From the NCBI RefSeq assembly GCF_003977665.1, contig NZ_RYYV01000001.1, positions 62,001 through 126,000 of the forward strand: a stretch of 64,000 bases of DNA. Reading direction: 5' to 3'. The DNA is from Dyella choica (GTDB lineage: Bacteria > Pseudomonadota > Gammaproteobacteria > Xanthomonadales > Rhodanobacteraceae). The notes beneath the pieces are model-generated. The model was given only the letters and a program-made list of their open reading frames with translations, searched no databases and was not told where the DNA came from. The position numbers and the translations under genes were made by a program. Of the stretch, positions 1-64,000 are shown piece by piece. Each line of letters starts with the position of its first letter. Within the stretch, counting starts at the first letter, position 1.

Positions 1-598
1 CCACGGTGCGATCGTGGCTGCGATTGAAGGGTGCATACAACTTGCGCAGCAAACCGATGGCGCGTTCGCTGGAACTGCCGATCACGATGCGATCGGGACG
101 CAGGCAGTCTTCGACTGCGTCGCCTTCCTTCAGGAATTCGGGATTGGAAGCCACGTCGAAATCGATCGCCGCGCCGCGCGCGGCAAGCTCCGCGGCTACC
201 GCCACGCGCACGCGATCGGCGGTACCTACCGGTACCGTGGACTTGTTGACGATTACCGCATACCGATCCAGGTGCCGGCCGATGGAGCGGGCCACGCTCA
301 ATACGTATTGCAGATCCGCGCTACCGTCTTCGTCCGGCGGCGTGCCCACGGCGATGAAAATGATTTGCGCATGCGCCACGGCCGCGGCCGCATCGGTCGT
401 GAATTCAAGCTGTCCGTTGGCGTGGTTGCGCCGCACGATCGGCTCGAGGCCCGGCTCGAAGATCGGTATCTCGCCGCGGCCGAGGCGAGCCACCTTGCTT
501 TCATCGATGTCGACGCAGACGACATGGTTACCCATTTCGGCCAGGCAGGCTCCGGTAACCAGACCCACATAGCCAGTACCAAAAATGGTGACTTTCAT
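1..598 (-). CDS. ugd: UDP-glucose 6-dehydrogenase, N-terminal part (cut by window edge)
   Basis: Oxidises UDP-glucose to UDP-glucuronate with two NAD+, feeding capsule, exopolysaccharide and LPS precursor pools in the cytosol. Only the first 199 codons are in the window; the gene runs off the left edge. The start ATG at 598-596 gives an N-terminal Rossmann nucleotide loop ([10 protein letters not shown], about residues 7-16), followed by the family segments [32 protein letters not shown] and [12 protein letters not shown]. The catalytic-Cys domain lies outside the window. The spacer to the next gene (599-752) shows nothing certain. The family call is firm; the exact sugar substrate within the UDP-sugar dehydrogenase group is inferred. 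Confidence 0.93.
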
Positions 599-752
599 CG
601 TATCGGATCAACACCTTGTAGAGGGGCGTGAATTCTAACAGCGTCAAAAGAAACGCCTATGTCAAGGACACCGGCGCTTGTGCCCATCAAACGCAAACGG
701 GGCGCGATCGTTCGCGCCCCGTTCATCCAGGCATTACGTTGCCGAGGGGCGA

Positions 753-1538
753 TTACTTGCCGCTGGGCTCTTCGCCACCGCCCTGAGCTTGTGCGCCAGC
801 CGGCGTGGGGCCGGTGCTCACCAGGGTCACGTCGAAGATCAGTGTGGCATTCGGCGGGAACGGACGGTTCGGCTCCGCGCCATAGGCCAGGTTCGGCGGG
901 ATGAAGAGCTTGTAGTGACCGCCTACCTGCATCAGCTGCAAGCCTTCGCGGAAGCCCGGGATTACGTGGGCGAGCGGAATCGCGGTCGGCCCCGGCGGGT
1001 TGTTCTTGTCGGAGCTGTCGAACACTTCGCCGTTTACCAGGGTGCCCTTGTAGTTCACCTTGACCGTGTCGTTCGGACCCGGACGGGCGCCAGTGCCCTG
1101 GCTGATGACCTGGTACTGCAGGCCCGAAGCGGTGGCCTTCACGCCCGCGGCGCTCTTGTTCTTGGCCAGGAAGGCATCACCTTCGGCCTTGTTTTTCGCC
1201 GACATGGCGTCGAATTCCGCCTGGCCCTTGGCCTTGGCTTCCTCGACGAAGGCCTTCCACACCGGGGCAGCCTGCTCATCGGTCATGCTCGGACGCTGGC
1301 CGCTCAATGCAGCGGTCACGGCGCGACCCACAGCCGCCGGGTCCACCAGTTCGCGCATCGGCCCAGGAACCTGCCCAGCGATCTGATAGCCGAGAATTTC
1401 ACTGGCCTTGGTCTTGTCGACGGCACCGGTGGCTGCGGTGCTGGTCGTCTTGGACGTCTGGGCCTGCGCGCCAGCGGTGATGCCCAGCGCAACGGCCAGC
1501 GCGGCCGCAGTCAGCGTGGGTCGCAGAAAATGCTTCAT
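753..1538 (-). CDS. Exported FKBP-type peptidyl-prolyl isomerase (FkpA/Mip-like)
   Basis: Periplasmic peptidyl-prolyl cis-trans isomerase and folding helper. The ATG at 1538 is preceded by GGGAG, and the 261-residue product opens with a Sec signal peptide ending near GAQA-QT (about residue 26). An N-terminal FKBP dimerisation-type segment (about 35-125) is followed by the FKBP domain (about 130-240) with VNYKGTLVNGEVFDSS, the PGFREGL strand and the LAYG motif. The tail is Gly/Pro/Gln-rich. The layout matches FkpA and Mip, which act as dimers on outer-membrane protein precursors. It appears to be a single-gene unit, downstream of the antiporter in the same direction with a 168-bp gap. Confidence 0.9.
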   Translation of the reverse strand: MKHFLRPTLTAAALAVALGITAGAQAQTSKTTSTAATGAVDKTKASEILGYQIAGQVPGPMRELVDPAAVGRAVTAALSGQRPSMTDEQAAPVWKAFVEEAKAKGQAEFDAMSAKNKAEGDAFLAKNKSAAGVKATASGLQYQVISQGTGARPGPNDTVKVNYKGTLVNGEVFDSSDKNNPPGPTAIPLAHVIPGFREGLQLMQVGGHYKLFIPPNLAYGAEPNRPFPPNATLIFDVTLVSTGPTPAGAQAQGGGEEPSGK

Positions 1539-1706
1539 TCGGAACTCCCTAAGTCTTTGGATTTGCCGGCGTGCCCCGCCGGACCTCCCCCCAAATGGAG
1601 GCTGGCCACGCATTGTGCGGTGTCCAGTCCGGTCTTGGCAACGACGATTCGTAGTTGACCACCCGTCCGTTGAAAAGTTCAGGCTGGCGTGTGCGCAACG
1701 CCTCGT

Positions 1707-3473
1707 TCAGCTCGATTCGTTAGGAGAAGATGAAGGCTTTTCCAGCGTTTCGCGTAGTGCCGCCTGCAGTCTTGCGTGCATCTTCACCAGGCCTCGCCAA
1801 AGAATGATGGCGAGAAATACGCACACGGCAACCAGCGAAAGCGCCACGCCGCGGGGCGGCAAAATGGTCGAACCCAATACACCGACCAGGATGGCCAGAA
1901 CCAACAGCGTCGCCAGCGGAATCAGTTTCGCAAGAACCTGCCGAATCGCCTGGGTGTACGAGCCAGCGAACCGCTCCCGTATGCCCAGTTCCGCCAGCAG
2001 CATGCCGAGGGCTTCGGCTTTGCGATACACCGCAATCAACAAGGGCAGCGACAGAAACAGCGCGCAGGCCCAGATCACCGAGTGGCGCGTGTCGCGATCA
2101 AGCCCCAAGCGCTCGAACCAGACGGCGTTGTGCGCGTTGAAGTAGGCACCGATCACGAACAGCGTAACGACCAGCGAAATGTTCACCGCGATATGCCAAA
2201 GCAACCGGCGAAACATCTGCGCCAGCACTACGTTCTCGTCGACGGGACGCAGATTTTCCAGCCAGCCGCTGTAGCTGGTGATCACCAGCCGTAACGGCCG
2301 CGGCACTATGTGCCGGCCCGCCCGAACCAGCAATTCGGTGGAACGCAGCAAGTAGGGTGAAGCCACCATGCAGATCAGCGCGGCCGCCACCGCGGTCGGA
2401 TAAATGAAATCGTCCACCGCATGCAACGTAAGTCCAAGCGCTGCGATCACGAACGAGAACTCACCGATCTGCGCCATGCAAAGCCCGGCACGCAACGACG
2501 TGCGCAAATCATGGCCGATGAAGAACATGCCCGCGCTGCAGACCACGCTTTTGCCCAGCATCACCGTCAAGGCGATCAACACGGCGGGCAGCGCATAGTG
2601 CGCGAGTTGGAATGGGTCGATCTTCAAGCCGATCGCCACGAAAAACAGCGCGGCAAACATGTCGCGCAGCGGCTCGACCAGATGCACGACGCGTGAAGCG
2701 CTGTGCGCTTCGGCCACCACCGCACCGGCCAGGAACGCGCCAAGCGCCACGCTGAAACCCAGCCATGCCGCCAGCAAGCTGGTGCCGAAACAAATGCCCA
2801 GCACGCTGACCAATAGAGTTTCGTCGCGATCGAAGCGCGCGACGTAATCCACCAGCCGCGGCAATAACAACAGCCCCACGATCATGCCGGCCAGCACGAA
2901 CAACCCCAGGTGCCCTACCAGAGCGAAGGCGGTTCCCGTCTCCACCGTGCCACTGATGGCGATTGCAGTCAGCAAGGTGAGCAACACGATGGTAAGCATG
3001 TCTTCGGCCACCAGCATGCCGATCACCAGTCGCGCAAACGGCCATTGGCGAAAGCCGCTTTCTTCCAGTGCGCGCATCGCTACCATGGTGGAGGACAAGG
3101 CCACGATGGCGCCCAGAAACAACGCGTTGCGCCCGCCCCAACCGAACAGCAGGCCGATCTGATAACCCAGCCACAACATGAAGCCTACTTCGATCACGGT
3201 GACCAGCAACACAGTGCCGCCGACCTGGCGCAGCTTGCGCACGCTGAACTCCAGTCCCAGCGTGAACATCAGCAGCACGACGCCAAGATTGGAAATATCG
3301 GCGATGGCGCGCGGATCGGCGACCAGCACCCCCGGTGTATGCGGACCGATCACCACACCCGCGAGGATGTAGCCGGGAAGCACGGGTATCCGCAAGCGCT
3401 GGAACAATACGGTCGTGGCACCGGCCACCAGCATCACCAGTGCGAGATCGCGAAGGAAGCCGATATCGTGCAT
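1707..3473 (-). CDS. CPA2-family cation:proton antiporter with an extra C-terminal membrane block
   Basis: A 588-residue inner-membrane monovalent cation/H+ exchanger. Residues 1-385 form the KefB/YbaL-like Na_H_exchanger domain (PVLPGYILAGVVIGP near the N-terminus, the VVLLMFTLGLEFS helix, GMLVAEDMLTIVLL). In place of the cytosolic TrkA-N/RCK domain usual for KefB or KefC, the C-terminus (about 415-565) has roughly four more hydrophobic segments (for example NISLVVTLFVIGAYF and LIPLATLLVLAILVGVLG), then a short charged and serine-rich tail. Regulation by glutathione or nucleotide binding as in Kef is therefore not supported. Start ATG at 3473 has only a weak ribosome site. The transported ion cannot be told from sequence. 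Confidence 0.85.
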   Translation of the reverse strand: MHDIGFLRDLALVMLVAGATTVLFQRLRIPVLPGYILAGVVIGPHTPGVLVADPRAIADISNLGVVLLMFTLGLEFSVRKLRQVGGTVLLVTVIEVGFMLWLGYQIGLLFGWGGRNALFLGAIVALSSTMVAMRALEESGFRQWPFARLVIGMLVAEDMLTIVLLTLLTAIAISGTVETGTAFALVGHLGLFVLAGMIVGLLLLPRLVDYVARFDRDETLLVSVLGICFGTSLLAAWLGFSVALGAFLAGAVVAEAHSASRVVHLVEPLRDMFAALFFVAIGLKIDPFQLAHYALPAVLIALTVMLGKSVVCSAGMFFIGHDLRTSLRAGLCMAQIGEFSFVIAALGLTLHAVDDFIYPTAVAAALICMVASPYLLRSTELLVRAGRHIVPRPLRLVITSYSGWLENLRPVDENVVLAQMFRRLLWHIAVNISLVVTLFVIGAYFNAHNAVWFERLGLDRDTRHSVIWACALFLSLPLLIAVYRKAEALGMLLAELGIRERFAGSYTQAIRQVLAKLIPLATLLVLAILVGVLGSTILPPRGVALSLVAVCVFLAIILWRGLVKMHARLQAALRETLEKPSSSPNESS

Positions 3474-3605
3474 GCCGTACTCACGAAGGTACCCGGTTCA
3501 CAGCTTAACCCGATGCAACGACCCCGCCGCTAGCCTGGGAGGCTCGTCCCTGCCCGTGAGTTTGTGTGCGATGTTCACTCGCCATGAACTTTTTCTAAAA
3601 AAAGC

Positions 3606-3634
3606 TTGACGGAATTACGAACCCACCCTATTCT
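3606..3634 (+). promoter_or_regulatory. sigma70 promoter for the tRNA Ala-Glu-Asp operon
   Basis: TTGACG (3606-3611), a 17-bp spacer and TATTCT (3629-3634), ending 17 bp before the mature tRNA-Ala. The spacing and near-consensus -35 match strong stable-RNA promoters. Confidence 0.72.
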
Positions 3635-3651
3635 TTTTTGCTTCCAGCGGC

Positions 3652-3727
<76 letters not shown>

Positions 3728-3735
3728 ACATACAC

Positions 3736-3811
3736 GTCCCCATCGTCTAGAGGCCTAGGACATCACCCTTTCACGGTGGCGACCGGGGTTCGAATCCCCG
3801 TGGGGACGCCA
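3736..3811 (+). tRNA. tRNA-Glu (TTC)
   Basis: 76 nt, CCA encoded, 8 bp after tRNA-Ala. Acceptor GTCCCCA/TGGGGAC; the anticodon loop CTTTCAC gives TTC. Confidence 0.97.
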
Positions 3812-3887
3812 TTTCACCTGATCAGCAGGCGGAGTGGAAAAGGACTTGGTAAGTTGGCCGCTGCTGGTAGGTAAGGTTGTACAAAGT

Positions 3888-3964
3888 GGAGCGGTAGTTC
3901 AGTCGGTTAGAATGCTGGCCTGTCACGCCGGAGGTCGCGGGTTCGAGTCCCGTCCGCTCCGCCA
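3888..3964 (+). tRNA. tRNA-Asp (GTC), copy 1
   Basis: 77 nt, CCA encoded, anticodon GTC. The sequence is identical to the second tRNA-Asp at 17095-17171 on the other strand. Last gene of the Ala-Glu-Asp operon. Confidence 0.97.
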
Positions 3965-3977
3965 CCTTTCCAAAGAG

Positions 3978-3998
3978 CCCGCGTCCAGCGGGTTTTTT
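3978..3998 (+). terminator. Intrinsic terminator of the tRNA operon
   Basis: CCCGC/GCGGG stem with a 5-nt loop followed by six T, starting 13 bp after tRNA-Asp. Confidence 0.8.
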
Positions 3999-4137
3999 GT
4001 TGCCTGCGAAAAGCGAATGCGCGACGACGGTGATCGACCGGGCGATCGAGCCGCACGTCGCCGCTACAGCGTAGGCTGGCACGCCCCCCCTGTCTCGCCG
4101 ACTCTACGCAGGACGCGACTGGAAGCGTGCACTCAAG

Positions 4138-4707
4138 CTACAACCCAAGCTCTACGCTGAAGGCAGGCCCGCGATACAAATCATGCTCGCCCCCACCTTC
4201 GAAACGGCTGCGTAGAATGCGATAACCGGCCGAGACATACAGGCTGCGGACAACGTGCAACTTCGCTTGCGCACCATAATCGACGCTGCGGCGAAGGTTG
4301 CCAGTGGTCGACTTGCCGGGCGTGTAGAAACCAAAAACCCCCAGCTGGAGCCTGGGCAATACTCCCAGGAAAAGTGAACCACCGAAGCCCAGGCCGCCGC
4401 CGCGTCCATATCGGCTGTCCTGGTACTGATAACGAACGCCTACTTGGGGGTGGAAGATCGGTAGCGCGGGGGAAAGCAGTAGATCGCCCGAGTAGACATC
4501 GGCATTGCCGTCACCTCGCCCGGTATGCAGATAGCCGAGGTCGGCGCGCAGCAACCCCGGAATCACCCGCCCGCCCAAGCTCCCAGCGACCGAGCCATCG
4601 CCGCCGCTGAGCGACAAGTCGACCGCAAAAGCGGTGGATGACATCATGCCTAACAAACCAACCAGCATGGCTGCGAATTTCTGTCCTCGCGTCCTTTCGC
4701 CTTGCAT
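4138..4707 (-). CDS. YfaZ-family outer-membrane protein
   Basis: A 189-residue exported protein with a signal peptide ending at STAFA, followed by alternating hydrophobic/Gly-rich strands typical of a small beta-barrel and ending in VELGL, an outer-membrane-like aromatic/aliphatic C-terminal strand. The overall pattern (Gly-rich start, VGVRYQYQDSRYG, YVSAGYRILRSRF) matches the YfaZ family. I chose the ATG at 4707 because GGAG lies just upstream; a TTG four codons earlier is possible. Function in the outer membrane is not known. Probably monocistronic, facing the DUF1249/ppsR unit from 116 bp downstream. Confidence 0.68.
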   Translation of the reverse strand: MQGERTRGQKFAAMLVGLLGMMSSTAFAVDLSLSGGDGSVAGSLGGRVIPGLLRADLGYLHTGRGDGNADVYSGDLLLSPALPIFHPQVGVRYQYQDSRYGRGGGLGFGGSLFLGVLPRLQLGVFGFYTPGKSTTGNLRRSVDYGAQAKLHVVRSLYVSAGYRILRSRFEGGGEHDLYRGPAFSVELGL

Positions 4708-4823
4708 CGATCTCCACAACCTCGTCTAGCTCCAAAAACAGAAGAACCAGAATACGCACACGGAAGGACCCGGCCAACCCAGTCGCAACGCCTTGCAACA
4801 CTTTGGTAGCCACGATGAACGGC

Positions 4824-5297
4824 TCAGCCGCTTGATTTGGCCACTCGCTCCAGCGTCCCCGCCGAATGCCCCTGTTCCACCAGATATTCGAGCCAGCGGG
4901 TCAGAAAGCTGTTCATCTGCAGCCGATGCTGGAACACCGTATGCGCAGGCGGGAACGGTCCCAGCACCTGCCACAGATGGCGGCCGGGATGGCAATGCAA
5001 AGCCTCGGCGACATGGGCGTCGCTATACATGCGCAACTGCGCCGATGGTGCGCGGCGACCGGTCTGCGCATCGACAAACCCGTAGGTCAGTTCAAGCTCC
5101 AACGTATAGGGGTGGCGCTCCTGCAGCACCAGATGCACGGGCAGGCCATCGTCGACATCCGACACGTAATCGCCCAGTTCCAGCTGCTGCGGAGCGAACA
5201 GGCGCGTCAGCCGATGGTAATTCTCGGCATACAGTCCCATCAGGAACTCGAAGCGTCCTGGCAGCAGAGCGGTACGGCGGTCGAGTACGGCACTCAT
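4824..5297 (-). CDS. DUF1249 (YqiB-like) conserved protein
   Basis: A 157-residue cytosolic protein of the DUF1249/YqiB family, recognised by the FEFLMGLYAENYHRL opening, the LVLQERHPYTLELELTYGF core and the HTVFQHRLQMNSFLTRWLEYL segment. No catalytic residues are obvious, and E. coli YqiB gives no solid biochemical function. It starts 17 bp after ppsR ends, on the same strand, so the two are probably cotranscribed. Whether that reflects a shared role with PEP synthase control is open. Confidence 0.82.
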   Translation of the reverse strand: MSAVLDRRTALLPGRFEFLMGLYAENYHRLTRLFAPQQLELGDYVSDVDDGLPVHLVLQERHPYTLELELTYGFVDAQTGRRAPSAQLRMYSDAHVAEALHCHPGRHLWQVLGPFPPAHTVFQHRLQMNSFLTRWLEYLVEQGHSAGTLERVAKSSG

Positions 5298-5314
5298 ATG
5301 CTTGCGGTCGTCTC

Positions 5315-6130
5315 CTAGTACATGGTTTTTTCAATGCCGAACTGATCGAGGATTTTGCTCGCAATCTCTTCGATCGAAACGTGCGTGGTGTTTAGGTATG
5401 GAATGCCCGCCTGGCGCATCAGCCTTTCGGCCTGCTCCAGCTCCCAGCGGCATTGCTTCAAGGTGGCATACCGGCTGCCCGGGCGCCGCTCTTCGCGAAT
5501 CTGCGCCAGACGCTGAGCTTCGATGGTGAGGCCGAACAGACGGTGCTTGTTGGTGCGCAGACGGGCCGGGAGCTCGAGCTTGTCCAGATCCTCTTCGGTC
5601 AGAGGGTAGTTGGCGGCGCAGACTCCATAATGCAAGGCCATGTACAAGCATGTGGGCGTTTTGCCCGAGCGCGACACGCCGACCAGGATCAGATCCGCCT
5701 GCGCGTAATCCACCGCCATGCCATCATCGTGGCTCAAGGCGTAGTTGGTGGCGTTGATGCGCGCCTCGTACTTGGCGAAATCCACCAGGCCATGTGAACG
5801 GTTCACCGCGCCCGAATGGCGGGTGCCCAGTTCGTCCTCCAAGGGGCCGATGAACGGCGCAAACACATCCAGCATCAGTGCCCCGCTGGTGGCCACGATC
5901 TCACACAGCGCGGGGTCGGCCATAGTGTTGACCACGATCGGCCGGTGCCCGCTCTGGGCATACCTGGTCTTGATGCGCAGCGCGGCATTCTCCGCTTTCT
6001 GAGGGGTGTCGATGAACGGCAGGCGGTGCTTTTCGAATTGCACCCCCTCGAATTGGGCAAGAATGCTGTTCCCGATCGTCTCGGCCGTAATACCAGTGGA
6101 ATCGGAGATGAAAAAAACCGAGCGTTGCAT
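5315..6130 (-). CDS. ppsR: PEP synthase regulatory protein (kinase/pyrophosphorylase, DUF299)
   Basis: Bifunctional serine/threonine kinase and phosphotransferase that inactivates PEP synthase by ADP-dependent phosphorylation and reactivates it with phosphate. The 271-residue product has the usual family length. The ATG at 6130 gives the standard opening RSVFFISDSTGITAETIG, and the P-loop GVSRSGKTPTC (about residues 150-160) is intact, as is the C-terminal LNTTHVSIEEIASKIL block. It is divergent from its predicted target ppsA with a 226-bp shared intergenic region, so the two can be controlled jointly. Confidence 0.96.
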   Translation of the reverse strand: MQRSVFFISDSTGITAETIGNSILAQFEGVQFEKHRLPFIDTPQKAENAALRIKTRYAQSGHRPIVVNTMADPALCEIVATSGALMLDVFAPFIGPLEDELGTRHSGAVNRSHGLVDFAKYEARINATNYALSHDDGMAVDYAQADLILVGVSRSGKTPTCLYMALHYGVCAANYPLTEEDLDKLELPARLRTNKHRLFGLTIEAQRLAQIREERRPGSRYATLKQCRWELEQAERLMRQAGIPYLNTTHVSIEEIASKILDQFGIEKTMY

Positions 6131-6356
6131 GCGTTTTCCGTGGGCGGCCTGGATCCTTGCTTTGCACCATAACCCAAGCAAGAAGCCTTGTCGTTGCTTG
6201 ACTTTTGCCTGACTGGTATGCAGGTGGCGCGCCACCAGAGCGCAATGGTCTTCTTGTGCCGCGCACCATCGACAGCGGACAATACCAGTCTTGTGCGACC
6301 GGTTTGGCCCGGCATCGCAGCCTGCTTTTTCCCTTAGAGCTCTTGAGGAGACCCCC

Positions 6357-8732
6357 TTGAACGATCTGGTGCTTTGGCTCGACCAACTGCGCATGACCGA
6401 CCTCGGCAAAGTTGGCGGCAAGAATGCGTCGCTCGGCGAGATGATCGGCAACCTGGCCCAGCTAGGGGTATCCGTGCCCGGCGGATTCGCCACCACGGCC
6501 CAGGCTTTCCAGCAGTATCTGGAAAAGAGCGGCCTGTCCCAGCGCATCGCCGAGCGGCTGACTTCGCTGGACGTCGATGACGTGGATGCCCTGGTCGCAG
6601 GCGGCAAGGAAATTCGCGGCTGGATCGTCGACACCGCCCTGCCCGCCCACCTGGAAGGAGCGATACGCGATGCCTACGCCAAACTGTGCAAGGACGCAGG
6701 CGCTGACAACATTGCCGTGGCCGTGCGCTCCTCTGCCACGGCGGAAGACCTGCCGGACGCCTCCTTCGCCGGCCAGCAGGAAACCTTCCTCAATGTAGTC
6801 GGCATCGATGACGTGCTGCACAAGGTGAAGGAAGTCTTCGCCTCGCTGTACAACGACCGCGCGATCGCCTACCGCGTGCACCAGGGCTTCAAGCACGAGG
6901 ACGTGTTCCTTTCCGCCGGCGTGCAGTTGATGGTGCGCTCGGACGTTGGTGCCTCGGGCGTACTGTTCACTCTCGATACCGAATCCGGCTTCCGCGACGT
7001 GGTGTTCGTCACCGGCAGCTATGGCCTGGGCGAAATGGTGGTGCAAGGCGCGGTGAACCCGGATGAGTTCTACGTGTTCAAGCCTACTTTGAAGGCCGGC
7101 AAACCCGCCGTGCTGCGCCGCAGCCTCGGCGCCAAGCAGCAGCGTATGGTTTATTCGGACCAGCCGGGCGAGCGCGTACGGATCGAGGAAACACCGGTTA
7201 CCGATCGCAACCGTTTCTGCATCACCGACGAAGACGTGCAGGAATTGGCCAAGCAGGCACTGGTGATCGAGCAGCACTACCAGCGCCCGATGGACGTCGA
7301 GTGGGCTAAGGACGGCAACACCGGCAAGCTGTACATCGTGCAAGCGCGCCCGGAAACAGTGAAATCGCGCGCGCATGCCACGCAGCTCGAGCGCTTCCAC
7401 CTTAACGAAAAAGGCAAGGTGCTGGCGGAAGGCCGCGCCATCGGCCAAAAGATCGGCAGCGGCAAGGCACGGGTGATCCGTTCGCTGGCGGACATGAACA
7501 AAGTGCAGCCCGGCGACGTGCTGGTTGCCGACATGACCGACCCGGATTGGGAGCCGGTGATGAAGCGCGCCTCCGCCATCGTGACCAATCGCGGCGGACG
7601 CACCTGTCACGCCGCGATCATCGCGCGCGAACTGGGCGTGCCCGCCGTGGTCGGCACCGGCCATGCGCTGGATACGATTCCCGACGGCCATGAGGTCACC
7701 GTTTCCTGCGCCGAAGGCGACACTGGCCTGATCTACGAAGGCCAATTGAAATTCGAGCGAGTAACCGCCGACCTCGGCGCGATGCCGGAGGCGCCGCTCA
7801 AGATCATGATGAACGTCGCCAACCCGGAGCGCGCTTTCGACTTCGGCATGCTGCCCAACGCGGGCATCGGCCTGGCACGCCTGGAGATGATCATTGCCAG
7901 CCACATCGGCGTGCATCCCAAAGCCCTGCTCGAATACAGCCGGCAGGATGCGCAAACGCAGGCAAAGATCGACGCGCGCATCGCCGGCTACAAGGGTCCG
8001 GTGAGCTTCTACGTCGACCGCCTGGCCGAAGGCGTCGCCACCATCGCCGCGTCGGTCTACCCCAAACCGGTGATCGTGCGCCTGTCGGATTTCAAGTCCA
8101 ACGAATACGCGAACCTGCTCGGCGGACAGCGCTACGAGCCGCACGAAGAAAACCCGATGATCGGCTACCGCGGCGCCAGCCGTTACGTCGACGCTGGCTT
8201 TGCCGAATCGTTCGGCCTGGAATGCAAGGCCGTCAAGCACGTGCGCGAAGTGATGGGCCTCACCAACGTCTGGGTGATGATTCCCTTCGTGCGCACGCTC
8301 GACGAAGGCCGCAAGGTGGTCGAAGTACTCGCCAGGAACGGGCTCAAGCAGGGCGAGCATGACCTCAAGGTCATCATGATGTGCGAACTGCCGTCCAATG
8401 CCCTGCTCGCGGATGAATTCCTGGACATCTTCGATGGCTTCTCGATCGGCTCGAACGACCTCACCCAGCTCACGCTTGGTCTGGATCGCGATTCCAGCGT
8501 GGTCGCCCATTTGTTCGACGAACGCGACCCGGCGGTGAAAAAGCTGCTGGCCATGGCGATCAAGACCGCGCGTGCGCGCGGCAAGTACGTGGGCATCTGC
8601 GGCCAAGGCCCGTCCGACCATCCGGACCTGGCCGAATGGCTGATGGACCAGGGCATCGAATCGGTATCGCTCAATCCAGACACCGTGGTCGATACCTGGT
8701 TGCGGCTGGCGAAGAAAAAGGCGGCGGCTTAA
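6357..8732 (+). CDS. ppsA: Phosphoenolpyruvate synthase
   Basis: Makes PEP from pyruvate and ATP (with AMP and phosphate) for gluconeogenesis. The 791-residue product matches the family length: N-terminal ATP-grasp ([32 protein letters not shown]), swivelling phosphohistidine domain with [14 protein letters not shown] (His418), and C-terminal PEP/pyruvate-binding barrel ending [12 protein letters not shown] and [12 protein letters not shown] place the start at TTG 6357 because GAGGAG precedes it at proper spacing and the protein then begins [13 protein letters not shown] 6393 is the next option. The regulator ppsR is divergent upstream. Confidence 0.95.
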
Positions 8733-8875
8733 GGAAACTCTGAATAAGTTCAGAGTTTCCGCGGGCCAGGGAAGGCCCGCCGCAAATCAGGCGCGCAAGC
8801 GCTTGATTTGGCGTAGCCGAGTCCGGGCGTGTACCGGACTTAAGCGCGTCTAAAAAAGTCCGTGACGGACTTTTT
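8733..8875. repeat. Stack of five consecutive hairpins after ppsA
   Basis: Beginning directly after the ppsA stop codon there are five inverted repeats head to tail: 8733-8760 (12-bp perfect stem, loop TAAG), 8761-8780 (7-bp GC stem), 8783-8810 (12 bp with one G-T, GCAA loop), 8820-8840 (7 bp) and 8853-8875 (10 bp, TGA loop, ending in T5 and flanked by A5, so it can terminate in both directions). The last is a plausible ppsA terminator. The others are more than a terminator needs and look like a structured repetitive element. Confidence 0.75.
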
Positions 8876-9007
8876 CAGATCATCCTTAAGACCGGCAACG
8901 GGGCGATGGCGACATCGCTCCGTTTGCTTGGTAGACCAGAAACTCTTATGGCGCCTGCGCTGTCCATCCTTGCGGGAAATCTTGTCCCGCCAATTCAAGG
9001 GTATGCC

Positions 9008-9706
9008 ATGCGTCGGGTATTGACCTTCCTTTCCCGTAACAAGGGCTTCCTCGCCTTCATGCTCGGCATGCTGGTGTTTCGCAGTGCCCTCGCCGACTGG
9101 AACGTGGTACCTACCGGTTCGATGCAGCCCACCATCCAGATCGGCGACCGCATCCTGGTAGACAAGGTGGCCTATGACGTCCGCGTGCCGTTTACCCACC
9201 TTTCGTTGGTCCATTTGGCCGATCCCCAGCGCGGGGACATCGTCGTGCTGGACTCACACGCCGCCAACGAAAAGCTGGTAAAGCGCGTAATCGGCACCCC
9301 GGGCGACGAAGTGGCCATGCGCGACAACGTGCTTTACGTCAACGGCATTGCTGCCCGCTATTCGCCGGTTAGCGTGTCCGGCATCCATGACGACTTGCAG
9401 GACCCGGCGCGCTACGAGATGGAGCGCCTGGGCAACATGCAGCACCTGGTGCGGCTTTCACTCTACCGGCCTGGCGAAGCGCGCGACTTCGGCCCGGTGA
9501 CCGTGCCTGCGGGCCAGTACCTGTTGCTGGGCGACAATCGCGACAACAGCCTGGATTCGCGTTATCTCGGGTTCTTCCCGCGCAACGAAATCGTCGGGCG
9601 TTCACGCTATGTCGCGATGTCGCTCGATCCTGACCATCACTACTTGCCCCGTAGGCAGCGGCTGGGCGCCCGTCTGGACAGCACGCCCGCCCCGAGCATC
9701 CGGTAA
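9008..9706 (+). CDS. lepB: Signal peptidase I
   Basis: Inner-membrane serine protease that removes signal peptides from Sec and Tat exported proteins. ATG 9008 has AAGGG upstream. The 232-residue product has one N-terminal membrane segment (about 13-29), then PTGSMQPT with catalytic Ser38, the general-base region LVKRVIGTPGD (Lys92) and GDNRDNSLDSR near the C-terminus. It is shorter than E. coli LepB and has one rather than two membrane anchors. A longer in-frame start at 8906 exists but would add 34 residues lacking family character. It stands alone rather than in a lepA-lepB-rnc operon. Confidence 0.92.
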   Translation: MRRVLTFLSRNKGFLAFMLGMLVFRSALADWNVVPTGSMQPTIQIGDRILVDKVAYDVRVPFTHLSLVHLADPQRGDIVVLDSHAANEKLVKRVIGTPGDEVAMRDNVLYVNGIAARYSPVSVSGIHDDLQDPARYEMERLGNMQHLVRLSLYRPGEARDFGPVTVPAGQYLLLGDNRDNSLDSRYLGFFPRNEIVGRSRYVAMSLDPDHHYLPRRQRLGARLDSTPAPSIR

Positions 9707-9779
9707 GCTCACGGCCAGTTGTCACAGCCACGCACAGCACGTATCATGTCTGGCTCGCGACCCATAGCGCACACTTTTC

Positions 9780-9911
<132 letters not shown>

Positions 9912-10120
9912 CCGAAAAAGCCGTCCGATGAGGCCTCGCCCGTTCGGCCGGGCTTTGCGTTGAGCGGCGAGCCGGACCAGATACGGACCGCCCTCCCTTT
10001 TCCGCCATCGGCCAACTCATCCGTCTGCTCGTGCGCGACCACGATGTGTACGCCATGGCAAAACTTTTGCACCGCCTCCCCACATCCGGCATGCTGCATG
10101 CATCCACCCAGCTGAAAACC

Positions 10121-10822
10121 ATGATCGAATTCGGACACGGAACCCATGTCGGCTTGCGCCGCGCGCGCAACGAAGACACCTACTACGCCGATGCGGCGCT
10201 CGGCCTGTTTCTGGTCGCCGACGGCATGGGCGGGCATCAGCATGGCGAAGTGGCCTCGGCGATGGCGCGCGATGCGATTGTGGAATCGGTACGCCAGGGC
10301 AAGTCATTGGCCGAAGCCGTGCACGGTGCGGCGGCACGCTTGCTGGAATACGCGCAGCGTTATGACGACGCGCTGCCCATGGGCACCACCGTGGCGGCCA
10401 TTCGTTTTTCCGAGCAGGACTACGAAGTGGCCTGGGTGGGCGACAGCCGCATCTATCAGTGGAAAGACGGCTTGCGGCAGATCAGCCACGATCATTCGCT
10501 GGTGCAGCGCCTGGTCGAAGCCGGGGCGATCGATGAAGCACAGGCCAGGCGTCATCCTCAGCGCAATATCCTCACCCAGGCTCTGGGCATCACCGCACTG
10601 GAGCTACTGCATATCAGTATGGCCAAAGGCCGGCTCGAGCCTGGTGTGGCTTTTCTGGTGTGCAGCGACGGACTCACCGAGGAAGTGAGCAACAGCCGCA
10701 TCGAGGAGATCATCAGTCGGCGTGATCTGGCGGCGCAAGAATGCCTTGATCACCTGCTGCTGGCCGCGCTCGAAGGCGGCGGCAGCGATAACGTCACGGC
10801 GATATTGGTGCGGATTCATTAG
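10121..10822 (+). CDS. PP2C-family protein serine/threonine phosphatase
   Basis: Metal-dependent protein phosphatase of about 233 residues with the full PPM motif set: RARNEDTYY, LVADGMGGH (metal-binding Asp), MGTTVAA, WVGDSRIY, CSDGLTEE and [12 protein letters not shown]. Bacterial relatives (PrpC, PppA, Stp) counteract Hanks-type kinases; no kinase is seen nearby, so the partner is unknown. Start is uncertain: ATG 10121 opens the conserved domain (IEFGHGTHVGLRR), but in-frame ATGs at 10091 and 10031 exist and none has a clear ribosome site. Its 3' end overlaps the convergent dnaQ by 29 bp. Confidence 0.88.
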   Translation: MIEFGHGTHVGLRRARNEDTYYADAALGLFLVADGMGGHQHGEVASAMARDAIVESVRQGKSLAEAVHGAAARLLEYAQRYDDALPMGTTVAAIRFSEQDYEVAWVGDSRIYQWKDGLRQISHDHSLVQRLVEAGAIDEAQARRHPQRNILTQALGITALELLHISMAKGRLEPGVAFLVCSDGLTEEVSNSRIEEIISRRDLAAQECLDHLLLAALEGGGSDNVTAILVRIH

Positions 10823-11537
10823 CTTCCGCTTCTTGTTTGCGCCATACGGACTGACCGCCCGCACTCTTGTCCAGCGCATCCAGGCGCTTCAAATGCGCAC
10901 CCACTTCTTCTTCGCTGGCGCGCAATACACGGGGCCTGCACGCGAGTACCACGGGAGCCGTTATGGCGTGTGCGCCATGGGCCTCCGTGCCTCCCTCAAA
11001 GCCCAGATCCAACACAACCTGGCCTGACGTCATCGCAAGATAGACGTCTGCCAGCAGTTGCGCGTCGATCAGGCCACCGTGCAGATCGCGCGCCGAATTG
11101 TCGACGCCCAGACGTTTGCATAACGCATCCAGGCTGTTGCGCTGCCCCGGATAGCGTTCCCGCGCCATCAGCAGCGTGTCCAGTACATTGCAGCGATCCG
11201 CAATGCGGCCGTAGTGCGCGCCCACGCGCGCAAGTTCGGCATCGATGAATCCCACGTCGAACGCCGCGTTGTGGATGATCAACTCGGCGCCGTCGATAAA
11301 GGACAGAAACTCCTCCACGATTTCGTGGAAGCGCGGCTTGTCGAGCAAAAATTCATCGGCGATGCCGGTGACTTCGCGCGCACCTTCGTCGATAGCACGC
11401 TCGGGATTGAGATAGGTCTGGTAGCGACTGCCAGTGATTCGGCGCTCCACCATCTCCACACAGGCGATTTCGATCAGGCGATGGCCCTGGCGCACTTCCA
11501 GGCCGGTGGTTTCCGTATCGAGAACGATCTGCCTCAT
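10794..11537 (-). CDS. dnaQ: DNA polymerase III epsilon subunit (3'-5' proofreading exonuclease)
   Basis: Proofreading subunit of the replicative polymerase core. The 247-residue product has the DEDDh exonuclease motifs: Exo I VLDTETTG (Asp7, Glu9), Exo [13 protein letters not shown] and Exo [18 protein letters not shown], plus a C-terminal tail of the kind that binds the alpha subunit. It shares a 4-bp ATGA overlap with rnhA upstream, indicating translational coupling; in E. coli the two genes are instead divergent. The 3' end overlaps the phosphatase gene on the other strand. Confidence 0.96.
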
Positions 11538-11998
11538 GCCATTTTCCTGAACTGCTCAGCCTGCTGTCGCGCAGCCTCGTCCACGCGTTCGTTTTCAACA
11601 TGCCCGCTATGGCCGCGCACCCACTGCCAGCGAATCTTGTGTGGCGCCGCAGCGCTTGCCAACCGCTGCCACAGATCCTGGTTCTTGACCGGCTTCTTGT
11701 CGGCAGTACGCCAGCCGTTGCTGATCCAGCGCGGCACCCATTCTTCGATGCCTTGCATCACGTAGCGGGAATCGGTCGTGAGCACTACCTGGCAAGGGCG
11801 CTTGAGCGCTTCGAGCGCTTCAATGGCGGCCATCAGTTCCATGCGATTGTTGGTGGTTTGCGCTTCGCCACCGCTCAGCAGGCGCTCGCCGCCTTTCGCT
11901 CTCAACAAGGCCGCCCATCCACCAGGGCCAGGATTGCCTAGGCATGCGCCATCGGTAAACGCTTCCACTTCCGCCACTCGTTTGGCTCCGTCGCTCAA
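11534..11998 (-). CDS. rnhA: Ribonuclease HI
   Basis: Cleaves the RNA strand of RNA-DNA hybrids, removing primers and R-loops. It has 154 residues, close to the E. coli length. Active-site residues appear in [43 protein letters not shown] and [15 protein letters not shown]. It lies between yafS (19-bp gap) and dnaQ (4-bp overlap) in one predicted operon. Confidence 0.97.
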
Positions 11999-12017
11999 TC
12001 GTAATTTATAGGGTTGC

Positions 12018-12695
12018 TCAGCTCACTGAGCTGCGCCTGGCACCTGGCGCCAGGCCGGCTCGTACTGGGGCAGTCACCGGCTTGGGCCGCAGCCGGGTCG
12101 GTGCGCTGGCGGGGCCGCGCTTGCGCGCGACCAGCACGTAGCCACCTCCCAGCCAGCCGGGCACCCGGCCGGACGCCGCCGAAGAAAGCGGCAACGCTTG
12201 CCCCACCCGCTGCACCCGCTCCACCTGCACTTCCGCACGGCGCAAGCGCGCGGCGAGCTGAAAGGGTGACCTGGCCTGCGTGGTGCTACCACGGGTTCGC
12301 CACAGCCACCAGGGCGTCCATCCGCTCAATGGGCTGATCCCTGTAAGCACCAGCATTCCACCTGGCGCCAGCACCCGCACGACCTCGTCCAGCGACAGCG
12401 GCGACAGCTCCAGCGCATGGCGCAGCAGGATCAGGTCGAAGCTCTCACCCATGAACGGCAGTGGCTCGTCGGCGCTGGCGCATACGTCGCCCCGGAAACG
12501 GCCCTCGGCGAGGCGCAGCGTTACCCACTGACCCAGGTAAGGGGGATTCGGGGGCTTGTCGTCCGATGCGGCAGACAGCAGCAGCGCCCGGCTGCCGGCG
12601 CAACGACGCACATCGGGCATGTAGGCCATCGTCTCATCAGCCAGCAGACTACGCATGGGCGCACTTGCGTAAATATCGTGGGCGCGCTGGGGCAT
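12018..12695 (-). CDS. yafS: SAM-dependent methyltransferase-like protein (YafS-like)
   Basis: A 225-residue class I methyltransferase-fold protein: [34 protein letters not shown] is the typical motif II/III region (given here in pieces: [11 protein letters not shown] and [10 protein letters not shown]). The N-terminal SAM motif is weak (ALLLSAASD), so cofactor use is inferred. The C-terminus is Pro/Arg-rich and variable. The position next to rnhA, and divergent from gloB, is that of yafS in E. coli, which supports orthology. Substrate unknown. Confidence 0.72.
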
Positions 12696-12952
12696 CTACC
12701 GGGGGCCTGTCGAAAGCATGTAGGACAGTTTAACGGCTGGCTTTACAAAGACGAACCAGTCGCACACTGCAGCACCGAACCTGCTCGATTAACACATATC
12801 TAACGATCCAGGAAGCCTCGGGCTATATAGTCGGCGATCTCGCGCAAGATCAGGACGCCTGCGCCAGTCGATACGAAGGATGCGCTGATCGTTTTGCATG
12901 GGCGATGTCCTGCCGATGCGGTCCGGGCAGCGCAACAGAGCGGAGAACGCCC

Positions 12953-13717
12953 TTGCACGTCGTACCGTTACCGGCTCTTGCCGACAACTACATCTGGCTG
13001 CTGCACGACGACAGCGGCCACGCCATTGTAGTCGACCCCGGCGAAGCCGGTCCGGTGGAAGATGCCTTGCACGCACGCAAGCTGAAGCTGCGCGCGATCC
13101 TGCTGACGCATCACCACAACGATCACATCGGTGGTGCCGGCGCTTTACGCAAAGCGCATGAGGTCCCCGTTTACGCGCCTGAAGATGATCGCATCAGCAT
13201 AGCAACGCACCGCGTACGGGACGGCGATGCGCTTGCACTTACGCAACCGTTTGCGCGCTTTCAGGTCATGGCCGTGCCGGGACACACGATCAGCCACATC
13301 GTGTACGCGGGCACAGGCGTACTGCTGTGCGGCGATACGCTGTTCAGCCTGGGCTGCGGCCGCCTGTTCGAAGGCACGCCTGCGCAAATGTTTTCCTCCC
13401 TGCAGCGTATCGCCGCGTTGCCTGACAACTTGCTGGTTTGTTGCGGCCACGAATACACCGCAGCGAACGGACGCTTCGCGCAAACGGTGGAGCCCGACAA
13501 TGCGGCACTCAAGCAGCGGCTCGACGAGGTGGCAAAGCTGCGCGCCCAGCAACAGCCCAGCGTGCCGGCGACTCTCTCCAGTGAACTTGCCTGCAATCCC
13601 TTCCTGCGCGTGAACAGCGAAAGCGTGATCGATTGGTGCCGCCGGCACGGCGCAGCCAATGAACCCGTCGCACGCTTCGCAGCCTTGCGCTCCGCCAAGG
13701 ACGTGTTCCAGGCATGA
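12953..13717 (+). CDS. gloB: Hydroxyacylglutathione hydrolase (glyoxalase II)
   Basis: Hydrolyses S-lactoylglutathione to lactate and glutathione, the second step of methylglyoxal detoxification. The metallo-beta-lactamase fold is shown by THHHNDHIGG (binuclear metal site), PGHTISHI, CGDTLF and CCGHEYT; length 254. I chose TTG 12953 because GGAG sits 7 bp upstream and the product then starts HVVPLPALADNY, the family opening; no ATG is well placed. Its stop overlaps mltD by 4 bp. Confidence 0.93.
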   Translation: MHVVPLPALADNYIWLLHDDSGHAIVVDPGEAGPVEDALHARKLKLRAILLTHHHNDHIGGAGALRKAHEVPVYAPEDDRISIATHRVRDGDALALTQPFARFQVMAVPGHTISHIVYAGTGVLLCGDTLFSLGCGRLFEGTPAQMFSSLQRIAALPDNLLVCCGHEYTAANGRFAQTVEPDNAALKQRLDEVAKLRAQQQPSVPATLSSELACNPFLRVNSESVIDWCRRHGAANEPVARFAALRSAKDVFQA

Positions 13718-14946
13718 GACACACACGACGACTTCTACCGGTTGCCTTGGCCTCCTTGCTGGCGGCGTGCGCCACGCCTCCGGCGAACAGGCCATCCTCA
13801 CCAGTACCGACTACGCCCCCCCCTTCCTCCGGCCTGCCGCCGACCGCATCCTCGCCTGCGCCGCAAACATCGCGATCGGCTGCCACTCCCCAGGAATCCA
13901 GAGCAAACGTGTGGGACAAATTGCGCAGCAGCTTTGCGATGGCCGATTGCGATGCGGACCCGCAGATCATGGTATGGGCGCATCGTTACACGCAAAATCC
14001 GCAGCGCTTCGAGCAACAGATGAGCGATGCACTGCCACAGCTGATCTACGTGCAGCAGGCGGCCGAGAAACACGACGTGGCTGGTGAGTTCGTGCTGTTG
14101 CCATGGGTGGAAAGCCAATATCACCCCATCCCCGGCCATCGCAACTTGCCGGCGGGCATGTGGCAGCTGGTGCAAAGCACGGCGCACCACATGGGACTGC
14201 ATATGGACCGCGGTTACGACGGTCGCCTGGACACCTCCGCCGCGACGGATGGCGTGATGGACTTGCTGCACGGCTATCACGACCAGTTGCATGACTGGCG
14301 CCTGGTCGACTACGCGTTCAATCGCGGCGAATTTGGTGTCCAGCGGCTCGTGCAGCAGCACGGACTGCCACCGGACGAACCGGCCATTCCCAAGTGGCCG
14401 GTACCGAAGGTGACACGCGAACATCTGACCAAGCTGCTGGCGATCTCCTGCGTGGTGCGGGACCCCTCGCGTTTCAACGTGGAGCTACCAACCCTTCCGG
14501 CTGATCAGCATCTTGAAACCGTGCGCATCGACCACGGCATGGCGTTGTCGCTCGCAGCCAATCAAGCCGGCATGGAAACCGGCGCGCTCAAGCGCTTGAA
14601 TCCCGCGCTGCAAACCAATTTCCTGAACACGGACGCGCAGCCTCACCTGTTGATGCCGCATCGCAATGCCGAGCTGCTGCGCAACGCGATGCAAATCGCC
14701 AACGACCAGGGCATGGTGGCCAGCACCTCCGACAATACGCCCTTGCCGGCGGCCTATACCGATCAGGCCTACAGCACGCCAACCGACGCCCCTCGCATCA
14801 GAACGCATGTGGTGAAGTCCGGCGAAAGCCTGTGGCAGATCGCTCACCACTATTCGGTCAGCATGAGCACGCTCGAACGCCTGAATCACTTGCACGGCAA
14901 GGCGCTGAAGCCCGGCCAGGTGCTCAAGCTTGACCCGCCCGGGTAG
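13714..14946 (+). CDS. mltD: Membrane-bound lytic murein transglycosylase D-like lipoprotein
   Basis: Outer-membrane lipoprotein that cleaves peptidoglycan. It has a lipobox LLAAC (Cys at about 19), a Pro/Ser-rich linker, an SLT domain around residues 120-215 with catalytic Glu133 in PWVESQYHP and a MWQLVQSTAHHMGL strand, and one LysM repeat at the C-terminus (HVVKSGESLWQIAHHY). E. coli MltD has two LysM repeats; here I see one. The SLT segment GHRNLPAGMWQL departs from the usual A-S-GA-GLWQ wording. It is coupled to gloB by a 4-bp overlap, the same gene pair as in E. coli. Confidence 0.88.
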   Translation: MRHTRRLLPVALASLLAACATPPANRPSSPVPTTPPPSSGLPPTASSPAPQTSRSAATPQESRANVWDKLRSSFAMADCDADPQIMVWAHRYTQNPQRFEQQMSDALPQLIYVQQAAEKHDVAGEFVLLPWVESQYHPIPGHRNLPAGMWQLVQSTAHHMGLHMDRGYDGRLDTSAATDGVMDLLHGYHDQLHDWRLVDYAFNRGEFGVQRLVQQHGLPPDEPAIPKWPVPKVTREHLTKLLAISCVVRDPSRFNVELPTLPADQHLETVRIDHGMALSLAANQAGMETGALKRLNPALQTNFLNTDAQPHLLMPHRNAELLRNAMQIANDQGMVASTSDNTPLPAAYTDQAYSTPTDAPRIRTHVVKSGESLWQIAHHYSVSMSTLERLNHLHGKALKPGQVLKLDPPG

Positions 14947-14960
14947 GCCAGGGCTGCAAA

Positions 14961-14998
14961 CCCAGCATTGCCATGCGTGCAACCCATGCAATGCTGGG
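14961..14998. repeat. REP-like inverted repeat after mltD
   Basis: CCCAGCATTG...CAATGCTGGG arms around a short centre, related to the inner part of the REP/BIME family seen elsewhere in the window. It may also end mltD transcription, though no T run follows. Confidence 0.6.
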
Positions 14999-15054
14999 AT
15001 TGGCAGCTCAGCCTGCGCGGCTGATGCCAGCCGGCTCCAACCTATCAACCCATG

Positions 15055-15083
15055 AAAAAGGCGGCTGAAAGAGCCGCCTTTTT
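15055..15083. terminator. Bidirectional terminator between mltD and ppiD
   Basis: AAAAAGGCGGCT/AGCCGCCTTTTT, a 12-bp stem with a 5-nt loop, 22 bp after the ppiD stop on the minus strand. T-rich on either reading. Confidence 0.85.
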
Positions 15084-15105
15084 ACCTCAGCCACAGGCGA
15101 GGCAA

Positions 15106-17013
15106 TTACATGCGGTCTTTGGCGATTTCGACCTTGGCCTTCGTCTTGAGCATATCGACGAAACCCTGGGTTTCCGCGCCACCGTAAGCCTGCACCATCT
15201 GGCGATACAGCTGCTGGTGCTCCTCGGCAGGGAACTTGGAAAGATCGCCCGGCTCGACCTTGTCGACGGCCAGCACTGCGTATGAGCCATGATCCAGCTC
15301 AACACTCGCGTACTGCGACTTGCCGTCGGAACCAGGATGCGGCGTCTTGAAGGCCTGTGCCAGCACAGGCTGTGGCACGCCCTGCTGTACACGCTGCACT
15401 TGGTTGGAAGTTTGCAAATCGGCGTGCTCGGCCTTGGCGAGCGCAACGACGTCCTCACCCTTGCTCAGGCGCTGTACCAGCACGTCCGCCTTCTGGTGTG
15501 CAGCCTCGGCAATGCGCTGGTCGAGAATCTTCTGCACGATCGTGTCGCGAACTTCCGTAACCGGCTTGACCGATGCCGGAACGTGCTTGTCCACGCGCAC
15601 CACCACCGAGTCAGTTTTGCCGAGGTTGACCAAGGTGGAATTGTTGCCGGACGCGAGCACGTCGTTAGAGAACGCGGCAGCGATCAGCTTGGGATTGGCC
15701 GCGATGCCCTGCGCGCCGGCGCGGCTGAACAGCTGCGTCTGCTTGACCTCCAAATGCAAAGCCTGGGCAGCCGGCTCCAGCGAACCGGGGTTTTGCGAAG
15801 TCAGGTCGGTCATCTTGCCCGCGGTCTCGTTGTACACGCGGTCGCGCTCACCCGACGTAGCCTCTTTCAAAAGCTCGTCACGCACCTGCTCGAACGGCTT
15901 GGTCTGGCCGCTGCGAACGTCGCGCAGATAGATGATGTGGTAGCCCTCGTCGGAAAGAACCGGCTTGGAGATCTGGTCCTTCTGTAGCGCAAACATGGCC
16001 GCGTCGAACGCCGCGTTGGTCACGCCCTTTTGCAGCCAGCCCAGGTCGCCGCCCTGCAACTTCGAACCCAGGTCGTCCGAATCCTGCTGCGCCAGCTTGG
16101 TGAAGTTGGCCGGCGTGGCTTCGGAAGCGATCTTTTCAGCCTTCTCCAGCGCTGCCTTCTGCTGGGCAGGCGTCGCGTTCTTCGGCACGTTGATCAGGAT
16201 GTGCGAGACCTCGCGCTCTTCCGGCATGCCGAAGCGCGAAATCTCCGCCTGGTAACGCTTCTTCAGATCTTCATCGGTAGGCTGCGTGTCGGCTTTCAAA
16301 GCCGCGCCGTTCACTTCGATGTATTTCAGCGACACCTGCTCCGGATTCATGAAATCCGCCTGGTGCGCCTGGTAGTACGCCTGCACTTGTGCATCCGTAA
16401 CCTGGCTGTCCTGAGGCGTCGGACGTGGTAGCACGAAATAACGGATGTCGCGACGCTGCTGGGCGACGTCCAGGTAGCGATCAACATCGGCGGGCGTGAT
16501 GATGGTGCTGCTGCCGACGGCATCCCTCAGCAGGCTGCCCTCCAGCGAAGAGCGTATGTTGTCCTGGTACATCTCTGGCGTCATACCAGCGCCGGCCAAT
16601 TGCGCGCGATACATATCGGCGTTGAACTTGCCATCGACCTGGAATGCCGGCGACGAGGCGATAGTGTCACGCAACGCCTGATCCGACACGCGCATACCGA
16701 GGTCGTCATTAGCCTGCATGATCAATTGCTGGCCGATCAGCTCGTCCAGAATCTGCTGCTTGAATTCGGGTTTATCGAACACCGTCGGATCGAACAGGTC
16801 GCCCAGTTGCGCGCGCTGTTGCTGACGAAGGCGGTTGATCGCGTCCTGAAATTGCTGCTGACTGACTTCGCGCTTGCCGACCTTGGCCACGAAGGTATCA
16901 ACGTGCGAGTTGAAATACCCTTCGATACCGAAGAACGACATGGCGAAGACGGCCACACCCAGCACAATGATGGCCGGCCATCCTTGCATCTTGTCGCGTA
17001 GTGACTGCAGCAT
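15106..17013 (-). CDS. ppiD: Periplasmic folding chaperone PpiD (parvulin-type)
   Basis: A membrane-anchored periplasmic chaperone that contacts proteins leaving the Sec translocon. It has 635 residues, one N-terminal transmembrane helix (about 12-30), a SurA-like chaperone region (about 35-225) and a PpiC-type rotamase domain (about 265-365: EREVSHILINVPKNA, GGDLGWLQKG, LSDEGYHIIYL), then a long C-terminal chaperone region. The place downstream of hupB (with two tRNAs between) is the standard gammaproteobacterial order. Confidence 0.94.
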   Translation of the reverse strand: MLQSLRDKMQGWPAIIVLGVAVFAMSFFGIEGYFNSHVDTFVAKVGKREVSQQQFQDAINRLRQQQRAQLGDLFDPTVFDKPEFKQQILDELIGQQLIMQANDDLGMRVSDQALRDTIASSPAFQVDGKFNADMYRAQLAGAGMTPEMYQDNIRSSLEGSLLRDAVGSSTIITPADVDRYLDVAQQRRDIRYFVLPRPTPQDSQVTDAQVQAYYQAHQADFMNPEQVSLKYIEVNGAALKADTQPTDEDLKKRYQAEISRFGMPEEREVSHILINVPKNATPAQQKAALEKAEKIASEATPANFTKLAQQDSDDLGSKLQGGDLGWLQKGVTNAAFDAAMFALQKDQISKPVLSDEGYHIIYLRDVRSGQTKPFEQVRDELLKEATSGERDRVYNETAGKMTDLTSQNPGSLEPAAQALHLEVKQTQLFSRAGAQGIAANPKLIAAAFSNDVLASGNNSTLVNLGKTDSVVVRVDKHVPASVKPVTEVRDTIVQKILDQRIAEAAHQKADVLVQRLSKGEDVVALAKAEHADLQTSNQVQRVQQGVPQPVLAQAFKTPHPGSDGKSQYASVELDHGSYAVLAVDKVEPGDLSKFPAEEHQQLYRQMVQAYGGAETQGFVDMLKTKAKVEIAKDRM

Positions 17014-17094
17014 GGGTTCTTCCCGCGATGATGGTTGCGCGTCGCCGCGCGTGATTAAACGACAAGGGCGCCACCGGGGCGCCCTTGCAAACCG

Positions 17095-17171
17095 TGGCGG
17101 AGCGGACGGGACTCGAACCCGCGACCTCCGGCGTGACAGGCCAGCATTCTAACCGACTGAACTACCGCTCC
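17095..17171 (-). tRNA. tRNA-Asp (GTC), copy 2
   Basis: 77 nt with CCA, identical to the copy at 3888-3964. It lies between tRNA-Val and ppiD. Confidence 0.97.
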
Positions 17172-17178
17172 ACGTTAC

Positions 17179-17253
17179 TGGTGGGTGCTGTAGGGATCGA
17201 ACCTACGACCCTCGCCTTGTAAGGGCGACGCTCTACCGCTGAGCTAAGCACCC
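17179..17253 (-). tRNA. tRNA-Val (TAC)
   Basis: 75 nt with CCA. Anticodon stem TCGCC/GGCGA with loop CTTACAA, anticodon TAC. 17 bp downstream of hupB on the same strand, so possibly cotranscribed with it. Confidence 0.96.
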
Positions 17254-17270
17254 GCACCCTAGCGGGCCGC

Positions 17271-17543
17271 TTAGTTTAGGGCGTCCTTGAGGGTCTTGCC
17301 AACCTTGAAGGCCGCAACCTTGGAAGCGGCGATCTTGATCTCCTCGTTCGTACGCGGATTGCGGCCGGTACGGGCAGCGCGGCTGCGTACGGTGAAGGTA
17401 CCAAAGCCGACGACCGCGACGTCATCGCCGCTCTGCAGTGCCTTTTGCACGGTCTCGAAGAATGCTTCGAGCGCACGCTGCGCATCGGCCTTGGTCAGTT
17501 CGGCCTTTTCGGCGACGGCGTTGATCAGTTCGGTTTTATTCAT
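17271..17543 (-). CDS. hupB: DNA-binding protein HU-beta
   Basis: 90-residue nucleoid protein that bends DNA as a dimer. It opens with the family [24 protein letters not shown], here seen as [12 protein letters not shown], and carries the DNA-binding arm [18 protein letters not shown], with a C-terminus [10 protein letters not shown]. The ribosome site is GGGAG, seven bases before the ATG at 17543. The gene lies downstream of lon, as in most gammaproteobacteria. Confidence 0.97.
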
Positions 17544-17685
17544 TGAGTTACTCCCTTAAACAGGTATTCGGCCCACGGAAAGGTTGGGACCGGACTAAAG
17601 CGGGAAAAGAGTCGATTCGTGCCGGGAGCTGCCACGCAGCCCCGCATCGCTGTGCATCGGATGAGACGTCAGGATGAGGTGAGAC

Positions 17686-17714
17686 TTTATACCAGCGCCC
17701 CCAAAGGTCCGCAA
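17686..17714 (-). promoter_or_regulatory. Putative hupB promoter
   Basis: On the minus strand: TTGCGG (17714-17709), 17-bp spacer, TATAAA (17691-17686). Predicts a 5' leader of roughly 140 nt before the hupB ATG. Confidence 0.5.
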
Positions 17715-17816
17715 TACAAGTGCTACCAACGCATTGCGGTGGTTCAGCAGCCGCGATTACGCACGCGCAAACGCTATGCAAACGTCATCCAGCTGTGCTA
17801 AGTCACGATGTGAAAC

Positions 17817-17841
17817 GGGCGGCACGTGGCACGTGCCGCCC
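17817..17841 (-). terminator. Hairpin after lon
   Basis: Perfect 11-bp stem (GGGCGGCACGT and its complement) with a 3-nt loop, 31 bp past the lon stop. Only a weak T tract follows on the minus strand, so this is a possible terminator. Confidence 0.55.
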
Positions 17842-17871
17842 ATCGCAGAACAGCTTTGGAACCCATCGAGC

Positions 17872-20370
<2,499 letters not shown>

Positions 20371-20575
20371 CGCAGGAGATCTCTCGCGAAAAATAGGGTG
20401 AAAACCTTGGAGCGGCCATCCAGGCCATCCTTACGGCATCAGCCAGTCCGGTACTCCCGAACTCCTCCGGCGCATCCAGCGCCGCCAAGGCTGACGACCC
20501 CGACACTGCGCCGAGGCCATTGACTCGTCAAGTGGAGGCGCCTTGATCCGCGCACAAGTGCCGACGCCCTAACAG

Positions 20576-20610
20576 AAAAAACACAGCCCCGGCGGAGGCC
20601 GCCGAGGCTG
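20576..20610 (-). terminator. Terminator of clpX
   Basis: On the minus strand, a CAGCC/GGCTG plus CGGCGG/CCGCCG stem followed by TTTTTT, starting 25 bp after the clpX stop. It separates clpX from lon. Confidence 0.85.
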
Positions 20611-20635
20611 TCGTTCATACACCGTATGGCTGTGA

Positions 20636-21940
20636 TTAGGCGGCCGCGTCGCCGCTCTTTTCACTGCCGATGCGGGCCTGCTGCTGCAGGTTTCCACGAT
20701 AGATCAGATACGGCTCTGCCTGCCCTTCGATGACAGCATCGTCGACCACTACTTTGCTGACGTGCTCAAGCGACGGCAGTTCGTACATGGTGTCCAGCAA
20801 GACCTGCTCGAGAATGGTACGCAGGCCGCGAGCACCCGTCTTGCGCTTGAGCGCTTTGCGCGCAATCGCCTGCAAGGCTTCCGGACGGAACTCCAGCTCC
20901 ACGCCTTCCATCTCGAACAACTTGCGGAACTGCTTGGTGACCGCGTTGCGAGGCTCGGTGAGGATCTTCACCAGCGCGGCTTCGTCAAGCTCATCCAGGG
21001 TCGCCACGACCGGAAGTCGGCCTACGAACTCCGGAATCAGGCCGAAGCGCACCAGATCCGACGGTTCCACTTCAGCCAGCACCTTGCCGAGATTTTCGGT
21101 ACGTTCTTTGGAACGAACTTCGGCGGAGAAGCCGATGCCGGTGGTTTCGGAGCGCTGCTGGATGACCTTTTCCAGCCCCGCAAAAGCACCGCCGCAGATG
21201 AACAGGATGTTCTTCGTATCAACCTGCAGGAATTCCTGCTGCGGGTGTTTGCGCCCGCCTTGCGGTGGCACCGAGGCCAGCGTGCCTTCGATCAGCTTCA
21301 GCAGCGCCTGCTGCACGCCTTCGCCAGAGACGTCGCGCGTGATCGACGGGTTCTCGCTCTTGCGCGAAATCTTGTCGATCTCGTCGATGTAGACGATGCC
21401 CGACTGCGCCTTCTCCACGTCGTAGTCGCACTTCTGCAACAGCTTTTGGATAATGTTTTCCACGTCCTCGCCCACGTAGCCGGCTTCGGTCAGCGTGGTG
21501 GCGTCGGCGATGGTGAACGGCACGTTGAGCAAGCGTGCCAGCGTTTCGGCCAGCAGCGTCTTGCCCGAACCGGTCGGGCCGATAAGCAGGATATTGGACT
21601 TGCCGAGCTCGACATCGTCGCTGCGCTGGCGCGATTCCATCCGCTTGTAGTGGTTGTAGACCGCGACGGCCAATGCCTTCTTGGCACGCGTCTGCCCGAC
21701 CACATACTGGTCGAGGGTCTCCATGATCTCCTTGGGCTTAGGCAGCTGGCTGCGCCCGGAGGCGGCCTTCTCTTCCAGCTCCTCGCGGATGATGTCGTTG
21801 CACAGTTCCACGCATTCGTCGCAGATGAACACGGATGGACCCGCGATCAGCTTGCGCACCTCGTGCTGACTCTTGCCGCAGAAGGAGCAGTAAAGAATCT
21901 TGCCGCTGTCGTTGGAACGGCCCTGCCGCTCGTCAGTCAT
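20636..21940 (-). CDS. clpX: ATP-dependent Clp protease ATP-binding subunit ClpX
   Basis: AAA+ unfoldase that delivers substrates to ClpP. 434 residues: N-terminal zinc-binding domain with two Cys pairs (CSFCGKS and CDECVELC), Walker [16 protein letters not shown], Walker [11 protein letters not shown] and the C-terminal [10 protein letters not shown] sensor region. The IGF-type ClpP-docking loop is visible as [10 protein letters not shown]. It follows clpP on the same strand with a 107-bp gap. Confidence 0.98.
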
Positions 21941-22047
21941 TCGTTTGATCCTGCTAGAAAATCCCGGTACGGGTCGAGAATAGCACAGGGTTCCGAGTCC
22001 GCACCCGGACCCGAAACCTTGGGTTATGTGATGGAATTGGCTTCAAA

Positions 22048-22677
22048 TCAGGCCGACTTGACCGTTTCGACCGCACGGCGGTCCAGGACGGCGTCGATAA
22101 GACCGTATTCCTTGGCCTGCTCGGCGCTCATGAAACGATCACGCTCCATATCACGTTCGATCCTATCCAGCGCCTGACCGGTGTGCTGGACGTAAATATC
22201 GTTCAGCCGGCGGCGCAAATACAGGATTTCCTGGGCCTGGATCTCGATATCGGTGGCCTGGCCGCGCGCGCCGCCCGAGGGCTGGTGAATCATCACGCGC
22301 GAATTGGGCAGCGAATAGCGCTTGCCTTTGGCGCCGGCCATCAGCAGCAGCGACGCGGCGCTGCAGGCCTGTCCGACGCACATCGTGCTCACGTCGGGCT
22401 TGACGAATTGCATGGTGTCGTAGATCGCCAGGCCGGCGGTGACGGCGCCGCCTGGGCTGTTGATGTACAGATGGATGTCCTTGTCGGGATTTTCCGATTC
22501 AAGGAACAGCATCTGCGCCACCAGCAGATTGGCCACCTGGTCATTGACTTCGCCGACCAGGAAGATCACCCGTTCCTTCAGCAGGCGCGAGTAGATGTCA
22601 TACGAACGTTCGCCACGAGCGGTCTGCTCGACGACGATCGGCACCAGGTTGAGGTTCTGGATCGGGTCCATGGCCAT
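22048..22677 (-). CDS. clpP: ATP-dependent Clp protease proteolytic subunit
   Basis: Serine peptidase that forms the 14-subunit chamber for ClpX. 209 residues from ATG 22677 (GGAG ten bases upstream); an ATG two codons later is possible. Catalytic Ser106 lies in VGQACSAAS, where most ClpPs read GQAASM, His131 in [10 protein letters not shown], and the Asp in the [10 protein letters not shown] segment. The N-terminal propeptide is short. It sits between tig and clpX as in most proteobacteria. Confidence 0.97.
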
Positions 22678-22909
22678 GTGTGCGGCTCTCCGGGTATGGG
22701 GACTGAAATCGATTCGTAGGCTCAAACCAGACTAGCAGGTTGGTTATTCCGCCCACCAGCGAAACGGAGCGAAAACCAGCCACGAATCCCGCACCCGGGT
22801 GGGTGCCCGATTCGTGCCGCCACGTTCATTGGTGGACCGAACCTGATGCGCGGAAAGTGCCAAACCCTCTCCGCGCCCTGGCTTGCTGGCCGGACCTGAA
22901 CGAATCGTC

Positions 22910-24202
22910 TCAGGCGCCGACCGGGCGCATCACCTCATCGAAGCTCAGGTTCTGCACGGTGGTCTTGGCGTGATCGGCCACCCACTCGGCTACCTGATCC
23001 TCCATGACGCGGTTCTGCAGCCCCGACATCAGCTGGGGGTCGCCGTTGTAGAGTTCAATGACCTTTTCCGGCTCCTCGTAGGTCGAGGCAATGGCGGCGA
23101 GCTGCTCGGCCAGAAGCGTACGGTCCAGCTTGAGCTCGTTCTTGCGGGCGAGCTCACCCATCAGCAGACCGGCGATAACGCGCAAGCGCGCGGCCGGAGC
23201 GGCGGCGTCGATCAGCTGTTGCGGGGGCTGCTGGCCGCGCGGCACGCTGGCTGCCGCCAGGTTCCGTGCCTCGCCCTGCACCATCAGGTTGGGCACCTCC
23301 AGGTCGCTGTGCGCCTGGGCCAGTTTCTCCGCCACCTGGGACTTCAGGCGGCCCATCAGGGCGGCCTTCAGTTCACGCTCCAGATTGGCGCGCACTTCTT
23401 TGCGGAAATGGTTCATGTCGCCATCGTCGATGCCGAACAGCTGGATGAACTCGGCATCCACTTCCGGCAGCTTCGGTTCCTGCACCTTCACAACCTTGAA
23501 GTTCACCTTGGCGGACTTGCCAGCGAGCTCCTGGTTGCGGAAGTCGACCGGGAACTCGATGTCGCTTTCGAACGCCTCACCCGCCTTGCGGCCGGTAAGC
23601 GCACCGTCCAGCGCCTTGAACAAGGTGCCGGAGCCCAACACGCTACCGGCGCGCTCCTGGCCTTCGGCCGGGAAGCGGTAGTCGCCGGCCACGGCGTCGT
23701 ATTCGAACATCACGAAATCGCCTTCCGCCGACGCGCGCTCGACTTCATTGAAGCTGCGGCGCTGCTGGCGCAGGGTTTCGATCATCTTCTCGATGTCGGG
23801 GTCGGTGACTTCGGCCACCGGGCGGCTGATTTCCAGCGCGGCAACATCGATTGCGGGGAATTCGGGCATCACTTCGAAGGTGGCCGTATAGGCGATTTCG
23901 CCATTTTCCGGCTGGCCGGTGGTATCGATGGAAGGGTTGGCGACGGGGCGCAGATTTTCCTTCTCGAAGGCTTCACGCAACGTGCTGCCGATCAGGTCCG
24001 ACAGCACCTCGCCGCGCACCTGAGCACCGAAGCGCTGCTGGATCACGTTGGCTGGCACCTTGCCCGGGCGAAAGCCCTTCAGGCGCACCGTGCGGCTCAT
24101 CTCCGCAATGCGCGCGCTGACTTGCGACTCAAATCGCTCCGCGGGAAATTTCACCGTGAGCTTGCGCTCGAGCTTGCCGACGTTTTCAACCGAAAACTGC
24201 AT
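22910..24202 (-). CDS. tig: Trigger factor
   Basis: Ribosome-associated chaperone with prolyl isomerase activity. 430 residues: N-terminal ribosome-binding domain including the signature GFRPGKVP (about 45-52), a FKBP-like domain (about 155-240: GDFVMFEYDAVA, PVDFRNQELAG) and the C-terminal substrate cradle. The C-terminus ends DEVMRPVGA. tRNA-Leu lies 85 bp upstream on the same strand. Confidence 0.97.
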   Translation of the reverse strand: MQFSVENVGKLERKLTVKFPAERFESQVSARIAEMSRTVRLKGFRPGKVPANVIQQRFGAQVRGEVLSDLIGSTLREAFEKENLRPVANPSIDTTGQPENGEIAYTATFEVMPEFPAIDVAALEISRPVAEVTDPDIEKMIETLRQQRRSFNEVERASAEGDFVMFEYDAVAGDYRFPAEGQERAGSVLGSGTLFKALDGALTGRKAGEAFESDIEFPVDFRNQELAGKSAKVNFKVVKVQEPKLPEVDAEFIQLFGIDDGDMNHFRKEVRANLERELKAALMGRLKSQVAEKLAQAHSDLEVPNLMVQGEARNLAAASVPRGQQPPQQLIDAAAPAARLRVIAGLLMGELARKNELKLDRTLLAEQLAAIASTYEEPEKVIELYNGDPQLMSGLQNRVMEDQVAEWVADHAKTTVQNLSFDEVMRPVGA

Positions 24203-24287
24203 GACGTCTCCTGGAATGTCCTGTTATGGCCCCGTAGCGGCGCCGAGGCGGCGTTACCCGCCCGCAATTCAGGCTCAAGGTATCCGA

Positions 24288-24374
24288 TGGTGCGAAAGAA
24301 GGGACTCGAACCCTTACGGGGGTTACCCGCTGGAACCTAAATCCAGTGCGTCTACCAATTCCGCCACTTTCGCA
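24288..24374 (-). tRNA. tRNA-Leu (TAG)
   Basis: 87-nt class II tRNA with long variable arm and CCA. Anticodon stem CTGGA/TCCAG with loop TTTAGGT, anticodon TAG. Confidence 0.97.
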
Positions 24375-24713
24375 TCGTTCGCCGGATTGCAAGCTGCGGA
24401 TACTCAATGCCCTTCTTGGGTCGAAAAAGACCGTCGAATGCCTGCCCTGCCGCGACCTGGGGCGATGGCTTGCCTTGCGCCAAAGAGGGGCATTTTACGG
24501 TTCGGCGACGGCCAAGCACAAGCGCGGGGCAGCTACATTCCGGCCAAGAGTGGACCGTCCGAGTTCTTCAAGCATTTCGCCGGATGACGCGGACATACGA
24601 CGCATTGCGCGTTGTGCCTCATGGAATGAGCATCAACGCGTGCGCGAAGCAAGCGTGGGCCAAAACACGAGCAAAGAAAAAAGCACCCGGGACACCCCGG
24701 GTGCTTTTTTAGC
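24375..24713. other. Spacer between tRNA-Leu and the five-tRNA operon (339 bp)
   Basis: Apart from the strong terminator at 24677-24710 I see nothing convincing. Short open frames of about 100 codons here lack ribosome sites and protein-like composition. Confidence 0.5.
24677..24710 (-). terminator. Terminator of the five-tRNA operon
   Basis: GCACCCGGG/CCCGGGTGC stem with a 4-nt loop, flanked by A6 and T6, so functional on either strand. It starts 3 bp past the CCA of tRNA-Lys. Confidence 0.9.
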
Positions 24714-24790
<77 letters not shown>

Positions 24791-24803
24791 GAACTGCTTA
24801 AAT

Positions 24804-24880
24804 TGGGGTGGACGATGGGACTCGAACCCACGACAACCGGAATCACAATCCGGTACTCTAACCAACTGAGCTACGCCCAC
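24804..24880 (-). tRNA. tRNA-His (GTG)
   Basis: Anticodon loop TTGTGAT gives GTG. CCA encoded; the base before the acceptor stem (24881) supplies the G-1 typical of tRNA-His. Confidence 0.97.
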
Positions 24881-24894
24881 CATAACCACGAAGC

Positions 24895-24971
24895 TGGCGC
24901 GCCCGACAGGAATCGAACCTGCAACCGTCGGCTTAGAAGGCCGATGCTCTATCCGGTTGAGCTACAGGCGC
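24895..24971 (-). tRNA. tRNA-Arg (TCT)
   Basis: 77 nt with CCA. Anticodon stem TCGGC/GCCGA, loop CTTCTAA, anticodon TCT. Confidence 0.96.
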
Positions 24972-24995
24972 TTTGACTAAAAGCAGAACACCTGC

Positions 24996-25073
24996 TGGTC
25001 GGGGCAGAGGGATTCGAACCCACGACATCCAGCTCCCAAAGCTGGCGCTCTACCAGGCTGAGCTATACCCCGA
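24996..25073 (-). tRNA. tRNA-Pro (TGG)
   Basis: 78 nt with CCA. Anticodon stem CCAGC/GCTGG, loop TTTGGGA, anticodon TGG. Confidence 0.96.
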
Positions 25074-25247
25074 TCCTTTTCGAAACCTAAGTCGGCTTTC
25101 GCAAACTTGAGCTTGGAAATGCTACGGGTGACACTCGGGCCCGTCAATCCGTATCGAACACGCCGGACTTCTTCGTCCGGTTTCATCACAAACGATGTTC
25201 TGCCTGCAATGCAGACACGAAGCCAATGACACCGTGCCTGGTAAATA

Positions 25248-25324
25248 TGGCGCGCCCGGAGAGATTCGAACTCCCGACCACCAAGTTCGTAGCCTGGTAC
25301 TCTATCCAACTGAGCTACGGGCGC
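25248..25324 (-). tRNA. tRNA-Arg (ACG)
   Basis: 77 nt with CCA. Anticodon loop CTACGAA, anticodon ACG (wobble A expected to be deaminated to inosine). First gene of the operon; a gap of about 174 bp without genes separates it from tRNA-Pro. Confidence 0.96.
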
Positions 25325-25388
25325 GTGGTTTAACACCTTTTACCCTGGCGACCTGCCGAAACCGGAAGCCGCCGAAGCAAGAAGCGGA

Positions 25389-25417
25389 ATTATTCAGGTA
25401 CAGGGCTCGGCCGTCAA
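25389..25417 (-). promoter_or_regulatory. sigma70 promoter for the five-tRNA operon
   Basis: Minus strand TTGACG (25417-25412), 17-bp spacer, AATAAT (25394-25389), 65 bp before tRNA-Arg(ACG). The -35 matches that of the other tRNA operon in the window. Confidence 0.7.
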
Positions 25418-25474
25418 TACTCTTTGTGAAATTTTTTTGAAACGCCGAGCATTCTCTGCCGTAGCAACCACCCC

Positions 25475-26278
25475 TCACACGCCATTGAGCGTGAACTCGT
25501 CGGCATCCATCCAGGCTGGAAAGCGCTCGCGATGCTGCAGCAAGGCCGCAGGATCCATCGCGACGGTCACGACCTGCTCCTGCGGGCCTAGTTCGACCAG
25601 CGGCTCGCCCACCGGATCGATCACTGCACTGTCTCCCGCGTAAGGCAAATCGTTGCCGTCCACGCCCACGCGATTGACGCCGATCACGTAAGCGAGGTTT
25701 TCAATCGCGCGCGCCCGCAGCAGCGTGCGCCAAGGCTGCCTTCGCGGCGCCGGCCAATTGGCGACGAACAGCGCCAGGTCGTAGTCCATGCCAGCTGTCG
25801 CCGATGCCAGGCGGCGATTGCGCAGCCACACCGGAAAACGCAGGTCGTAGCAGACCTGCGGCAGGATGCGCCAGCCGTTCAGCTCGACGATGAGACGCCG
25901 GGAGCCGCCGCCATAGCGCGTGTGCTCGCCAGCCATGCGGAACAAGTGGCGCTTGTCGTACTGCTCGTAGCTGCCATCCGGACGCGCCCAAATCAGGCGG
26001 TTATAGACCTTGTCGCCCTCACGGATGGCAAGGCTGCCGGTCACGACGGCTTTCACCTCGCCCGCCAGCGCGCGCATCCAGGCCACGCCCTCCCCTGCCA
26101 TGCCTTCCGCACTGACTCGCGTGTCATTGCTGAAGCCGGAAAGAAAAGTTTCCGGCAGCACGACGAGATCGCTTTGCCCTGCTACGCGTCGCACCAGTTC
26201 GCCGTAGTACTCACGATTGGCCGGCGCATCGTGCCAGCGCGTAGCGCCCTGCACGAGCGAAACGTTCAGAGTTTGCAT
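25475..26278 (-). CDS. yafV: Carbon-nitrogen hydrolase, probable omega-amidase (YafV/Nit2-like)
   Basis: A 267-residue nitrilase-superfamily enzyme. The triad is seen as Glu in VVLPETFLSGF, Lys in QYDKRHLFRMAGEH and Cys in LPQVCYDLRFPVWLR. The DKRHLF and CYDLRFP wording fits YafV/omega-amidase, which hydrolyses 2-oxoglutaramate or 2-oxosuccinamate left by glutamine-dependent transaminases. ATG 26278 has GGAG five bases upstream. It overlaps the 3' end of the aminotransferase gene by 13 bp, which supports a joint transaminase/omega-amidase pathway. Confidence 0.87.
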   Translation of the reverse strand: MQTLNVSLVQGATRWHDAPANREYYGELVRRVAGQSDLVVLPETFLSGFSNDTRVSAEGMAGEGVAWMRALAGEVKAVVTGSLAIREGDKVYNRLIWARPDGSYEQYDKRHLFRMAGEHTRYGGGSRRLIVELNGWRILPQVCYDLRFPVWLRNRRLASATAGMDYDLALFVANWPAPRRQPWRTLLRARAIENLAYVIGVNRVGVDGNDLPYAGDSAVIDPVGEPLVELGPQEQVVTVAMDPAALLQHRERFPAWMDADEFTLNGV

Positions 26279-27411
26279 AGACGCTCCGCACCGGCCTGCA
26301 TCGTAGCGTCGCTTTTGGCGAAACAAAGTCGCAGCAGGTGCGTACCCGGCGCTTTTTCATAGAACGGAGTCAACGGGATGGCTGCCACGCCACCTTCCTT
26401 TACCAGCCATTCGCAGAATGCGACGTCGCCCTCGTTGCGAATGGCCGAATAGTCGACCAACTGGAAATAGCCGCCAGGCACGTCCAGCAATTTCAGCCGC
26501 GACGGCGCCAGCAGCTGGCGGAAGCGGTCGCGCTTGGCCTGATAGAACGCCGGCAATTCCAGGTAATGCTCGGGCGTGCTGGCCAGGAATTGGGCAAACG
26601 CCACCTGTGCCGGATGAAAGGTGCAGAACGTGAGGTATTGGTGCACCTTGCGGAATTCCGCGGAAAGCTTCGCCGGCGCCACCGCGTACCCCACTTTCCA
26701 GCCGGTGCAGTGGTAGGTCTTGCCAAAGCTGGACACCACGATGCTGCGCGCAGCCAGTTCCGGATGACGCAGCACGCTCTGATGTTCGGCGCCGTCGTAG
26801 ACGATGTGTTCGTACACTTCGTCGGACAGCACGACGATCGGCGTATCGCGCACGATGGCCGCCAGCTCGTCGAGATCCTGCGCCGACAGCACCGCACCGG
26901 AAGGATTGTGCGGGCTGTTGATCAGTATCATGCGCGTGCGGGGGGTGATTGCGTCGCGCACGCGCTGCCAGTCGATCGAAAAGCTCGGTACGGCAAGCGG
27001 GATATGCACTGCACGAGCGCCTTGCAACTCAATTGCAGGCTCATAGGAGTCATACGCCGGATCGAATACGATCACTTCCTCGCCAGCGCGCACGACCGCG
27101 GCGATGGCGGCGAACAGTGCCTCGGTAGCGCCGGACGTTACCGTGACATCGCTATCCGGACTGACTTCATGCCCGTACAGCCGCCCGGTCTTCAGCGCAA
27201 TCTGTTCGCGCAGCGCGGCCGTGCCAATGCCCGGTGCATATTGGTTGAGGCCATCGGCCATGGCCCGACTCAATGCGTCGCGCAGCGCCTCAGGCGGCTC
27301 AAAATCGGGAAACCCCTGGCCGAGATTTACCGCCTTGTGCTGCAAGGCTAGATGACTCATCACGCTGAAAATGGTGGTGCCGACTTTCGGAAGCTTGGTT
27401 TCGATGGTCAT
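26266..27411 (-). CDS. ybdL: PLP-dependent methionine/aromatic aminotransferase (YbdL-like)
   Basis: A class I/II aminotransferase of 381 residues. Features: NLGQGFPDFEPP near the N-terminus (typical of YbdL/KAT-type enzymes), VTSGATEALFAAI, INSPHNPSGAV, LSDEVYEHIVYDG and the PLP lysine in SSFGKTYHCTGWKVGY. YbdL favours methionine, histidine and phenylalanine; acting in methionine salvage it would convert 4-methylthio-2-oxobutyrate to methionine with glutamine as donor. The overlapping omega-amidase and the mtnA gene at 62-63 kb fit that role. ATG 27411 is used; a TTG two codons upstream is possible, and no strong ribosome site is visible. Confidence 0.87.
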   Translation of the reverse strand: MTIETKLPKVGTTIFSVMSHLALQHKAVNLGQGFPDFEPPEALRDALSRAMADGLNQYAPGIGTAALREQIALKTGRLYGHEVSPDSDVTVTSGATEALFAAIAAVVRAGEEVIVFDPAYDSYEPAIELQGARAVHIPLAVPSFSIDWQRVRDAITPRTRMILINSPHNPSGAVLSAQDLDELAAIVRDTPIVVLSDEVYEHIVYDGAEHQSVLRHPELAARSIVVSSFGKTYHCTGWKVGYAVAPAKLSAEFRKVHQYLTFCTFHPAQVAFAQFLASTPEHYLELPAFYQAKRDRFRQLLAPSRLKLLDVPGGYFQLVDYSAIRNEGDVAFCEWLVKEGGVAAIPLTPFYEKAPGTHLLRLCFAKSDATMQAGAERLCKL

Positions 27412-27500
27412 GGGCAAGGGTATGGATGGCTAAACGCGAAGACTAGCATGGCTTTAAGGATGCCCTGATCCATTCCACGAACCGCACTGCATGCATGGCA

Positions 27501-27584
27501 GGCGGAGTGTAGGCTGGGATGGCAATCCCAGCATCGGGATGTCGCATGCAAAGCTGGGATTATCATCCCAGCCTACACTCCGCC
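27501..27584. repeat. REP/BIME-like palindromic element (full pair)
   Basis: Perfect 20-bp outer arms (27501-27520 and 27565-27584), each arm containing GTAGGCTGGGAT or its complement. Inside, each half can fold alone as GCTGGGAT-loop-ATCCCAGC. Two REP units in inverted orientation. Confidence 0.85.
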
Positions 27585-27690
27585 CGACGCGCACCCGCTG
27601 CCGCCCCAAAGCGTGCGGCTCCAACATTCTAAATTTTAATTGCAGGGTGACGTCCAGGAGGCCGGGTGCGCGCAATAGATCAGGGCTTCC

Positions 27691-28680
27691 TTAAGGGGAT
27701 GCTTGTTTCGATGCATTCAGGTCGTTGAGCGGCCGGGTCTTGCACCTCTCGTGACTCAGGCGCGTCGCCTCCGGCAGACGCTCCGCAAAAAAATCCACCA
27801 GGGCTCGCACACCAGGCAACATGCCGCGACGGCTTGGATAAACGAAATGCATCACGCCCTCCGGCGCGCTCCAATCCGGGAGCAAGGCCTCGACATCCCC
27901 GCGGAGGATGGCCGGGGCACAAACGAATTCGGGCAAAAGCGCCACGCCTATGCCGGCACGCGCCGCTTCCAGCAACATCGCGAAATCACCGGTGATGAGG
28001 CGCGCCTGGACTTCCACACTCACCCGCTCGCCCTTGATGTCGCTCAGCTCCCATATTTGCGGGCCTTCATGTTCATGCATGGATACGACCGGCAGGCGTG
28101 CCAGATCGCTGGGATGCGAAGGGCGGCCATAGGTCTTGAGCAAGGAAGGGCTCGCGATCGGCAACACACGCGACTGGCCGAAGCTGCGCAGGATCATGTT
28201 GGCATCGGTATCGAGCCGGTTCCGCACTCGAATGGCCAGATCGTAGCCTTCGTTGATGAGATCCACGCGGCGGTCGTTCGAGAGCACCCGCACCTGCAGT
28301 TTCGGGTACATCGCCATGAATTCCGGCAGCAGATGGGCAAGCACCGTCTGCGTGAGCGACACCGGACAGCTCAACCTGACTACGCCACGCGGCTCGGCCC
28401 GTAGTTCGTCCACGGCGTCCTGCGCGGCCCGCGCCTCTTCTAGCACCGCGCGGCAGTGGCCGTAGAAGCGCTCGCCCACCTCAGTGACCACGAAGCGCCG
28501 CGTGGTCCGCTGCAACAGCCGCACGCCCAGACGCTCCTCCAACTGCGCGATGCGCTTGCTTAAGCGGGACTTGGGCACCCCCAAGGCACGCCCTGCGGCC
28601 GAAAAGCCCCCCTGATCGACCACGGAGGCGAAGAAGTACAGGTCGTTCAGGTCCTGCATGGCGCCTGGCAGTGCATTCAT
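27691..28680 (-). CDS. LysR-family transcriptional regulator
   Basis: A 329-residue regulator: N-terminal winged helix (about 10-70; FSAAGRALGVPKSRLSKRIAQLEERLG) and a type 2 periplasmic-binding effector domain (about 100-300). GGGA lies seven bases before the ATG at 28680. It is divergent from the azoreductase gene with a 117-bp intergenic region that contains a dyad; LysR regulators usually control such a divergent neighbour. Sequence resembles the quinone/electrophile-responsive QhpR/YhaJ-type group, but the effector is not deducible. The C-terminus runs about 20 residues beyond the usual end. Confidence 0.9.
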   Translation of the reverse strand: MNALPGAMQDLNDLYFFASVVDQGGFSAAGRALGVPKSRLSKRIAQLEERLGVRLLQRTTRRFVVTEVGERFYGHCRAVLEEARAAQDAVDELRAEPRGVVRLSCPVSLTQTVLAHLLPEFMAMYPKLQVRVLSNDRRVDLINEGYDLAIRVRNRLDTDANMILRSFGQSRVLPIASPSLLKTYGRPSHPSDLARLPVVSMHEHEGPQIWELSDIKGERVSVEVQARLITGDFAMLLEAARAGIGVALLPEFVCAPAILRGDVEALLPDWSAPEGVMHFVYPSRRGMLPGVRALVDFFAERLPEATRLSHERCKTRPLNDLNASKQASP

Positions 28681-28695
28681 CGTCGTTTCCCTTGA

Positions 28696-28728
28696 GGAAC
28701 GATAAGTTCCGAAAGCCCTATCTTATCG
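28696..28728. promoter_or_regulatory. Dyad between LysR gene and azoR
   Basis: CGATAAG (28700-28706) and its complement CTTATCG (28722-28728) with a 15-bp spacer; the left half also sits in the palindrome GGAACGATAAGTTCC (28696-28710). A candidate LysR-type binding site for the divergent promoters. Confidence 0.5.
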
Positions 28729-28797
28729 GTAGTTTGTTCCGGATCTATCTTTAATTCCAACGTCGGCCCGCCCGACATTGGATGTGGAGATACCACC

Positions 28798-29379
28798 ATG
28801 AAACTTTTGCATCTTGACGCCAGCTCACTGGGCTCGCACTCCGTCTCGCGCGAACTGAGCGCGGCGGTCGTCGATCAACTCGCCCGCGAATACCCCTCGC
28901 TGCAGATCACTTACCGCGACCTGAGTGCGCATCCCCTGCCGCACTGGACGCCGGTGATGGATGCCCAAAGCAGCGCAGCCCAGCTCGGGCAGGCGGTGAT
29001 GGATGAGTTCCTGGAGGCCGACATCCTGGTGATCGGTGCCCCCATGTACAACTTCGGCATTCCCAGCCAGCTGAAGGCCTGGATCGACCGGATCGTGGTG
29101 GCTGGCAAGACGTTTCGCTATACCGAGGCAGGCCCGGAAGGACTGGCGGGCGGCAAGCGCGTGATCATCGCTTCCAGCCGTGGCGGCGTGTATAGCACCG
29201 GCCCGGCCGCCGGCCTGGATTTCCAGGAAAACTATCTGCGCGCCGTACTCGGCTTCATCGGCATCGACGATCTCCAGTTCATCCGCGCCGAAGGCGTGAA
29301 CCTGAGCGCCGAACACAAGGTGAAGGCCATCGCCACGGCTCGCCACTCCATCGGCTCCCTGGCCAGCAAAGCCGCCTGA
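28798..29379 (+). CDS. azoR: FMN-dependent NADH:quinone oxidoreductase / azoreductase
   Basis: A flavodoxin-fold enzyme of 193 residues that reduces quinones and azo compounds with NADH in the cytosol. The FMN loop is DASSLGSHSVSREL (about 7-20); PMYNFGIPSQLKAWIDRI (about 82-99) and SSRGGVYS (about 126-133) are the other flavin-binding segments. Ribosome site GTGGAG. Divergent from a LysR regulator, so probably induced by quinones or electrophiles. A terminator follows. Confidence 0.93.
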   Translation: MKLLHLDASSLGSHSVSRELSAAVVDQLAREYPSLQITYRDLSAHPLPHWTPVMDAQSSAAQLGQAVMDEFLEADILVIGAPMYNFGIPSQLKAWIDRIVVAGKTFRYTEAGPEGLAGGKRVIIASSRGGVYSTGPAAGLDFQENYLRAVLGFIGIDDLQFIRAEGVNLSAEHKVKAIATARHSIGSLASKAA

Positions 29380-29411
29380 TAGAGCGGCTCCCCCGCCATC
29401 CCCTCCCTGGT

Positions 29412-29440
29412 GAGCGCCCTGAACCGGGCGCTCTTTTTTT
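29412..29440 (+). terminator. Terminator of azoR
   Basis: GAGCGCCC/GGGCGCTC stem followed by T7, 32 bp after the azoR stop. Confidence 0.9.
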
Positions 29441-29514
29441 GCCTTCCGCGCTAAACAAAATCCATCCGCGCCGACCAGCCATCGAGCGATCTTTTCTGCC
29501 TGCGTGGTGCCGGC

Positions 29515-30513
29515 TCAACGGCCAAACCGGATTTCACCACCGTCATGCTCGCGATCCCACCCGCGCAGTTCATCGCGAATGTGCGCAATGCGCTGGCGCC
29601 CCAAGGCGTTGCGCTCTTCATCCAGCACCTGGCCATCGAGCAATTCGGCTAGGCGTTGCGCGGTGGGCAACATCGCATCCCACGCGTCCAGTGCCGTGAC
29701 AGGCCCCGGTAGCGTCATGAAGAAGCTCAGGCCTGGCGTACGCAAGGTATCGAGCCGGGTCAGATCGAAACTGCCGGGCTTGAGCATATTGGCCACGCTG
29801 AAGATCGGCCCCGCTTCGCGCCGGCCATCCACCAGGCGGTGGTAGATGCCCATGTCGCCGTATTCCAGACCGGCCTTTTCTGCGGCGACGATCAAATCCG
29901 CGCCGTTGAAGGCGTGACCTTCGCGCGCCATCACGAACAGGCTGACGATGCGTTCCACCGGCATTTGCGTAGGACGCCTGCCTAAATCCGAACGCGGCGG
30001 AACACGCGGAGCTGCCGCCGACACGGATGCCGATGCAGGCGCCTGTACTGGCGTGGGCGAGGGTGTGGCGATCGGCGCCTGCTCAACTGGCGTTGCCGCG
30101 CGCACCATTTCCGGCTGCGACGGCGAACGCAACATTTCCACGATGGCAGCGGACTGCCCGGTCGGATTGGGGTTGTGCGCGGCCTCATGCCGTTGATCGG
30201 CCAGTGTGGCACCCAGCTTCTCCAGCTCGGCGCGCAGGTTTACATCCAGCTCGCCCTGGTGCGGCTCGGCTTCCCTGAACAAGGGATCCATGTGATCCGG
30301 CGAACCGCCAACGGACGCCTCGCCCTCTTCAGCCGGCTCGCCCAGGGTAGGTTCGCGCCGCTCGGTGCCCGGCTCGGCCACGAGACGCCGCTTGCCCTGC
30401 TCCCGCTTCGGTTCGCCGAACAGCCATACCAGCAGCAGCACGATGACACCGGCGATCGCCAGCGGAATGCCGACCCAGGGGTTCCACGCAATAGCCAATT
30501 CGGATCCAAGCAT
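29515..30513 (-). CDS. zipA: Cell division protein ZipA
   Basis: Tethers FtsZ to the inner membrane at the division site. 332 residues: N-terminal membrane anchor (VGIPLAIAGVIVLLLVWLFG, within the first 35), a long charged then Pro/Ala/Ser-rich linker (about 40-195) and the FtsZ-binding ZipA domain (about 200-325; ERIVSLFVMAREGHAFNG, LSFFMTLPGP). AAGG sits before ATG 30513; an ATG three codons upstream is too close to it. It follows smc after 33 bp, as in Xanthomonadales, but ligA, which often follows, is absent here. Confidence 0.9.
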   Translation of the reverse strand: MLGSELAIAWNPWVGIPLAIAGVIVLLLVWLFGEPKREQGKRRLVAEPGTERREPTLGEPAEEGEASVGGSPDHMDPLFREAEPHQGELDVNLRAELEKLGATLADQRHEAAHNPNPTGQSAAIVEMLRSPSQPEMVRAATPVEQAPIATPSPTPVQAPASASVSAAAPRVPPRSDLGRRPTQMPVERIVSLFVMAREGHAFNGADLIVAAEKAGLEYGDMGIYHRLVDGRREAGPIFSVANMLKPGSFDLTRLDTLRTPGLSFFMTLPGPVTALDAWDAMLPTAQRLAELLDGQVLDEERNALGRQRIAHIRDELRGWDREHDGGEIRFGR

Positions 30514-30546
30514 GATGAACATCCTTAACTTTAAGCGGCCTCAACC

Positions 30547-33500
30547 TCAGGCAGCACCGACCAGTTTGCTGGCCTCGGCAAGATCGACCTGCACGAGTCG
30601 GGAAACGCCCGGTTCGCGCATGGTAACGCCACACAGCTGGCTGGCCGCTTCCATGGTGGCCTTGTTGTGCGAGACGAAGATGAACTGCACCTTTTCGCTC
30701 ATCTCGCGCACCATGTTGGAGAAGCGGCCGACGTTCGCTTCGTCAAGCGGGGCGTCCACTTCGTCCAACAGACAGAAGGGTGCAGGATTGAGTGCAAAGA
30801 TCGCGAACACCAGCGATACCGCAGTCAGCGCCTTCTCCCCACCGGACAGCAGCATGATGTTGGACACCCGCTTGCCGGGCGGGCGCGCCATGATGGAAAC
30901 GCCGGTGCTGAGCAGGTCGTCGCCGGTCAGTTCGAGATAAGCGTGGCCGCCGCCGAACAAGCGGGGAAACAGCTCCTGCACACCTGCATTCACTCGATCG
31001 AAGGTCTCCTTGAAGCGCTGGCGCGTTTCGCGGTCGATCTTCTTGATCGCGTTTTCCAGCGTTTCCATCGCGCTGGTGAGATCGGTGAGCTGGTTGTCCA
31101 GATAGGTCTTGCGCTCGCTCTGTTCGGCGTGCTCCTGGATCGCCGCCAAGTTCACCGGCTCCAGGCGTGCAATCTTCTGCGCAAGGTCGGCGAGCTGCTG
31201 GCGCCACTGTGTCGCATCGACGTCCTGGGCCAGTTCGGCGAGCAATGTTTCCAGATCGAGGCCCGAGGCAGTGATCGCGTCGGCCAGCTGTTCGGCGCGC
31301 ATCTGCAAGGCCTGCGCAGCAAGCTTCTTTTCCGACAGGCTTTCGCGCAAACCGGACAGCTCCTGCTCCAGGTTGTAGCGCTGCTGCTCCAGCTTGCGCA
31401 AGGCGATGTCACAATCCTCCAGCGCTCGGCGCGCTTCCACCAACTGCTTGTCGACCAGCAAGCGCTGGTCGAGGTAGGTTTGGCGCTCGGCCTCCAGCTC
31501 GGCAATGGGATCGGAACCGGCGGCCAATTGTTCGGTAATTTCGCCGCGGCGTGCTTCGATCTGGCGGATCTGGCTGTCCATGCGCCCCAGTGCCTGCTCC
31601 AGCGAGGCGAGCGAGGAGCGTTTCGATTCCATGCTGAGGGCTAGCGCGTGCGCCTGGTCGGCGGCTTCCCGCGCATTCATGCGTGCTTCTTCGCGCGCTT
31701 CCAGCAAGGCCCGCCGTTCATTCTCGAGTTCGCGGCGCTGGTCTTCCAGATCGCCCATGTTGTTGACGGACTCGTCCAGGCGTGCGCGCGCTTCGCGCGT
31801 CTGCGCCTGCAACTCCTCCATCTGATCGAGCAGCGCCGACAGTTCGCCGGCAACCTTTTCCGCCCGCGCCCGCGCGGTTTCCACCTTGCCGCGGTGGCTT
31901 TGCAACTGGCCGGCCAATTCCGACTGGCGACGGTGCGCGTTGTAGAGCTCGCGCTGGGCATCATCCCGGGCGCGTTCGGCTTCGAACTTGCTGGTGCGCA
32001 AAGCATCGAGGCGCGCGCCGGCTTCCTCGATGCGCGCCTCCAGCGATTCGACTTGTTCGGTGAGCATGCGGATCTCCCGCTCGCGCGCCAACACGCCCAG
32101 TTGGTTGCCTTGCGCGCGGCGCACACTGGCCCAGCCCGGCCCCAGCCATTCGCCCGTGCGCGTAATCACCGACTGATAGGGCGCCAACGCGGCAAGGCCG
32201 GAAACTCGCTGATGCGCTTCCTCGATGCTCTCGGCGACGAGCACATGGCCCAGGATGGTCATGGCCGCAGCCGGACCACGCACGTGCGCGGCCAGAGTGC
32301 CGGCAGTGGCTGCGCCGCCTTCGGCCGCATCGAGCAATGCAACGTCGGCATTGCTCAGTGCATGGAATTCCTTGGCCAGATCATGCGCACCGTCGACCAG
32401 CACGCTGTCGATAAAGCCGGCAAACACGGTTTCCACCGCCGTTTCCCAGCCAGCCTCCACCTGCAGCACTTCGCCGAGGCGACGCTTCTTGTCCAGGCCA
32501 AACTGCGCCAGCCAGGTGCTGGCGGCGCTTTCTTCCTGCCCGAGTGCGGCGTGCTGCAGAGCTTCCAACGAAGCCAGGCGGCCGCGCGCGGTCTGCAATT
32601 GCTGACGCGCATCGTTGAGCGCGCCCTGCACCTGGCGCTCTTCGTCGAGTACCTTCTCGTACGCCAGCTTGTGCTGGTCAAGCATGCCACCGAGCGATTC
32701 GACGCGTTCGCGTTGCGTATCGTGTTCCGAGTGCAATTGCTCGGACGCGGCATCCAGCGCAACGACGTCGGTAGCCTTCTGCTCGGCTTCCAGCACGTCC
32801 TTGCGCTTGGACAGGTCCACCGCCTGGCGGTCGAGATAGGCTAGCTTGGTGCGCTCCACTTCGGCGGCGCGACTGGCTTCGCCGGCAGTGCGCGTGTAGG
32901 CGTCCCAGCGCTGTTGCCAGTCCGCCAGCTTGGTTTCGGTCTGGCGCAGCGTCTCGGAAGTGTCGTCCTGCATTTGCTGCAAGGCTTCCAGCTTGGGCTC
33001 ACCTTCCGCCAGCGCCATGCGCAAAGTCTCCACCTGTCCGCGATCCGTCGCGATATGCGCAGCCAGTTCGGCATGCTCGCGTTCGGCATCTTGCTGCGCG
33101 CGCTGCAGGCGTTCGGCGGTTTCCTTGTTGTACTTGACCTGCTGCTCGACTCGGGCGATTTCCGAGCCGACCTTGTAGACCTCCGCTTGCACGGCGTTCA
33201 AATGCTCGCTGGATTCGACGTGGCGCTCGCGTACGCTTTCGATCTGCGACTCGATCTGGCGCTGTTCGGCCAGCCGCTTCTCGATTTCGATTTCCGCGGC
33301 GGAAAGCCCCTGCCCCTCGCCGTCGCGCTGACTCTTGAGGCCACGATATTCCAGTGCGCGCAACTCGGCTTCCTTGCGCGTCTGCTCTTCCTTGTAGGCT
33401 TTCCAGCGCTCGGCCGCACGCGCTTGGCGGTTCAGGTGCTCAAGCTGCTTGTCCACCTCGTCCCGCACATCGCGCACGCGGTCGAGGTTCTCGCGCGTGG

Positions 33501-34056
33501 CCTTGATGCGGCTCTCGGTTTCCTTGCGTCGCTCCTTGTACTTGGAGATGCCGGCGGCTTCTTCCAGATGCGTGCGCAGTTCCTCCGGATGCGCCTCGAT
33601 GATCTGGCTGATCATGCCCTGCTCGATGATCGAGTAGCTGCGCGGCCCCAGGCCCGTGCCGAGGAACAAATCGGTGATGTCGCGGCGGCGGCAACGCGCG
33701 CCGTTGAGAAAGTATGCCGACTGCCCGTCACGCGTCACCTGGCGCTTCACCGAGATCTCGGCGTATTGGCCATACTCGCCCTGAATGGTGCCGTCGGAAT
33801 TGTCGAAGATCAGCTCGACGCTCGCCTGCCCCACCGGCTTGCGCGCATTGGAACCGGAGAAGATCACATCGGTCAGCGAGTCGCCACGCAGGCGGCTGGC
33901 CGCGCTTTCGCCCATCACCCAGCGGATGGCGTCAATGATGTTGGACTTGCCGCAGCCATTGGGGCCCACCACACCGGTCATATTGGTAGGCAGGTGCAAG
34001 GTGGTCGGGTCGACGAAGGACTTGAACCCGGCGAGTTTGATCGTGGTTAGGCGCAT
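30547..34056 (-). CDS. smc: Chromosome segregation protein SMC
   Basis: A 1169-residue structural-maintenance-of-chromosomes ATPase that organises and helps segregate sister chromosomes. Head: Walker A GPNGCGKSNIIDAIRW (about 32-47) and C-terminal signature LLSGGEKALTAVSLVFAIF with Walker B FCLLDEVDAPLDEANV. Two long coiled-coil arms flank a hinge around residues 510-650 (for example HVRGPAAAMTILGHVLVAE). First gene of a smc-zipA operon; bolA and yciI lie upstream in the same direction with a 140-bp gap that includes a small GC hairpin (34084-34099). Most gammaproteobacteria of the enteric type use MukB, so SMC itself argues for a Xanthomonadales/Pseudomonas-like lineage. Confidence 0.97.
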   Translation of the reverse strand: MRLTTIKLAGFKSFVDPTTLHLPTNMTGVVGPNGCGKSNIIDAIRWVMGESAASRLRGDSLTDVIFSGSNARKPVGQASVELIFDNSDGTIQGEYGQYAEISVKRQVTRDGQSAYFLNGARCRRRDITDLFLGTGLGPRSYSIIEQGMISQIIEAHPEELRTHLEEAAGISKYKERRKETESRIKATRENLDRVRDVRDEVDKQLEHLNRQARAAERWKAYKEEQTRKEAELRALEYRGLKSQRDGEGQGLSAAEIEIEKRLAEQRQIESQIESVRERHVESSEHLNAVQAEVYKVGSEIARVEQQVKYNKETAERLQRAQQDAEREHAELAAHIATDRGQVETLRMALAEGEPKLEALQQMQDDTSETLRQTETKLADWQQRWDAYTRTAGEASRAAEVERTKLAYLDRQAVDLSKRKDVLEAEQKATDVVALDAASEQLHSEHDTQRERVESLGGMLDQHKLAYEKVLDEERQVQGALNDARQQLQTARGRLASLEALQHAALGQEESAASTWLAQFGLDKKRRLGEVLQVEAGWETAVETVFAGFIDSVLVDGAHDLAKEFHALSNADVALLDAAEGGAATAGTLAAHVRGPAAAMTILGHVLVAESIEEAHQRVSGLAALAPYQSVITRTGEWLGPGWASVRRAQGNQLGVLAREREIRMLTEQVESLEARIEEAGARLDALRTSKFEAERARDDAQRELYNAHRRQSELAGQLQSHRGKVETARARAEKVAGELSALLDQMEELQAQTREARARLDESVNNMGDLEDQRRELENERRALLEAREEARMNAREAADQAHALALSMESKRSSLASLEQALGRMDSQIRQIEARRGEITEQLAAGSDPIAELEAERQTYLDQRLLVDKQLVEARRALEDCDIALRKLEQQRYNLEQELSGLRESLSEKKLAAQALQMRAEQLADAITASGLDLETLLAELAQDVDATQWRQQLADLAQKIARLEPVNLAAIQEHAEQSERKTYLDNQLTDLTSAMETLENAIKKIDRETRQRFKETFDRVNAGVQELFPRLFGGGHAYLELTGDDLLSTGVSIMARPPGKRVSNIMLLSGGEKALTAVSLVFAIFALNPAPFCLLDEVDAPLDEANVGRFSNMVREMSEKVQFIFVSHNKATMEAASQLCGVTMREPGVSRLVQVDLAEASKLVGAA

Positions 34057-34196
34057 GCAGATTCAAAAGCTCGAAAGGTGATGGCCCGCTGGCGCGGGCG
34101 ATGGGTCACTGTGCCAAACGCAGGACAGCGCCGCAATGCGTGACGGACCGGCAGGCGGCCCGCAGTGCAACGGTAGACGCCTGATCAATGGCTCGA

Positions 34197-34457
34197 TCAA
34201 TCGGGCGATTTGGCGTCGATCGACAGCGCGTGAATGCCGTGATCCATCAACTCGCCCAGCGCCGCGTAGACCAGCCGGTGCCGCTTGATCGGCAACTGCC
34301 CAGCGAAAGCCGCGCTCACGATACGCACGTGGAAGTGCCCTTTGCCCTCGTTGGCGTGGCCTGCGTGCTTGTAGCCCTCGTCCACCACGTCCAACTCGAC
34401 CGGCTGCAGCGCCGTGGTCAGACGCTGGCGGATTTCCTCGACCATTGCCAGCGTCAT
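34197..34457 (-). CDS. BolA-family protein
   Basis: An 86-residue BolA/IbaG-type protein with the class II KH-like fold: [24 protein letters not shown] and [18 protein letters not shown] (quoted as [28 protein letters not shown]), and the His used with monothiol glutaredoxins for Fe-S cluster binding. It overlaps yciI by 4 bp (ATGA), so the two are translationally coupled. Role is likely iron-sulphur or envelope stress related, from family knowledge. Confidence 0.92.
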
Positions 34458-34756
34458 GCCGGCAGCACCTTGCGGAACGGCTTGACGCTTACGCTGGCGT
34501 ACACGCCGGCGCCGACATAGGGATCGGCCTCGGCCCATTGCTCCGCCTCGGCCAGCGAAGCGAATTCGGCCACGATCAGGCTGCCGCTGAAGCCGGCCGG
34601 GCCGGGCTGCTCGGCATCGATGGCGGGAAATGGCCCCGCCAGCAGGAGGCGCCCTTCTGCCTGTAGCTGCTCCAGGCGCGCCAGATGGGCCGGACGCACG
34701 GCCAAGCGGCGTTCCAGCGATCCAGGATGGTCCGTGCCGATGATGGCATACCACAT
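34454..34756 (-). CDS. yciI: YciI-family protein
   Basis: A 100-residue small protein with the dimeric alpha/beta ferredoxin-like YciI fold: [41 protein letters not shown] and [22 protein letters not shown] (shown in parts as [28 protein letters not shown]). The conserved His-Asp type site is present (DH in GTDHPG). Function in E. coli is not established. Upstream of and coupled to the BolA gene. Confidence 0.9.
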
Positions 34757-35076
34757 AGCGTCGTGCTCCTTTAAGTCAATCCGCGATTTTAGCCGACTGG
34801 GACCTGCACGCAGGGCAGGACCTTCAATTGGCCTGCACCGGTTCCAAATGGCCGGAGCCGGCTACCACCCGCCTTGGGCGTGATATCTGTCAGGAACGAC
34901 GCCTGACGCCCGCCGCTGCCGGTCCCGACTGGCGGCGGCGCATGCTTTCCTGGCCCCTGAAAGGGCCTGTCCCACCCCTAGGCCATCAGTCATGGCAAGC
35001 CATGCTTGATCGATATCCGAATAGTGTTATAGTTCACTACAACACCGGTCCACGAGAGCACCAAAGGAGAGCAGTC
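34757..35076. other. Spacer between yciI and the YtrA-type operon (320 bp)
   Basis: Divergent intergenic region. It contains the operator/promoter at 35024-35045 for the plus-strand operon, a small GGCCC/GGGCC hairpin (34952-34967), and GGAG just before yciI. No gene seen. Confidence 0.55.
35024..35045 (+). promoter_or_regulatory. Probable YtrA-type operator over the operon promoter
   Basis: Near-perfect dyad: GTGTTATAGT, two bases, ACTACAACAC, one mismatch per arm. The left arm contains a -10-like TATAGT (35030-35035). It lies 31 bp before the first gene of the operon. GntR-family YtrA repressors bind such dyads at their own promoters; the match to this regulator is inferred. Confidence 0.6.
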
Positions 35077-35394
35077 ATGAAAGCGCCGAATCCGATCGCC
35101 ATCACTGCCGCGGTTCTGTTCACCACGGTCGGCCTGATCGCAGTCAGTCCCAATACCCCAAGCATCCCCGCCTCGAACGGCGGCGCGAAAGTCTTCACCC
35201 TGCCCGGCGTCGAGGTGCACCCCACCGCCGAGGACAGGCGTGCCGCCTCGATGCTGAGCGAAGCCAGCCTGACGATCGCCAACTCGCCCATCGCCAGCAG
35301 CGCCGAAAGCTCGGCCAGCCTGCTCGGTGCGCAGCTGGCCATGCCCTACTATTCGTTTGGCTCCACCAAGTTCACCGGCATCAGCAAGGAATAA
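35077..35394 (+). CDS. Small membrane-anchored or exported protein, first gene of the YtrA-type operon
   Basis: 105 residues, not recognised. N-terminal hydrophobic segment (about 6-26; ITAAVLFTTVGLIAVSP) that could be a signal peptide or anchor, then a Ser/Ala-rich, probably periplasmic part (FTLPGVEVHPTAEDRRAASML, quoted as GVEVHPTAEDRRAA) ending YYSFGSTKFTGISKE. AAGGAGA precedes the ATG. Four bases separate it from the GntR gene, so it is cotranscribed with the regulator and ABC transporter, and may be an accessory of that system. Confidence 0.7.
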   Translation: MKAPNPIAITAAVLFTTVGLIAVSPNTPSIPASNGGAKVFTLPGVEVHPTAEDRRAASMLSEASLTIANSPIASSAESSASLLGAQLAMPYYSFGSTKFTGISKE

Positions 35395-35398
35395 ATCC

Positions 35399-35773
35399 AT
35401 GGCCATCACCTGGAACGACAGCGTCCCGATCTATCGCCAGCTACGCGAACGCGTAGTGGCGATGATCCTGGACGGCGCCTTGAACGAGGGCGACCCGCTG
35501 CCGTCAGTACGCCAGGTGGCAGCGGACTTTCAGATCAATCCGCTGACGGTTTCCAAGGCGTACCAGGAACTGGTCGATGACCAACTAGTGGAGAAAAGGA
35601 GGGGGCTGGGCATGTTCGTCACCGACGGAGCGCGCGATGCGCTGCTCAAATCCGAACGCGAGCGCTTTCTGCGCGAAGAATGGCCGGCGCTGTACGCACG
35701 CTTGCAGCGCCTGGGGCTGGACCTGAAAACCCTGCTGCGCGAAGCGCCGAAGGACACGGAGAATCAACCATGA
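35399..35773 (+). CDS. GntR-family regulator, YtrA subfamily
   Basis: A 124-residue one-domain-plus-short-tail GntR protein. Winged helix (about 8-75): PIYRQLRERVVAMILDGAL, LPSVRQVAADFQINPLTVSKAY, and the wing GLGMFVTDGA. The short helical C-terminus (about 45 residues) is the mark of the YtrA subfamily, which represses ABC-transporter operons and responds to cell-envelope stress or ligands that are rarely known. Its stop overlaps the ATPase start by 4 bp. Confidence 0.92.
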   Translation: MAITWNDSVPIYRQLRERVVAMILDGALNEGDPLPSVRQVAADFQINPLTVSKAYQELVDDQLVEKRRGLGMFVTDGARDALLKSERERFLREEWPALYARLQRLGLDLKTLLREAPKDTENQP

Positions 35774-36627
35774 ACGCGGTCGTCACCGCCAAGGATGTAA
35801 GCAAGCGCTACAAGAACACGCTTGCGCTGGACAACGTAAGCTTCCAGATCCCAGCTGGACGCATCGTGGGCCTGATCGGCCCGAACGGCGCCGGCAAGAC
35901 GACCGCGCTCAAGGCGGTCCTGGGCCTTACCGATTTCCAGGGCCAGCTCAATGTGCTGGGCCTGGATCCGCGCACCCAACGAGACCGGCTGATGGAGGAA
36001 GTGTGCTTCATCGCCGACGTCGCCGTGCTTCCGCGCTGGATCCGCGTAAGCGAGGCGATCGATTTCGTCGCCAACATCCATCCGCGCTTCAACCGCGCCA
36101 AGTGCGAGAGCTTTCTTGCGCGCACCAAGCTCACCCCCGGCCAGCGCGTGCGGCAGATGTCCAAGGGCATGATCGTGCAATTGCATCTGGCCCTGGTGAT
36201 GGCGATCGACGCCAAGCTGCTGGTGCTGGACGAGCCCACGCTGGGCCTGGACATCCTCTACCGCAAGCAGTTCTACCAGAACCTGCTGGAGGACTACTTC
36301 GACGAGAACAAGACGATCATCGTCACCACGCACCAGGTCGAGGAAATCGAACACATCCTCACCGACCTGATGTTCATCCGCGACGGCAGGATCGTGCTCA
36401 ACACCGATATGGATGCCATGGGCGAACGCTTCGCCGAAGTGATGGTGAGCGCGGACATGGCCGCCACGGCGCGCCAGCTCAAGCCGCTGGATGAGCGCCA
36501 GGTGTTCGGCAAGAGCATTTTCCTGTTCGACGGCGTGGACCAGGCACAGCTCAAGGCGCTGGGCGAAATCCGCCGGCCCTCGGTCAGTGACCTGTTCGTC
36601 GCCACCATGAAGGGGACCTACGCATGA
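35770..36627 (+). CDS. ABC transporter ATP-binding protein
   Basis: A 285-residue ATPase. Walker A GPNGAGKTTALKAVLG, Q-loop region, signature VRQMSKGMIVQLHLALVMA (MSKGM in place of LSGGQ, as in YtrB-type and bacitracin-like exporters), Walker B LLVLDEPTLGLD and switch His in VTTHQVEEIEHIL. The C-terminal 70 residues are variable. Coupled to GntR (4-bp overlap) and to the permease (4-bp overlap). Substrate unknown. Confidence 0.95.
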   Translation: MNAVVTAKDVSKRYKNTLALDNVSFQIPAGRIVGLIGPNGAGKTTALKAVLGLTDFQGQLNVLGLDPRTQRDRLMEEVCFIADVAVLPRWIRVSEAIDFVANIHPRFNRAKCESFLARTKLTPGQRVRQMSKGMIVQLHLALVMAIDAKLLVLDEPTLGLDILYRKQFYQNLLEDYFDENKTIIVTTHQVEEIEHILTDLMFIRDGRIVLNTDMDAMGERFAEVMVSADMAATARQLKPLDERQVFGKSIFLFDGVDQAQLKALGEIRRPSVSDLFVATMKGTYA

Positions 36628-37574
36628 AAACCTTGTACTGGTTGGCCAAGCGCGAATTCTGGGAACATCGTGGCGGCTTTTTTTGGGCTCCGATAATCAC
36701 GGGCGGCATTTTTCTGCTCATGACCGTATTGACGATCACCGCCTTGGAAGTGTTTGGACTTCACAACAATGTATTCCATACGGGCGATTGGGATTTCTCC
36801 AATCACGTCGATACGGGCGCGACCAAGGATTTCGGCAAGTTTCTTGATTACATGATGTGCAGTTCGGTAGTCGCCATCGTGGGAATCATGGCTATAGTCA
36901 TATTCTTCTATTGCCTGGGGTCCCTCTACGATGACCGCAAGGACAAGAGCATCCTATTTTGGCAGTCGTTGCCGATCGCGAACTGGAAGACGGTAACATC
37001 CAAAGTCGCAAGCGCGATCTTCATTGCCCCTGCCATTGCCGCAGTCCTCGGGGCGATCACGGGAATTGCGTTGGTTCTGATCGCGGCCTGCGTAGCCTCC
37101 TTTCATGGACTGAGCATATCGGCCGGACTGGCCGACGCACACCCGGTCAGATTAGTCACGAATATTATCGGCCTGATTCCGCTGTACGCGCTGTGTGCAC
37201 TGCCCACGATCGGATGGTTGATGCTCTGCTCAGCCTGGGCGCGCAGCAAGCCATTTCTGTGGGCCTTCATCATTCCCTTGGCAACTACGTTTGCTGTGTG
37301 GTGGCTGCACCTGCTCGGCATGCCGGGCCTGGACGCGCAGTGGTTCTTTTCGCACATCACGGCCAGAGTGTTGTTCGCGGTAACGCCCGGCAACTGGACC
37401 CCCTTTGTCGACCCGATTCATACAGGATCGCAAGGTGACGAAATGTTCCAGCACCTGGACCTACTTCGCAATTATTCTGCGCTGGCTTCGGGCGAAATGT
37501 GGTTAGGCGCGGCGACAGGGGTTGCCATGCTAGCTGGAGCCACCTGGCTTCGCCGCTGGCGCGATGACAGCTAA
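36624..37574 (+). CDS. ABC-2-type permease
   Basis: A 316-residue integral membrane protein with about six hydrophobic segments; the first pair flanks a periplasmic loop near residues 45-75. It pairs with the upstream ATPase to form an exporter. Base composition is less GC-rich than its neighbours in places (36700-37100), visible as many AT-rich codons. No family-specific substrate motif. Part of the small protein-GntR-ATPase-permease unit. Confidence 0.88.
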   Translation: MKTLYWLAKREFWEHRGGFFWAPIITGGIFLLMTVLTITALEVFGLHNNVFHTGDWDFSNHVDTGATKDFGKFLDYMMCSSVVAIVGIMAIVIFFYCLGSLYDDRKDKSILFWQSLPIANWKTVTSKVASAIFIAPAIAAVLGAITGIALVLIAACVASFHGLSISAGLADAHPVRLVTNIIGLIPLYALCALPTIGWLMLCSAWARSKPFLWAFIIPLATTFAVWWLHLLGMPGLDAQWFFSHITARVLFAVTPGNWTPFVDPIHTGSQGDEMFQHLDLLRNYSALASGEMWLGAATGVAMLAGATWLRRWRDDS

Positions 37575-37609
37575 AGTCGCACACTCGCCGCCATTAAGGG
37601 GAGCACACG

Positions 37610-38119
37610 ATGAAGTACCAAGGGACGATCTTGCTGCTGGCCTTGTGCACGCTACTCGCCGCATGCGAGCCGCGAGACTTCACCTACCGGGGCGAGAACG
37701 GCAGGATCTCATTGGAGGGCAACGTGCTGACACTAGATGTCGACAACGTGCCCGAGGCGACGATCGGATCTTCGGGCGACTTCTTCATCGACGGCAAAGC
37801 CGCGTCGCTCTCTCCGGCGCAACGCGGCCTGCTGGTGCTCTACTACCAAAGCGTGACGGATATCCGCGACCAGGCCAACGGCATGAAAGCGGGGGTAACC
37901 GCGGCCAAGAACGCCTTTGTCAAAAAGCCTGGCTCGGATGCAGAGCAAAAGCTCGAAGAAAGCGTGGAGTCGCAGGTGCATCAAATGTCGGTAAAAATGT
38001 GCCAGGACGAGGTCAACCTCGCCAGCGTTCAAGCCCAGCTCATCGCGCAAATGCCCGCCTTCAAGCCGTACGGGGATATCTTCCGCGAAAAACATGCCGA
38101 CGAATGCACGAAGGCATGA
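37610..38119 (+). CDS. DUF2884 (YggN)-like lipoprotein 1
   Basis: A 169-residue lipoprotein: lipobox LLAAC (Cys about 20), then a short beta-rich region (ISLEGNVLTLDVDNVPEATIG) with the phrase FFIDGKAASLSPAQRGLLVLYYQSV that recalls the YggN/DUF2884 family, and a helical C-terminus with conserved Cys in KMCQDEVN and ADECTKA. Followed after 92 bp by a paralogue. Position at the end of the ABC operon suggests envelope function; the family has no assigned role. Confidence 0.7.
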   Translation: MKYQGTILLLALCTLLAACEPRDFTYRGENGRISLEGNVLTLDVDNVPEATIGSSGDFFIDGKAASLSPAQRGLLVLYYQSVTDIRDQANGMKAGVTAAKNAFVKKPGSDAEQKLEESVESQVHQMSVKMCQDEVNLASVQAQLIAQMPAFKPYGDIFREKHADECTKA

Positions 38120-38211
38120 CTCGCTTGAATTTGCGCGGCTGACACCGCCGGCTTGACGGCTACATGGCGAGCCATGCTTTTCAGACCATAGAACTTGTGA
38201 GGGGACGAACT

Positions 38212-38724
38212 ATGAACCATGCACGGACGATCACGCTGCTTGCACTGTGCGCACTCATCAGCGCCTGCAACTCACCCGATACCAACCTGGCGAATGGTGG
38301 CATCACGCTCAAGGACAATATCGTCACCTTGCACGCCGATGGCGCACCCGATGCACAGATCGACGCCGATGGAACGCTGCTGGTCGACGGCAAGGCCGTG
38401 TCCGTCACAACTCCGCAGCACGGCCTGCTGATGCTCTACGTCCAGCAAGTCATGGACGTGCATCAAACCGGCCTGGCCATGGGCAAAGTCGGTGCAGGCA
38501 TGGGCATGAAGTCCATCAAGGACTCGATCGACGGCAAGTCGAAGGCCGAAAAGAACAAGGACGTGGAATCCGGTGGCGAGCAGTTGAAGGCACTCGGCAA
38601 GAAGATGTGCCAGGACCAGGCGGACATCAAGGACGTGCAAGACCAACTGGCCACGCAACTGCCGGCGTTCAAGCCCTACGCCAAGATTGTCACCAAGAGC
38701 CGTGCCGATTGCGAAAAAGATTGA
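38212..38724 (+). CDS. DUF2884 (YggN)-like lipoprotein 2 (paralogue)
   Basis: A 170-residue lipoprotein, lipobox LISAC, same layout as the preceding one: DGTLLVDGKAVSVTTPQHGLLMLYVQQV, helical KKMCQDQADIKDVQDQLATQLPAFKPYAKI and a C-terminal Cys (shown in pieces: LLVDGKAVSV, KKMCQDQ, LPAFKPYAK). Start ATG 38212 has GAGGGG upstream; a longer frame from 38164 lacks one. The pair arose by tandem duplication (by eye close to 40% identical; not computed). Both have the motif (Q)LPAFKPY near the end. Confidence 0.7.
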   Translation: MNHARTITLLALCALISACNSPDTNLANGGITLKDNIVTLHADGAPDAQIDADGTLLVDGKAVSVTTPQHGLLMLYVQQVMDVHQTGLAMGKVGAGMGMKSIKDSIDGKSKAEKNKDVESGGEQLKALGKKMCQDQADIKDVQDQLATQLPAFKPYAKIVTKSRADCEKD

Positions 38725-38780
38725 ACCGATGACGCACTGAACACAGTGATGCGTCCGCAGCGCAGGCTGGAATGGCAATC

Positions 38781-38852
38781 GTAGGCTGGGTTGCTAAACC
38801 CAGCATCGCCAAGTCTGCGTCCGCGCGATGCTGGGATTTCATCCCAGCCTAC
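38781..38852. repeat. REP/BIME-like element 5' of the fumC stop
   Basis: GTAGGCTGGG...CCCAGCCTAC outer arms, an inner GCATCG/CGATGC stem and a diverged copy at 38764-38780. Only 9 bp from the fumC stop codon on the minus strand. Confidence 0.8.
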
Positions 38853-38861
38853 ATCGCAGCC

Positions 38862-41730
<2,869 letters not shown>

Positions 41731-41797
41731 TCGGCCCCACCGGACAAACCGCGCCTGGTTTTGTCATGATGCACGCTGCCCGGCTTGCACGAGCATC

Positions 41798-42547
41798 ATG
41801 GCGCCTCTGTCTGAATTCCTGATCTTCACCGGCATCGGTGCACTGGCTCAGCTGGTGGACGGCGCATTGGGCATGGCCTACGGTGTGACGTCGGCAGGTA
41901 TGCTGCTGGGCATTGGCATGCCTCCAGCCCTGGCCAGCGCCAGCGTGCACTACGCGGAAACCTTTACTTGCGGTGCATCCGGACTCAGCCACTGGTGGGC
42001 CGGCAACGTACAACGGCGCCTGTTCCTGGTGCTGGTCATTCCCGGGGTGATCGGTGCCGTGCTCGGCGCCACGGCGCTGGCGCATATGCCACCGACCTGG
42101 ATCCGGTATTTCCTCACCCCCTACCTGCTGGCGATGGGCCTGTTCCTGGTCTTTCGCACCAGCCGGCGCAGGGACCGACGGCAGGACGTGCCACGCGGCA
42201 CCAGCGTGCTGGGGTTCGTCGCCGGGGTGCTCGATGCGGCGGGCGGCGGCGGATGGAGTGCGCTAACCGTCACCACCATGGTCGCACGCGGGCAGGAACC
42301 ACGCATGGTGATCGGCAGCGTGCATCTGGCCAAGTGCATCGTCAGCCTCGCTGCCAGCATCACCTTCCTGCTCAGCATCGGCCAAAGCAAATTGCATGTG
42401 GTACTGGGCTTGATCCTGGGCGGAGTGATCGCGGCGCCGTTCGGCGCCTGGCTGGTGCGTCGCCTGCCATCGCGCGTGTCCACGCTGATGGCAGGACTTA
42501 CCGTGCTGGCGCTTGGTATCTACAATTTCCATCGCCTGCTGAGATGA
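41798..42547 (+). CDS. TauE/SafE-family sulfite exporter-like membrane protein
   Basis: A 249-residue protein with about seven or eight hydrophobic segments and the family opening TGIGALAQLVDGALGMAYGV, plus SASVHYAETFTCGASGLSHW and GGGGWSALTVTTMVARG in the second half. Related proteins export sulfite or sulfonates; the substrate here is not deducible. Follows purB by 67 bp on the same strand but functional linkage is not evident. ATG 41798 has a modest ribosome site (GAGC). Confidence 0.88.
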   Translation: MAPLSEFLIFTGIGALAQLVDGALGMAYGVTSAGMLLGIGMPPALASASVHYAETFTCGASGLSHWWAGNVQRRLFLVLVIPGVIGAVLGATALAHMPPTWIRYFLTPYLLAMGLFLVFRTSRRRDRRQDVPRGTSVLGFVAGVLDAAGGGGWSALTVTTMVARGQEPRMVIGSVHLAKCIVSLAASITFLLSIGQSKLHVVLGLILGGVIAAPFGAWLVRRLPSRVSTLMAGLTVLALGIYNFHRLLR

Positions 42548-42572
42548 TGTGGGTTGGGGGCTTGCCCCCAAC

Positions 42573-43181
42573 CTACCGGGAGAGTTCGCAGATCCAGTTC
42601 ACTTCCCAGTTTCTGCCCCCATCCGGCGAAAACGATTGCTCCATCCGCGCCGCATGCGGCGAAATGTTGAGCCACATCCAGCGCACCAGCACCACGCGGC
42701 CCTGCCAGGTGATGCGGTTGTAGAACTCGCCGCGATTGCCATGGAATTCACCGACCACGGGCGCAGCCGGATCCAGTTCGCCGGTGTCGAGATCCAGGCC
42801 GTAAATGATCCATTGATGCGTTTCCGGCTTGTACATGCGCAGGGTCTGCGCCTTGAGGTGCAGCTTTTTATCGGTACTGGTGACTTCGAACTGCTCGAAG
42901 TTGGCGTTGGTGTCGAGCAGCTTGTGGTGGTTGGAAATACCGTCGTATTCCATCCAAGCGCTGGAACCCACCAGGCGCTCCGGCAGGCGGCGGACGTGCG
43001 CTTTCCAGTCGCCGATCAGGAAGTCGAAATCATGCGAGCCGTCATGCTGAGCTCCGGCCAGTACCGCCGTGAGGTTGGCCGTGCCTTGATCGGCGGCAAC
43101 CGGCAAGGCGATTCCCCATAGCCACACGACACCCATCAAAACCGTGAACAACCTTGGTGCAAGCCGTCTCAGCGCAACCAT
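42573..43181 (-). CDS. Exported DUF1579-like protein
   Basis: A 202-residue protein with a signal peptide (RLFTVLMGVVWLWGIALPVAA) and a lipocalin-like DUF1579-type core (HDFDFLIGDWKAHVRRL, WMEYDGISNHH, TLRMYKPETHQWIIYGLD). The ribosome site is AGGAG before ATG 43181. No function known. Divergent from roxA with an 86-bp gap. Confidence 0.7.
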   Translation of the reverse strand: MVALRRLAPRLFTVLMGVVWLWGIALPVAADQGTANLTAVLAGAQHDGSHDFDFLIGDWKAHVRRLPERLVGSSAWMEYDGISNHHKLLDTNANFEQFEVTSTDKKLHLKAQTLRMYKPETHQWIIYGLDLDTGELDPAAPVVGEFHGNRGEFYNRITWQGRVVLVRWMWLNISPHAARMEQSFSPDGGRNWEVNWICELSR

Positions 43182-43267
43182 GCCGTCCTCCTGTTCCGGC
43201 GCCACCCGGATGGATAGTTTGGCGGAGCTTAGCGTATCGACCGGCCGATTCCCTACAATGCCGCCCC

Positions 43268-44479
43268 ATGACGCTTTCACACACCTCCCGCAAGCCACTG
43301 CCAATCGAAGTGCATGGCTCGGCCAACCTGCCGCTGGGCATGACCTCGGCGCAGTTCCTGCGTGATTACTGGCAGAAACGGCCGCTGCTGATACGCAACG
43401 CCTTCCCCGGTTTCGAAACGCCGATCGCTCCGGAAGACCTGGCTGGCCTTGCCTGCGAAGAGGGCGCGCTATCCCGCCTCATCCAGCACGACGAAGCGCG
43501 CGAGCGCTGGAAGGTGAAAACCGGCCCCTTGAGCGAAAGCGATTTCGCCAAGACCGGCAACGCCAACTGGACCCTACTGGTGCAGGATGTGGACAAGTGG
43601 GACATGGACGTGGCGGCCTTGCTCGATCACTTCCCGTTCCTGCCGAGCTGGCGCGTCGACGATGTGATGATCTCGTATGCCGAACCCGGCGGCGGAGTAG
43701 GCGCACACGTCGACCAGTACGACGTGTTCCTGCTGCAAGGCCTGGGGCAACGGCATTGGGCGATCAGCACCGATCCGCATACGCCCAAGGCTTTCCGCAG
43801 CGACGTCGAGCTCAAGCAGCTGGCGCAATTCGAACCCACCCACGAATGGCTGCTCGAACCGGGCGACATGCTGTACCTGCCGCCCGGCATCGCCCACGAC
43901 GGGGTGGCTTTCGGCGGCCCCTGCATGACCTTTTCGGTAGGCATGCGTGCACCATCAAAGGGAGAGCTGGTCGGCGACCTGGCCGACTATCTCGCCGAGC
44001 ATCTGTCGGAAGAGCAGCGTTATGCCGACCCGGATCTGACGCCCGCCAAGCGCGCTGGTGAAATCGACAAGGCGGCGCTACAGCGCGTGCGGGCTGCCGT
44101 GCCTCTCGCGCAAGCGCTGGATGACGCCACCCTGCTCGACTGGTTCGGCCGTTTCATCACGCGCTACCGTACCGCGCAGGCACCCGTGCCTCCGGCCAAG
44201 CCGCTCAGCGAAGCGGCCCTGATCAAGCAACTACAGGGCGGTGCTGCCCTGCTGCGCCACCCCTGGTCGCGCATGGCCTGGGTACAAGCCGGCAAGCGTT
44301 GCACGCTGTACGCCAATGGCCAGGCCTATCCAGCCTCGTCGCACTTGGCCATGCGGCTTTGCGGGCAGCGCACGATCCCGCCGCCGTTTGATGGGTCGAA
44401 CGATGACATCAGCGTCCTGCTAGCCCTGATCAACGACGGCCACCTGATTGTTCGCCGTTTGCGTGGACGCAACGCATGA
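43268..44479 (+). CDS. roxA: 50S ribosomal protein L16 3-hydroxylase (JmjC, RoxA/YcfD)
   Basis: Fe(II)/2-oxoglutarate oxygenase that hydroxylates an arginine of ribosomal protein L16. 403 residues: JmjC core with the metal triad His147-Asp149 in GAHVDQYD and His210 in GIAHDGVAF; RVDDVMISYAEPGGGVG precedes it. The C-terminal winged-helix region (about 300-400) is present. ATG 43268 has little ribosome site. Coupled to the next gene by a 4-bp overlap. Confidence 0.92.
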   Translation: MTLSHTSRKPLPIEVHGSANLPLGMTSAQFLRDYWQKRPLLIRNAFPGFETPIAPEDLAGLACEEGALSRLIQHDEARERWKVKTGPLSESDFAKTGNANWTLLVQDVDKWDMDVAALLDHFPFLPSWRVDDVMISYAEPGGGVGAHVDQYDVFLLQGLGQRHWAISTDPHTPKAFRSDVELKQLAQFEPTHEWLLEPGDMLYLPPGIAHDGVAFGGPCMTFSVGMRAPSKGELVGDLADYLAEHLSEEQRYADPDLTPAKRAGEIDKAALQRVRAAVPLAQALDDATLLDWFGRFITRYRTAQAPVPPAKPLSEAALIKQLQGGAALLRHPWSRMAWVQAGKRCTLYANGQAYPASSHLAMRLCGQRTIPPPFDGSNDDISVLLALINDGHLIVRRLRGRNA

Positions 44480-44988
44480 ATACGCATCCCCCATTCCCGG
44501 ACGATGGCGCCCACGCGGTAAGCGGCCCCGAAGCCGTGGCGGCAGTGCGCCTGCAACTGCTGGCCGCGGCCCGTTACAGACTGGCGATCCAGCTGCCGAC
44601 GTTGCCGCCGTCCATCCTGAGCAGCCCCGACGAACTGGCCGAGCTGCGCCGTATCGCCATCGCCGGTCGCAACGCCGAAGTTCGCATCGTGCTTGGCGAT
44701 CCCTCAGCAGCCTTGCGCACCGGGCACCGCCTGCTCGATCTGGCCCAGCGGCTGCCCAGCGTGCTGCGCATCCGCACGTCGGCAGAGGAGGACAACGGCG
44801 CGGAGAAGGAAGCCAGCAGTTGGCTGCTCAATGACGCCGGCGGCTACCTGTTCCTACCCGACGCCGAACGGTGGGAGGGACGAGCCGCGCTGAAGGACGG
44901 AACGGGACAAGCACCCTTGCTGCTGCAATTCGAACAAATCTGGGAGCGGGCCCTGCCGGCTACCCAACTGCAGGCGCTGGGCTTGTAG
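44476..44988 (+). CDS. Conserved protein of unknown function coupled to roxA
   Basis: 170 residues, not recognised with certainty. It has a soluble mixed alpha/beta pattern: LLAAARYRLAIQLPTLPPS, SPDELAELRRIAIAGRNAEVRIVLGDP, HRLLDLAQRLPSVLRIR and GGYLFLPDAERWEG. The NAEVRIVLGD...GHRLLDLAQRLPS arrangement resembles a phospholipase D-like half domain, but no HKD motif is present. The ATGA overlap with roxA suggests cotranscription and perhaps a related role. Confidence 0.65.
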   Translation: MNTHPPFPDDGAHAVSGPEAVAAVRLQLLAAARYRLAIQLPTLPPSILSSPDELAELRRIAIAGRNAEVRIVLGDPSAALRTGHRLLDLAQRLPSVLRIRTSAEEDNGAEKEASSWLLNDAGGYLFLPDAERWEGRAALKDGTGQAPLLLQFEQIWERALPATQLQALGL

Positions 44989-45132
44989 ACCATGGGCTGA
45001 ACACCCATGCATACCCAGCGTCAGGCTTCTACCCGCCAGACGACGGCCGGAAGCGTCCAAGACCTTGTTCCGACATGCTTTGCACACAAGCTGGGGCAGC
45101 ATCAGCCGCCCCCATGGCGAGGCGTGTCGGCT

Positions 45133-45163
45133 TGCCGCGGTGCGGAATCCGCAGGCTATAATT
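45133..45163 (+). promoter_or_regulatory. Putative promoter of the suc operon
   Basis: TATAAT (45158-45163, perfect) with TTGCCG (45133-45138) at a 19-bp spacing. It lies 79 bp before the sucA start. Confidence 0.5.
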
Positions 45164-45241
45164 AACAGGATTTTTCGCCAGCGAACCCAAGGCCTACGAC
45201 AAGGCGGTTCGCTGAAGCTTCCCTTCCCTGCTGGTGGTGAC

Positions 45242-48085
45242 GTGAGCACAAACCTGATCCGCGAGTTTTTCGAATCCTCGCAACTCGCAGGCGGCAACGC
45301 CGATTATGTCGAATCGTTGTATGACGCCTGGCTAGCCGATCCGGCATCGGTGCCGGCCGAGTGGAACAGCTACTTCCAGACCTTCAGGGGCCGCGAATCG
45401 GGAGACGTCTCCCATACCGCGGCCATTGCGCGTATAGAGGCGGCGCAAAAACAGCGCCCCGGCTACGCTGCACCGGCGCCGGTCAGCGATGAGCACGCAC
45501 GCAAGCAGGCTGGCGTATTGCGCCTCCTGACGGCCTACCGTTCGCGCGGCCACCTCGCCGCCGACCTGGACCCCCTGGGCCTCACGCCGAAGACGCATGC
45601 GCCGGACCTGGACCTGGCCTTCCATGGCCTGTCCGAGGCCGATCTCGACACCGAGTTCGATTGCGGCAACTTCGCCGGCGGCGGCCAGCGCATGAAGCTG
45701 CGCGAGCTGTTCGCCCGCCTGAAGCGGGTGTACACCAGCACGATCGGCGTGGAGTTCATGCACATCTCCGATCACACCCAGCGCAACTGGATCTACAGCC
45801 GCCTTGAGCAAGCCAACGGCAGCGCCGGCCTGGACAAGGCCGGCAAACAGCGCCTGCTTGGCAGCCTGACCGGAGCCGAGGGCCTGGAACGCTACCTGCA
45901 CACCAAGTACGTCGGCCAGAAGCGCTTCTCGCTGGAAGGCGGCGACAGCCTGATCCCGATGGTCGACGACATCGTGCAGGCCGCGGGCGACAATGGCATC
46001 CGCGACGTCGTCATCGGCATGGCCCATCGCGGTCGCTTGAACGTGCTGGTGAACATCCTCGGCAAACCGCCGAAGACCCTGTTCAACGAGTTCGAAGGCA
46101 TCTTCGAACACCATGAGGACGACCCGGCCCACTCCGGCGACGTGAAGTACCACATGGGCTTCTCAGCCGATGTGCGTACCCCCAAGGGCGGCGTGCACGT
46201 GGCGCTGGCGTTCAACCCTTCGCATCTGGAAATCGTCAACCCGGTAGTGGCAGGTTCCGTGCACGCGCGCCAGGTGCGCCGCCGCGACACCGAGCGCACC
46301 AAGTCGTTCGCCGTGCTGATCCACGGCGACGCTGCCCTGGCCGGCCAGGGCGTGAACATGGAACTGTTCAACATGTCGCAGGCGCGCGGCTTCAGGATCG
46401 GCGGCACCTTGCACATCGCAGTCAACAACCAGGTGGGTTTCACCACCTCCAATCCGCAAGATGCGCGCTCCACGCTGTACTGCACCGACGTGATCAAAAT
46501 GATCAACAGCCCGGTGTTCCACGTGAACGGCGACGACCCGGAAGCGGTGATCCAGGTCACCCGCCTGGCCTATGAATTCCGCAAGACGTTCCGCAAGGAC
46601 GTGATGATCGACCTGGTGTGCTACCGCCGCCACGGCCACAACGAAGCGGACGAACCGGCTGCCACGCAGCCGGTGATGTACCAGATCATCCGCAAGCGCC
46701 CCACCACGCGCGAACTGTACGCGCAGCAGCTGGTGAAGGAAGGCCTGCTGGCCGAAGGCGACGGGCAGAAACTGGCCGAGGACTACCGCAATCGCCTCGA
46801 AACGGGCACGGCGATGACCGACCTGCACCCGTCGCTGACCAAGGACGTGGAAGTGGACTGGAGCCATTTCACCGGCGGCAAGCTGTCCACGCCCTACCCG
46901 TCGAATCTGGACAAGAACAAACTGGTCGAGCTGGCCCATCGCATCCTCTCCCTGCCGCAGGATCTGACGCTGCATTCGCGCGTTTCCAAGATCTACGACG
47001 ACCGTCGCAAGATGGCTGCCGGCGAGCAGCCGGGTGACTGGGGTTTTGCCGAAAACCTGGCCTATGCCTCGCTGATCGACGAAGGCCACAATCTGCGCCT
47101 GGTCGGCCAGGACGCTGGTCGTGGGACCTTCTTCCACCGTCATGCCGTGCTGCATGACCAGAAGGACGGCCATACCTATCTGCCGCTGGCTTCGCTGCGC
47201 CCGGATGCGGACGTCGAGGTGATCGACTCGCTGCTCAGCGAGGAGGCCGTGATGGCGTTCGAGTACGGCCATGCCACCACCGATCCGCACACGCTGCATA
47301 TCTGGGAAGCGCAATTCGGCGACTTCGCCAACGGTGCGCAGGTGGTGATCGACCAGTTCATCAGCTCCGGCGAATCCAAGTGGGATCGCCTGTGCGGCCT
47401 GGCGCTGTTCCTGCCGCACGGTTATGAGGGCCAGGGTCCGGAGCACTCCTCCGCACGTCTGGAGCGCTTCCTGCAGCTGTGCGCGCTGGACAACATGCAG
47501 GTGTGCGTGCCGACTACGCCGGCGCAGGACTTCCACATGATCCGCCGCCAGATGCTGCGCCCGGCGCGCAAGCCGCTGATCGTGATGACGCCCAAGTCGC
47601 TGCTGCGCCACAAGCTGGCCGTGTCCACCTTGGACGAACTGGCCAACGGCAGCTTCCAGTTGGTGCTGGGCGAGCATCGCGACTTGCCGGCGAAGAAGGT
47701 CAAGCGTGTGGTGCTGTGCGCGGGCAAGGTCTACTACGACTTGCTGGAAGAATCCCAGAAGCGCGGCATCACCGACGTGGCGCTGGTGCGCGTCGAACAG
47801 CTGTATCCGTTCCCGCGCCCGGAAGTCATGGCCGAGTTGGAAAAATACCCGGCCGCCAAGGAAGTGGTGTGGTGCCAGGAAGAACCGATGAACCAGGGCG
47901 CCTGGTTCCAGATCCGCCATCACCTGCAAGCCTGCGTGGGCGCCAAGCAAAGCCTCTCCTACGCCGGCCGCGCCCGTTCACCCGCACCCGCTGCCGGTCA
48001 CCTCAACGACCACGTTGCCGAACAGGCCGCGCTGGTCGAACAGGCGCTGGTCGCGCCGGTTGGTCCCGATCACTCAGCAGAATAA
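45242..48085 (+). CDS. sucA: 2-oxoglutarate dehydrogenase E1 component
   Basis: Thiamine-diphosphate-dependent decarboxylase of the 2-oxoglutarate dehydrogenase complex (TCA cycle). 947 residues from GTG 45242, which gives the family opening STNLIREFFESSQLAGGNADYVESLY (quoted as STNLIREFFESS). Domain signs: GMAHRGRLNVLVNILGKPP, RRHGHNEADEP, and the C-terminal transketolase-like PGEVYYDL-type region (GKVYYDLLEES). No ATG is suitably placed, so GTG is chosen; the ribosome site is weak. sucB follows after 80 bp that include a hairpin. Confidence 0.96.
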   Translation: MSTNLIREFFESSQLAGGNADYVESLYDAWLADPASVPAEWNSYFQTFRGRESGDVSHTAAIARIEAAQKQRPGYAAPAPVSDEHARKQAGVLRLLTAYRSRGHLAADLDPLGLTPKTHAPDLDLAFHGLSEADLDTEFDCGNFAGGGQRMKLRELFARLKRVYTSTIGVEFMHISDHTQRNWIYSRLEQANGSAGLDKAGKQRLLGSLTGAEGLERYLHTKYVGQKRFSLEGGDSLIPMVDDIVQAAGDNGIRDVVIGMAHRGRLNVLVNILGKPPKTLFNEFEGIFEHHEDDPAHSGDVKYHMGFSADVRTPKGGVHVALAFNPSHLEIVNPVVAGSVHARQVRRRDTERTKSFAVLIHGDAALAGQGVNMELFNMSQARGFRIGGTLHIAVNNQVGFTTSNPQDARSTLYCTDVIKMINSPVFHVNGDDPEAVIQVTRLAYEFRKTFRKDVMIDLVCYRRHGHNEADEPAATQPVMYQIIRKRPTTRELYAQQLVKEGLLAEGDGQKLAEDYRNRLETGTAMTDLHPSLTKDVEVDWSHFTGGKLSTPYPSNLDKNKLVELAHRILSLPQDLTLHSRVSKIYDDRRKMAAGEQPGDWGFAENLAYASLIDEGHNLRLVGQDAGRGTFFHRHAVLHDQKDGHTYLPLASLRPDADVEVIDSLLSEEAVMAFEYGHATTDPHTLHIWEAQFGDFANGAQVVIDQFISSGESKWDRLCGLALFLPHGYEGQGPEHSSARLERFLQLCALDNMQVCVPTTPAQDFHMIRRQMLRPARKPLIVMTPKSLLRHKLAVSTLDELANGSFQLVLGEHRDLPAKKVKRVVLCAGKVYYDLLEESQKRGITDVALVRVEQLYPFPRPEVMAELEKYPAAKEVVWCQEEPMNQGAWFQIRHHLQACVGAKQSLSYAGRARSPAPAAGHLNDHVAEQAALVEQALVAPVGPDHSAE

Positions 48086-48093
48086 GCCCATTT

Positions 48094-48121
48094 AAAAGTG
48101 CGGTCAGGATGACCGCTTTTT
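48094..48121 (+). terminator. Hairpin with T tract between sucA and sucB
   Basis: GCGGTC/GACCGC stem with loop AGGAT and T5, 11 bp past the sucA stop. The core GGTCAGGATGACC recurs after lpdA. It may be an attenuator or 3' processing signal rather than a full stop, since sucB follows. Confidence 0.6.
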
Positions 48122-48165
48122 GACTTTCGCGCTCATGGATGAGCGCCCAACCAAAAGGTTTAATC

Positions 48166-49359
48166 ATGTCCACCGAAGTCAAAGTCCCCGTTCTGCCCGA
48201 GTCCGTCTCCGACGCCACCATCGCCACCTGGCACAAGAAAGCCGGCGATGCCGTGAAGCGCGATGAAAACCTGGTCGACCTGGAAACCGACAAGGTCGTG
48301 CTCGAAGTGCCTGCTCCGGTCGACGGAGTCCTGAAGGAGCTGAAATTCCAGGCCGGCGACACGGTGACCAGCCAGCAGGTGATCGCGGTGATCGAGGAAG
48401 GTGCCGTGGCCGCCGCTCCCGCTCAGGCCGCTGCCGCTCCGGCGCCAGCACCCGCCGCCGCAGCCCCGCAAGCGGCCGCCAAAGGCACGGAGAATCTGTC
48501 GCCCGCCGGCCTGCGCGTCGCCACCGAAGAGAAGATCGACGTCTCCAAGGTCGCCGGCACCGGCCGTGACGGCCGCGTCACCAAGGAAGACCTGGTGAAC
48601 TACGGCAAGGGTGGTGCCCCGGCCGCCGCTGCGCCGGCCGTGGCGCCGACGCCTGGTGCCCGTCCGGAAGAACGCGTGCCGATGACGCGCATTCGCGCCC
48701 GCATCGCCGAGCGCCTGATGCAGTCGAAGAACTCGATCGCGATGCTCACCTCGTTCAACGAAGTGAACCTCGCCGAGGTCACCAAGATGCGCAAGACGCT
48801 GGGCGAACAGTTTGAAAAGGCCAATGGTGTGAAGCTCGGCTTCATGAGCTTCTTCGTGAAAGCCGCGGCCGAAGCGCTCAAGCGCCATCCGATCATCAAC
48901 GCCTCGGTCGACGGCAACGACATCATTTATCACGGCTACCAGGACATCTCCATCGCCGTGGCCACCGACAAGGGCCTGGTTACGCCGGTGCTGCGCGACG
49001 CGCAGAACATGAGCTTCGCCGAGATTGAAAAGGGCATCGCCAACTACGCCAAGAAGGCGCGCGAAGGCAAGCTGGGCCTGGATGACCTGCAGGGCGGCAC
49101 CTTCACCATCACCAACGGCGGCACGTTCGGTTCGCTGCTGTCGACACCGATCGTCAACCCGCCGCAGAGCGCCATCCTCGGCATGCACACCATCAAGGAG
49201 CGTGCGATCGTCGAGAACGGCCAGGTGATCGCTGCGCCGATGATGTACCTGGCGATCTCGTACGACCACCGCATCATCGACGGCAAGGACGCAGTGCTGT
49301 TCCTGGTCGACATCAAGAACCAGCTCGAGAACCCGCAGCGCATGCTGTTGGGCATGTAA
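48166..49359 (+). CDS. sucB: Dihydrolipoyllysine succinyltransferase (2-oxoglutarate dehydrogenase E2)
   Basis: Core acyltransferase of the complex. 397 residues: one lipoyl domain (1-80) with lipoyl Lys in [10 protein letters not shown], an Ala/Pro-rich linker, a peripheral-subunit-binding domain (about 105-140; [15 protein letters not shown]) and the catalytic domain with [12 protein letters not shown] (His/Asp) near the C-terminus. ATG 48166. The ribosome site is AAAAGGTTTAATC. Confidence 0.96.
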
Positions 49360-49365
49360 GAGCGC

Positions 49366-49390
49366 GCATGTGAGCGCCCCGCTCACATGC
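49366..49390. other. Hairpin between sucB and lpdA
   Basis: Perfect 11-bp stem (GCATGTGAGCG and its complement) with a 3-nt loop, 6 bp past the sucB stop. There is no T tract, so it is more likely an mRNA-stability or processing element than a terminator. Confidence 0.6.
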
Positions 49391-49466
49391 AAATTAAGTA
49401 CGAGGCTCTGATGGCGAGACGTGCAATACATCATACGCTCGCCATGACGGCAAAAGCTCCCCTTGA

Positions 49467-50927
<1,461 letters not shown>

Positions 50928-50930
<3 letters not shown>

Positions 50931-50946
50931 GGTCAGGATGACCTCA
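50928..50946 (+). terminator. Hairpin at the lpdA stop
   Basis: TGAGGTC/GACCTCA stem with the AGGAT loop that starts in the lpdA stop codon. No T run follows. Core sequence identical (13 bp) to the hairpin after sucA. Confidence 0.5.
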
Positions 50947-51047
50947 CCCTGGACAGCACAGGGATGTGCGACGATCCAGGGTCCGACGGCCCGCTCGTGA
51001 CAACATGGGCGGGCCGTCTGGTTTGAACCTCCCGGAATCCTCACCGC

Positions 51048-51164
51048 CGTCATTCCGGCGCAGGCCGGAATCCAGTTTCAATACGTTGTGCGAAGCACTC
51101 AAAACCGGTTTTGTGTCCTTCGGACGCGTATTTGAACTGGATTCCGGCCTACGCCGGAATGACG
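51048..51164. repeat. Second palindromic repeat type (inverted pair of ~37 bp)
   Basis: CGTCATTCCGGCG...GCCGGAATCCAG on the left (51048-51075) and its near-complement on the right (51137-51164). Similarity continues inward through TTTCAATACG and the matching right side. Each arm is itself a small hairpin (CATTCCGGC/GCCGGAATC). Not related to the CTGGGAT family. It lies in the lpdA-LOG spacer. Confidence 0.8.
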
Positions 51165-51187
51165 AACGAAAAGCGAGCCCCGTCGAT

Positions 51188-51784
51188 ATGCCCCAACCCA
51201 CAGCGCTCTGTGTCTACTGCGGCTCCCAAAGCGGCGATCACCCCATCTACGCTGAAACCGCTCACGCCTTCGGCCTGGAACTGGCACGCCGCGGCATCGC
51301 CCTGGTGTACGGCGGCGGCAAGGTCGGCTTGATGGGTACGGTTGCCAATGCGGCCCTGAACGGCGGCGGCAAGGTCATCGGGGTGATTCCGCGCCAGCTC
51401 GTCGAGCGTGAAGTGGCCCATACGGGCCTTAGCGAACTGGTGGTGGTCGATACCATGCACCAGCGCAAGACGCGAATGTATGAACTGTCCCAGGCGTTCG
51501 TCGCCCTGCCCGGCGGCTTCGGTACCATGGACGAGATGTTTGAGATGCTTACCTGGGCACAGCTTGGCCTGCATCGCTATCCGTGCGCATTTCTGGACAC
51601 GCATGGCTACTACGGCCATTTGCGTAGCATGATGAACCACATGGTCGCCGAGGGCTTCGTAGCGCAAGGCCGGCGTGACAGCGTGTGGTTCGGCGACTCG
51701 GTCAGCGAGTTATTCGATTGGATGAATCAGTATCACGTAGGCATTGCGCCACGCGGCATCGATGCATCCAGCATCAAGGCATGA
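51188..51784 (+). CDS. LOG-family protein (TIGR00730-type nucleotide phosphoribohydrolase)
   Basis: A 198-residue Rossmann-like enzyme: VYCGSQSG opening, LVYGGGKVGLMG, RKTRMYELSQAF and the catalytic PGGFGTMDEMFE motif. Members hydrolyse nucleoside 5'-monophosphates such as cytokinin ribotides or AMP; the natural substrate here is unknown. Start ATG 51188 lies 24 bp after the repeat pair. The next gene begins 11 bp after its stop. Confidence 0.9.
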   Translation: MPQPTALCVYCGSQSGDHPIYAETAHAFGLELARRGIALVYGGGKVGLMGTVANAALNGGGKVIGVIPRQLVEREVAHTGLSELVVVDTMHQRKTRMYELSQAFVALPGGFGTMDEMFEMLTWAQLGLHRYPCAFLDTHGYYGHLRSMMNHMVAEGFVAQGRRDSVWFGDSVSELFDWMNQYHVGIAPRGIDASSIKA

Positions 51785-51794
51785 GGCACCAGGC

Positions 51795-52790
51795 ATGACC
51801 ACACTTCAAGCGTTTCGCATTCACAATGACGCCAACGGTTACCGCGGTGGCATGGAAAGCATGCCTGCCGATGCACTGAGCCCGGGTGAAGTGCTGGTGA
51901 AAGTGGCCTATTCGTCGGTGAACTACAAAGACGCGCTGGCCGGCACCGGCAAAGGCAAGATCCTGCGCCAGTATCCGCTCAACGGCGGCATCGATGCGGC
52001 CGGCGTGGTGGCCGCTTCCACCGATCCGCTGTTCAAGCAGGGCGACCGGGTGTTGTGTACCGGCAGCGGTCTTTCGGAAACGCGCGATGGGGGTTATGGC
52101 GAATACATCCGCCTGCCATCGCAATGGGCCATTCCGCTGCCTGATGGATTGAGCCTGCGTGAAAGCATGATCCTGGGAACAGCCGGCTTTACGGCCGCGC
52201 TGGCGCTGCTACGCATGCAGGACAACGGTCAAACGCCAGCGCTCGGCCCCATCGCCGTGAGCGGCGCCAGCGGTGGCGTGGGCATGCTGGCCATCGACAT
52301 CTTCACGCAGGCCGGGTACCAGGTGCATGCCATCAGCGGCAAGGCCTCGCATTTCGATTTCCTGCGTAGCCTCGGTGCTGCGGACTGCATTGACCGGCAT
52401 CAATTGGCCTTCAGTGGCAAACCGATGGATTCGGCACGCTTCGGCGGTGCGCTGGACAACGTCGGCGGCGCCATGCTTGCCGGCCTGCTGCCGCTGACCG
52501 TGCCCTATGGCAACGTAGCCATCTGCGGCAACGCCGGCGGCATCGGCTTGGAAAGCACGGTCATGCCATTCATCATTCGTGGCGTCAGCCTGCTCGGTAT
52601 TGCCTCCGCCGGCACAGCCCGCACTATCCGCGAGCAGGTGTGGAGCTACCTGGCCGGCGCCTGGAAGCCTCGCCATCTGGATCGCATCGCCACCCGCGAA
52701 ATCACGCTGGAGCAGCTTCCGGAAGTATTCGAGCGCATGTTGGCAGGCGACTCGTTCGGCCGCACAATTGTGCGCGTCGGCAGTATCTGA
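51795..52790 (+). CDS. acuI: YhdH/AcuI-type acrylyl-CoA reductase
   Basis: A medium-chain dehydrogenase/reductase of 331 residues, zinc-free quinone oxidoreductase type. It has the YhdH/AcuI wording SSVNYKDALAGTGKGKI, the NADPH loop SGASGGVGMLAIDI and DNVGGAML. AcuI reduces acrylyl-CoA to propionyl-CoA, protecting against a toxic electrophile. 11 bp after the LOG gene, so probably one operon. Confidence 0.9.
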   Translation: MTTLQAFRIHNDANGYRGGMESMPADALSPGEVLVKVAYSSVNYKDALAGTGKGKILRQYPLNGGIDAAGVVAASTDPLFKQGDRVLCTGSGLSETRDGGYGEYIRLPSQWAIPLPDGLSLRESMILGTAGFTAALALLRMQDNGQTPALGPIAVSGASGGVGMLAIDIFTQAGYQVHAISGKASHFDFLRSLGAADCIDRHQLAFSGKPMDSARFGGALDNVGGAMLAGLLPLTVPYGNVAICGNAGGIGLESTVMPFIIRGVSLLGIASAGTARTIREQVWSYLAGAWKPRHLDRIATREITLEQLPEVFERMLAGDSFGRTIVRVGSI

Positions 52791-52851
52791 TGCTTGGAAG
52801 CGTCGCCACGGCGACTTAGAATTAACGAAACGACTAGGGGATTCCCACCTT

Positions 52852-53217
52852 ATGGCACGCATTTTGATCGTCGACGATTCGCCGTCGCAGCTTCTCGGTA
52901 TCAAGCGCATCGTCGAGAAGCTCGGCCATGAAACGCTGACCGCCGAAGACGGTGCTGCGGGTGTGACCGTGGCCAAGCAGGAGAAGCCGGCCCTGATCCT
53001 GATGGACGTGGTGATGCCAAACCTCAATGGCTTCCAGGCTACGCGCACCATCAGCAAGGATCCGGAAACCGCGCATATTCCGATCGTGCTGGTCACCACC
53101 AAGGATCAGGAAACCGACAAGGTGTGGGGCATGCGCCAGGGCGCGAAAGCCTATGTCACCAAGCCGATCAAGGAAGAAGAACTGGTGGCGGTGCTGAAAG
53201 AACTGCTGCCGACCTGA
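52852..53217 (+). CDS. Single-domain response regulator (PilH/PilG-like)
   Basis: A 121-residue CheY-type receiver without output domain: acidic pocket DD at 8-9, phosphoacceptor Asp52 in LILMDVVMPNLNGF, and Lys in VTKPIKEEEL. It most resembles PilH-type receivers of type IV pilus control, but no pil genes are beside it. ATG 52852. Followed by a strong terminator. Confidence 0.85.
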   Translation: MARILIVDDSPSQLLGIKRIVEKLGHETLTAEDGAAGVTVAKQEKPALILMDVVMPNLNGFQATRTISKDPETAHIPIVLVTTKDQETDKVWGMRQGAKAYVTKPIKEEELVAVLKELLPT

Positions 53218-53238
53218 TCTTCCGACTCGGTAAAAAGC

Positions 53239-53264
53239 AACGGCGCCGCACGGGCGCCGTTTTC
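53239..53264 (+). terminator. Terminator of the receiver gene
   Basis: AACGGCGCC/GGCGCCGTT stem with 5-nt loop and T tract, 21 bp after the stop. Confidence 0.85.
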
Positions 53265-53284
53265 GTTTCGGCCTCACAGGCCCG

Positions 53285-54181
53285 CTATTGCCGCGGGTTG
53301 TAATGCGCAAATTGCCTATGCAACGCTTCGTAAGCCTGGCGTTGGTCATCGCTCTCCGGCAGCGGCACCCTGATCGACACTTCCACCAGCTGATCACCCG
53401 GCGGCTGCCCCGGCCATCCGCGCTCTTTCAGCCGCAGCTTGCGGCCTGACTGGGTTCCTGCGGGAATGCGCAAGTCCACTGTGCCGGCCAGGGTCGGCAC
53501 CGAAACGGTGGCCCCCAGCGCCGCCTCCCACGGACTGACCGGCAGAATGTGCAGCACATGGCGGCCGTCCAGCTTGAAACGCGCATCATCGCGAATCCCC
53601 ACCTCCAGCAACAGGTCGCCGCCCGGACCACCTCCCGCGCCGGGGTGCCCCTGGCCGCCGAGGCGAATCACCTGGCCCGGCTGGATGCCGGCCGGGATCT
53701 TCACTTCCAGCACACGTTCTCGGCCACTGCCGTCGTCAAGGTTCAGACGCGTACGGCCGCCGCTGTAGGCAGTCTGCAAGTCGATTTGTACCTGTGCACG
53801 CACATCGCGGCCACGGCGCGCGCGTGGCGCATGCCGCCCGCCCGCGGCGCGGCCGAACAGGCTTTCGAAGAAGTCGCTGAACTCGCCGTCGCCGGCGTCG
53901 CCGAAGTCAAAACTCTGGCCCTGCCCCCAATTCGGCGGCGGACGGAACTGCTCGCCCGGGCGATATCCGCCGGCACGCAGCTGGTCGTAGGCCCGACGCT
54001 TTTCGGGATCGCGCAGGACTTCGTTGGCTTCGTTGATCGCCTTGAATTTCTCTTCCGCGCCCGCTTCCTTGTTCTTGTCCGGGTGATATTTGCGCGCAAG
54101 CTTGCGATAGGCCGCCTTGATATCGGCCTCGCCGGCGTCGGATTTGACGCCCAGGACTTCGTAATAGTCTTTGAATTCCAC
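53285..54181 (-). CDS. cbpA: Curved DNA-binding protein / DnaJ-type co-chaperone CbpA
   Basis: A 298-residue DnaJ homologue without the zinc finger: J domain with HPD in KYHPDKN (about 35-40), G/F-rich region, and DnaJ C-terminal domains ([30 protein letters not shown]). I use GTG 54181 because AGGAG is five bases upstream and the protein then begins [11 protein letters not shown], as in CbpA; GTG two codons earlier overlaps that ribosome site. hsp20 lies upstream on the same strand (123-bp gap), so both may respond to heat or stationary phase. Confidence 0.93.
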
Positions 54182-54246
54182 TGCCACTCCTCAAGCAAAT
54201 CCGCACTGCACCTGCCCACTGCACATGTCCGGCCCCAACACGAACA

Positions 54247-54276
54247 GCTCGCCGCGGATCATGGTCCGCGGCGAGC
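54247..54276 (-). terminator. Strong hairpin after hsp20
   Basis: 12-bp perfect stem (GCTCGCCGCGGA and complement), 6-nt loop, 28 bp past the hsp20 stop. No clear T run on the minus strand; a rho-independent call is tentative. Confidence 0.55.
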
Positions 54277-54304
54277 CGTCTACGCAACATCGGGCGATAG
54301 GTAC

Positions 54305-54754
54305 TTACTGTGTGCTGATGGTAATGCGGCGCGGCGCCTTTTCCGCCTTCTTCGGTATCACGATTTCCAGCACGCCATGCTTACCGGTGGCGCTGATGTT
54401 GTCGGCATCTGCACTATCGGGCAAGGCGAAGCGACGGTGGAAGCTACCGTGCGCACGTTCTACGCGCGTAAAGCGACCACTCTGATCCTGCTTTTCGACC
54501 GCACGCTCGCCCTTGATGGCAAGGATGCCTTTTTCCATGCTCACTTCGATGTTGGCGGGGTCCACGCCTGGTATATCGGCATAGATCACGAAGCGCTGCT
54601 CTTCTTCCTTGATGTCCACGCGCGGCGCCCACTGGCTGGTCACCACGCTGGAACCGTCGCTTTCTTCGCCTTGGAAGTAGCGTTCGAACCTGTGGCGGAC
54701 GTCGGCTGGAAACGCGCGGCTGGCGCTCCAGAGATGGCTACGACTGACATTCAT
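54305..54754 (-). CDS. Small heat-shock protein Hsp20 / alpha-crystallin
   Basis: A 149-residue holdase: alpha-crystallin domain about 40-140 (WAPRVDIKEEEQRFVIYADIPGV, KGILAIKGER, GVLEIVIPKK) with the IxI-type tail RRITIST. ATG 54754 has GAGGAAACAGCC. Divergent from the peroxiredoxin gene; a TTGAAA...TATTTG arrangement (54828-54800, 17-bp spacer) is a possible promoter, not a clear sigma32 match. Confidence 0.94.
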   Translation of the reverse strand: MNVSRSHLWSASRAFPADVRHRFERYFQGEESDGSSVVTSQWAPRVDIKEEEQRFVIYADIPGVDPANIEVSMEKGILAIKGERAVEKQDQSGRFTRVERAHGSFHRRFALPDSADADNISATGKHGVLEIVIPKKAEKAPRRITISTQ

Positions 54755-54891
54755 GGCTGTTTCCTCAATAAGGTTGCGGATTGCTTCCCGCTTGACAGCC
54801 AAATAAGTTCCCATGCACGCAGTTTCAAGGCGACAAGCTGCCTGTCCCGACGGTAGCATTCCCGCCGTTGCCCCTGTTTCAGCGAGCCCCC

Positions 54892-55377
54892 ATGACCATT
54901 CAGATCGGACAGTCTCTGCCTGACTTCGAGATCGCCGTCATCGACGACGGCGCCGACATCCAGCGCACCAGCACCGCGCAGCTTTTCGCCGGCCGTAACG
55001 CCGTGCTGTTCGCTGTACCCGGCGCATTTACCCCCACCTGTTCAGAGCGCCATCTGCCGGGTTACGTCAAGCACTATGGCGACTTCAAGGCGCGTGGCGT
55101 CGACGTGTACTGCATGGCGGTGAACGACGCCTACGTGATGAAGGCCTGGGCTCTGTCGCAAAGCGTACCTGCCGGCCTCAAGCTGCTGGCGGACGGAAAT
55201 GGCAGCTTCGCGCGCGCGCTGGGCCTGGAGATGGACGGCAGTGCCTACGGCATGGGCACGCGCTCACGCCGCTTTGCGCTGTATGCGGAAAACGGCGTGG
55301 TGAAATTGCTCAACATCGAAAGTCCGGGCGAGCTACGCGTAACGACAGCCGAAGCGATGCTGTCAGCCATCCCTTAA
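54892..55377 (+). CDS. Peroxiredoxin (Prx5-like redoxin)
   Basis: A 161-residue thiol peroxidase: peroxidatic Cys50 in PGAFTPTCSERHLPGY, a further Cys74, and the Prx5 segments SRRFALYAENGVV and AEAMLSAI. Members reduce organic and hydrogen peroxides with glutathione or glutaredoxin. ATG 54892 follows a short spacer from hsp20. Its stop is 6 bp from the end of the convergent unknown gene. Confidence 0.93.
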   Translation: MTIQIGQSLPDFEIAVIDDGADIQRTSTAQLFAGRNAVLFAVPGAFTPTCSERHLPGYVKHYGDFKARGVDVYCMAVNDAYVMKAWALSQSVPAGLKLLADGNGSFARALGLEMDGSAYGMGTRSRRFALYAENGVVKLLNIESPGELRVTTAEAMLSAIP

Positions 55378-55383
55378 GGCACG

Positions 55384-56220
55384 CTACTGAAACACGGCTA
55401 CCTGTCCGTAGTCATTACGGCAGAAAGCAGGAATACATCCGTTCACTAAGGTGGGATAGAAGCCCGCGACAGAGTCCGACCAACAGTTCACGGCCATCTG
55501 CAGGTAGCCCGAAGCACCTGGGGCGACGGGATCAGACCTGAATGCTACACACTTATTCATTACGGTAAGTCGTCCGGTCGCCATTCCGGATTGGGTCGAG
55601 CCGTATTGAACAGTCCCATGTACAGCAAAATTTGTATTAACCACGACAGACGTACTGGGTGCGACTGGATTGACGTAATCGGATGAGGCTGGTGCGGCTG
55701 AACTCGAAGGTTCGCTACCACTATTCTCCATCGTAGTGTCCTTGAGCACCCCGCCCTCAATTAAGCCGGCTTTTGGAAGGTACTTCGATGCCTTGGAGTT
55801 GGGGGATGGCCCTCTGCATGCCACTCCGTCCAAAGTACCGGGCTCGATAATCAGGCCGTCACCATCATTAGTGATATCGACACCGCCTAACTTCTGACAA
55901 AGTTTCTGCCGGTAGAGATCCGCCTCTTCCGGCTGCCTGCCGGGAACGATACGAAAATTACCGTCCCGAGTGCGCTCCAAGACTTGGCCTATGACAACTT
56001 GCTTGCCAGATTCGTCTAGGCTGACAACTTTTACCGATCGGTAAATCAGGGTTCTGCCATCGGGCTCCAGGCTTTCATGGTAATCAACGATGGCGTCCGG
56101 ACTGAGCGAACCGAACGCTGACAGTGTGGGCGCCGTCTTTTGCCCCTCGGCCATGCATGCCAGTGGTGTGGCCCATGCAAACACCAGGCCCGGCAGAATG
56201 ATCTTCGCTAGATTTTTCAT
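55384..56220 (-). CDS. Exported Cys-rich protein, family member A (unknown function)
   Basis: 278 residues from ATG 56220 (GGAGGG upstream). Signal peptide ends around PLACMA-EG. N-terminal domain (about 40-140): EPDGRTLIYRSVKV, SGKQVVIGQVLERTRDGNFRIVPGR, with Cys108 and Cys135; then a Ser/Ala/Pro-rich linker (about 165-205); then a C-terminal domain (about 205-278) with Cys224, 246, 262 and 267, spaced C-x21-C-x15-C-x4-C, implying disulphides in the periplasm or outside. Member B next door is about three quarters identical by eye, and member C shares the layout. Not recognised. Confidence 0.85.
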   Translation of the reverse strand: MKNLAKIILPGLVFAWATPLACMAEGQKTAPTLSAFGSLSPDAIVDYHESLEPDGRTLIYRSVKVVSLDESGKQVVIGQVLERTRDGNFRIVPGRQPEEADLYRQKLCQKLGGVDITNDGDGLIIEPGTLDGVACRGPSPNSKASKYLPKAGLIEGGVLKDTTMENSGSEPSSSAAPASSDYVNPVAPSTSVVVNTNFAVHGTVQYGSTQSGMATGRLTVMNKCVAFRSDPVAPGASGYLQMAVNCWSDSVAGFYPTLVNGCIPAFCRNDYGQVAVFQ

Positions 56221-56385
56221 TACTAGTGCCCTCCGTGAGTCTTGCCATAACGCCCGCAAAACGGCACAAGCCGAAGGTCAGTTATCGATCACGGCCTTAA
56301 GCACGATTCTGCGGTCGTCGTGGGAAGCTAACGTTGCCCTCGCAATGCCGTATAGGGGCATGCATCGCTTCTCCCTATCGGGAAA

Positions 56386-56419
56386 TGCACACACTTTGTG
56401 TAGGCGAGCGGATTAGGAC
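56386..56419 (-). promoter_or_regulatory. Conserved 34-bp leader element of gene A
   Basis: Aligns without gaps to 57575-57608 and 58706-58739. Inner dyad ACAC...GTGT, outer common block GAGCG...TTAGGAC (plus-strand reading). Located about 165-200 bp upstream of the gene A start. Confidence 0.6.
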
Positions 56420-56460
56420 GCTCTGATCCATTCCACGTCTTCGTCAAGACAATGACGTCC

Positions 56461-56533
56461 GTAGGCTGGGATATCAATCCCAGCATCGCGATGTGGCATG
56501 CGAGGCAATGCTGGGATTGTCATCCCAGCCCAC
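56461..56533. repeat. REP/BIME-like element between genes A and B
   Basis: GTAGGCTGGGAT...ATCCCAGCC(C)AC with an inner GCATCG/AATGC region. The preceding 15 bp (CTGATCCATTCCACG, 56423-56437) are identical to those before the element at 27501, so the copies share flanking sequence. Confidence 0.85.
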
Positions 56534-56548
56534 GCGCGGTGCCGCTTG

Positions 56549-56572
56549 CCTGCGGGTTCACTCGCCCGCAGG
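56549..56572. other. Hairpin linked to the REP element
   Basis: CCTGCGGG/CCCGCAGG stem with 8-nt loop. The second half (CTCGCCCGCAGGT) recurs at the gyrA stop codon (58918-58928). Confidence 0.6.
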
Positions 56573-56591
56573 TGATGCTCACAGCCATTCC

Positions 56592-57428
56592 TTAGCGATC
56601 GCGACGACTGAATACAGCTATCTGTCCGTAGTCGTTACGACAGAAAGCTGGAATGCACCCGTTCACGACGGTCGGGTAGAAGCCTGCGACAGACCCGGAC
56701 CAACAGTTGACGGCCATCTCCAATACGCCGGTTTGGCCTGGAACGACGGCATCGGATTGGAAGGCTATACATCTATTCATTACCGTAAGCCGCCCGGTCG
56801 CCATGCCAGCTTTGGTCGAGCCGTAAAAAGCTCTCCCGTACACAGTAAAATTCTGATTGGTTATCGTTGACGTGCTAGGCGCAGCTGGGTTGACGTAATC
56901 GGATGTGGCTGGTGCAGCTGGGTTCGAAAATTCGCCACTTTTCTCCGTTCCTGACTCCTTGAGCACTCCACCTTCAATGGAGCCGGCTCTTGGAAGGTAC
57001 TTGGATGCCTTGGAGTTGGGGGACGGTCCTTTGCAGCCAACGCCATTCAAAGTGCCTGGGCCGATAATGAGGCCGCCATTATCGTTGCTGACGTCGATAC
57101 CGCCCAACTTCTGGCAAAGTTTCTGTCGGTAGAGATCCGCTTCTTCCGGTTGCCTACCAGGGACGATACGAAAATTACCGTCCTGGGTGCGCTCCAAGAC
57201 CTGGCCAATGACAACTTGCTTACCGGGTTCGTCCAGGCTGTCAACTTTTACCGATCGGTAAATCAGCGTTCTGCCATCGGGTTCCAGGCTTTCGTGGTAG
57301 TCAACGATCGCGTCCGGATTGAGCGCGCCCAGCGCTTGCGGTCGGGGTGCTGCATTTTGCCCCTCGGCCATGCATGCCAGCGGGATGAACGCCAGACCAG
57401 GCAAGATGATACTCGCGTACGTTTTCAT
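56592..57428 (-). CDS. Exported Cys-rich protein, family member B (unknown function)
   Basis: 278 residues, tandem paralogue of A: the same EPDGRTLIYRSVKV opening, NSKASKYLP block, linker and C-terminal NRCIAF...VNCWSGS...GCIPAFC cysteines. Signal peptide shorter by three residues. It ends with extra charged residues SRRDR. The ribosome site is GGAGG. Each copy has its own leader, so they are probably separate transcription units. Confidence 0.85.
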   Translation of the reverse strand: MKTYASIILPGLAFIPLACMAEGQNAAPRPQALGALNPDAIVDYHESLEPDGRTLIYRSVKVDSLDEPGKQVVIGQVLERTQDGNFRIVPGRQPEEADLYRQKLCQKLGGIDVSNDNGGLIIGPGTLNGVGCKGPSPNSKASKYLPRAGSIEGGVLKESGTEKSGEFSNPAAPATSDYVNPAAPSTSTITNQNFTVYGRAFYGSTKAGMATGRLTVMNRCIAFQSDAVVPGQTGVLEMAVNCWSGSVAGFYPTVVNGCIPAFCRNDYGQIAVFSRRDR

Positions 57429-57574
57429 CGCTTAGCCTCCGTAAGTATCTCTACAACGGCTGCAAAGCAGCGGACCGAAGGTCGGCTAGCTGTGATTTCG
57501 CGGTCGTTATAGGAGGCTAGCGTTGCCCAATCGATGCGACATATGGGCATACACCTCGCCCGCATAGCGGGGAA

Positions 57575-57608
57575 TGCTTACACGATGCGTAAGTGAGCAG
57601 CTTAGGAC
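57575..57608 (-). promoter_or_regulatory. Conserved 34-bp leader element of gene B
   Basis: CTTACAC-gat-GCGTAAG inner dyad (one mismatch) followed by TTAGGAC at the same 27-bp offset as in A and C. About 150-180 bp before the gene B start. Confidence 0.6.
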
Positions 57609-57684
57609 GCAGTGGCTTAGCCCATCTACGCGCTAATGCGAGTGTGCACGCCTGCAGCTTGCACCTATGGCGTCGGCATAGGGG

Positions 57685-57711
57685 TGGGCTGGGATTGCGA
57701 TCCCAGCCTAC
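57685..57711. repeat. Solo REP hairpin
   Basis: GCTGGGATTGCGATCCCAGC hairpin with flanking GTAGG-like ends. It is the single-unit form of the pairs elsewhere. Confidence 0.75.
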
Positions 57712-57731
57712 GTGCGCCACTTTGCGTCCTA

Positions 57732-58508
57732 TCAAATCACTGTTACCTCCCCTCGATCCGCGGTGCAGACACCTTGCAGGCAACTGGTGGTTGAGGTCAT
57801 GATGGTGCCAGGGCTGCTCGCATAGCACGCAATAATGAAATTGCTCGTTCCGCGTGAATTCGCATTGACCCAATCTTGCTGCGATATTCCACAACCATTG
57901 CCGATTTGCATCCTCGATGACAAGTAGCCCGCGACATTGGTGGTGTATTCCGTGTACCCCTGGTACACCACGTTTTGCCGGGCAGGAACGACAAAGTTTT
58001 TCGGCGCATATGCCTTAAGAATGATTAGATTGCCCGGAGCGTGAAAATCGTCCGCCTGCTTGATCGCGCCGGCACCGGTCGCTGGCTTTCTATTGGGCTC
58101 TTGCTGATCGGACTCGTCTTTGGTCCGTTCCTGCCACACACCATTGGCCATGACGCCAATCTTTGGCGTTACGGAAGAAGAACTCATGCATGAGGCGCCG
58201 AAGAGCGTGTTTTTCTCAAGAACGCGTTGACTGGCAAACGAGGCTACCCCTCCAACACGCTGGCAGAACGCTTGATCGAACTTCAACGTATCGGCGGACT
58301 GCAGCGCGGGAACATACGTAAACGTCCCGTCCTGATTCGGAATGAGCACTTGTCGAACAAGCGTCTGCTTTCCATCGGGATCAGGTAGGTAGACCATACG
58401 CTCAATTAAAGTCTCCCCTTGTGGGGAACGTATAGTCTTTTGACTGACCACCTGGGCGCTCGCCAAGGCAGGCGCTATGACCAACAGGCCAAGCATGAGG
58501 GATTTCAT
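57732..58508 (-). CDS. Exported Cys-rich protein, family member C (diverged)
   Basis: 258 residues, signal peptide ending ALASA-QV. Clearly related to A and B though much diverged: PQGETLIERMVYLPDPDGKQTLV... against their GRTLIYRSVKV...GKQVVIGQVL pattern, then DGTFTYVP, FCQRVGGV, and six Cys (82, 107, 206, 228, 243, 248) with the same spacing as A (C-x21-C-x14-C-x4-C at the end). First of the three on this strand, directly downstream of gyrA. The best single piece of evidence that this is one family. Confidence 0.8.
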   Translation of the reverse strand: MKSLMLGLLVIAPALASAQVVSQKTIRSPQGETLIERMVYLPDPDGKQTLVRQVLIPNQDGTFTYVPALQSADTLKFDQAFCQRVGGVASFASQRVLEKNTLFGASCMSSSSVTPKIGVMANGVWQERTKDESDQQEPNRKPATGAGAIKQADDFHAPGNLIILKAYAPKNFVVPARQNVVYQGYTEYTTNVAGYLSSRMQIGNGCGISQQDWVNANSRGTSNFIIACYASSPGTIMTSTTSCLQGVCTADRGEVTVI

Positions 58509-58913
58509 AGGCTGCTCCTGTTCTCAATCATTCATGGGATTGACACCGCGAACGAAACTTGGCGCATGCCAGACCGAAGATCGGTTAGCGACCACGAGCG
58601 GAAAACGATAAGTTATTTTTTGCGCCACATTGCGATCGCGCTGAAAAGCTAAGCCTCCCTATCGGCCCTGCATATCAGCGTACACCGCCTCTTCATCTAG
58701 GAAAGTGCTTACGCTGTGCGTAAGCGAGCGACTTAGGACTATCTATTTCTCATCCGAGACGCGCCTGAAGTTATGCGTTTGAGTTGAACGTATACGGATG
58801 GCGTACCTAAATGAGGTGATGGTCAAGGCGCTCGTTGGCTGGTATGAAAATCCCGGTCCAGAAAACCGCCGGAAAGCTGGAATTTGCATCCCAGCCTACG
58901 CCGATCTGCGGGC
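58509..58913 (-). other. Spacer between gyrA and member C (405 bp)
   Basis: Holds the leader of gene C with the conserved element (58706-58739) and the CCGAAGATCGG block near 58573-58585, then a degenerate REP half (58875-58899) and the gyrA hairpin. No gene seen. Confidence 0.6.
58706..58739 (-). promoter_or_regulatory. Conserved 34-bp leader element of gene C
   Basis: Perfect 8-bp dyad GCTTACGC-tgt-GCGTAAGC (58707-58725) then GCGAGCGACTTAGGAC. It is the most symmetrical of the three copies; about 200-230 bp before the gene C start. Confidence 0.65.
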
Positions 58914-58927
58914 TTACTCGCCCGCAG
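58875..58927. repeat. Degenerate REP half and hairpin spanning the gyrA stop codon
   Basis: AGCTGGAAT...ATCCCAGCCTAC (58875-58899) is a worn REP unit. Then CTGCGGGC/GCCCGCAG (58906-58913, 58920-58927) folds with the gyrA stop in its loop. Confidence 0.6.
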
Positions 58928-61523
58928 GTTCCCCACCTTCTTGCGTACCATTCGGCTCTAGCGGCGCCCCTTCCAGGACGTCAGCCTCGTCACCATTGCT
59001 CTCATCTGCGTCCACACGCACTACGCTGACCAGCGACTCCTCGGCCGGCAGACGGATCAGCGTGACGCCCTGCGTGTTGCGGCCCAGCTGCGAAATTTCC
59101 ATCGCACGGGTGCGCACCAGGGTGCCCTGGTTGGAAATCAGGATCAGTTCGTGCGTGTCGCTGATCTGCGTGGCGGCGACCAGGGCGCCATTGCGTTCGG
59201 AGCATTGGATGCCGATTACGCCTTGCGTACCACGGCCCTTCTTCGGGAACTCGTCGAGCACCGTGCGCTTGCCGTAACCACGCTCGGTGGCGGTAAGAAT
59301 GTCGCCTTCCTGAGCGACCACCAGCGATACGAGCTTGGCCTCGTCAGTGAGCTTCATGCCGCGTACGCCGGTGGCAGTACGGCCCATCGGGCGCACTTCG
59401 CTTTCATCGAAACGCACGACCTTGCCGTTCGATGCGAACAGCAACACATCGCTATTGCCATCGGTAAGCATCACGCCGACCAACGCATCGCCCTCTTCCA
59501 GGTTGATGGCGATCTTGCCCCTTTGCAGCTGGTATTCGAATTCGGTCAGCGGCGTCTTCTTCACCGTGCCTTCGGAGGTGGCAAAGAATACATAGCGGTC
59601 GGCGCTGTACTCGTGGACCGGCAACACCGCCTGCACCTTCTCGCCCTGGGCCAGCGGCAGCAGATTCACCATCGGCTTGCCGCGCGCATTCGGGCCGGCA
59701 TCCGGCATCTGGTAGACCTTCAGCCAGTACACACGGCCAGTGCTGGTGAAAGTAAGCAGCGTATCGTGCGTGTTCACCACCCACAGCTGCTCGACGAAAT
59801 CTTCTTCCTTCAAGGCCGACGCGGAACGGCCCTTGCCGCCGCGACGCTGCGCGCGATAAATGCTGATCGGCTGGCGCTTCACGTAACCGGCATGCGACAG
59901 CGTGACCACCACGTCTTCCGGCGCAATCAGGTCGAGCACGTTGAGATCTTCCTGCGAAGGCTGGATCTCGGTGCGGCGCGCGTCGCCGAATTCGGCCTTG
60001 ATCACTTCGAGTTCATCGCGGATCACGGCGAGCAGGCGTGCCGGATCTTCCAGGATCAGGATCAGCGCGCGGATAGTTTCCAGGATCTCGCGATACTCGT
60101 CGGAAAGTTTTTCCTGTTCCAGGCCGGTAAGGCGATGCAGACGCATGGCGAGGATTTCCTGCGCCTGCGTTTCGGAAAGCTGATAACCGTCGGCCTTCAA
60201 GCCCGCGCGCGGATCGAGGTCCTCCGGCCGCGAGGCTTCCGCACCGGCAGCGGCCAGCAGCGAAGCGACCATGCCCGGCTGCCACTTGCGCACCAGCATG
60301 CGCTCCTTCGCTTCCTGCGGCGAAGCGGAGGTCTTGATCAGCTCGATCATCTCGTCGATGTTGGCGAGCGCGACGGTCAGGCCTTCCAGCAGATGCGCGC
60401 GCGCGCGCGCCTTGCGCAATTCGAAAATCGTGCGCCGTGTAACCACTTCGCGGCGATGACGAATGAACGCCTCGAGGATTTCCTTGAGGTTGAGGGTGCG
60501 CGGCTGGCCATCGACCAGCGCCACCATGTTGATGCCGAAGGTCACCTGCAGCTGCGTCTGCTGGAACAGGTTGTTGAGCACCACGTCGGCCATCGCATCG
60601 CGACGGATCTCGATGACGATGCGCATGCCGTCCTTGTCGGACTCGTCGCGCAGCTCCGAGATGCCCTCGACGCGCTTTTCCTTCACCAGCTCGGCGATCT
60701 TCTCGATCAGCCGCGCCTTGTTCACCTGGTACGGCAGCTCGTGGACGAGGATCGTTTCGCGGCCGTTGGATTCGGTTTCGATCTCGGTCCGCGCACGCAC
60801 CAGGATGCGCCCGCGACCGGTGCGGTAAGCCTCGACGATGCCGGCAGCACCGTTGATGATGCCGGCGGTCGGAAAATCCGGGCCAGGGACGTGCTGCATC
60901 AGCTCGTCGACACCGAGCGACGGATCATCGATCAGTGCGATCGTCGCGGAGATCACCTCAGTGAGGTTGTGCGGCGGCACGTTGGTGGCCATGCCCACGG
61001 CGATACCCGCCGAGCCATTCACCAGCAGGTTCGGCACGCGCGTGGGCAGTACCAGAGGCTCCTGCTCGCTTTCATCGTAGTTGGGGCCGAAGTCGACCGT
61101 TTCCTTGTCAATATCCGCGAGCAGTTCGTGCGTGAGGCGCGCCATGCGCACTTCGGTGTAACGCATCGCCGCCGCATTGTCGCCGTCGACCGAACCGAAG
61201 TTGCCTTGGCCGTCCACCAGCATGTAGCGCAGCGAGAACGGCTGCGCCATGCGCACGATCGCGTCGTAAACGGAGGCATCGCCGTGCGGATGGTATTTAC
61301 CGATTACGTCACCGACGACGCGCGCGGATTTCTTGTAAGCCTTGTTCCAGGCATTGCCAAGTTCGTTCATGGCGAACAACACGCGGCGGTGCACGGGCTT
61401 CAAGCCATCGCGGACATCCGGTAGGGCGCGTCCCACGATCACGCTCATGGCGTAATCGAGGTAGCTCTGGCGCATTTCGTCTTCGATATTGACGCGGATG
61501 ACTTCTTTGGCGAGATCTGCCAT
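58914..61523 (-). CDS. gyrA: DNA gyrase subunit A
   Basis: Cuts and rejoins DNA in the gyrase heterotetramer to introduce negative supercoils. 869 residues from ATG 61523: winged-helix/tower core with catalytic Tyr122 in [10 protein letters not shown], then the beta-pinwheel C-terminal domain with the GyrA box in [10 protein letters not shown]. The quinolone pocket reads [10 protein letters not shown]: position 83 is Ala, with Ser at 84 and Asp at 87. The C-terminal tail is acidic and ends in a hairpin. The upstream 139 bp hold GGGAAGC before the ATG. Confidence 0.98.
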
Positions 61524-61662
61524 CAATCGGCTTCCCTGGTAGCAAATAAGAGCCCCGTGACGGGCGCGCCGGGCGCCCATCCAAGAGGGTCAAGTGTTAG
61601 CTTTGGAATTATACCACAACGGCACTCGAAAAGGCCGGAATTTCATCTTTTGAATCAATGAG

Positions 61663-62073
61663 TTACGAGTCAGTTTTGGCGCGCCGAAAAAGCAGCATGC
61701 GAGCGCTTGCGAAATTGACTACGGCAGCGAAAATCGAACCCACGCCGACGGCCCATGCCGGCCATTCGTGCCAGCCCGGAAAAGCCATCAGGCAAGCCAC
61801 ATAGGCGGCGTAATTCACCGCCGCTCCACCGCCCATCAGCGCCATCCAGTGCAGCCATTCCATCACCAGTGAACGTCCGCTATGACGTGCTGCGAAGGTA
61901 TGGCTTCGATTCCACCACCAGGTGACGGTGGCCGCCGCCAGAAAGGAGATCACCCGGCCGGTGTAGGGATTGAAGTGCGCGAAAGTGACCAGCGTCTGCA
62001 CGATGCCGGCATCGACCACGAAGCCGATCACCCCACCGACCGCAAACAGCATCACTTCGTGGCGCAGTCTCAT
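61663..62073 (-). CDS. GtrA-family membrane protein
   Basis: A 136-residue protein with four hydrophobic segments and the GtrA layout ([21 protein letters not shown]-type start, NRSHTFAAR loop). Family members move polyprenyl-linked sugars or act in polysaccharide decoration. Its start overlaps the stop of mtnA by 4 bp (ATGA), so coupled to it; a functional tie is not evident. Confidence 0.85.
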
Positions 62074-63089
62074 GCGGCGAACACGGCCCTCATCCGCGCA
62101 AGCGTAGGCTGCTCGATCACCCCGCGCTCGGTAACGATGGCATCGATCAGGGAAGCCGGCGTGACATCGAACACCGGATTCCAGGCTTGCGCCCCTTCCA
62201 CCACGGTACGGCGCCCCGCCACGCTCAGCAGTTCTGCGGTGTCACGCAATTCGATGTCAATGTCATCGCCCGTAGCGGTCGCCATATCCACCGTGGACGA
62301 AGGCGCTACCACCATGAACTTCACGCCATGGTGGCGGGCGGCAATGGCGAGCTGGTAAGTGCCGATCTTGTTGGCGGTATCGCCATTGGCGGCAATGCGA
62401 TCCGCCCCCACGATCACCCACTTCACGGCGCCGGATTTCATCAGATGCGAGGCGGCCGAATCGGCAATCAGCTTGGCGGGAATGCCGTCGCGCACCAGCT
62501 CCCACATGGTGAGCCGCGCCCCTTGCTGCCAGGGACGCGTCTCGCCGGCAAACACCTGGTTGATCCGCCCCGCCGCGACGCCGGCGCGGATCACTCCTAA
62601 CGCAGTGCCGTAGCCGGAGGTGGCCAGCGCGCCGGCGTTGCAATGGGTCATTACGCCGGAGCCAGGAGCAATCAACGCCGCCCCTAGTTCCCCCATGTGA
62701 TGGTTGGCGGCCAGATCTTCATCTTGAATGGCCTGGGCTTCGCGCTCCAGGGCCGCCGTGTCCGCACCTGCGGCCAGGCACGCCTTCATCCGATCGAGTG
62801 CCCACATCAGGTTCACCGCAGTAGGACGTGCTGCTCGAAGCTCGGCCAGCGCCTGCTCCATCGGCGCACCGTGCCGCGCGGCAAGCACCACGCCCCAGGC
62901 TGCCGCAATTCCGATGGCCGGCGCGCCTCGCACCACCAGGTCCTTGATAGCCTGGGTAACCGCCTGGAAATCGCGGTATTCCAGCCACTGCTCCTCGGTG
63001 GGCAGCAGGCGCTGATCCAGCAGGCGCAGATGATCGCCGCGCCATTGCACGGCGCGGATGGTGTCATGGGCGGAGGCGAGATTAGTCAT
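62070..63089 (-). CDS. mtnA: S-methyl-5-thioribose-1-phosphate isomerase
   Basis: Converts methylthioribose-1-phosphate to methylthioribulose-1-phosphate in methionine salvage. 339 residues: [19 protein letters not shown], catalytic Cys in [19 protein letters not shown], and Asp in [19 protein letters not shown]. With the transaminase and omega-amidase at 25-27 kb it suggests a partly complete salvage route; other mtn genes are not in this window. Confidence 0.95.
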
Positions 63090-63129
63090 TGCGTTAGTTT
63101 AGCAGCAATGCTTCGCATGCCTTGGGCAC

Positions 63130-63193
63130 GTAGGCTGGGATGACAATCCCAGCTTCGTGCCTGGGGGATGCTGGGATTGTCATCCCAGCCTAC
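63130..63193. repeat. REP/BIME-like element between mtnA and phaC
   Basis: GTAGGCTGGGAT...ATCCCAGCCTAC, with inner GACAATCCCAGC and GCTGGGATTGTC halves. Ends 4 bp before the phaC stop codon. Confidence 0.85.
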
Positions 63194-63196
63194 GCG

Positions 63197-64000
63197 CTAC
63201 GCGCCGCGTTGGCGCAGCCACTGATGGATCGATGGCGCCACTTCGCGCTGCGCGCGGCCGGAAACGTAGATGCCGATATGCCCGCCCTTGAAGGCGATCT
63301 CAGTGTAATCGGTGGTGCCGACGTGGCGCTGCAGCGCCCGCGACGCATCCGGCGGCACCAGGTGATCCTGGGTGGCGTAGATGTTGAGCACCGGCTGGGT
63401 GACCATCCCCAAGTCCACCGGCTGCCTACCGATCTGAAGGTCGCCTTTGATGAGCTTGTTCTGCTGGAAGAATGCCTTGATGAATTCGCGGAAGGCTTCG
63501 CCGGCCTGGTCGGGCGAATCGAAGATCCAGCGCTCCATGCGCAGGAAATTTTTCAATTCCGCCGGGTTGTCGAGGATCTCGACCATGCTCACGTATTTCT
63601 GCTGGTTCAAGCGCAGCGGCTTGAGCATCAGGTACACCCAATTCATCAGCTCCGCCGGGACGTTGCCCAGCGTGTCGACGAACAGGTCCACGTCCATGCT
63701 CTGTACCCAGTGCGAGAGCATGTTGTCCGGCGTACGGAAGTCCACCGGCGTCACCATGGTGACCAGGTTCTTCACCTTCTCCGGGTGCATGGCGGTGTAG
63801 CACAGCGAAAACGTGCCGCCCTGGCAGATGCCGAGCAGGTTGATCGCGTCCAGGCCGTGGCGCTTGCGGACGGCATCGACGGCACGATCCAGATAGCCGT
63901 TGAGATAATCGTCCAGCGTGAGCCAGCGGTCTGCGCCGTCGGGATAGCCCCAGTCGATGAGATAGACGTCCTCACCCTGCTCCAGCAGGTTGCGCACCAG
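63197..64000 (-). CDS. phaC: Class III poly(3-hydroxyalkanoate) synthase PhaC (C-terminal part, cut by window edge)
   Basis: Polymerises (R)-3-hydroxyacyl-CoA into storage polyester. 267 codons in the window; the N-terminus lies beyond 64000. The lipase-like box GICQGG carries the catalytic Cys, with Asp in ATQDHLVPPD and His in KGGHIGIYVSG. The compact C-terminus (GRAQREVAPSIHQWL) and the wording DRWLTLDDYLNGYLDRAVDAV (quoted as LTLDDYLNGYL) fit class III, which needs PhaE; phaE is expected just outside the window. Confidence 0.92.
   Translation of the reverse strand: MVRNLLEQGEDVYLIDWGYPDGADRWLTLDDYLNGYLDRAVDAVRKRHGLDAINLLGICQGGTFSLCYTAMHPEKVKNLVTMVTPVDFRTPDNMLSHWVQSMDVDLFVDTLGNVPAELMNWVYLMLKPLRLNQQKYVSMVEILDNPAELKNFLRMERWIFDSPDQAGEAFREFIKAFFQQNKLIKGDLQIGRQPVDLGMVTQPVLNIYATQDHLVPPDASRALQRHVGTTDYTEIAFKGGHIGIYVSGRAQREVAPSIHQWLRQRGA

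What the first reader, a model, noticed from the sequence alone, without database searches (positions are those of the whole stretch)
55384..58508. Three tandem exported Cys-rich paralogues of unknown function
Members A (55384-56220), B (56592-57428) and C (57732-58508) all have a signal peptide, an N-terminal domain with two Cys and a C-terminal domain with four Cys. Cys spacings in A are 27, 22, 16 and 5 residues, and in C 25, 22, 15 and 5, despite little identity otherwise; A and B are near three quarters identical by eye. The linker in A and B is Ser/Pro/Ala-rich. I recognise no family. Conserved spacing over strong divergence suggests disulphide-constrained folds kept by selection, and repeated duplication suggests an extracellular or periplasmic role with diversifying partners.
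Basis: partly seen in the sequence, partly recalled or inferred. Interest (0 to 1): 0.78.

Follow-up and report, generated by a model that had tools for sequence, protein, structure and literature searches.

The report
Lineage-restricted exported six-cysteine protein family
Three neighbouring genes in a bacterium make exported proteins of one undescribed family that has kept the same six cysteines while nearly everything else changed; the family looks real and selected, but what it binds is still unknown.

Summary
A, B and C are intact exported proteins of one family, with the Cys spacings as stated and homology detectable even between A and C (27%, E 5e-23). No match above cut-off in Pfam or NCBIfam, none in PADLOC, PDB sequences, phages or plasmids. 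In the genomes sampled the family appeared only within the window's own order. In 38 chosen two-domain members four Cys are kept in 38 of 38 and two in 37 of 38. Selection is purifying (omega 0.10-0.21). The domains are modular: an N-domain-only form is also under purifying selection. In another genus, members often lie just downstream of a small lipoprotein gene (37 of 67).

C nevertheless carries an upstream region homologous to those of A and B. No positive selection was seen.

Most likely function: a non-enzymatic binding or inhibitor protein of the envelope, inferred, not shown. Interest is moderate: a clean new family with a testable partner, but no mechanism.

The parts
55384..56220 (-). 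gene A: 278 aa, signal peptide, N-domain (C108, C135), Ser/Pro/Ala linker, C-domain (C224, C246, C262, C267)
56592..57428 (-). gene B: 278 aa, paralogue of A (77%); 92% identical to the single gene at this place in Dyella flagellata
57732..58508 (-). gene C: 258 aa, same six-Cys plan, older subfamily grouped with a protein of genus g21 (G021)
56230..56421 (-). region upstream of A homologous to those upstream of B and C
   Evidence: local alignment score A/B 121, A/C 68; 200 Markov resamples at most 38 and 35
57436..57610 (-). region upstream of B homologous to those upstream of A and C
   Evidence: B/C score 61 over 90 aligned bases; resamples at most 35
58555..58738 (-). region upstream of C homologous to those upstream of A and B
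57577..57593 (.). dyad CTTACGC-N3-GCGTAAG (1 mismatch) upstream of B; candidate operator, function unknown
58708..58724 (.). perfect dyad CTTACGC-N3-GCGTAAG upstream of C; candidate operator, function unknown
56460..56534 (.). pair of inverted GTAG-type REP-like palindromes between A and B
   Evidence: class named from PMC3733652 (passages)
57684..57716 (.). single REP-like palindrome between B and C

Best explanation
A, B and C are exported, disulphide-stabilised, two-domain proteins without catalytic residues that work by binding something in the cell envelope or outside it. The N-domain (strand meander, then a helix carrying the first Cys, closed by the second) is the functional core and can act alone. 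The C-domain is a beta-sandwich tied by C3-C4 and C5-C6, joined by a flexible linker. The most likely role is a binding or inhibitor protein, of the kind that shields envelope components from a hostile enzyme or toxin, which would explain copies that come and go between close species, tandem paralogues and decayed copies. Shown: family, six-Cys plan, modularity, purifying selection, patchy distribution. Inferred: export site, disulphide pairing, domain folds, binding role. Speculative: the inhibitor or immunity role.
For: Six Cys conserved in 37-38 of 38 chosen members; the other 37 are 17-92% identical to B, most of them 20-30%. No conserved His/Ser/Glu set: invariant columns of 38 rows are Q, C, C, P, C, C; nearly invariant R, D, G, Q, L, A, G, G, C, C. 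N-only forms carry just the two N-terminal Cys and are under purifying selection: four different sequences from five loci, omega 0.15-0.25. The one member that lost C258 and C263 lost both and kept the other four, which fits a C5-C6 pair, though that member (L111) has two Cys elsewhere. C-domain model: six strands, pLDDT 72.9, pTM 0.62. Patchy: 2 of the 16 own-genus genomes listed, 7 of 233 in the family, 60 of 91 in g38 with 1-4 match places each. Small lipoprotein gene within 300 bp of a member in 41 of the 67 g38 genomes that have it, in 37 on the same strand with the member downstream.
Against: No effector, toxin or hydrolase next to A-C: the neighbours are gyrA and a peroxiredoxin-like gene. 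No structural match is significant (none with E <= 0.001; best 0.46, 0.027 and 0.0098). No positive selection, which arms-race proteins often show. The lipoprotein link may be positional: it comes mostly from one conserved chromosomal place in g38, the co-occurrence (56/4/11/20) is not corrected for ancestry, 26 of 67 lipoprotein genes have no member within 300 bp, and presence of the lipoprotein in Dyella was not tested.
Confidence: 0.38

Rival explanations
1. Accessory proteins of transition-metal homeostasis in the periplasm, binding or buffering Co/Ni/Zn.
For: In g38 members lie in or beside an island with a DmeF-type CDF exporter, a ZigA-like COG0523 GTPase, MerC and an RcnR/FrmR-type repressor; the COG0523 cluster occurs in 16 and the CDF cluster in 14 of 37 loci (single-linkage clusters that include some wrong-frame ORFs).
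Against: The loci with these clusters are of one genus and largely one chromosomal place. Members elsewhere in g38 (beside rimO-like, MFS, coaD/rsmD-like genes by my reading) lack them, and I recognised no metal gene beside f1 members, window included (by eye, not every neighbour was scanned). Six Cys at fixed spacing and no conserved His look like disulphides, not a metal site.
Confidence: 0.15
2. Orphan periplasmic immunity proteins of the Xanthomonadales bacteria-killing type IV secretion system (X-Tfi) or a similar contact-killing system.
For: The X-T4SS occurs in Dyella and Stenotrophomonas (PMC6536674, passages); members are exported, small, paralogous, patchy; one g11 locus (L080) has a transglycosylase-like gene and two tandem exported Cys proteins just downstream.
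Against: X-Tfi genes are usually upstream of and probably co-transcribed with an effector; A-C have none beside them. The SLT-like neighbour in L080 showed no XVIPCD match in Pfam at E<=0.01 (that Pfam holds such a model is recalled). Periplasmic X-Tfis are described as lipoproteins; A-C show no canonical lipobox by my reading.
Confidence: 0.15
3. Lineage-specific surface, pilus or matrix component whose Ig-like C-domain mediates assembly or adhesion.
For: Six-strand C-domain model; weak Foldseek similarity to sandwich domains of GH2, GH3, GH29 enzymes and to a DUF1425 protein, E 0.027-0.14 among the 50 listed; Ser/Pro linker.
Against: I recognised no usher, chaperone, pilin or secretion gene among the neighbours (by eye); N-only forms without the sandwich are retained.
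Confidence: 0.17
4. Chance open frames or decaying remnants without function.
For: Broken or truncated members exist (G089, G200, G343, G925).
Against: dN/dS 0.10-0.21 for A, B and C45-copy pairs at dS 0.5-0.75; Cys kept in 38 members; homology across two families.
Confidence: 0.03

Closest known systems
X-Tfi periplasmic immunity proteins (Xanthomonadales T4SS)
   Same: same order, exported, small, paralogous, no enzyme residues
   Different: no effector gene beside A-C, no lipobox by eye; their sequences were not compared here; resemblance only
DUF1425 (PDB 3o0l) and sandwich domains of GH2/GH3/GH29 enzymes
   Same: C-domain model resembles them in strand layout (TM by query length about 0.35-0.50, Foldseek prob up to 1.00)
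   Different: E 0.027-0.14 only, 9-18% identity, no disulphide comparison made; A-C lack any glycosidase domain
CVNH (cyanovirin-type lectin domain, PF08881)
   Same: Cys and end-of-domain pattern looked alike to me
   Different: profile comparison gave probability 0.1% (only two CVNH rows); no Pfam CVNH match in 38 members
GTAG-type REP palindromes
   Same: GTAG tag and palindromic stem beside the genes
   Different: ordinary genome repeats; their role in copying these genes is a guess

Membership tests
Any Pfam / NCBIfam family | match above curated cut-off | tested here: not met
   A, B, C: Pfam none at E<=10, NCBIfam only two chance hits far below cut-off; 38 members on Pfam at E<=10: 10 families, best E 0.014, none in more than 3 members
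X-Tfi immunity protein | gene paired with an X-Tfe effector (XVIPCD) | tested here: not met
   For A-C: neighbours gyrA and peroxiredoxin-like. One SLT-like neighbour in L080 without XVIPCD match at E<=0.01. Neighbours of the C45 copy and most other loci were not scanned
X-Tfi immunity protein | binds and inhibits a cognate effector | not testable with these tools
   needs biochemistry
CVNH lectin | profile similarity over the tandem 50-residue repeat | tested here: not met
   hhalign probability 0.1%, weak test with two CVNH rows; Pfam none
Anti-phage defence protein (PADLOC) | match to a PADLOC model | tested here: not met
   0 families in 38 members at E<=1
Phage-borne protein | homologue in phage or viral contigs | tested here: not met
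   phages tblastn with B none, three viral-contig scans none, PHROGs 1 weak hit E 0.22 in 1 of 5 proteins
Protein with solved relative | PDB sequence or fold match | tested here: not met
   PDB profile search with 16 rows: 0 at E<=10; Foldseek none at E<=0.001 for both models, of which the first is a poor model

The most novel reading that the evidence does not exclude
The family's N-domain and the small lipoprotein found beside it in g38 form an undescribed envelope pair: the lipoprotein anchors or presents the soluble disulphide protein, which binds foreign enzymes or toxins; the C-domain sandwich is an optional second binding module, and arrays such as A-B-C under one shared regulatory cassette are repertoires with different targets.
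Probability: 0.12. Interest if true: 0.68.

Novelty: new variant of a known kind. Interest (0 to 1): 0.4.

Why it matters
It defines an unannotated family (absent from the libraries searched) with a clear framework, a minimal functional unit and a candidate partner gene, so that its role can be tested. If it is an inhibitor or immunity repertoire it would add a new class to bacterial competition; if not, it still gives a common frame to unnamed proteins scattered over one order. Without a mechanism the present value is moderate.

Tried and rejected
CVNH lectin idea: rejected by hhalign (only two CVNH rows, so a weak test) and by Pfam. Riboswitch or structured RNA in the region: nothing in Rfam but two weak miRNA-family hits far below gathering scores. 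Regulon from the dyad: only 3 sites in the own genome, 2 of them here, fewer than the 5 of the backwards control pattern, so no wider regulon was found; in the window the looser pattern gave 6 matches against 0.76 expected. The upstream region of B as DNA query found only itself at a convincing E-value (next best 0.09), so that search did not see the A and C homology that one search shows. Sigma-70 promoters: 0 found, 2.5 expected. Weak NCBIfam hits (UvrC-like E 0.22, PurR-like E 0.086) taken as chance. PG_binding_5 hits (3 of 38, best E 0.065) taken as chance. N-domain/C-domain homology (internal duplication): no support. Recent origin of C from A/B: rejected by the tree, which warns of long branches. 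Literature: the searches gave no paper that I could tie to this family; I saw listings with starts of abstracts, and passages only of PMC6536674 and PMC3733652.

Full report
What is there. The three ORFs are intact, on the minus strand, at the stated coordinates. A and B are 77% identical; A and C 27% over most of their length, E 5e-23. They sit between gyrA (58914-61580, minus; NCBIfam above cut-off) and a peroxiredoxin-like gene (54868-55377, plus; below the equivalog cut-offs). A fourth member lies elsewhere in the genome, G000:C45:5572-6396.

Organism and locus. The genome is of the genus of Dyella flagellata: a database scan returned D. flagellata NBRC 111981 (L016), whose contig length equals that of G104:C3, and G104 is listed as of the own genus. 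In that species the same slot between gyrA and the peroxiredoxin-like gene holds a single member, 92% identical to B, and a second member lies on another contig.

Distribution. Matches: 5 of 197 genomes of the family with A alone; 7 of 233 with an 8-row profile, 2 of the 16 own-genus genomes listed; 18 of 398 in the order; 2 of 369 in the class and 4 of 398 in the phylum, these all in the own order; 60 of 91 genomes of genus g38 in a second family, with 1 match place in 43, 2 in 13, 3 in 2, 4 in 2 genomes (a match place is not always a whole gene). The larger searches score only the 6-10 best candidates of a first look per genome and sample the group, so absences are not proof. No match to B in plasmids or phages, none in three viral-contig scans.

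Family features. Of the loci found I aligned 38 two-domain members (9 of family f1, 29 of g38); N-only, truncated and broken members and some further g38 members were left out. Four Cys are kept in 38 of 38 and two in 37 of 38; the exception, L111, lost the last two together, though it has six Cys in all. The stretch between C132 and C220, linker included, varies from 53 to 98 residues; the other gaps vary little (22-26; 21 in 36 of 38, with one of 12 and one of 23; 14-15; 4). No His, Ser or Glu column is nearly invariant, which speaks against an enzyme.

Selection. Nei-Gojobori pairs: A/B dS 0.70, dN 0.15; B/D. flagellata orthologue 0.51, 0.05; C45 copy/its D. flagellata counterpart 0.62, 0.12. 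All are purifying; A/C and B/C45 copy are near saturation (dS 2.3 and 3.0). In A/B the C-domain is freer (73% identity) than the N-domain (86%). This does not support diversifying selection.

Modularity. In g38 an N-domain-only form ends at 109 or 128 aa. Four different sequences from five loci give omega 0.15-0.25, so it is kept for use. Its two Cys are those of the N-domain, which supports a C1-C2 bond inside that domain.

History. The tree puts A, B, the C45 copy and the two D. flagellata proteins in one clade (100/100) and C with the G021 protein (97/100), both on long branches. So A and B are a young pair, and C is an older subfamily. Against this stands the upstream DNA: 90 to 154 aligned bases before C match those before B and A (scores 61 and 68, resamples at most 35), and also those before the D. 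flagellata gene (55, at most 32), while the C45 copy, its counterpart and G021 score no higher with these than the resamples do (resamples were first-order Markov, 200 each). Either a C-type gene was placed under the A/B cassette, or the cassette was copied by gene conversion, or C changed fast and was drawn wrongly to G021. The cassettes of B and C hold a dyad found only once more in the genome at that stringency.

Neighbours. Across 37 loci (crude gene calls, some in wrong frames) no neighbour is shared by all. In g38 many members lie in an island with a CDF exporter (DmeF, above cut-off), a ZigA-like GTPase (just below), MerC and an RcnR/FrmR-like repressor, and beside a small lipoprotein gene. 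That gene occurs in 67 of 91 genomes; co-occurrence with the family is 56 both, 4 family only, 11 lipoprotein only, 20 neither. Of 67, 41 have a member within 300 bp (37 same strand with the member downstream, 2 same strand upstream, 2 opposite), 11 at 300-6000 bp, 4 far off or on another contig, 11 none. N-only and two-domain members were not counted apart. Ancestry was not corrected for, and most cases are one chromosomal place.

Structure. Full-length A: pLDDT 47 with four rows, ten-residue means 56-76 over residues 41-120. C-domain of B: pLDDT 72.9, pTM 0.62, six strands. Foldseek gave no match with E <= 0.001 for either in PDB or for the C-domain among viral proteins (best 0.0098, a Sel1-like phage protein, TM 0.50); the best for the C-domain in PDB are sandwich domains of glycosidases and DUF1425 at E 0.027-0.14. 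The second aligner was not available.

Judgement. Family, export, Cys framework, modularity and purifying selection are well supported. Function is not. I commit to a non-enzymatic binding or inhibitor protein of the envelope (0.38), with adhesion, metal and immunity readings as rivals.

Noticed in passing
L088:7048-7464 and 66 further g38 genomes: Small lipoprotein of about 138 aa without Pfam or NCBIfam match, within 300 bp of a family member in 41 of 67 genomes, gaps clustering near 73 and 131 bp.
   Followed up: partly
L080:7707-9558 (genome G199): SLT-like protein (just under the Pfam cut-off) with a Pro-rich start and no signal peptide seen, followed by two tandem exported Cys-containing paralogues without Pfam match: looks like an effector with immunity genes.
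   Followed up: partly
window 27513-27572 and 63134-63189: Further pairs of the GTAG-type REP-like palindrome found between A and B.
   Followed up: no
L012 (G089) and L020 (G200): Remnants of a family member: one keeps only the C-domain, the other only the N-domain, amid the same neighbours as the whole gene in G178.
   Followed up: partly
L111:1510-2190 (genome G253): Very divergent member that lost the last two Cys but has six Cys in all: a possible rewired disulphide.
   Followed up: no
L094 (genome G908, 19 kb): Four family members of different subgroups interspersed with metal-homeostasis genes.
   Followed up: partly
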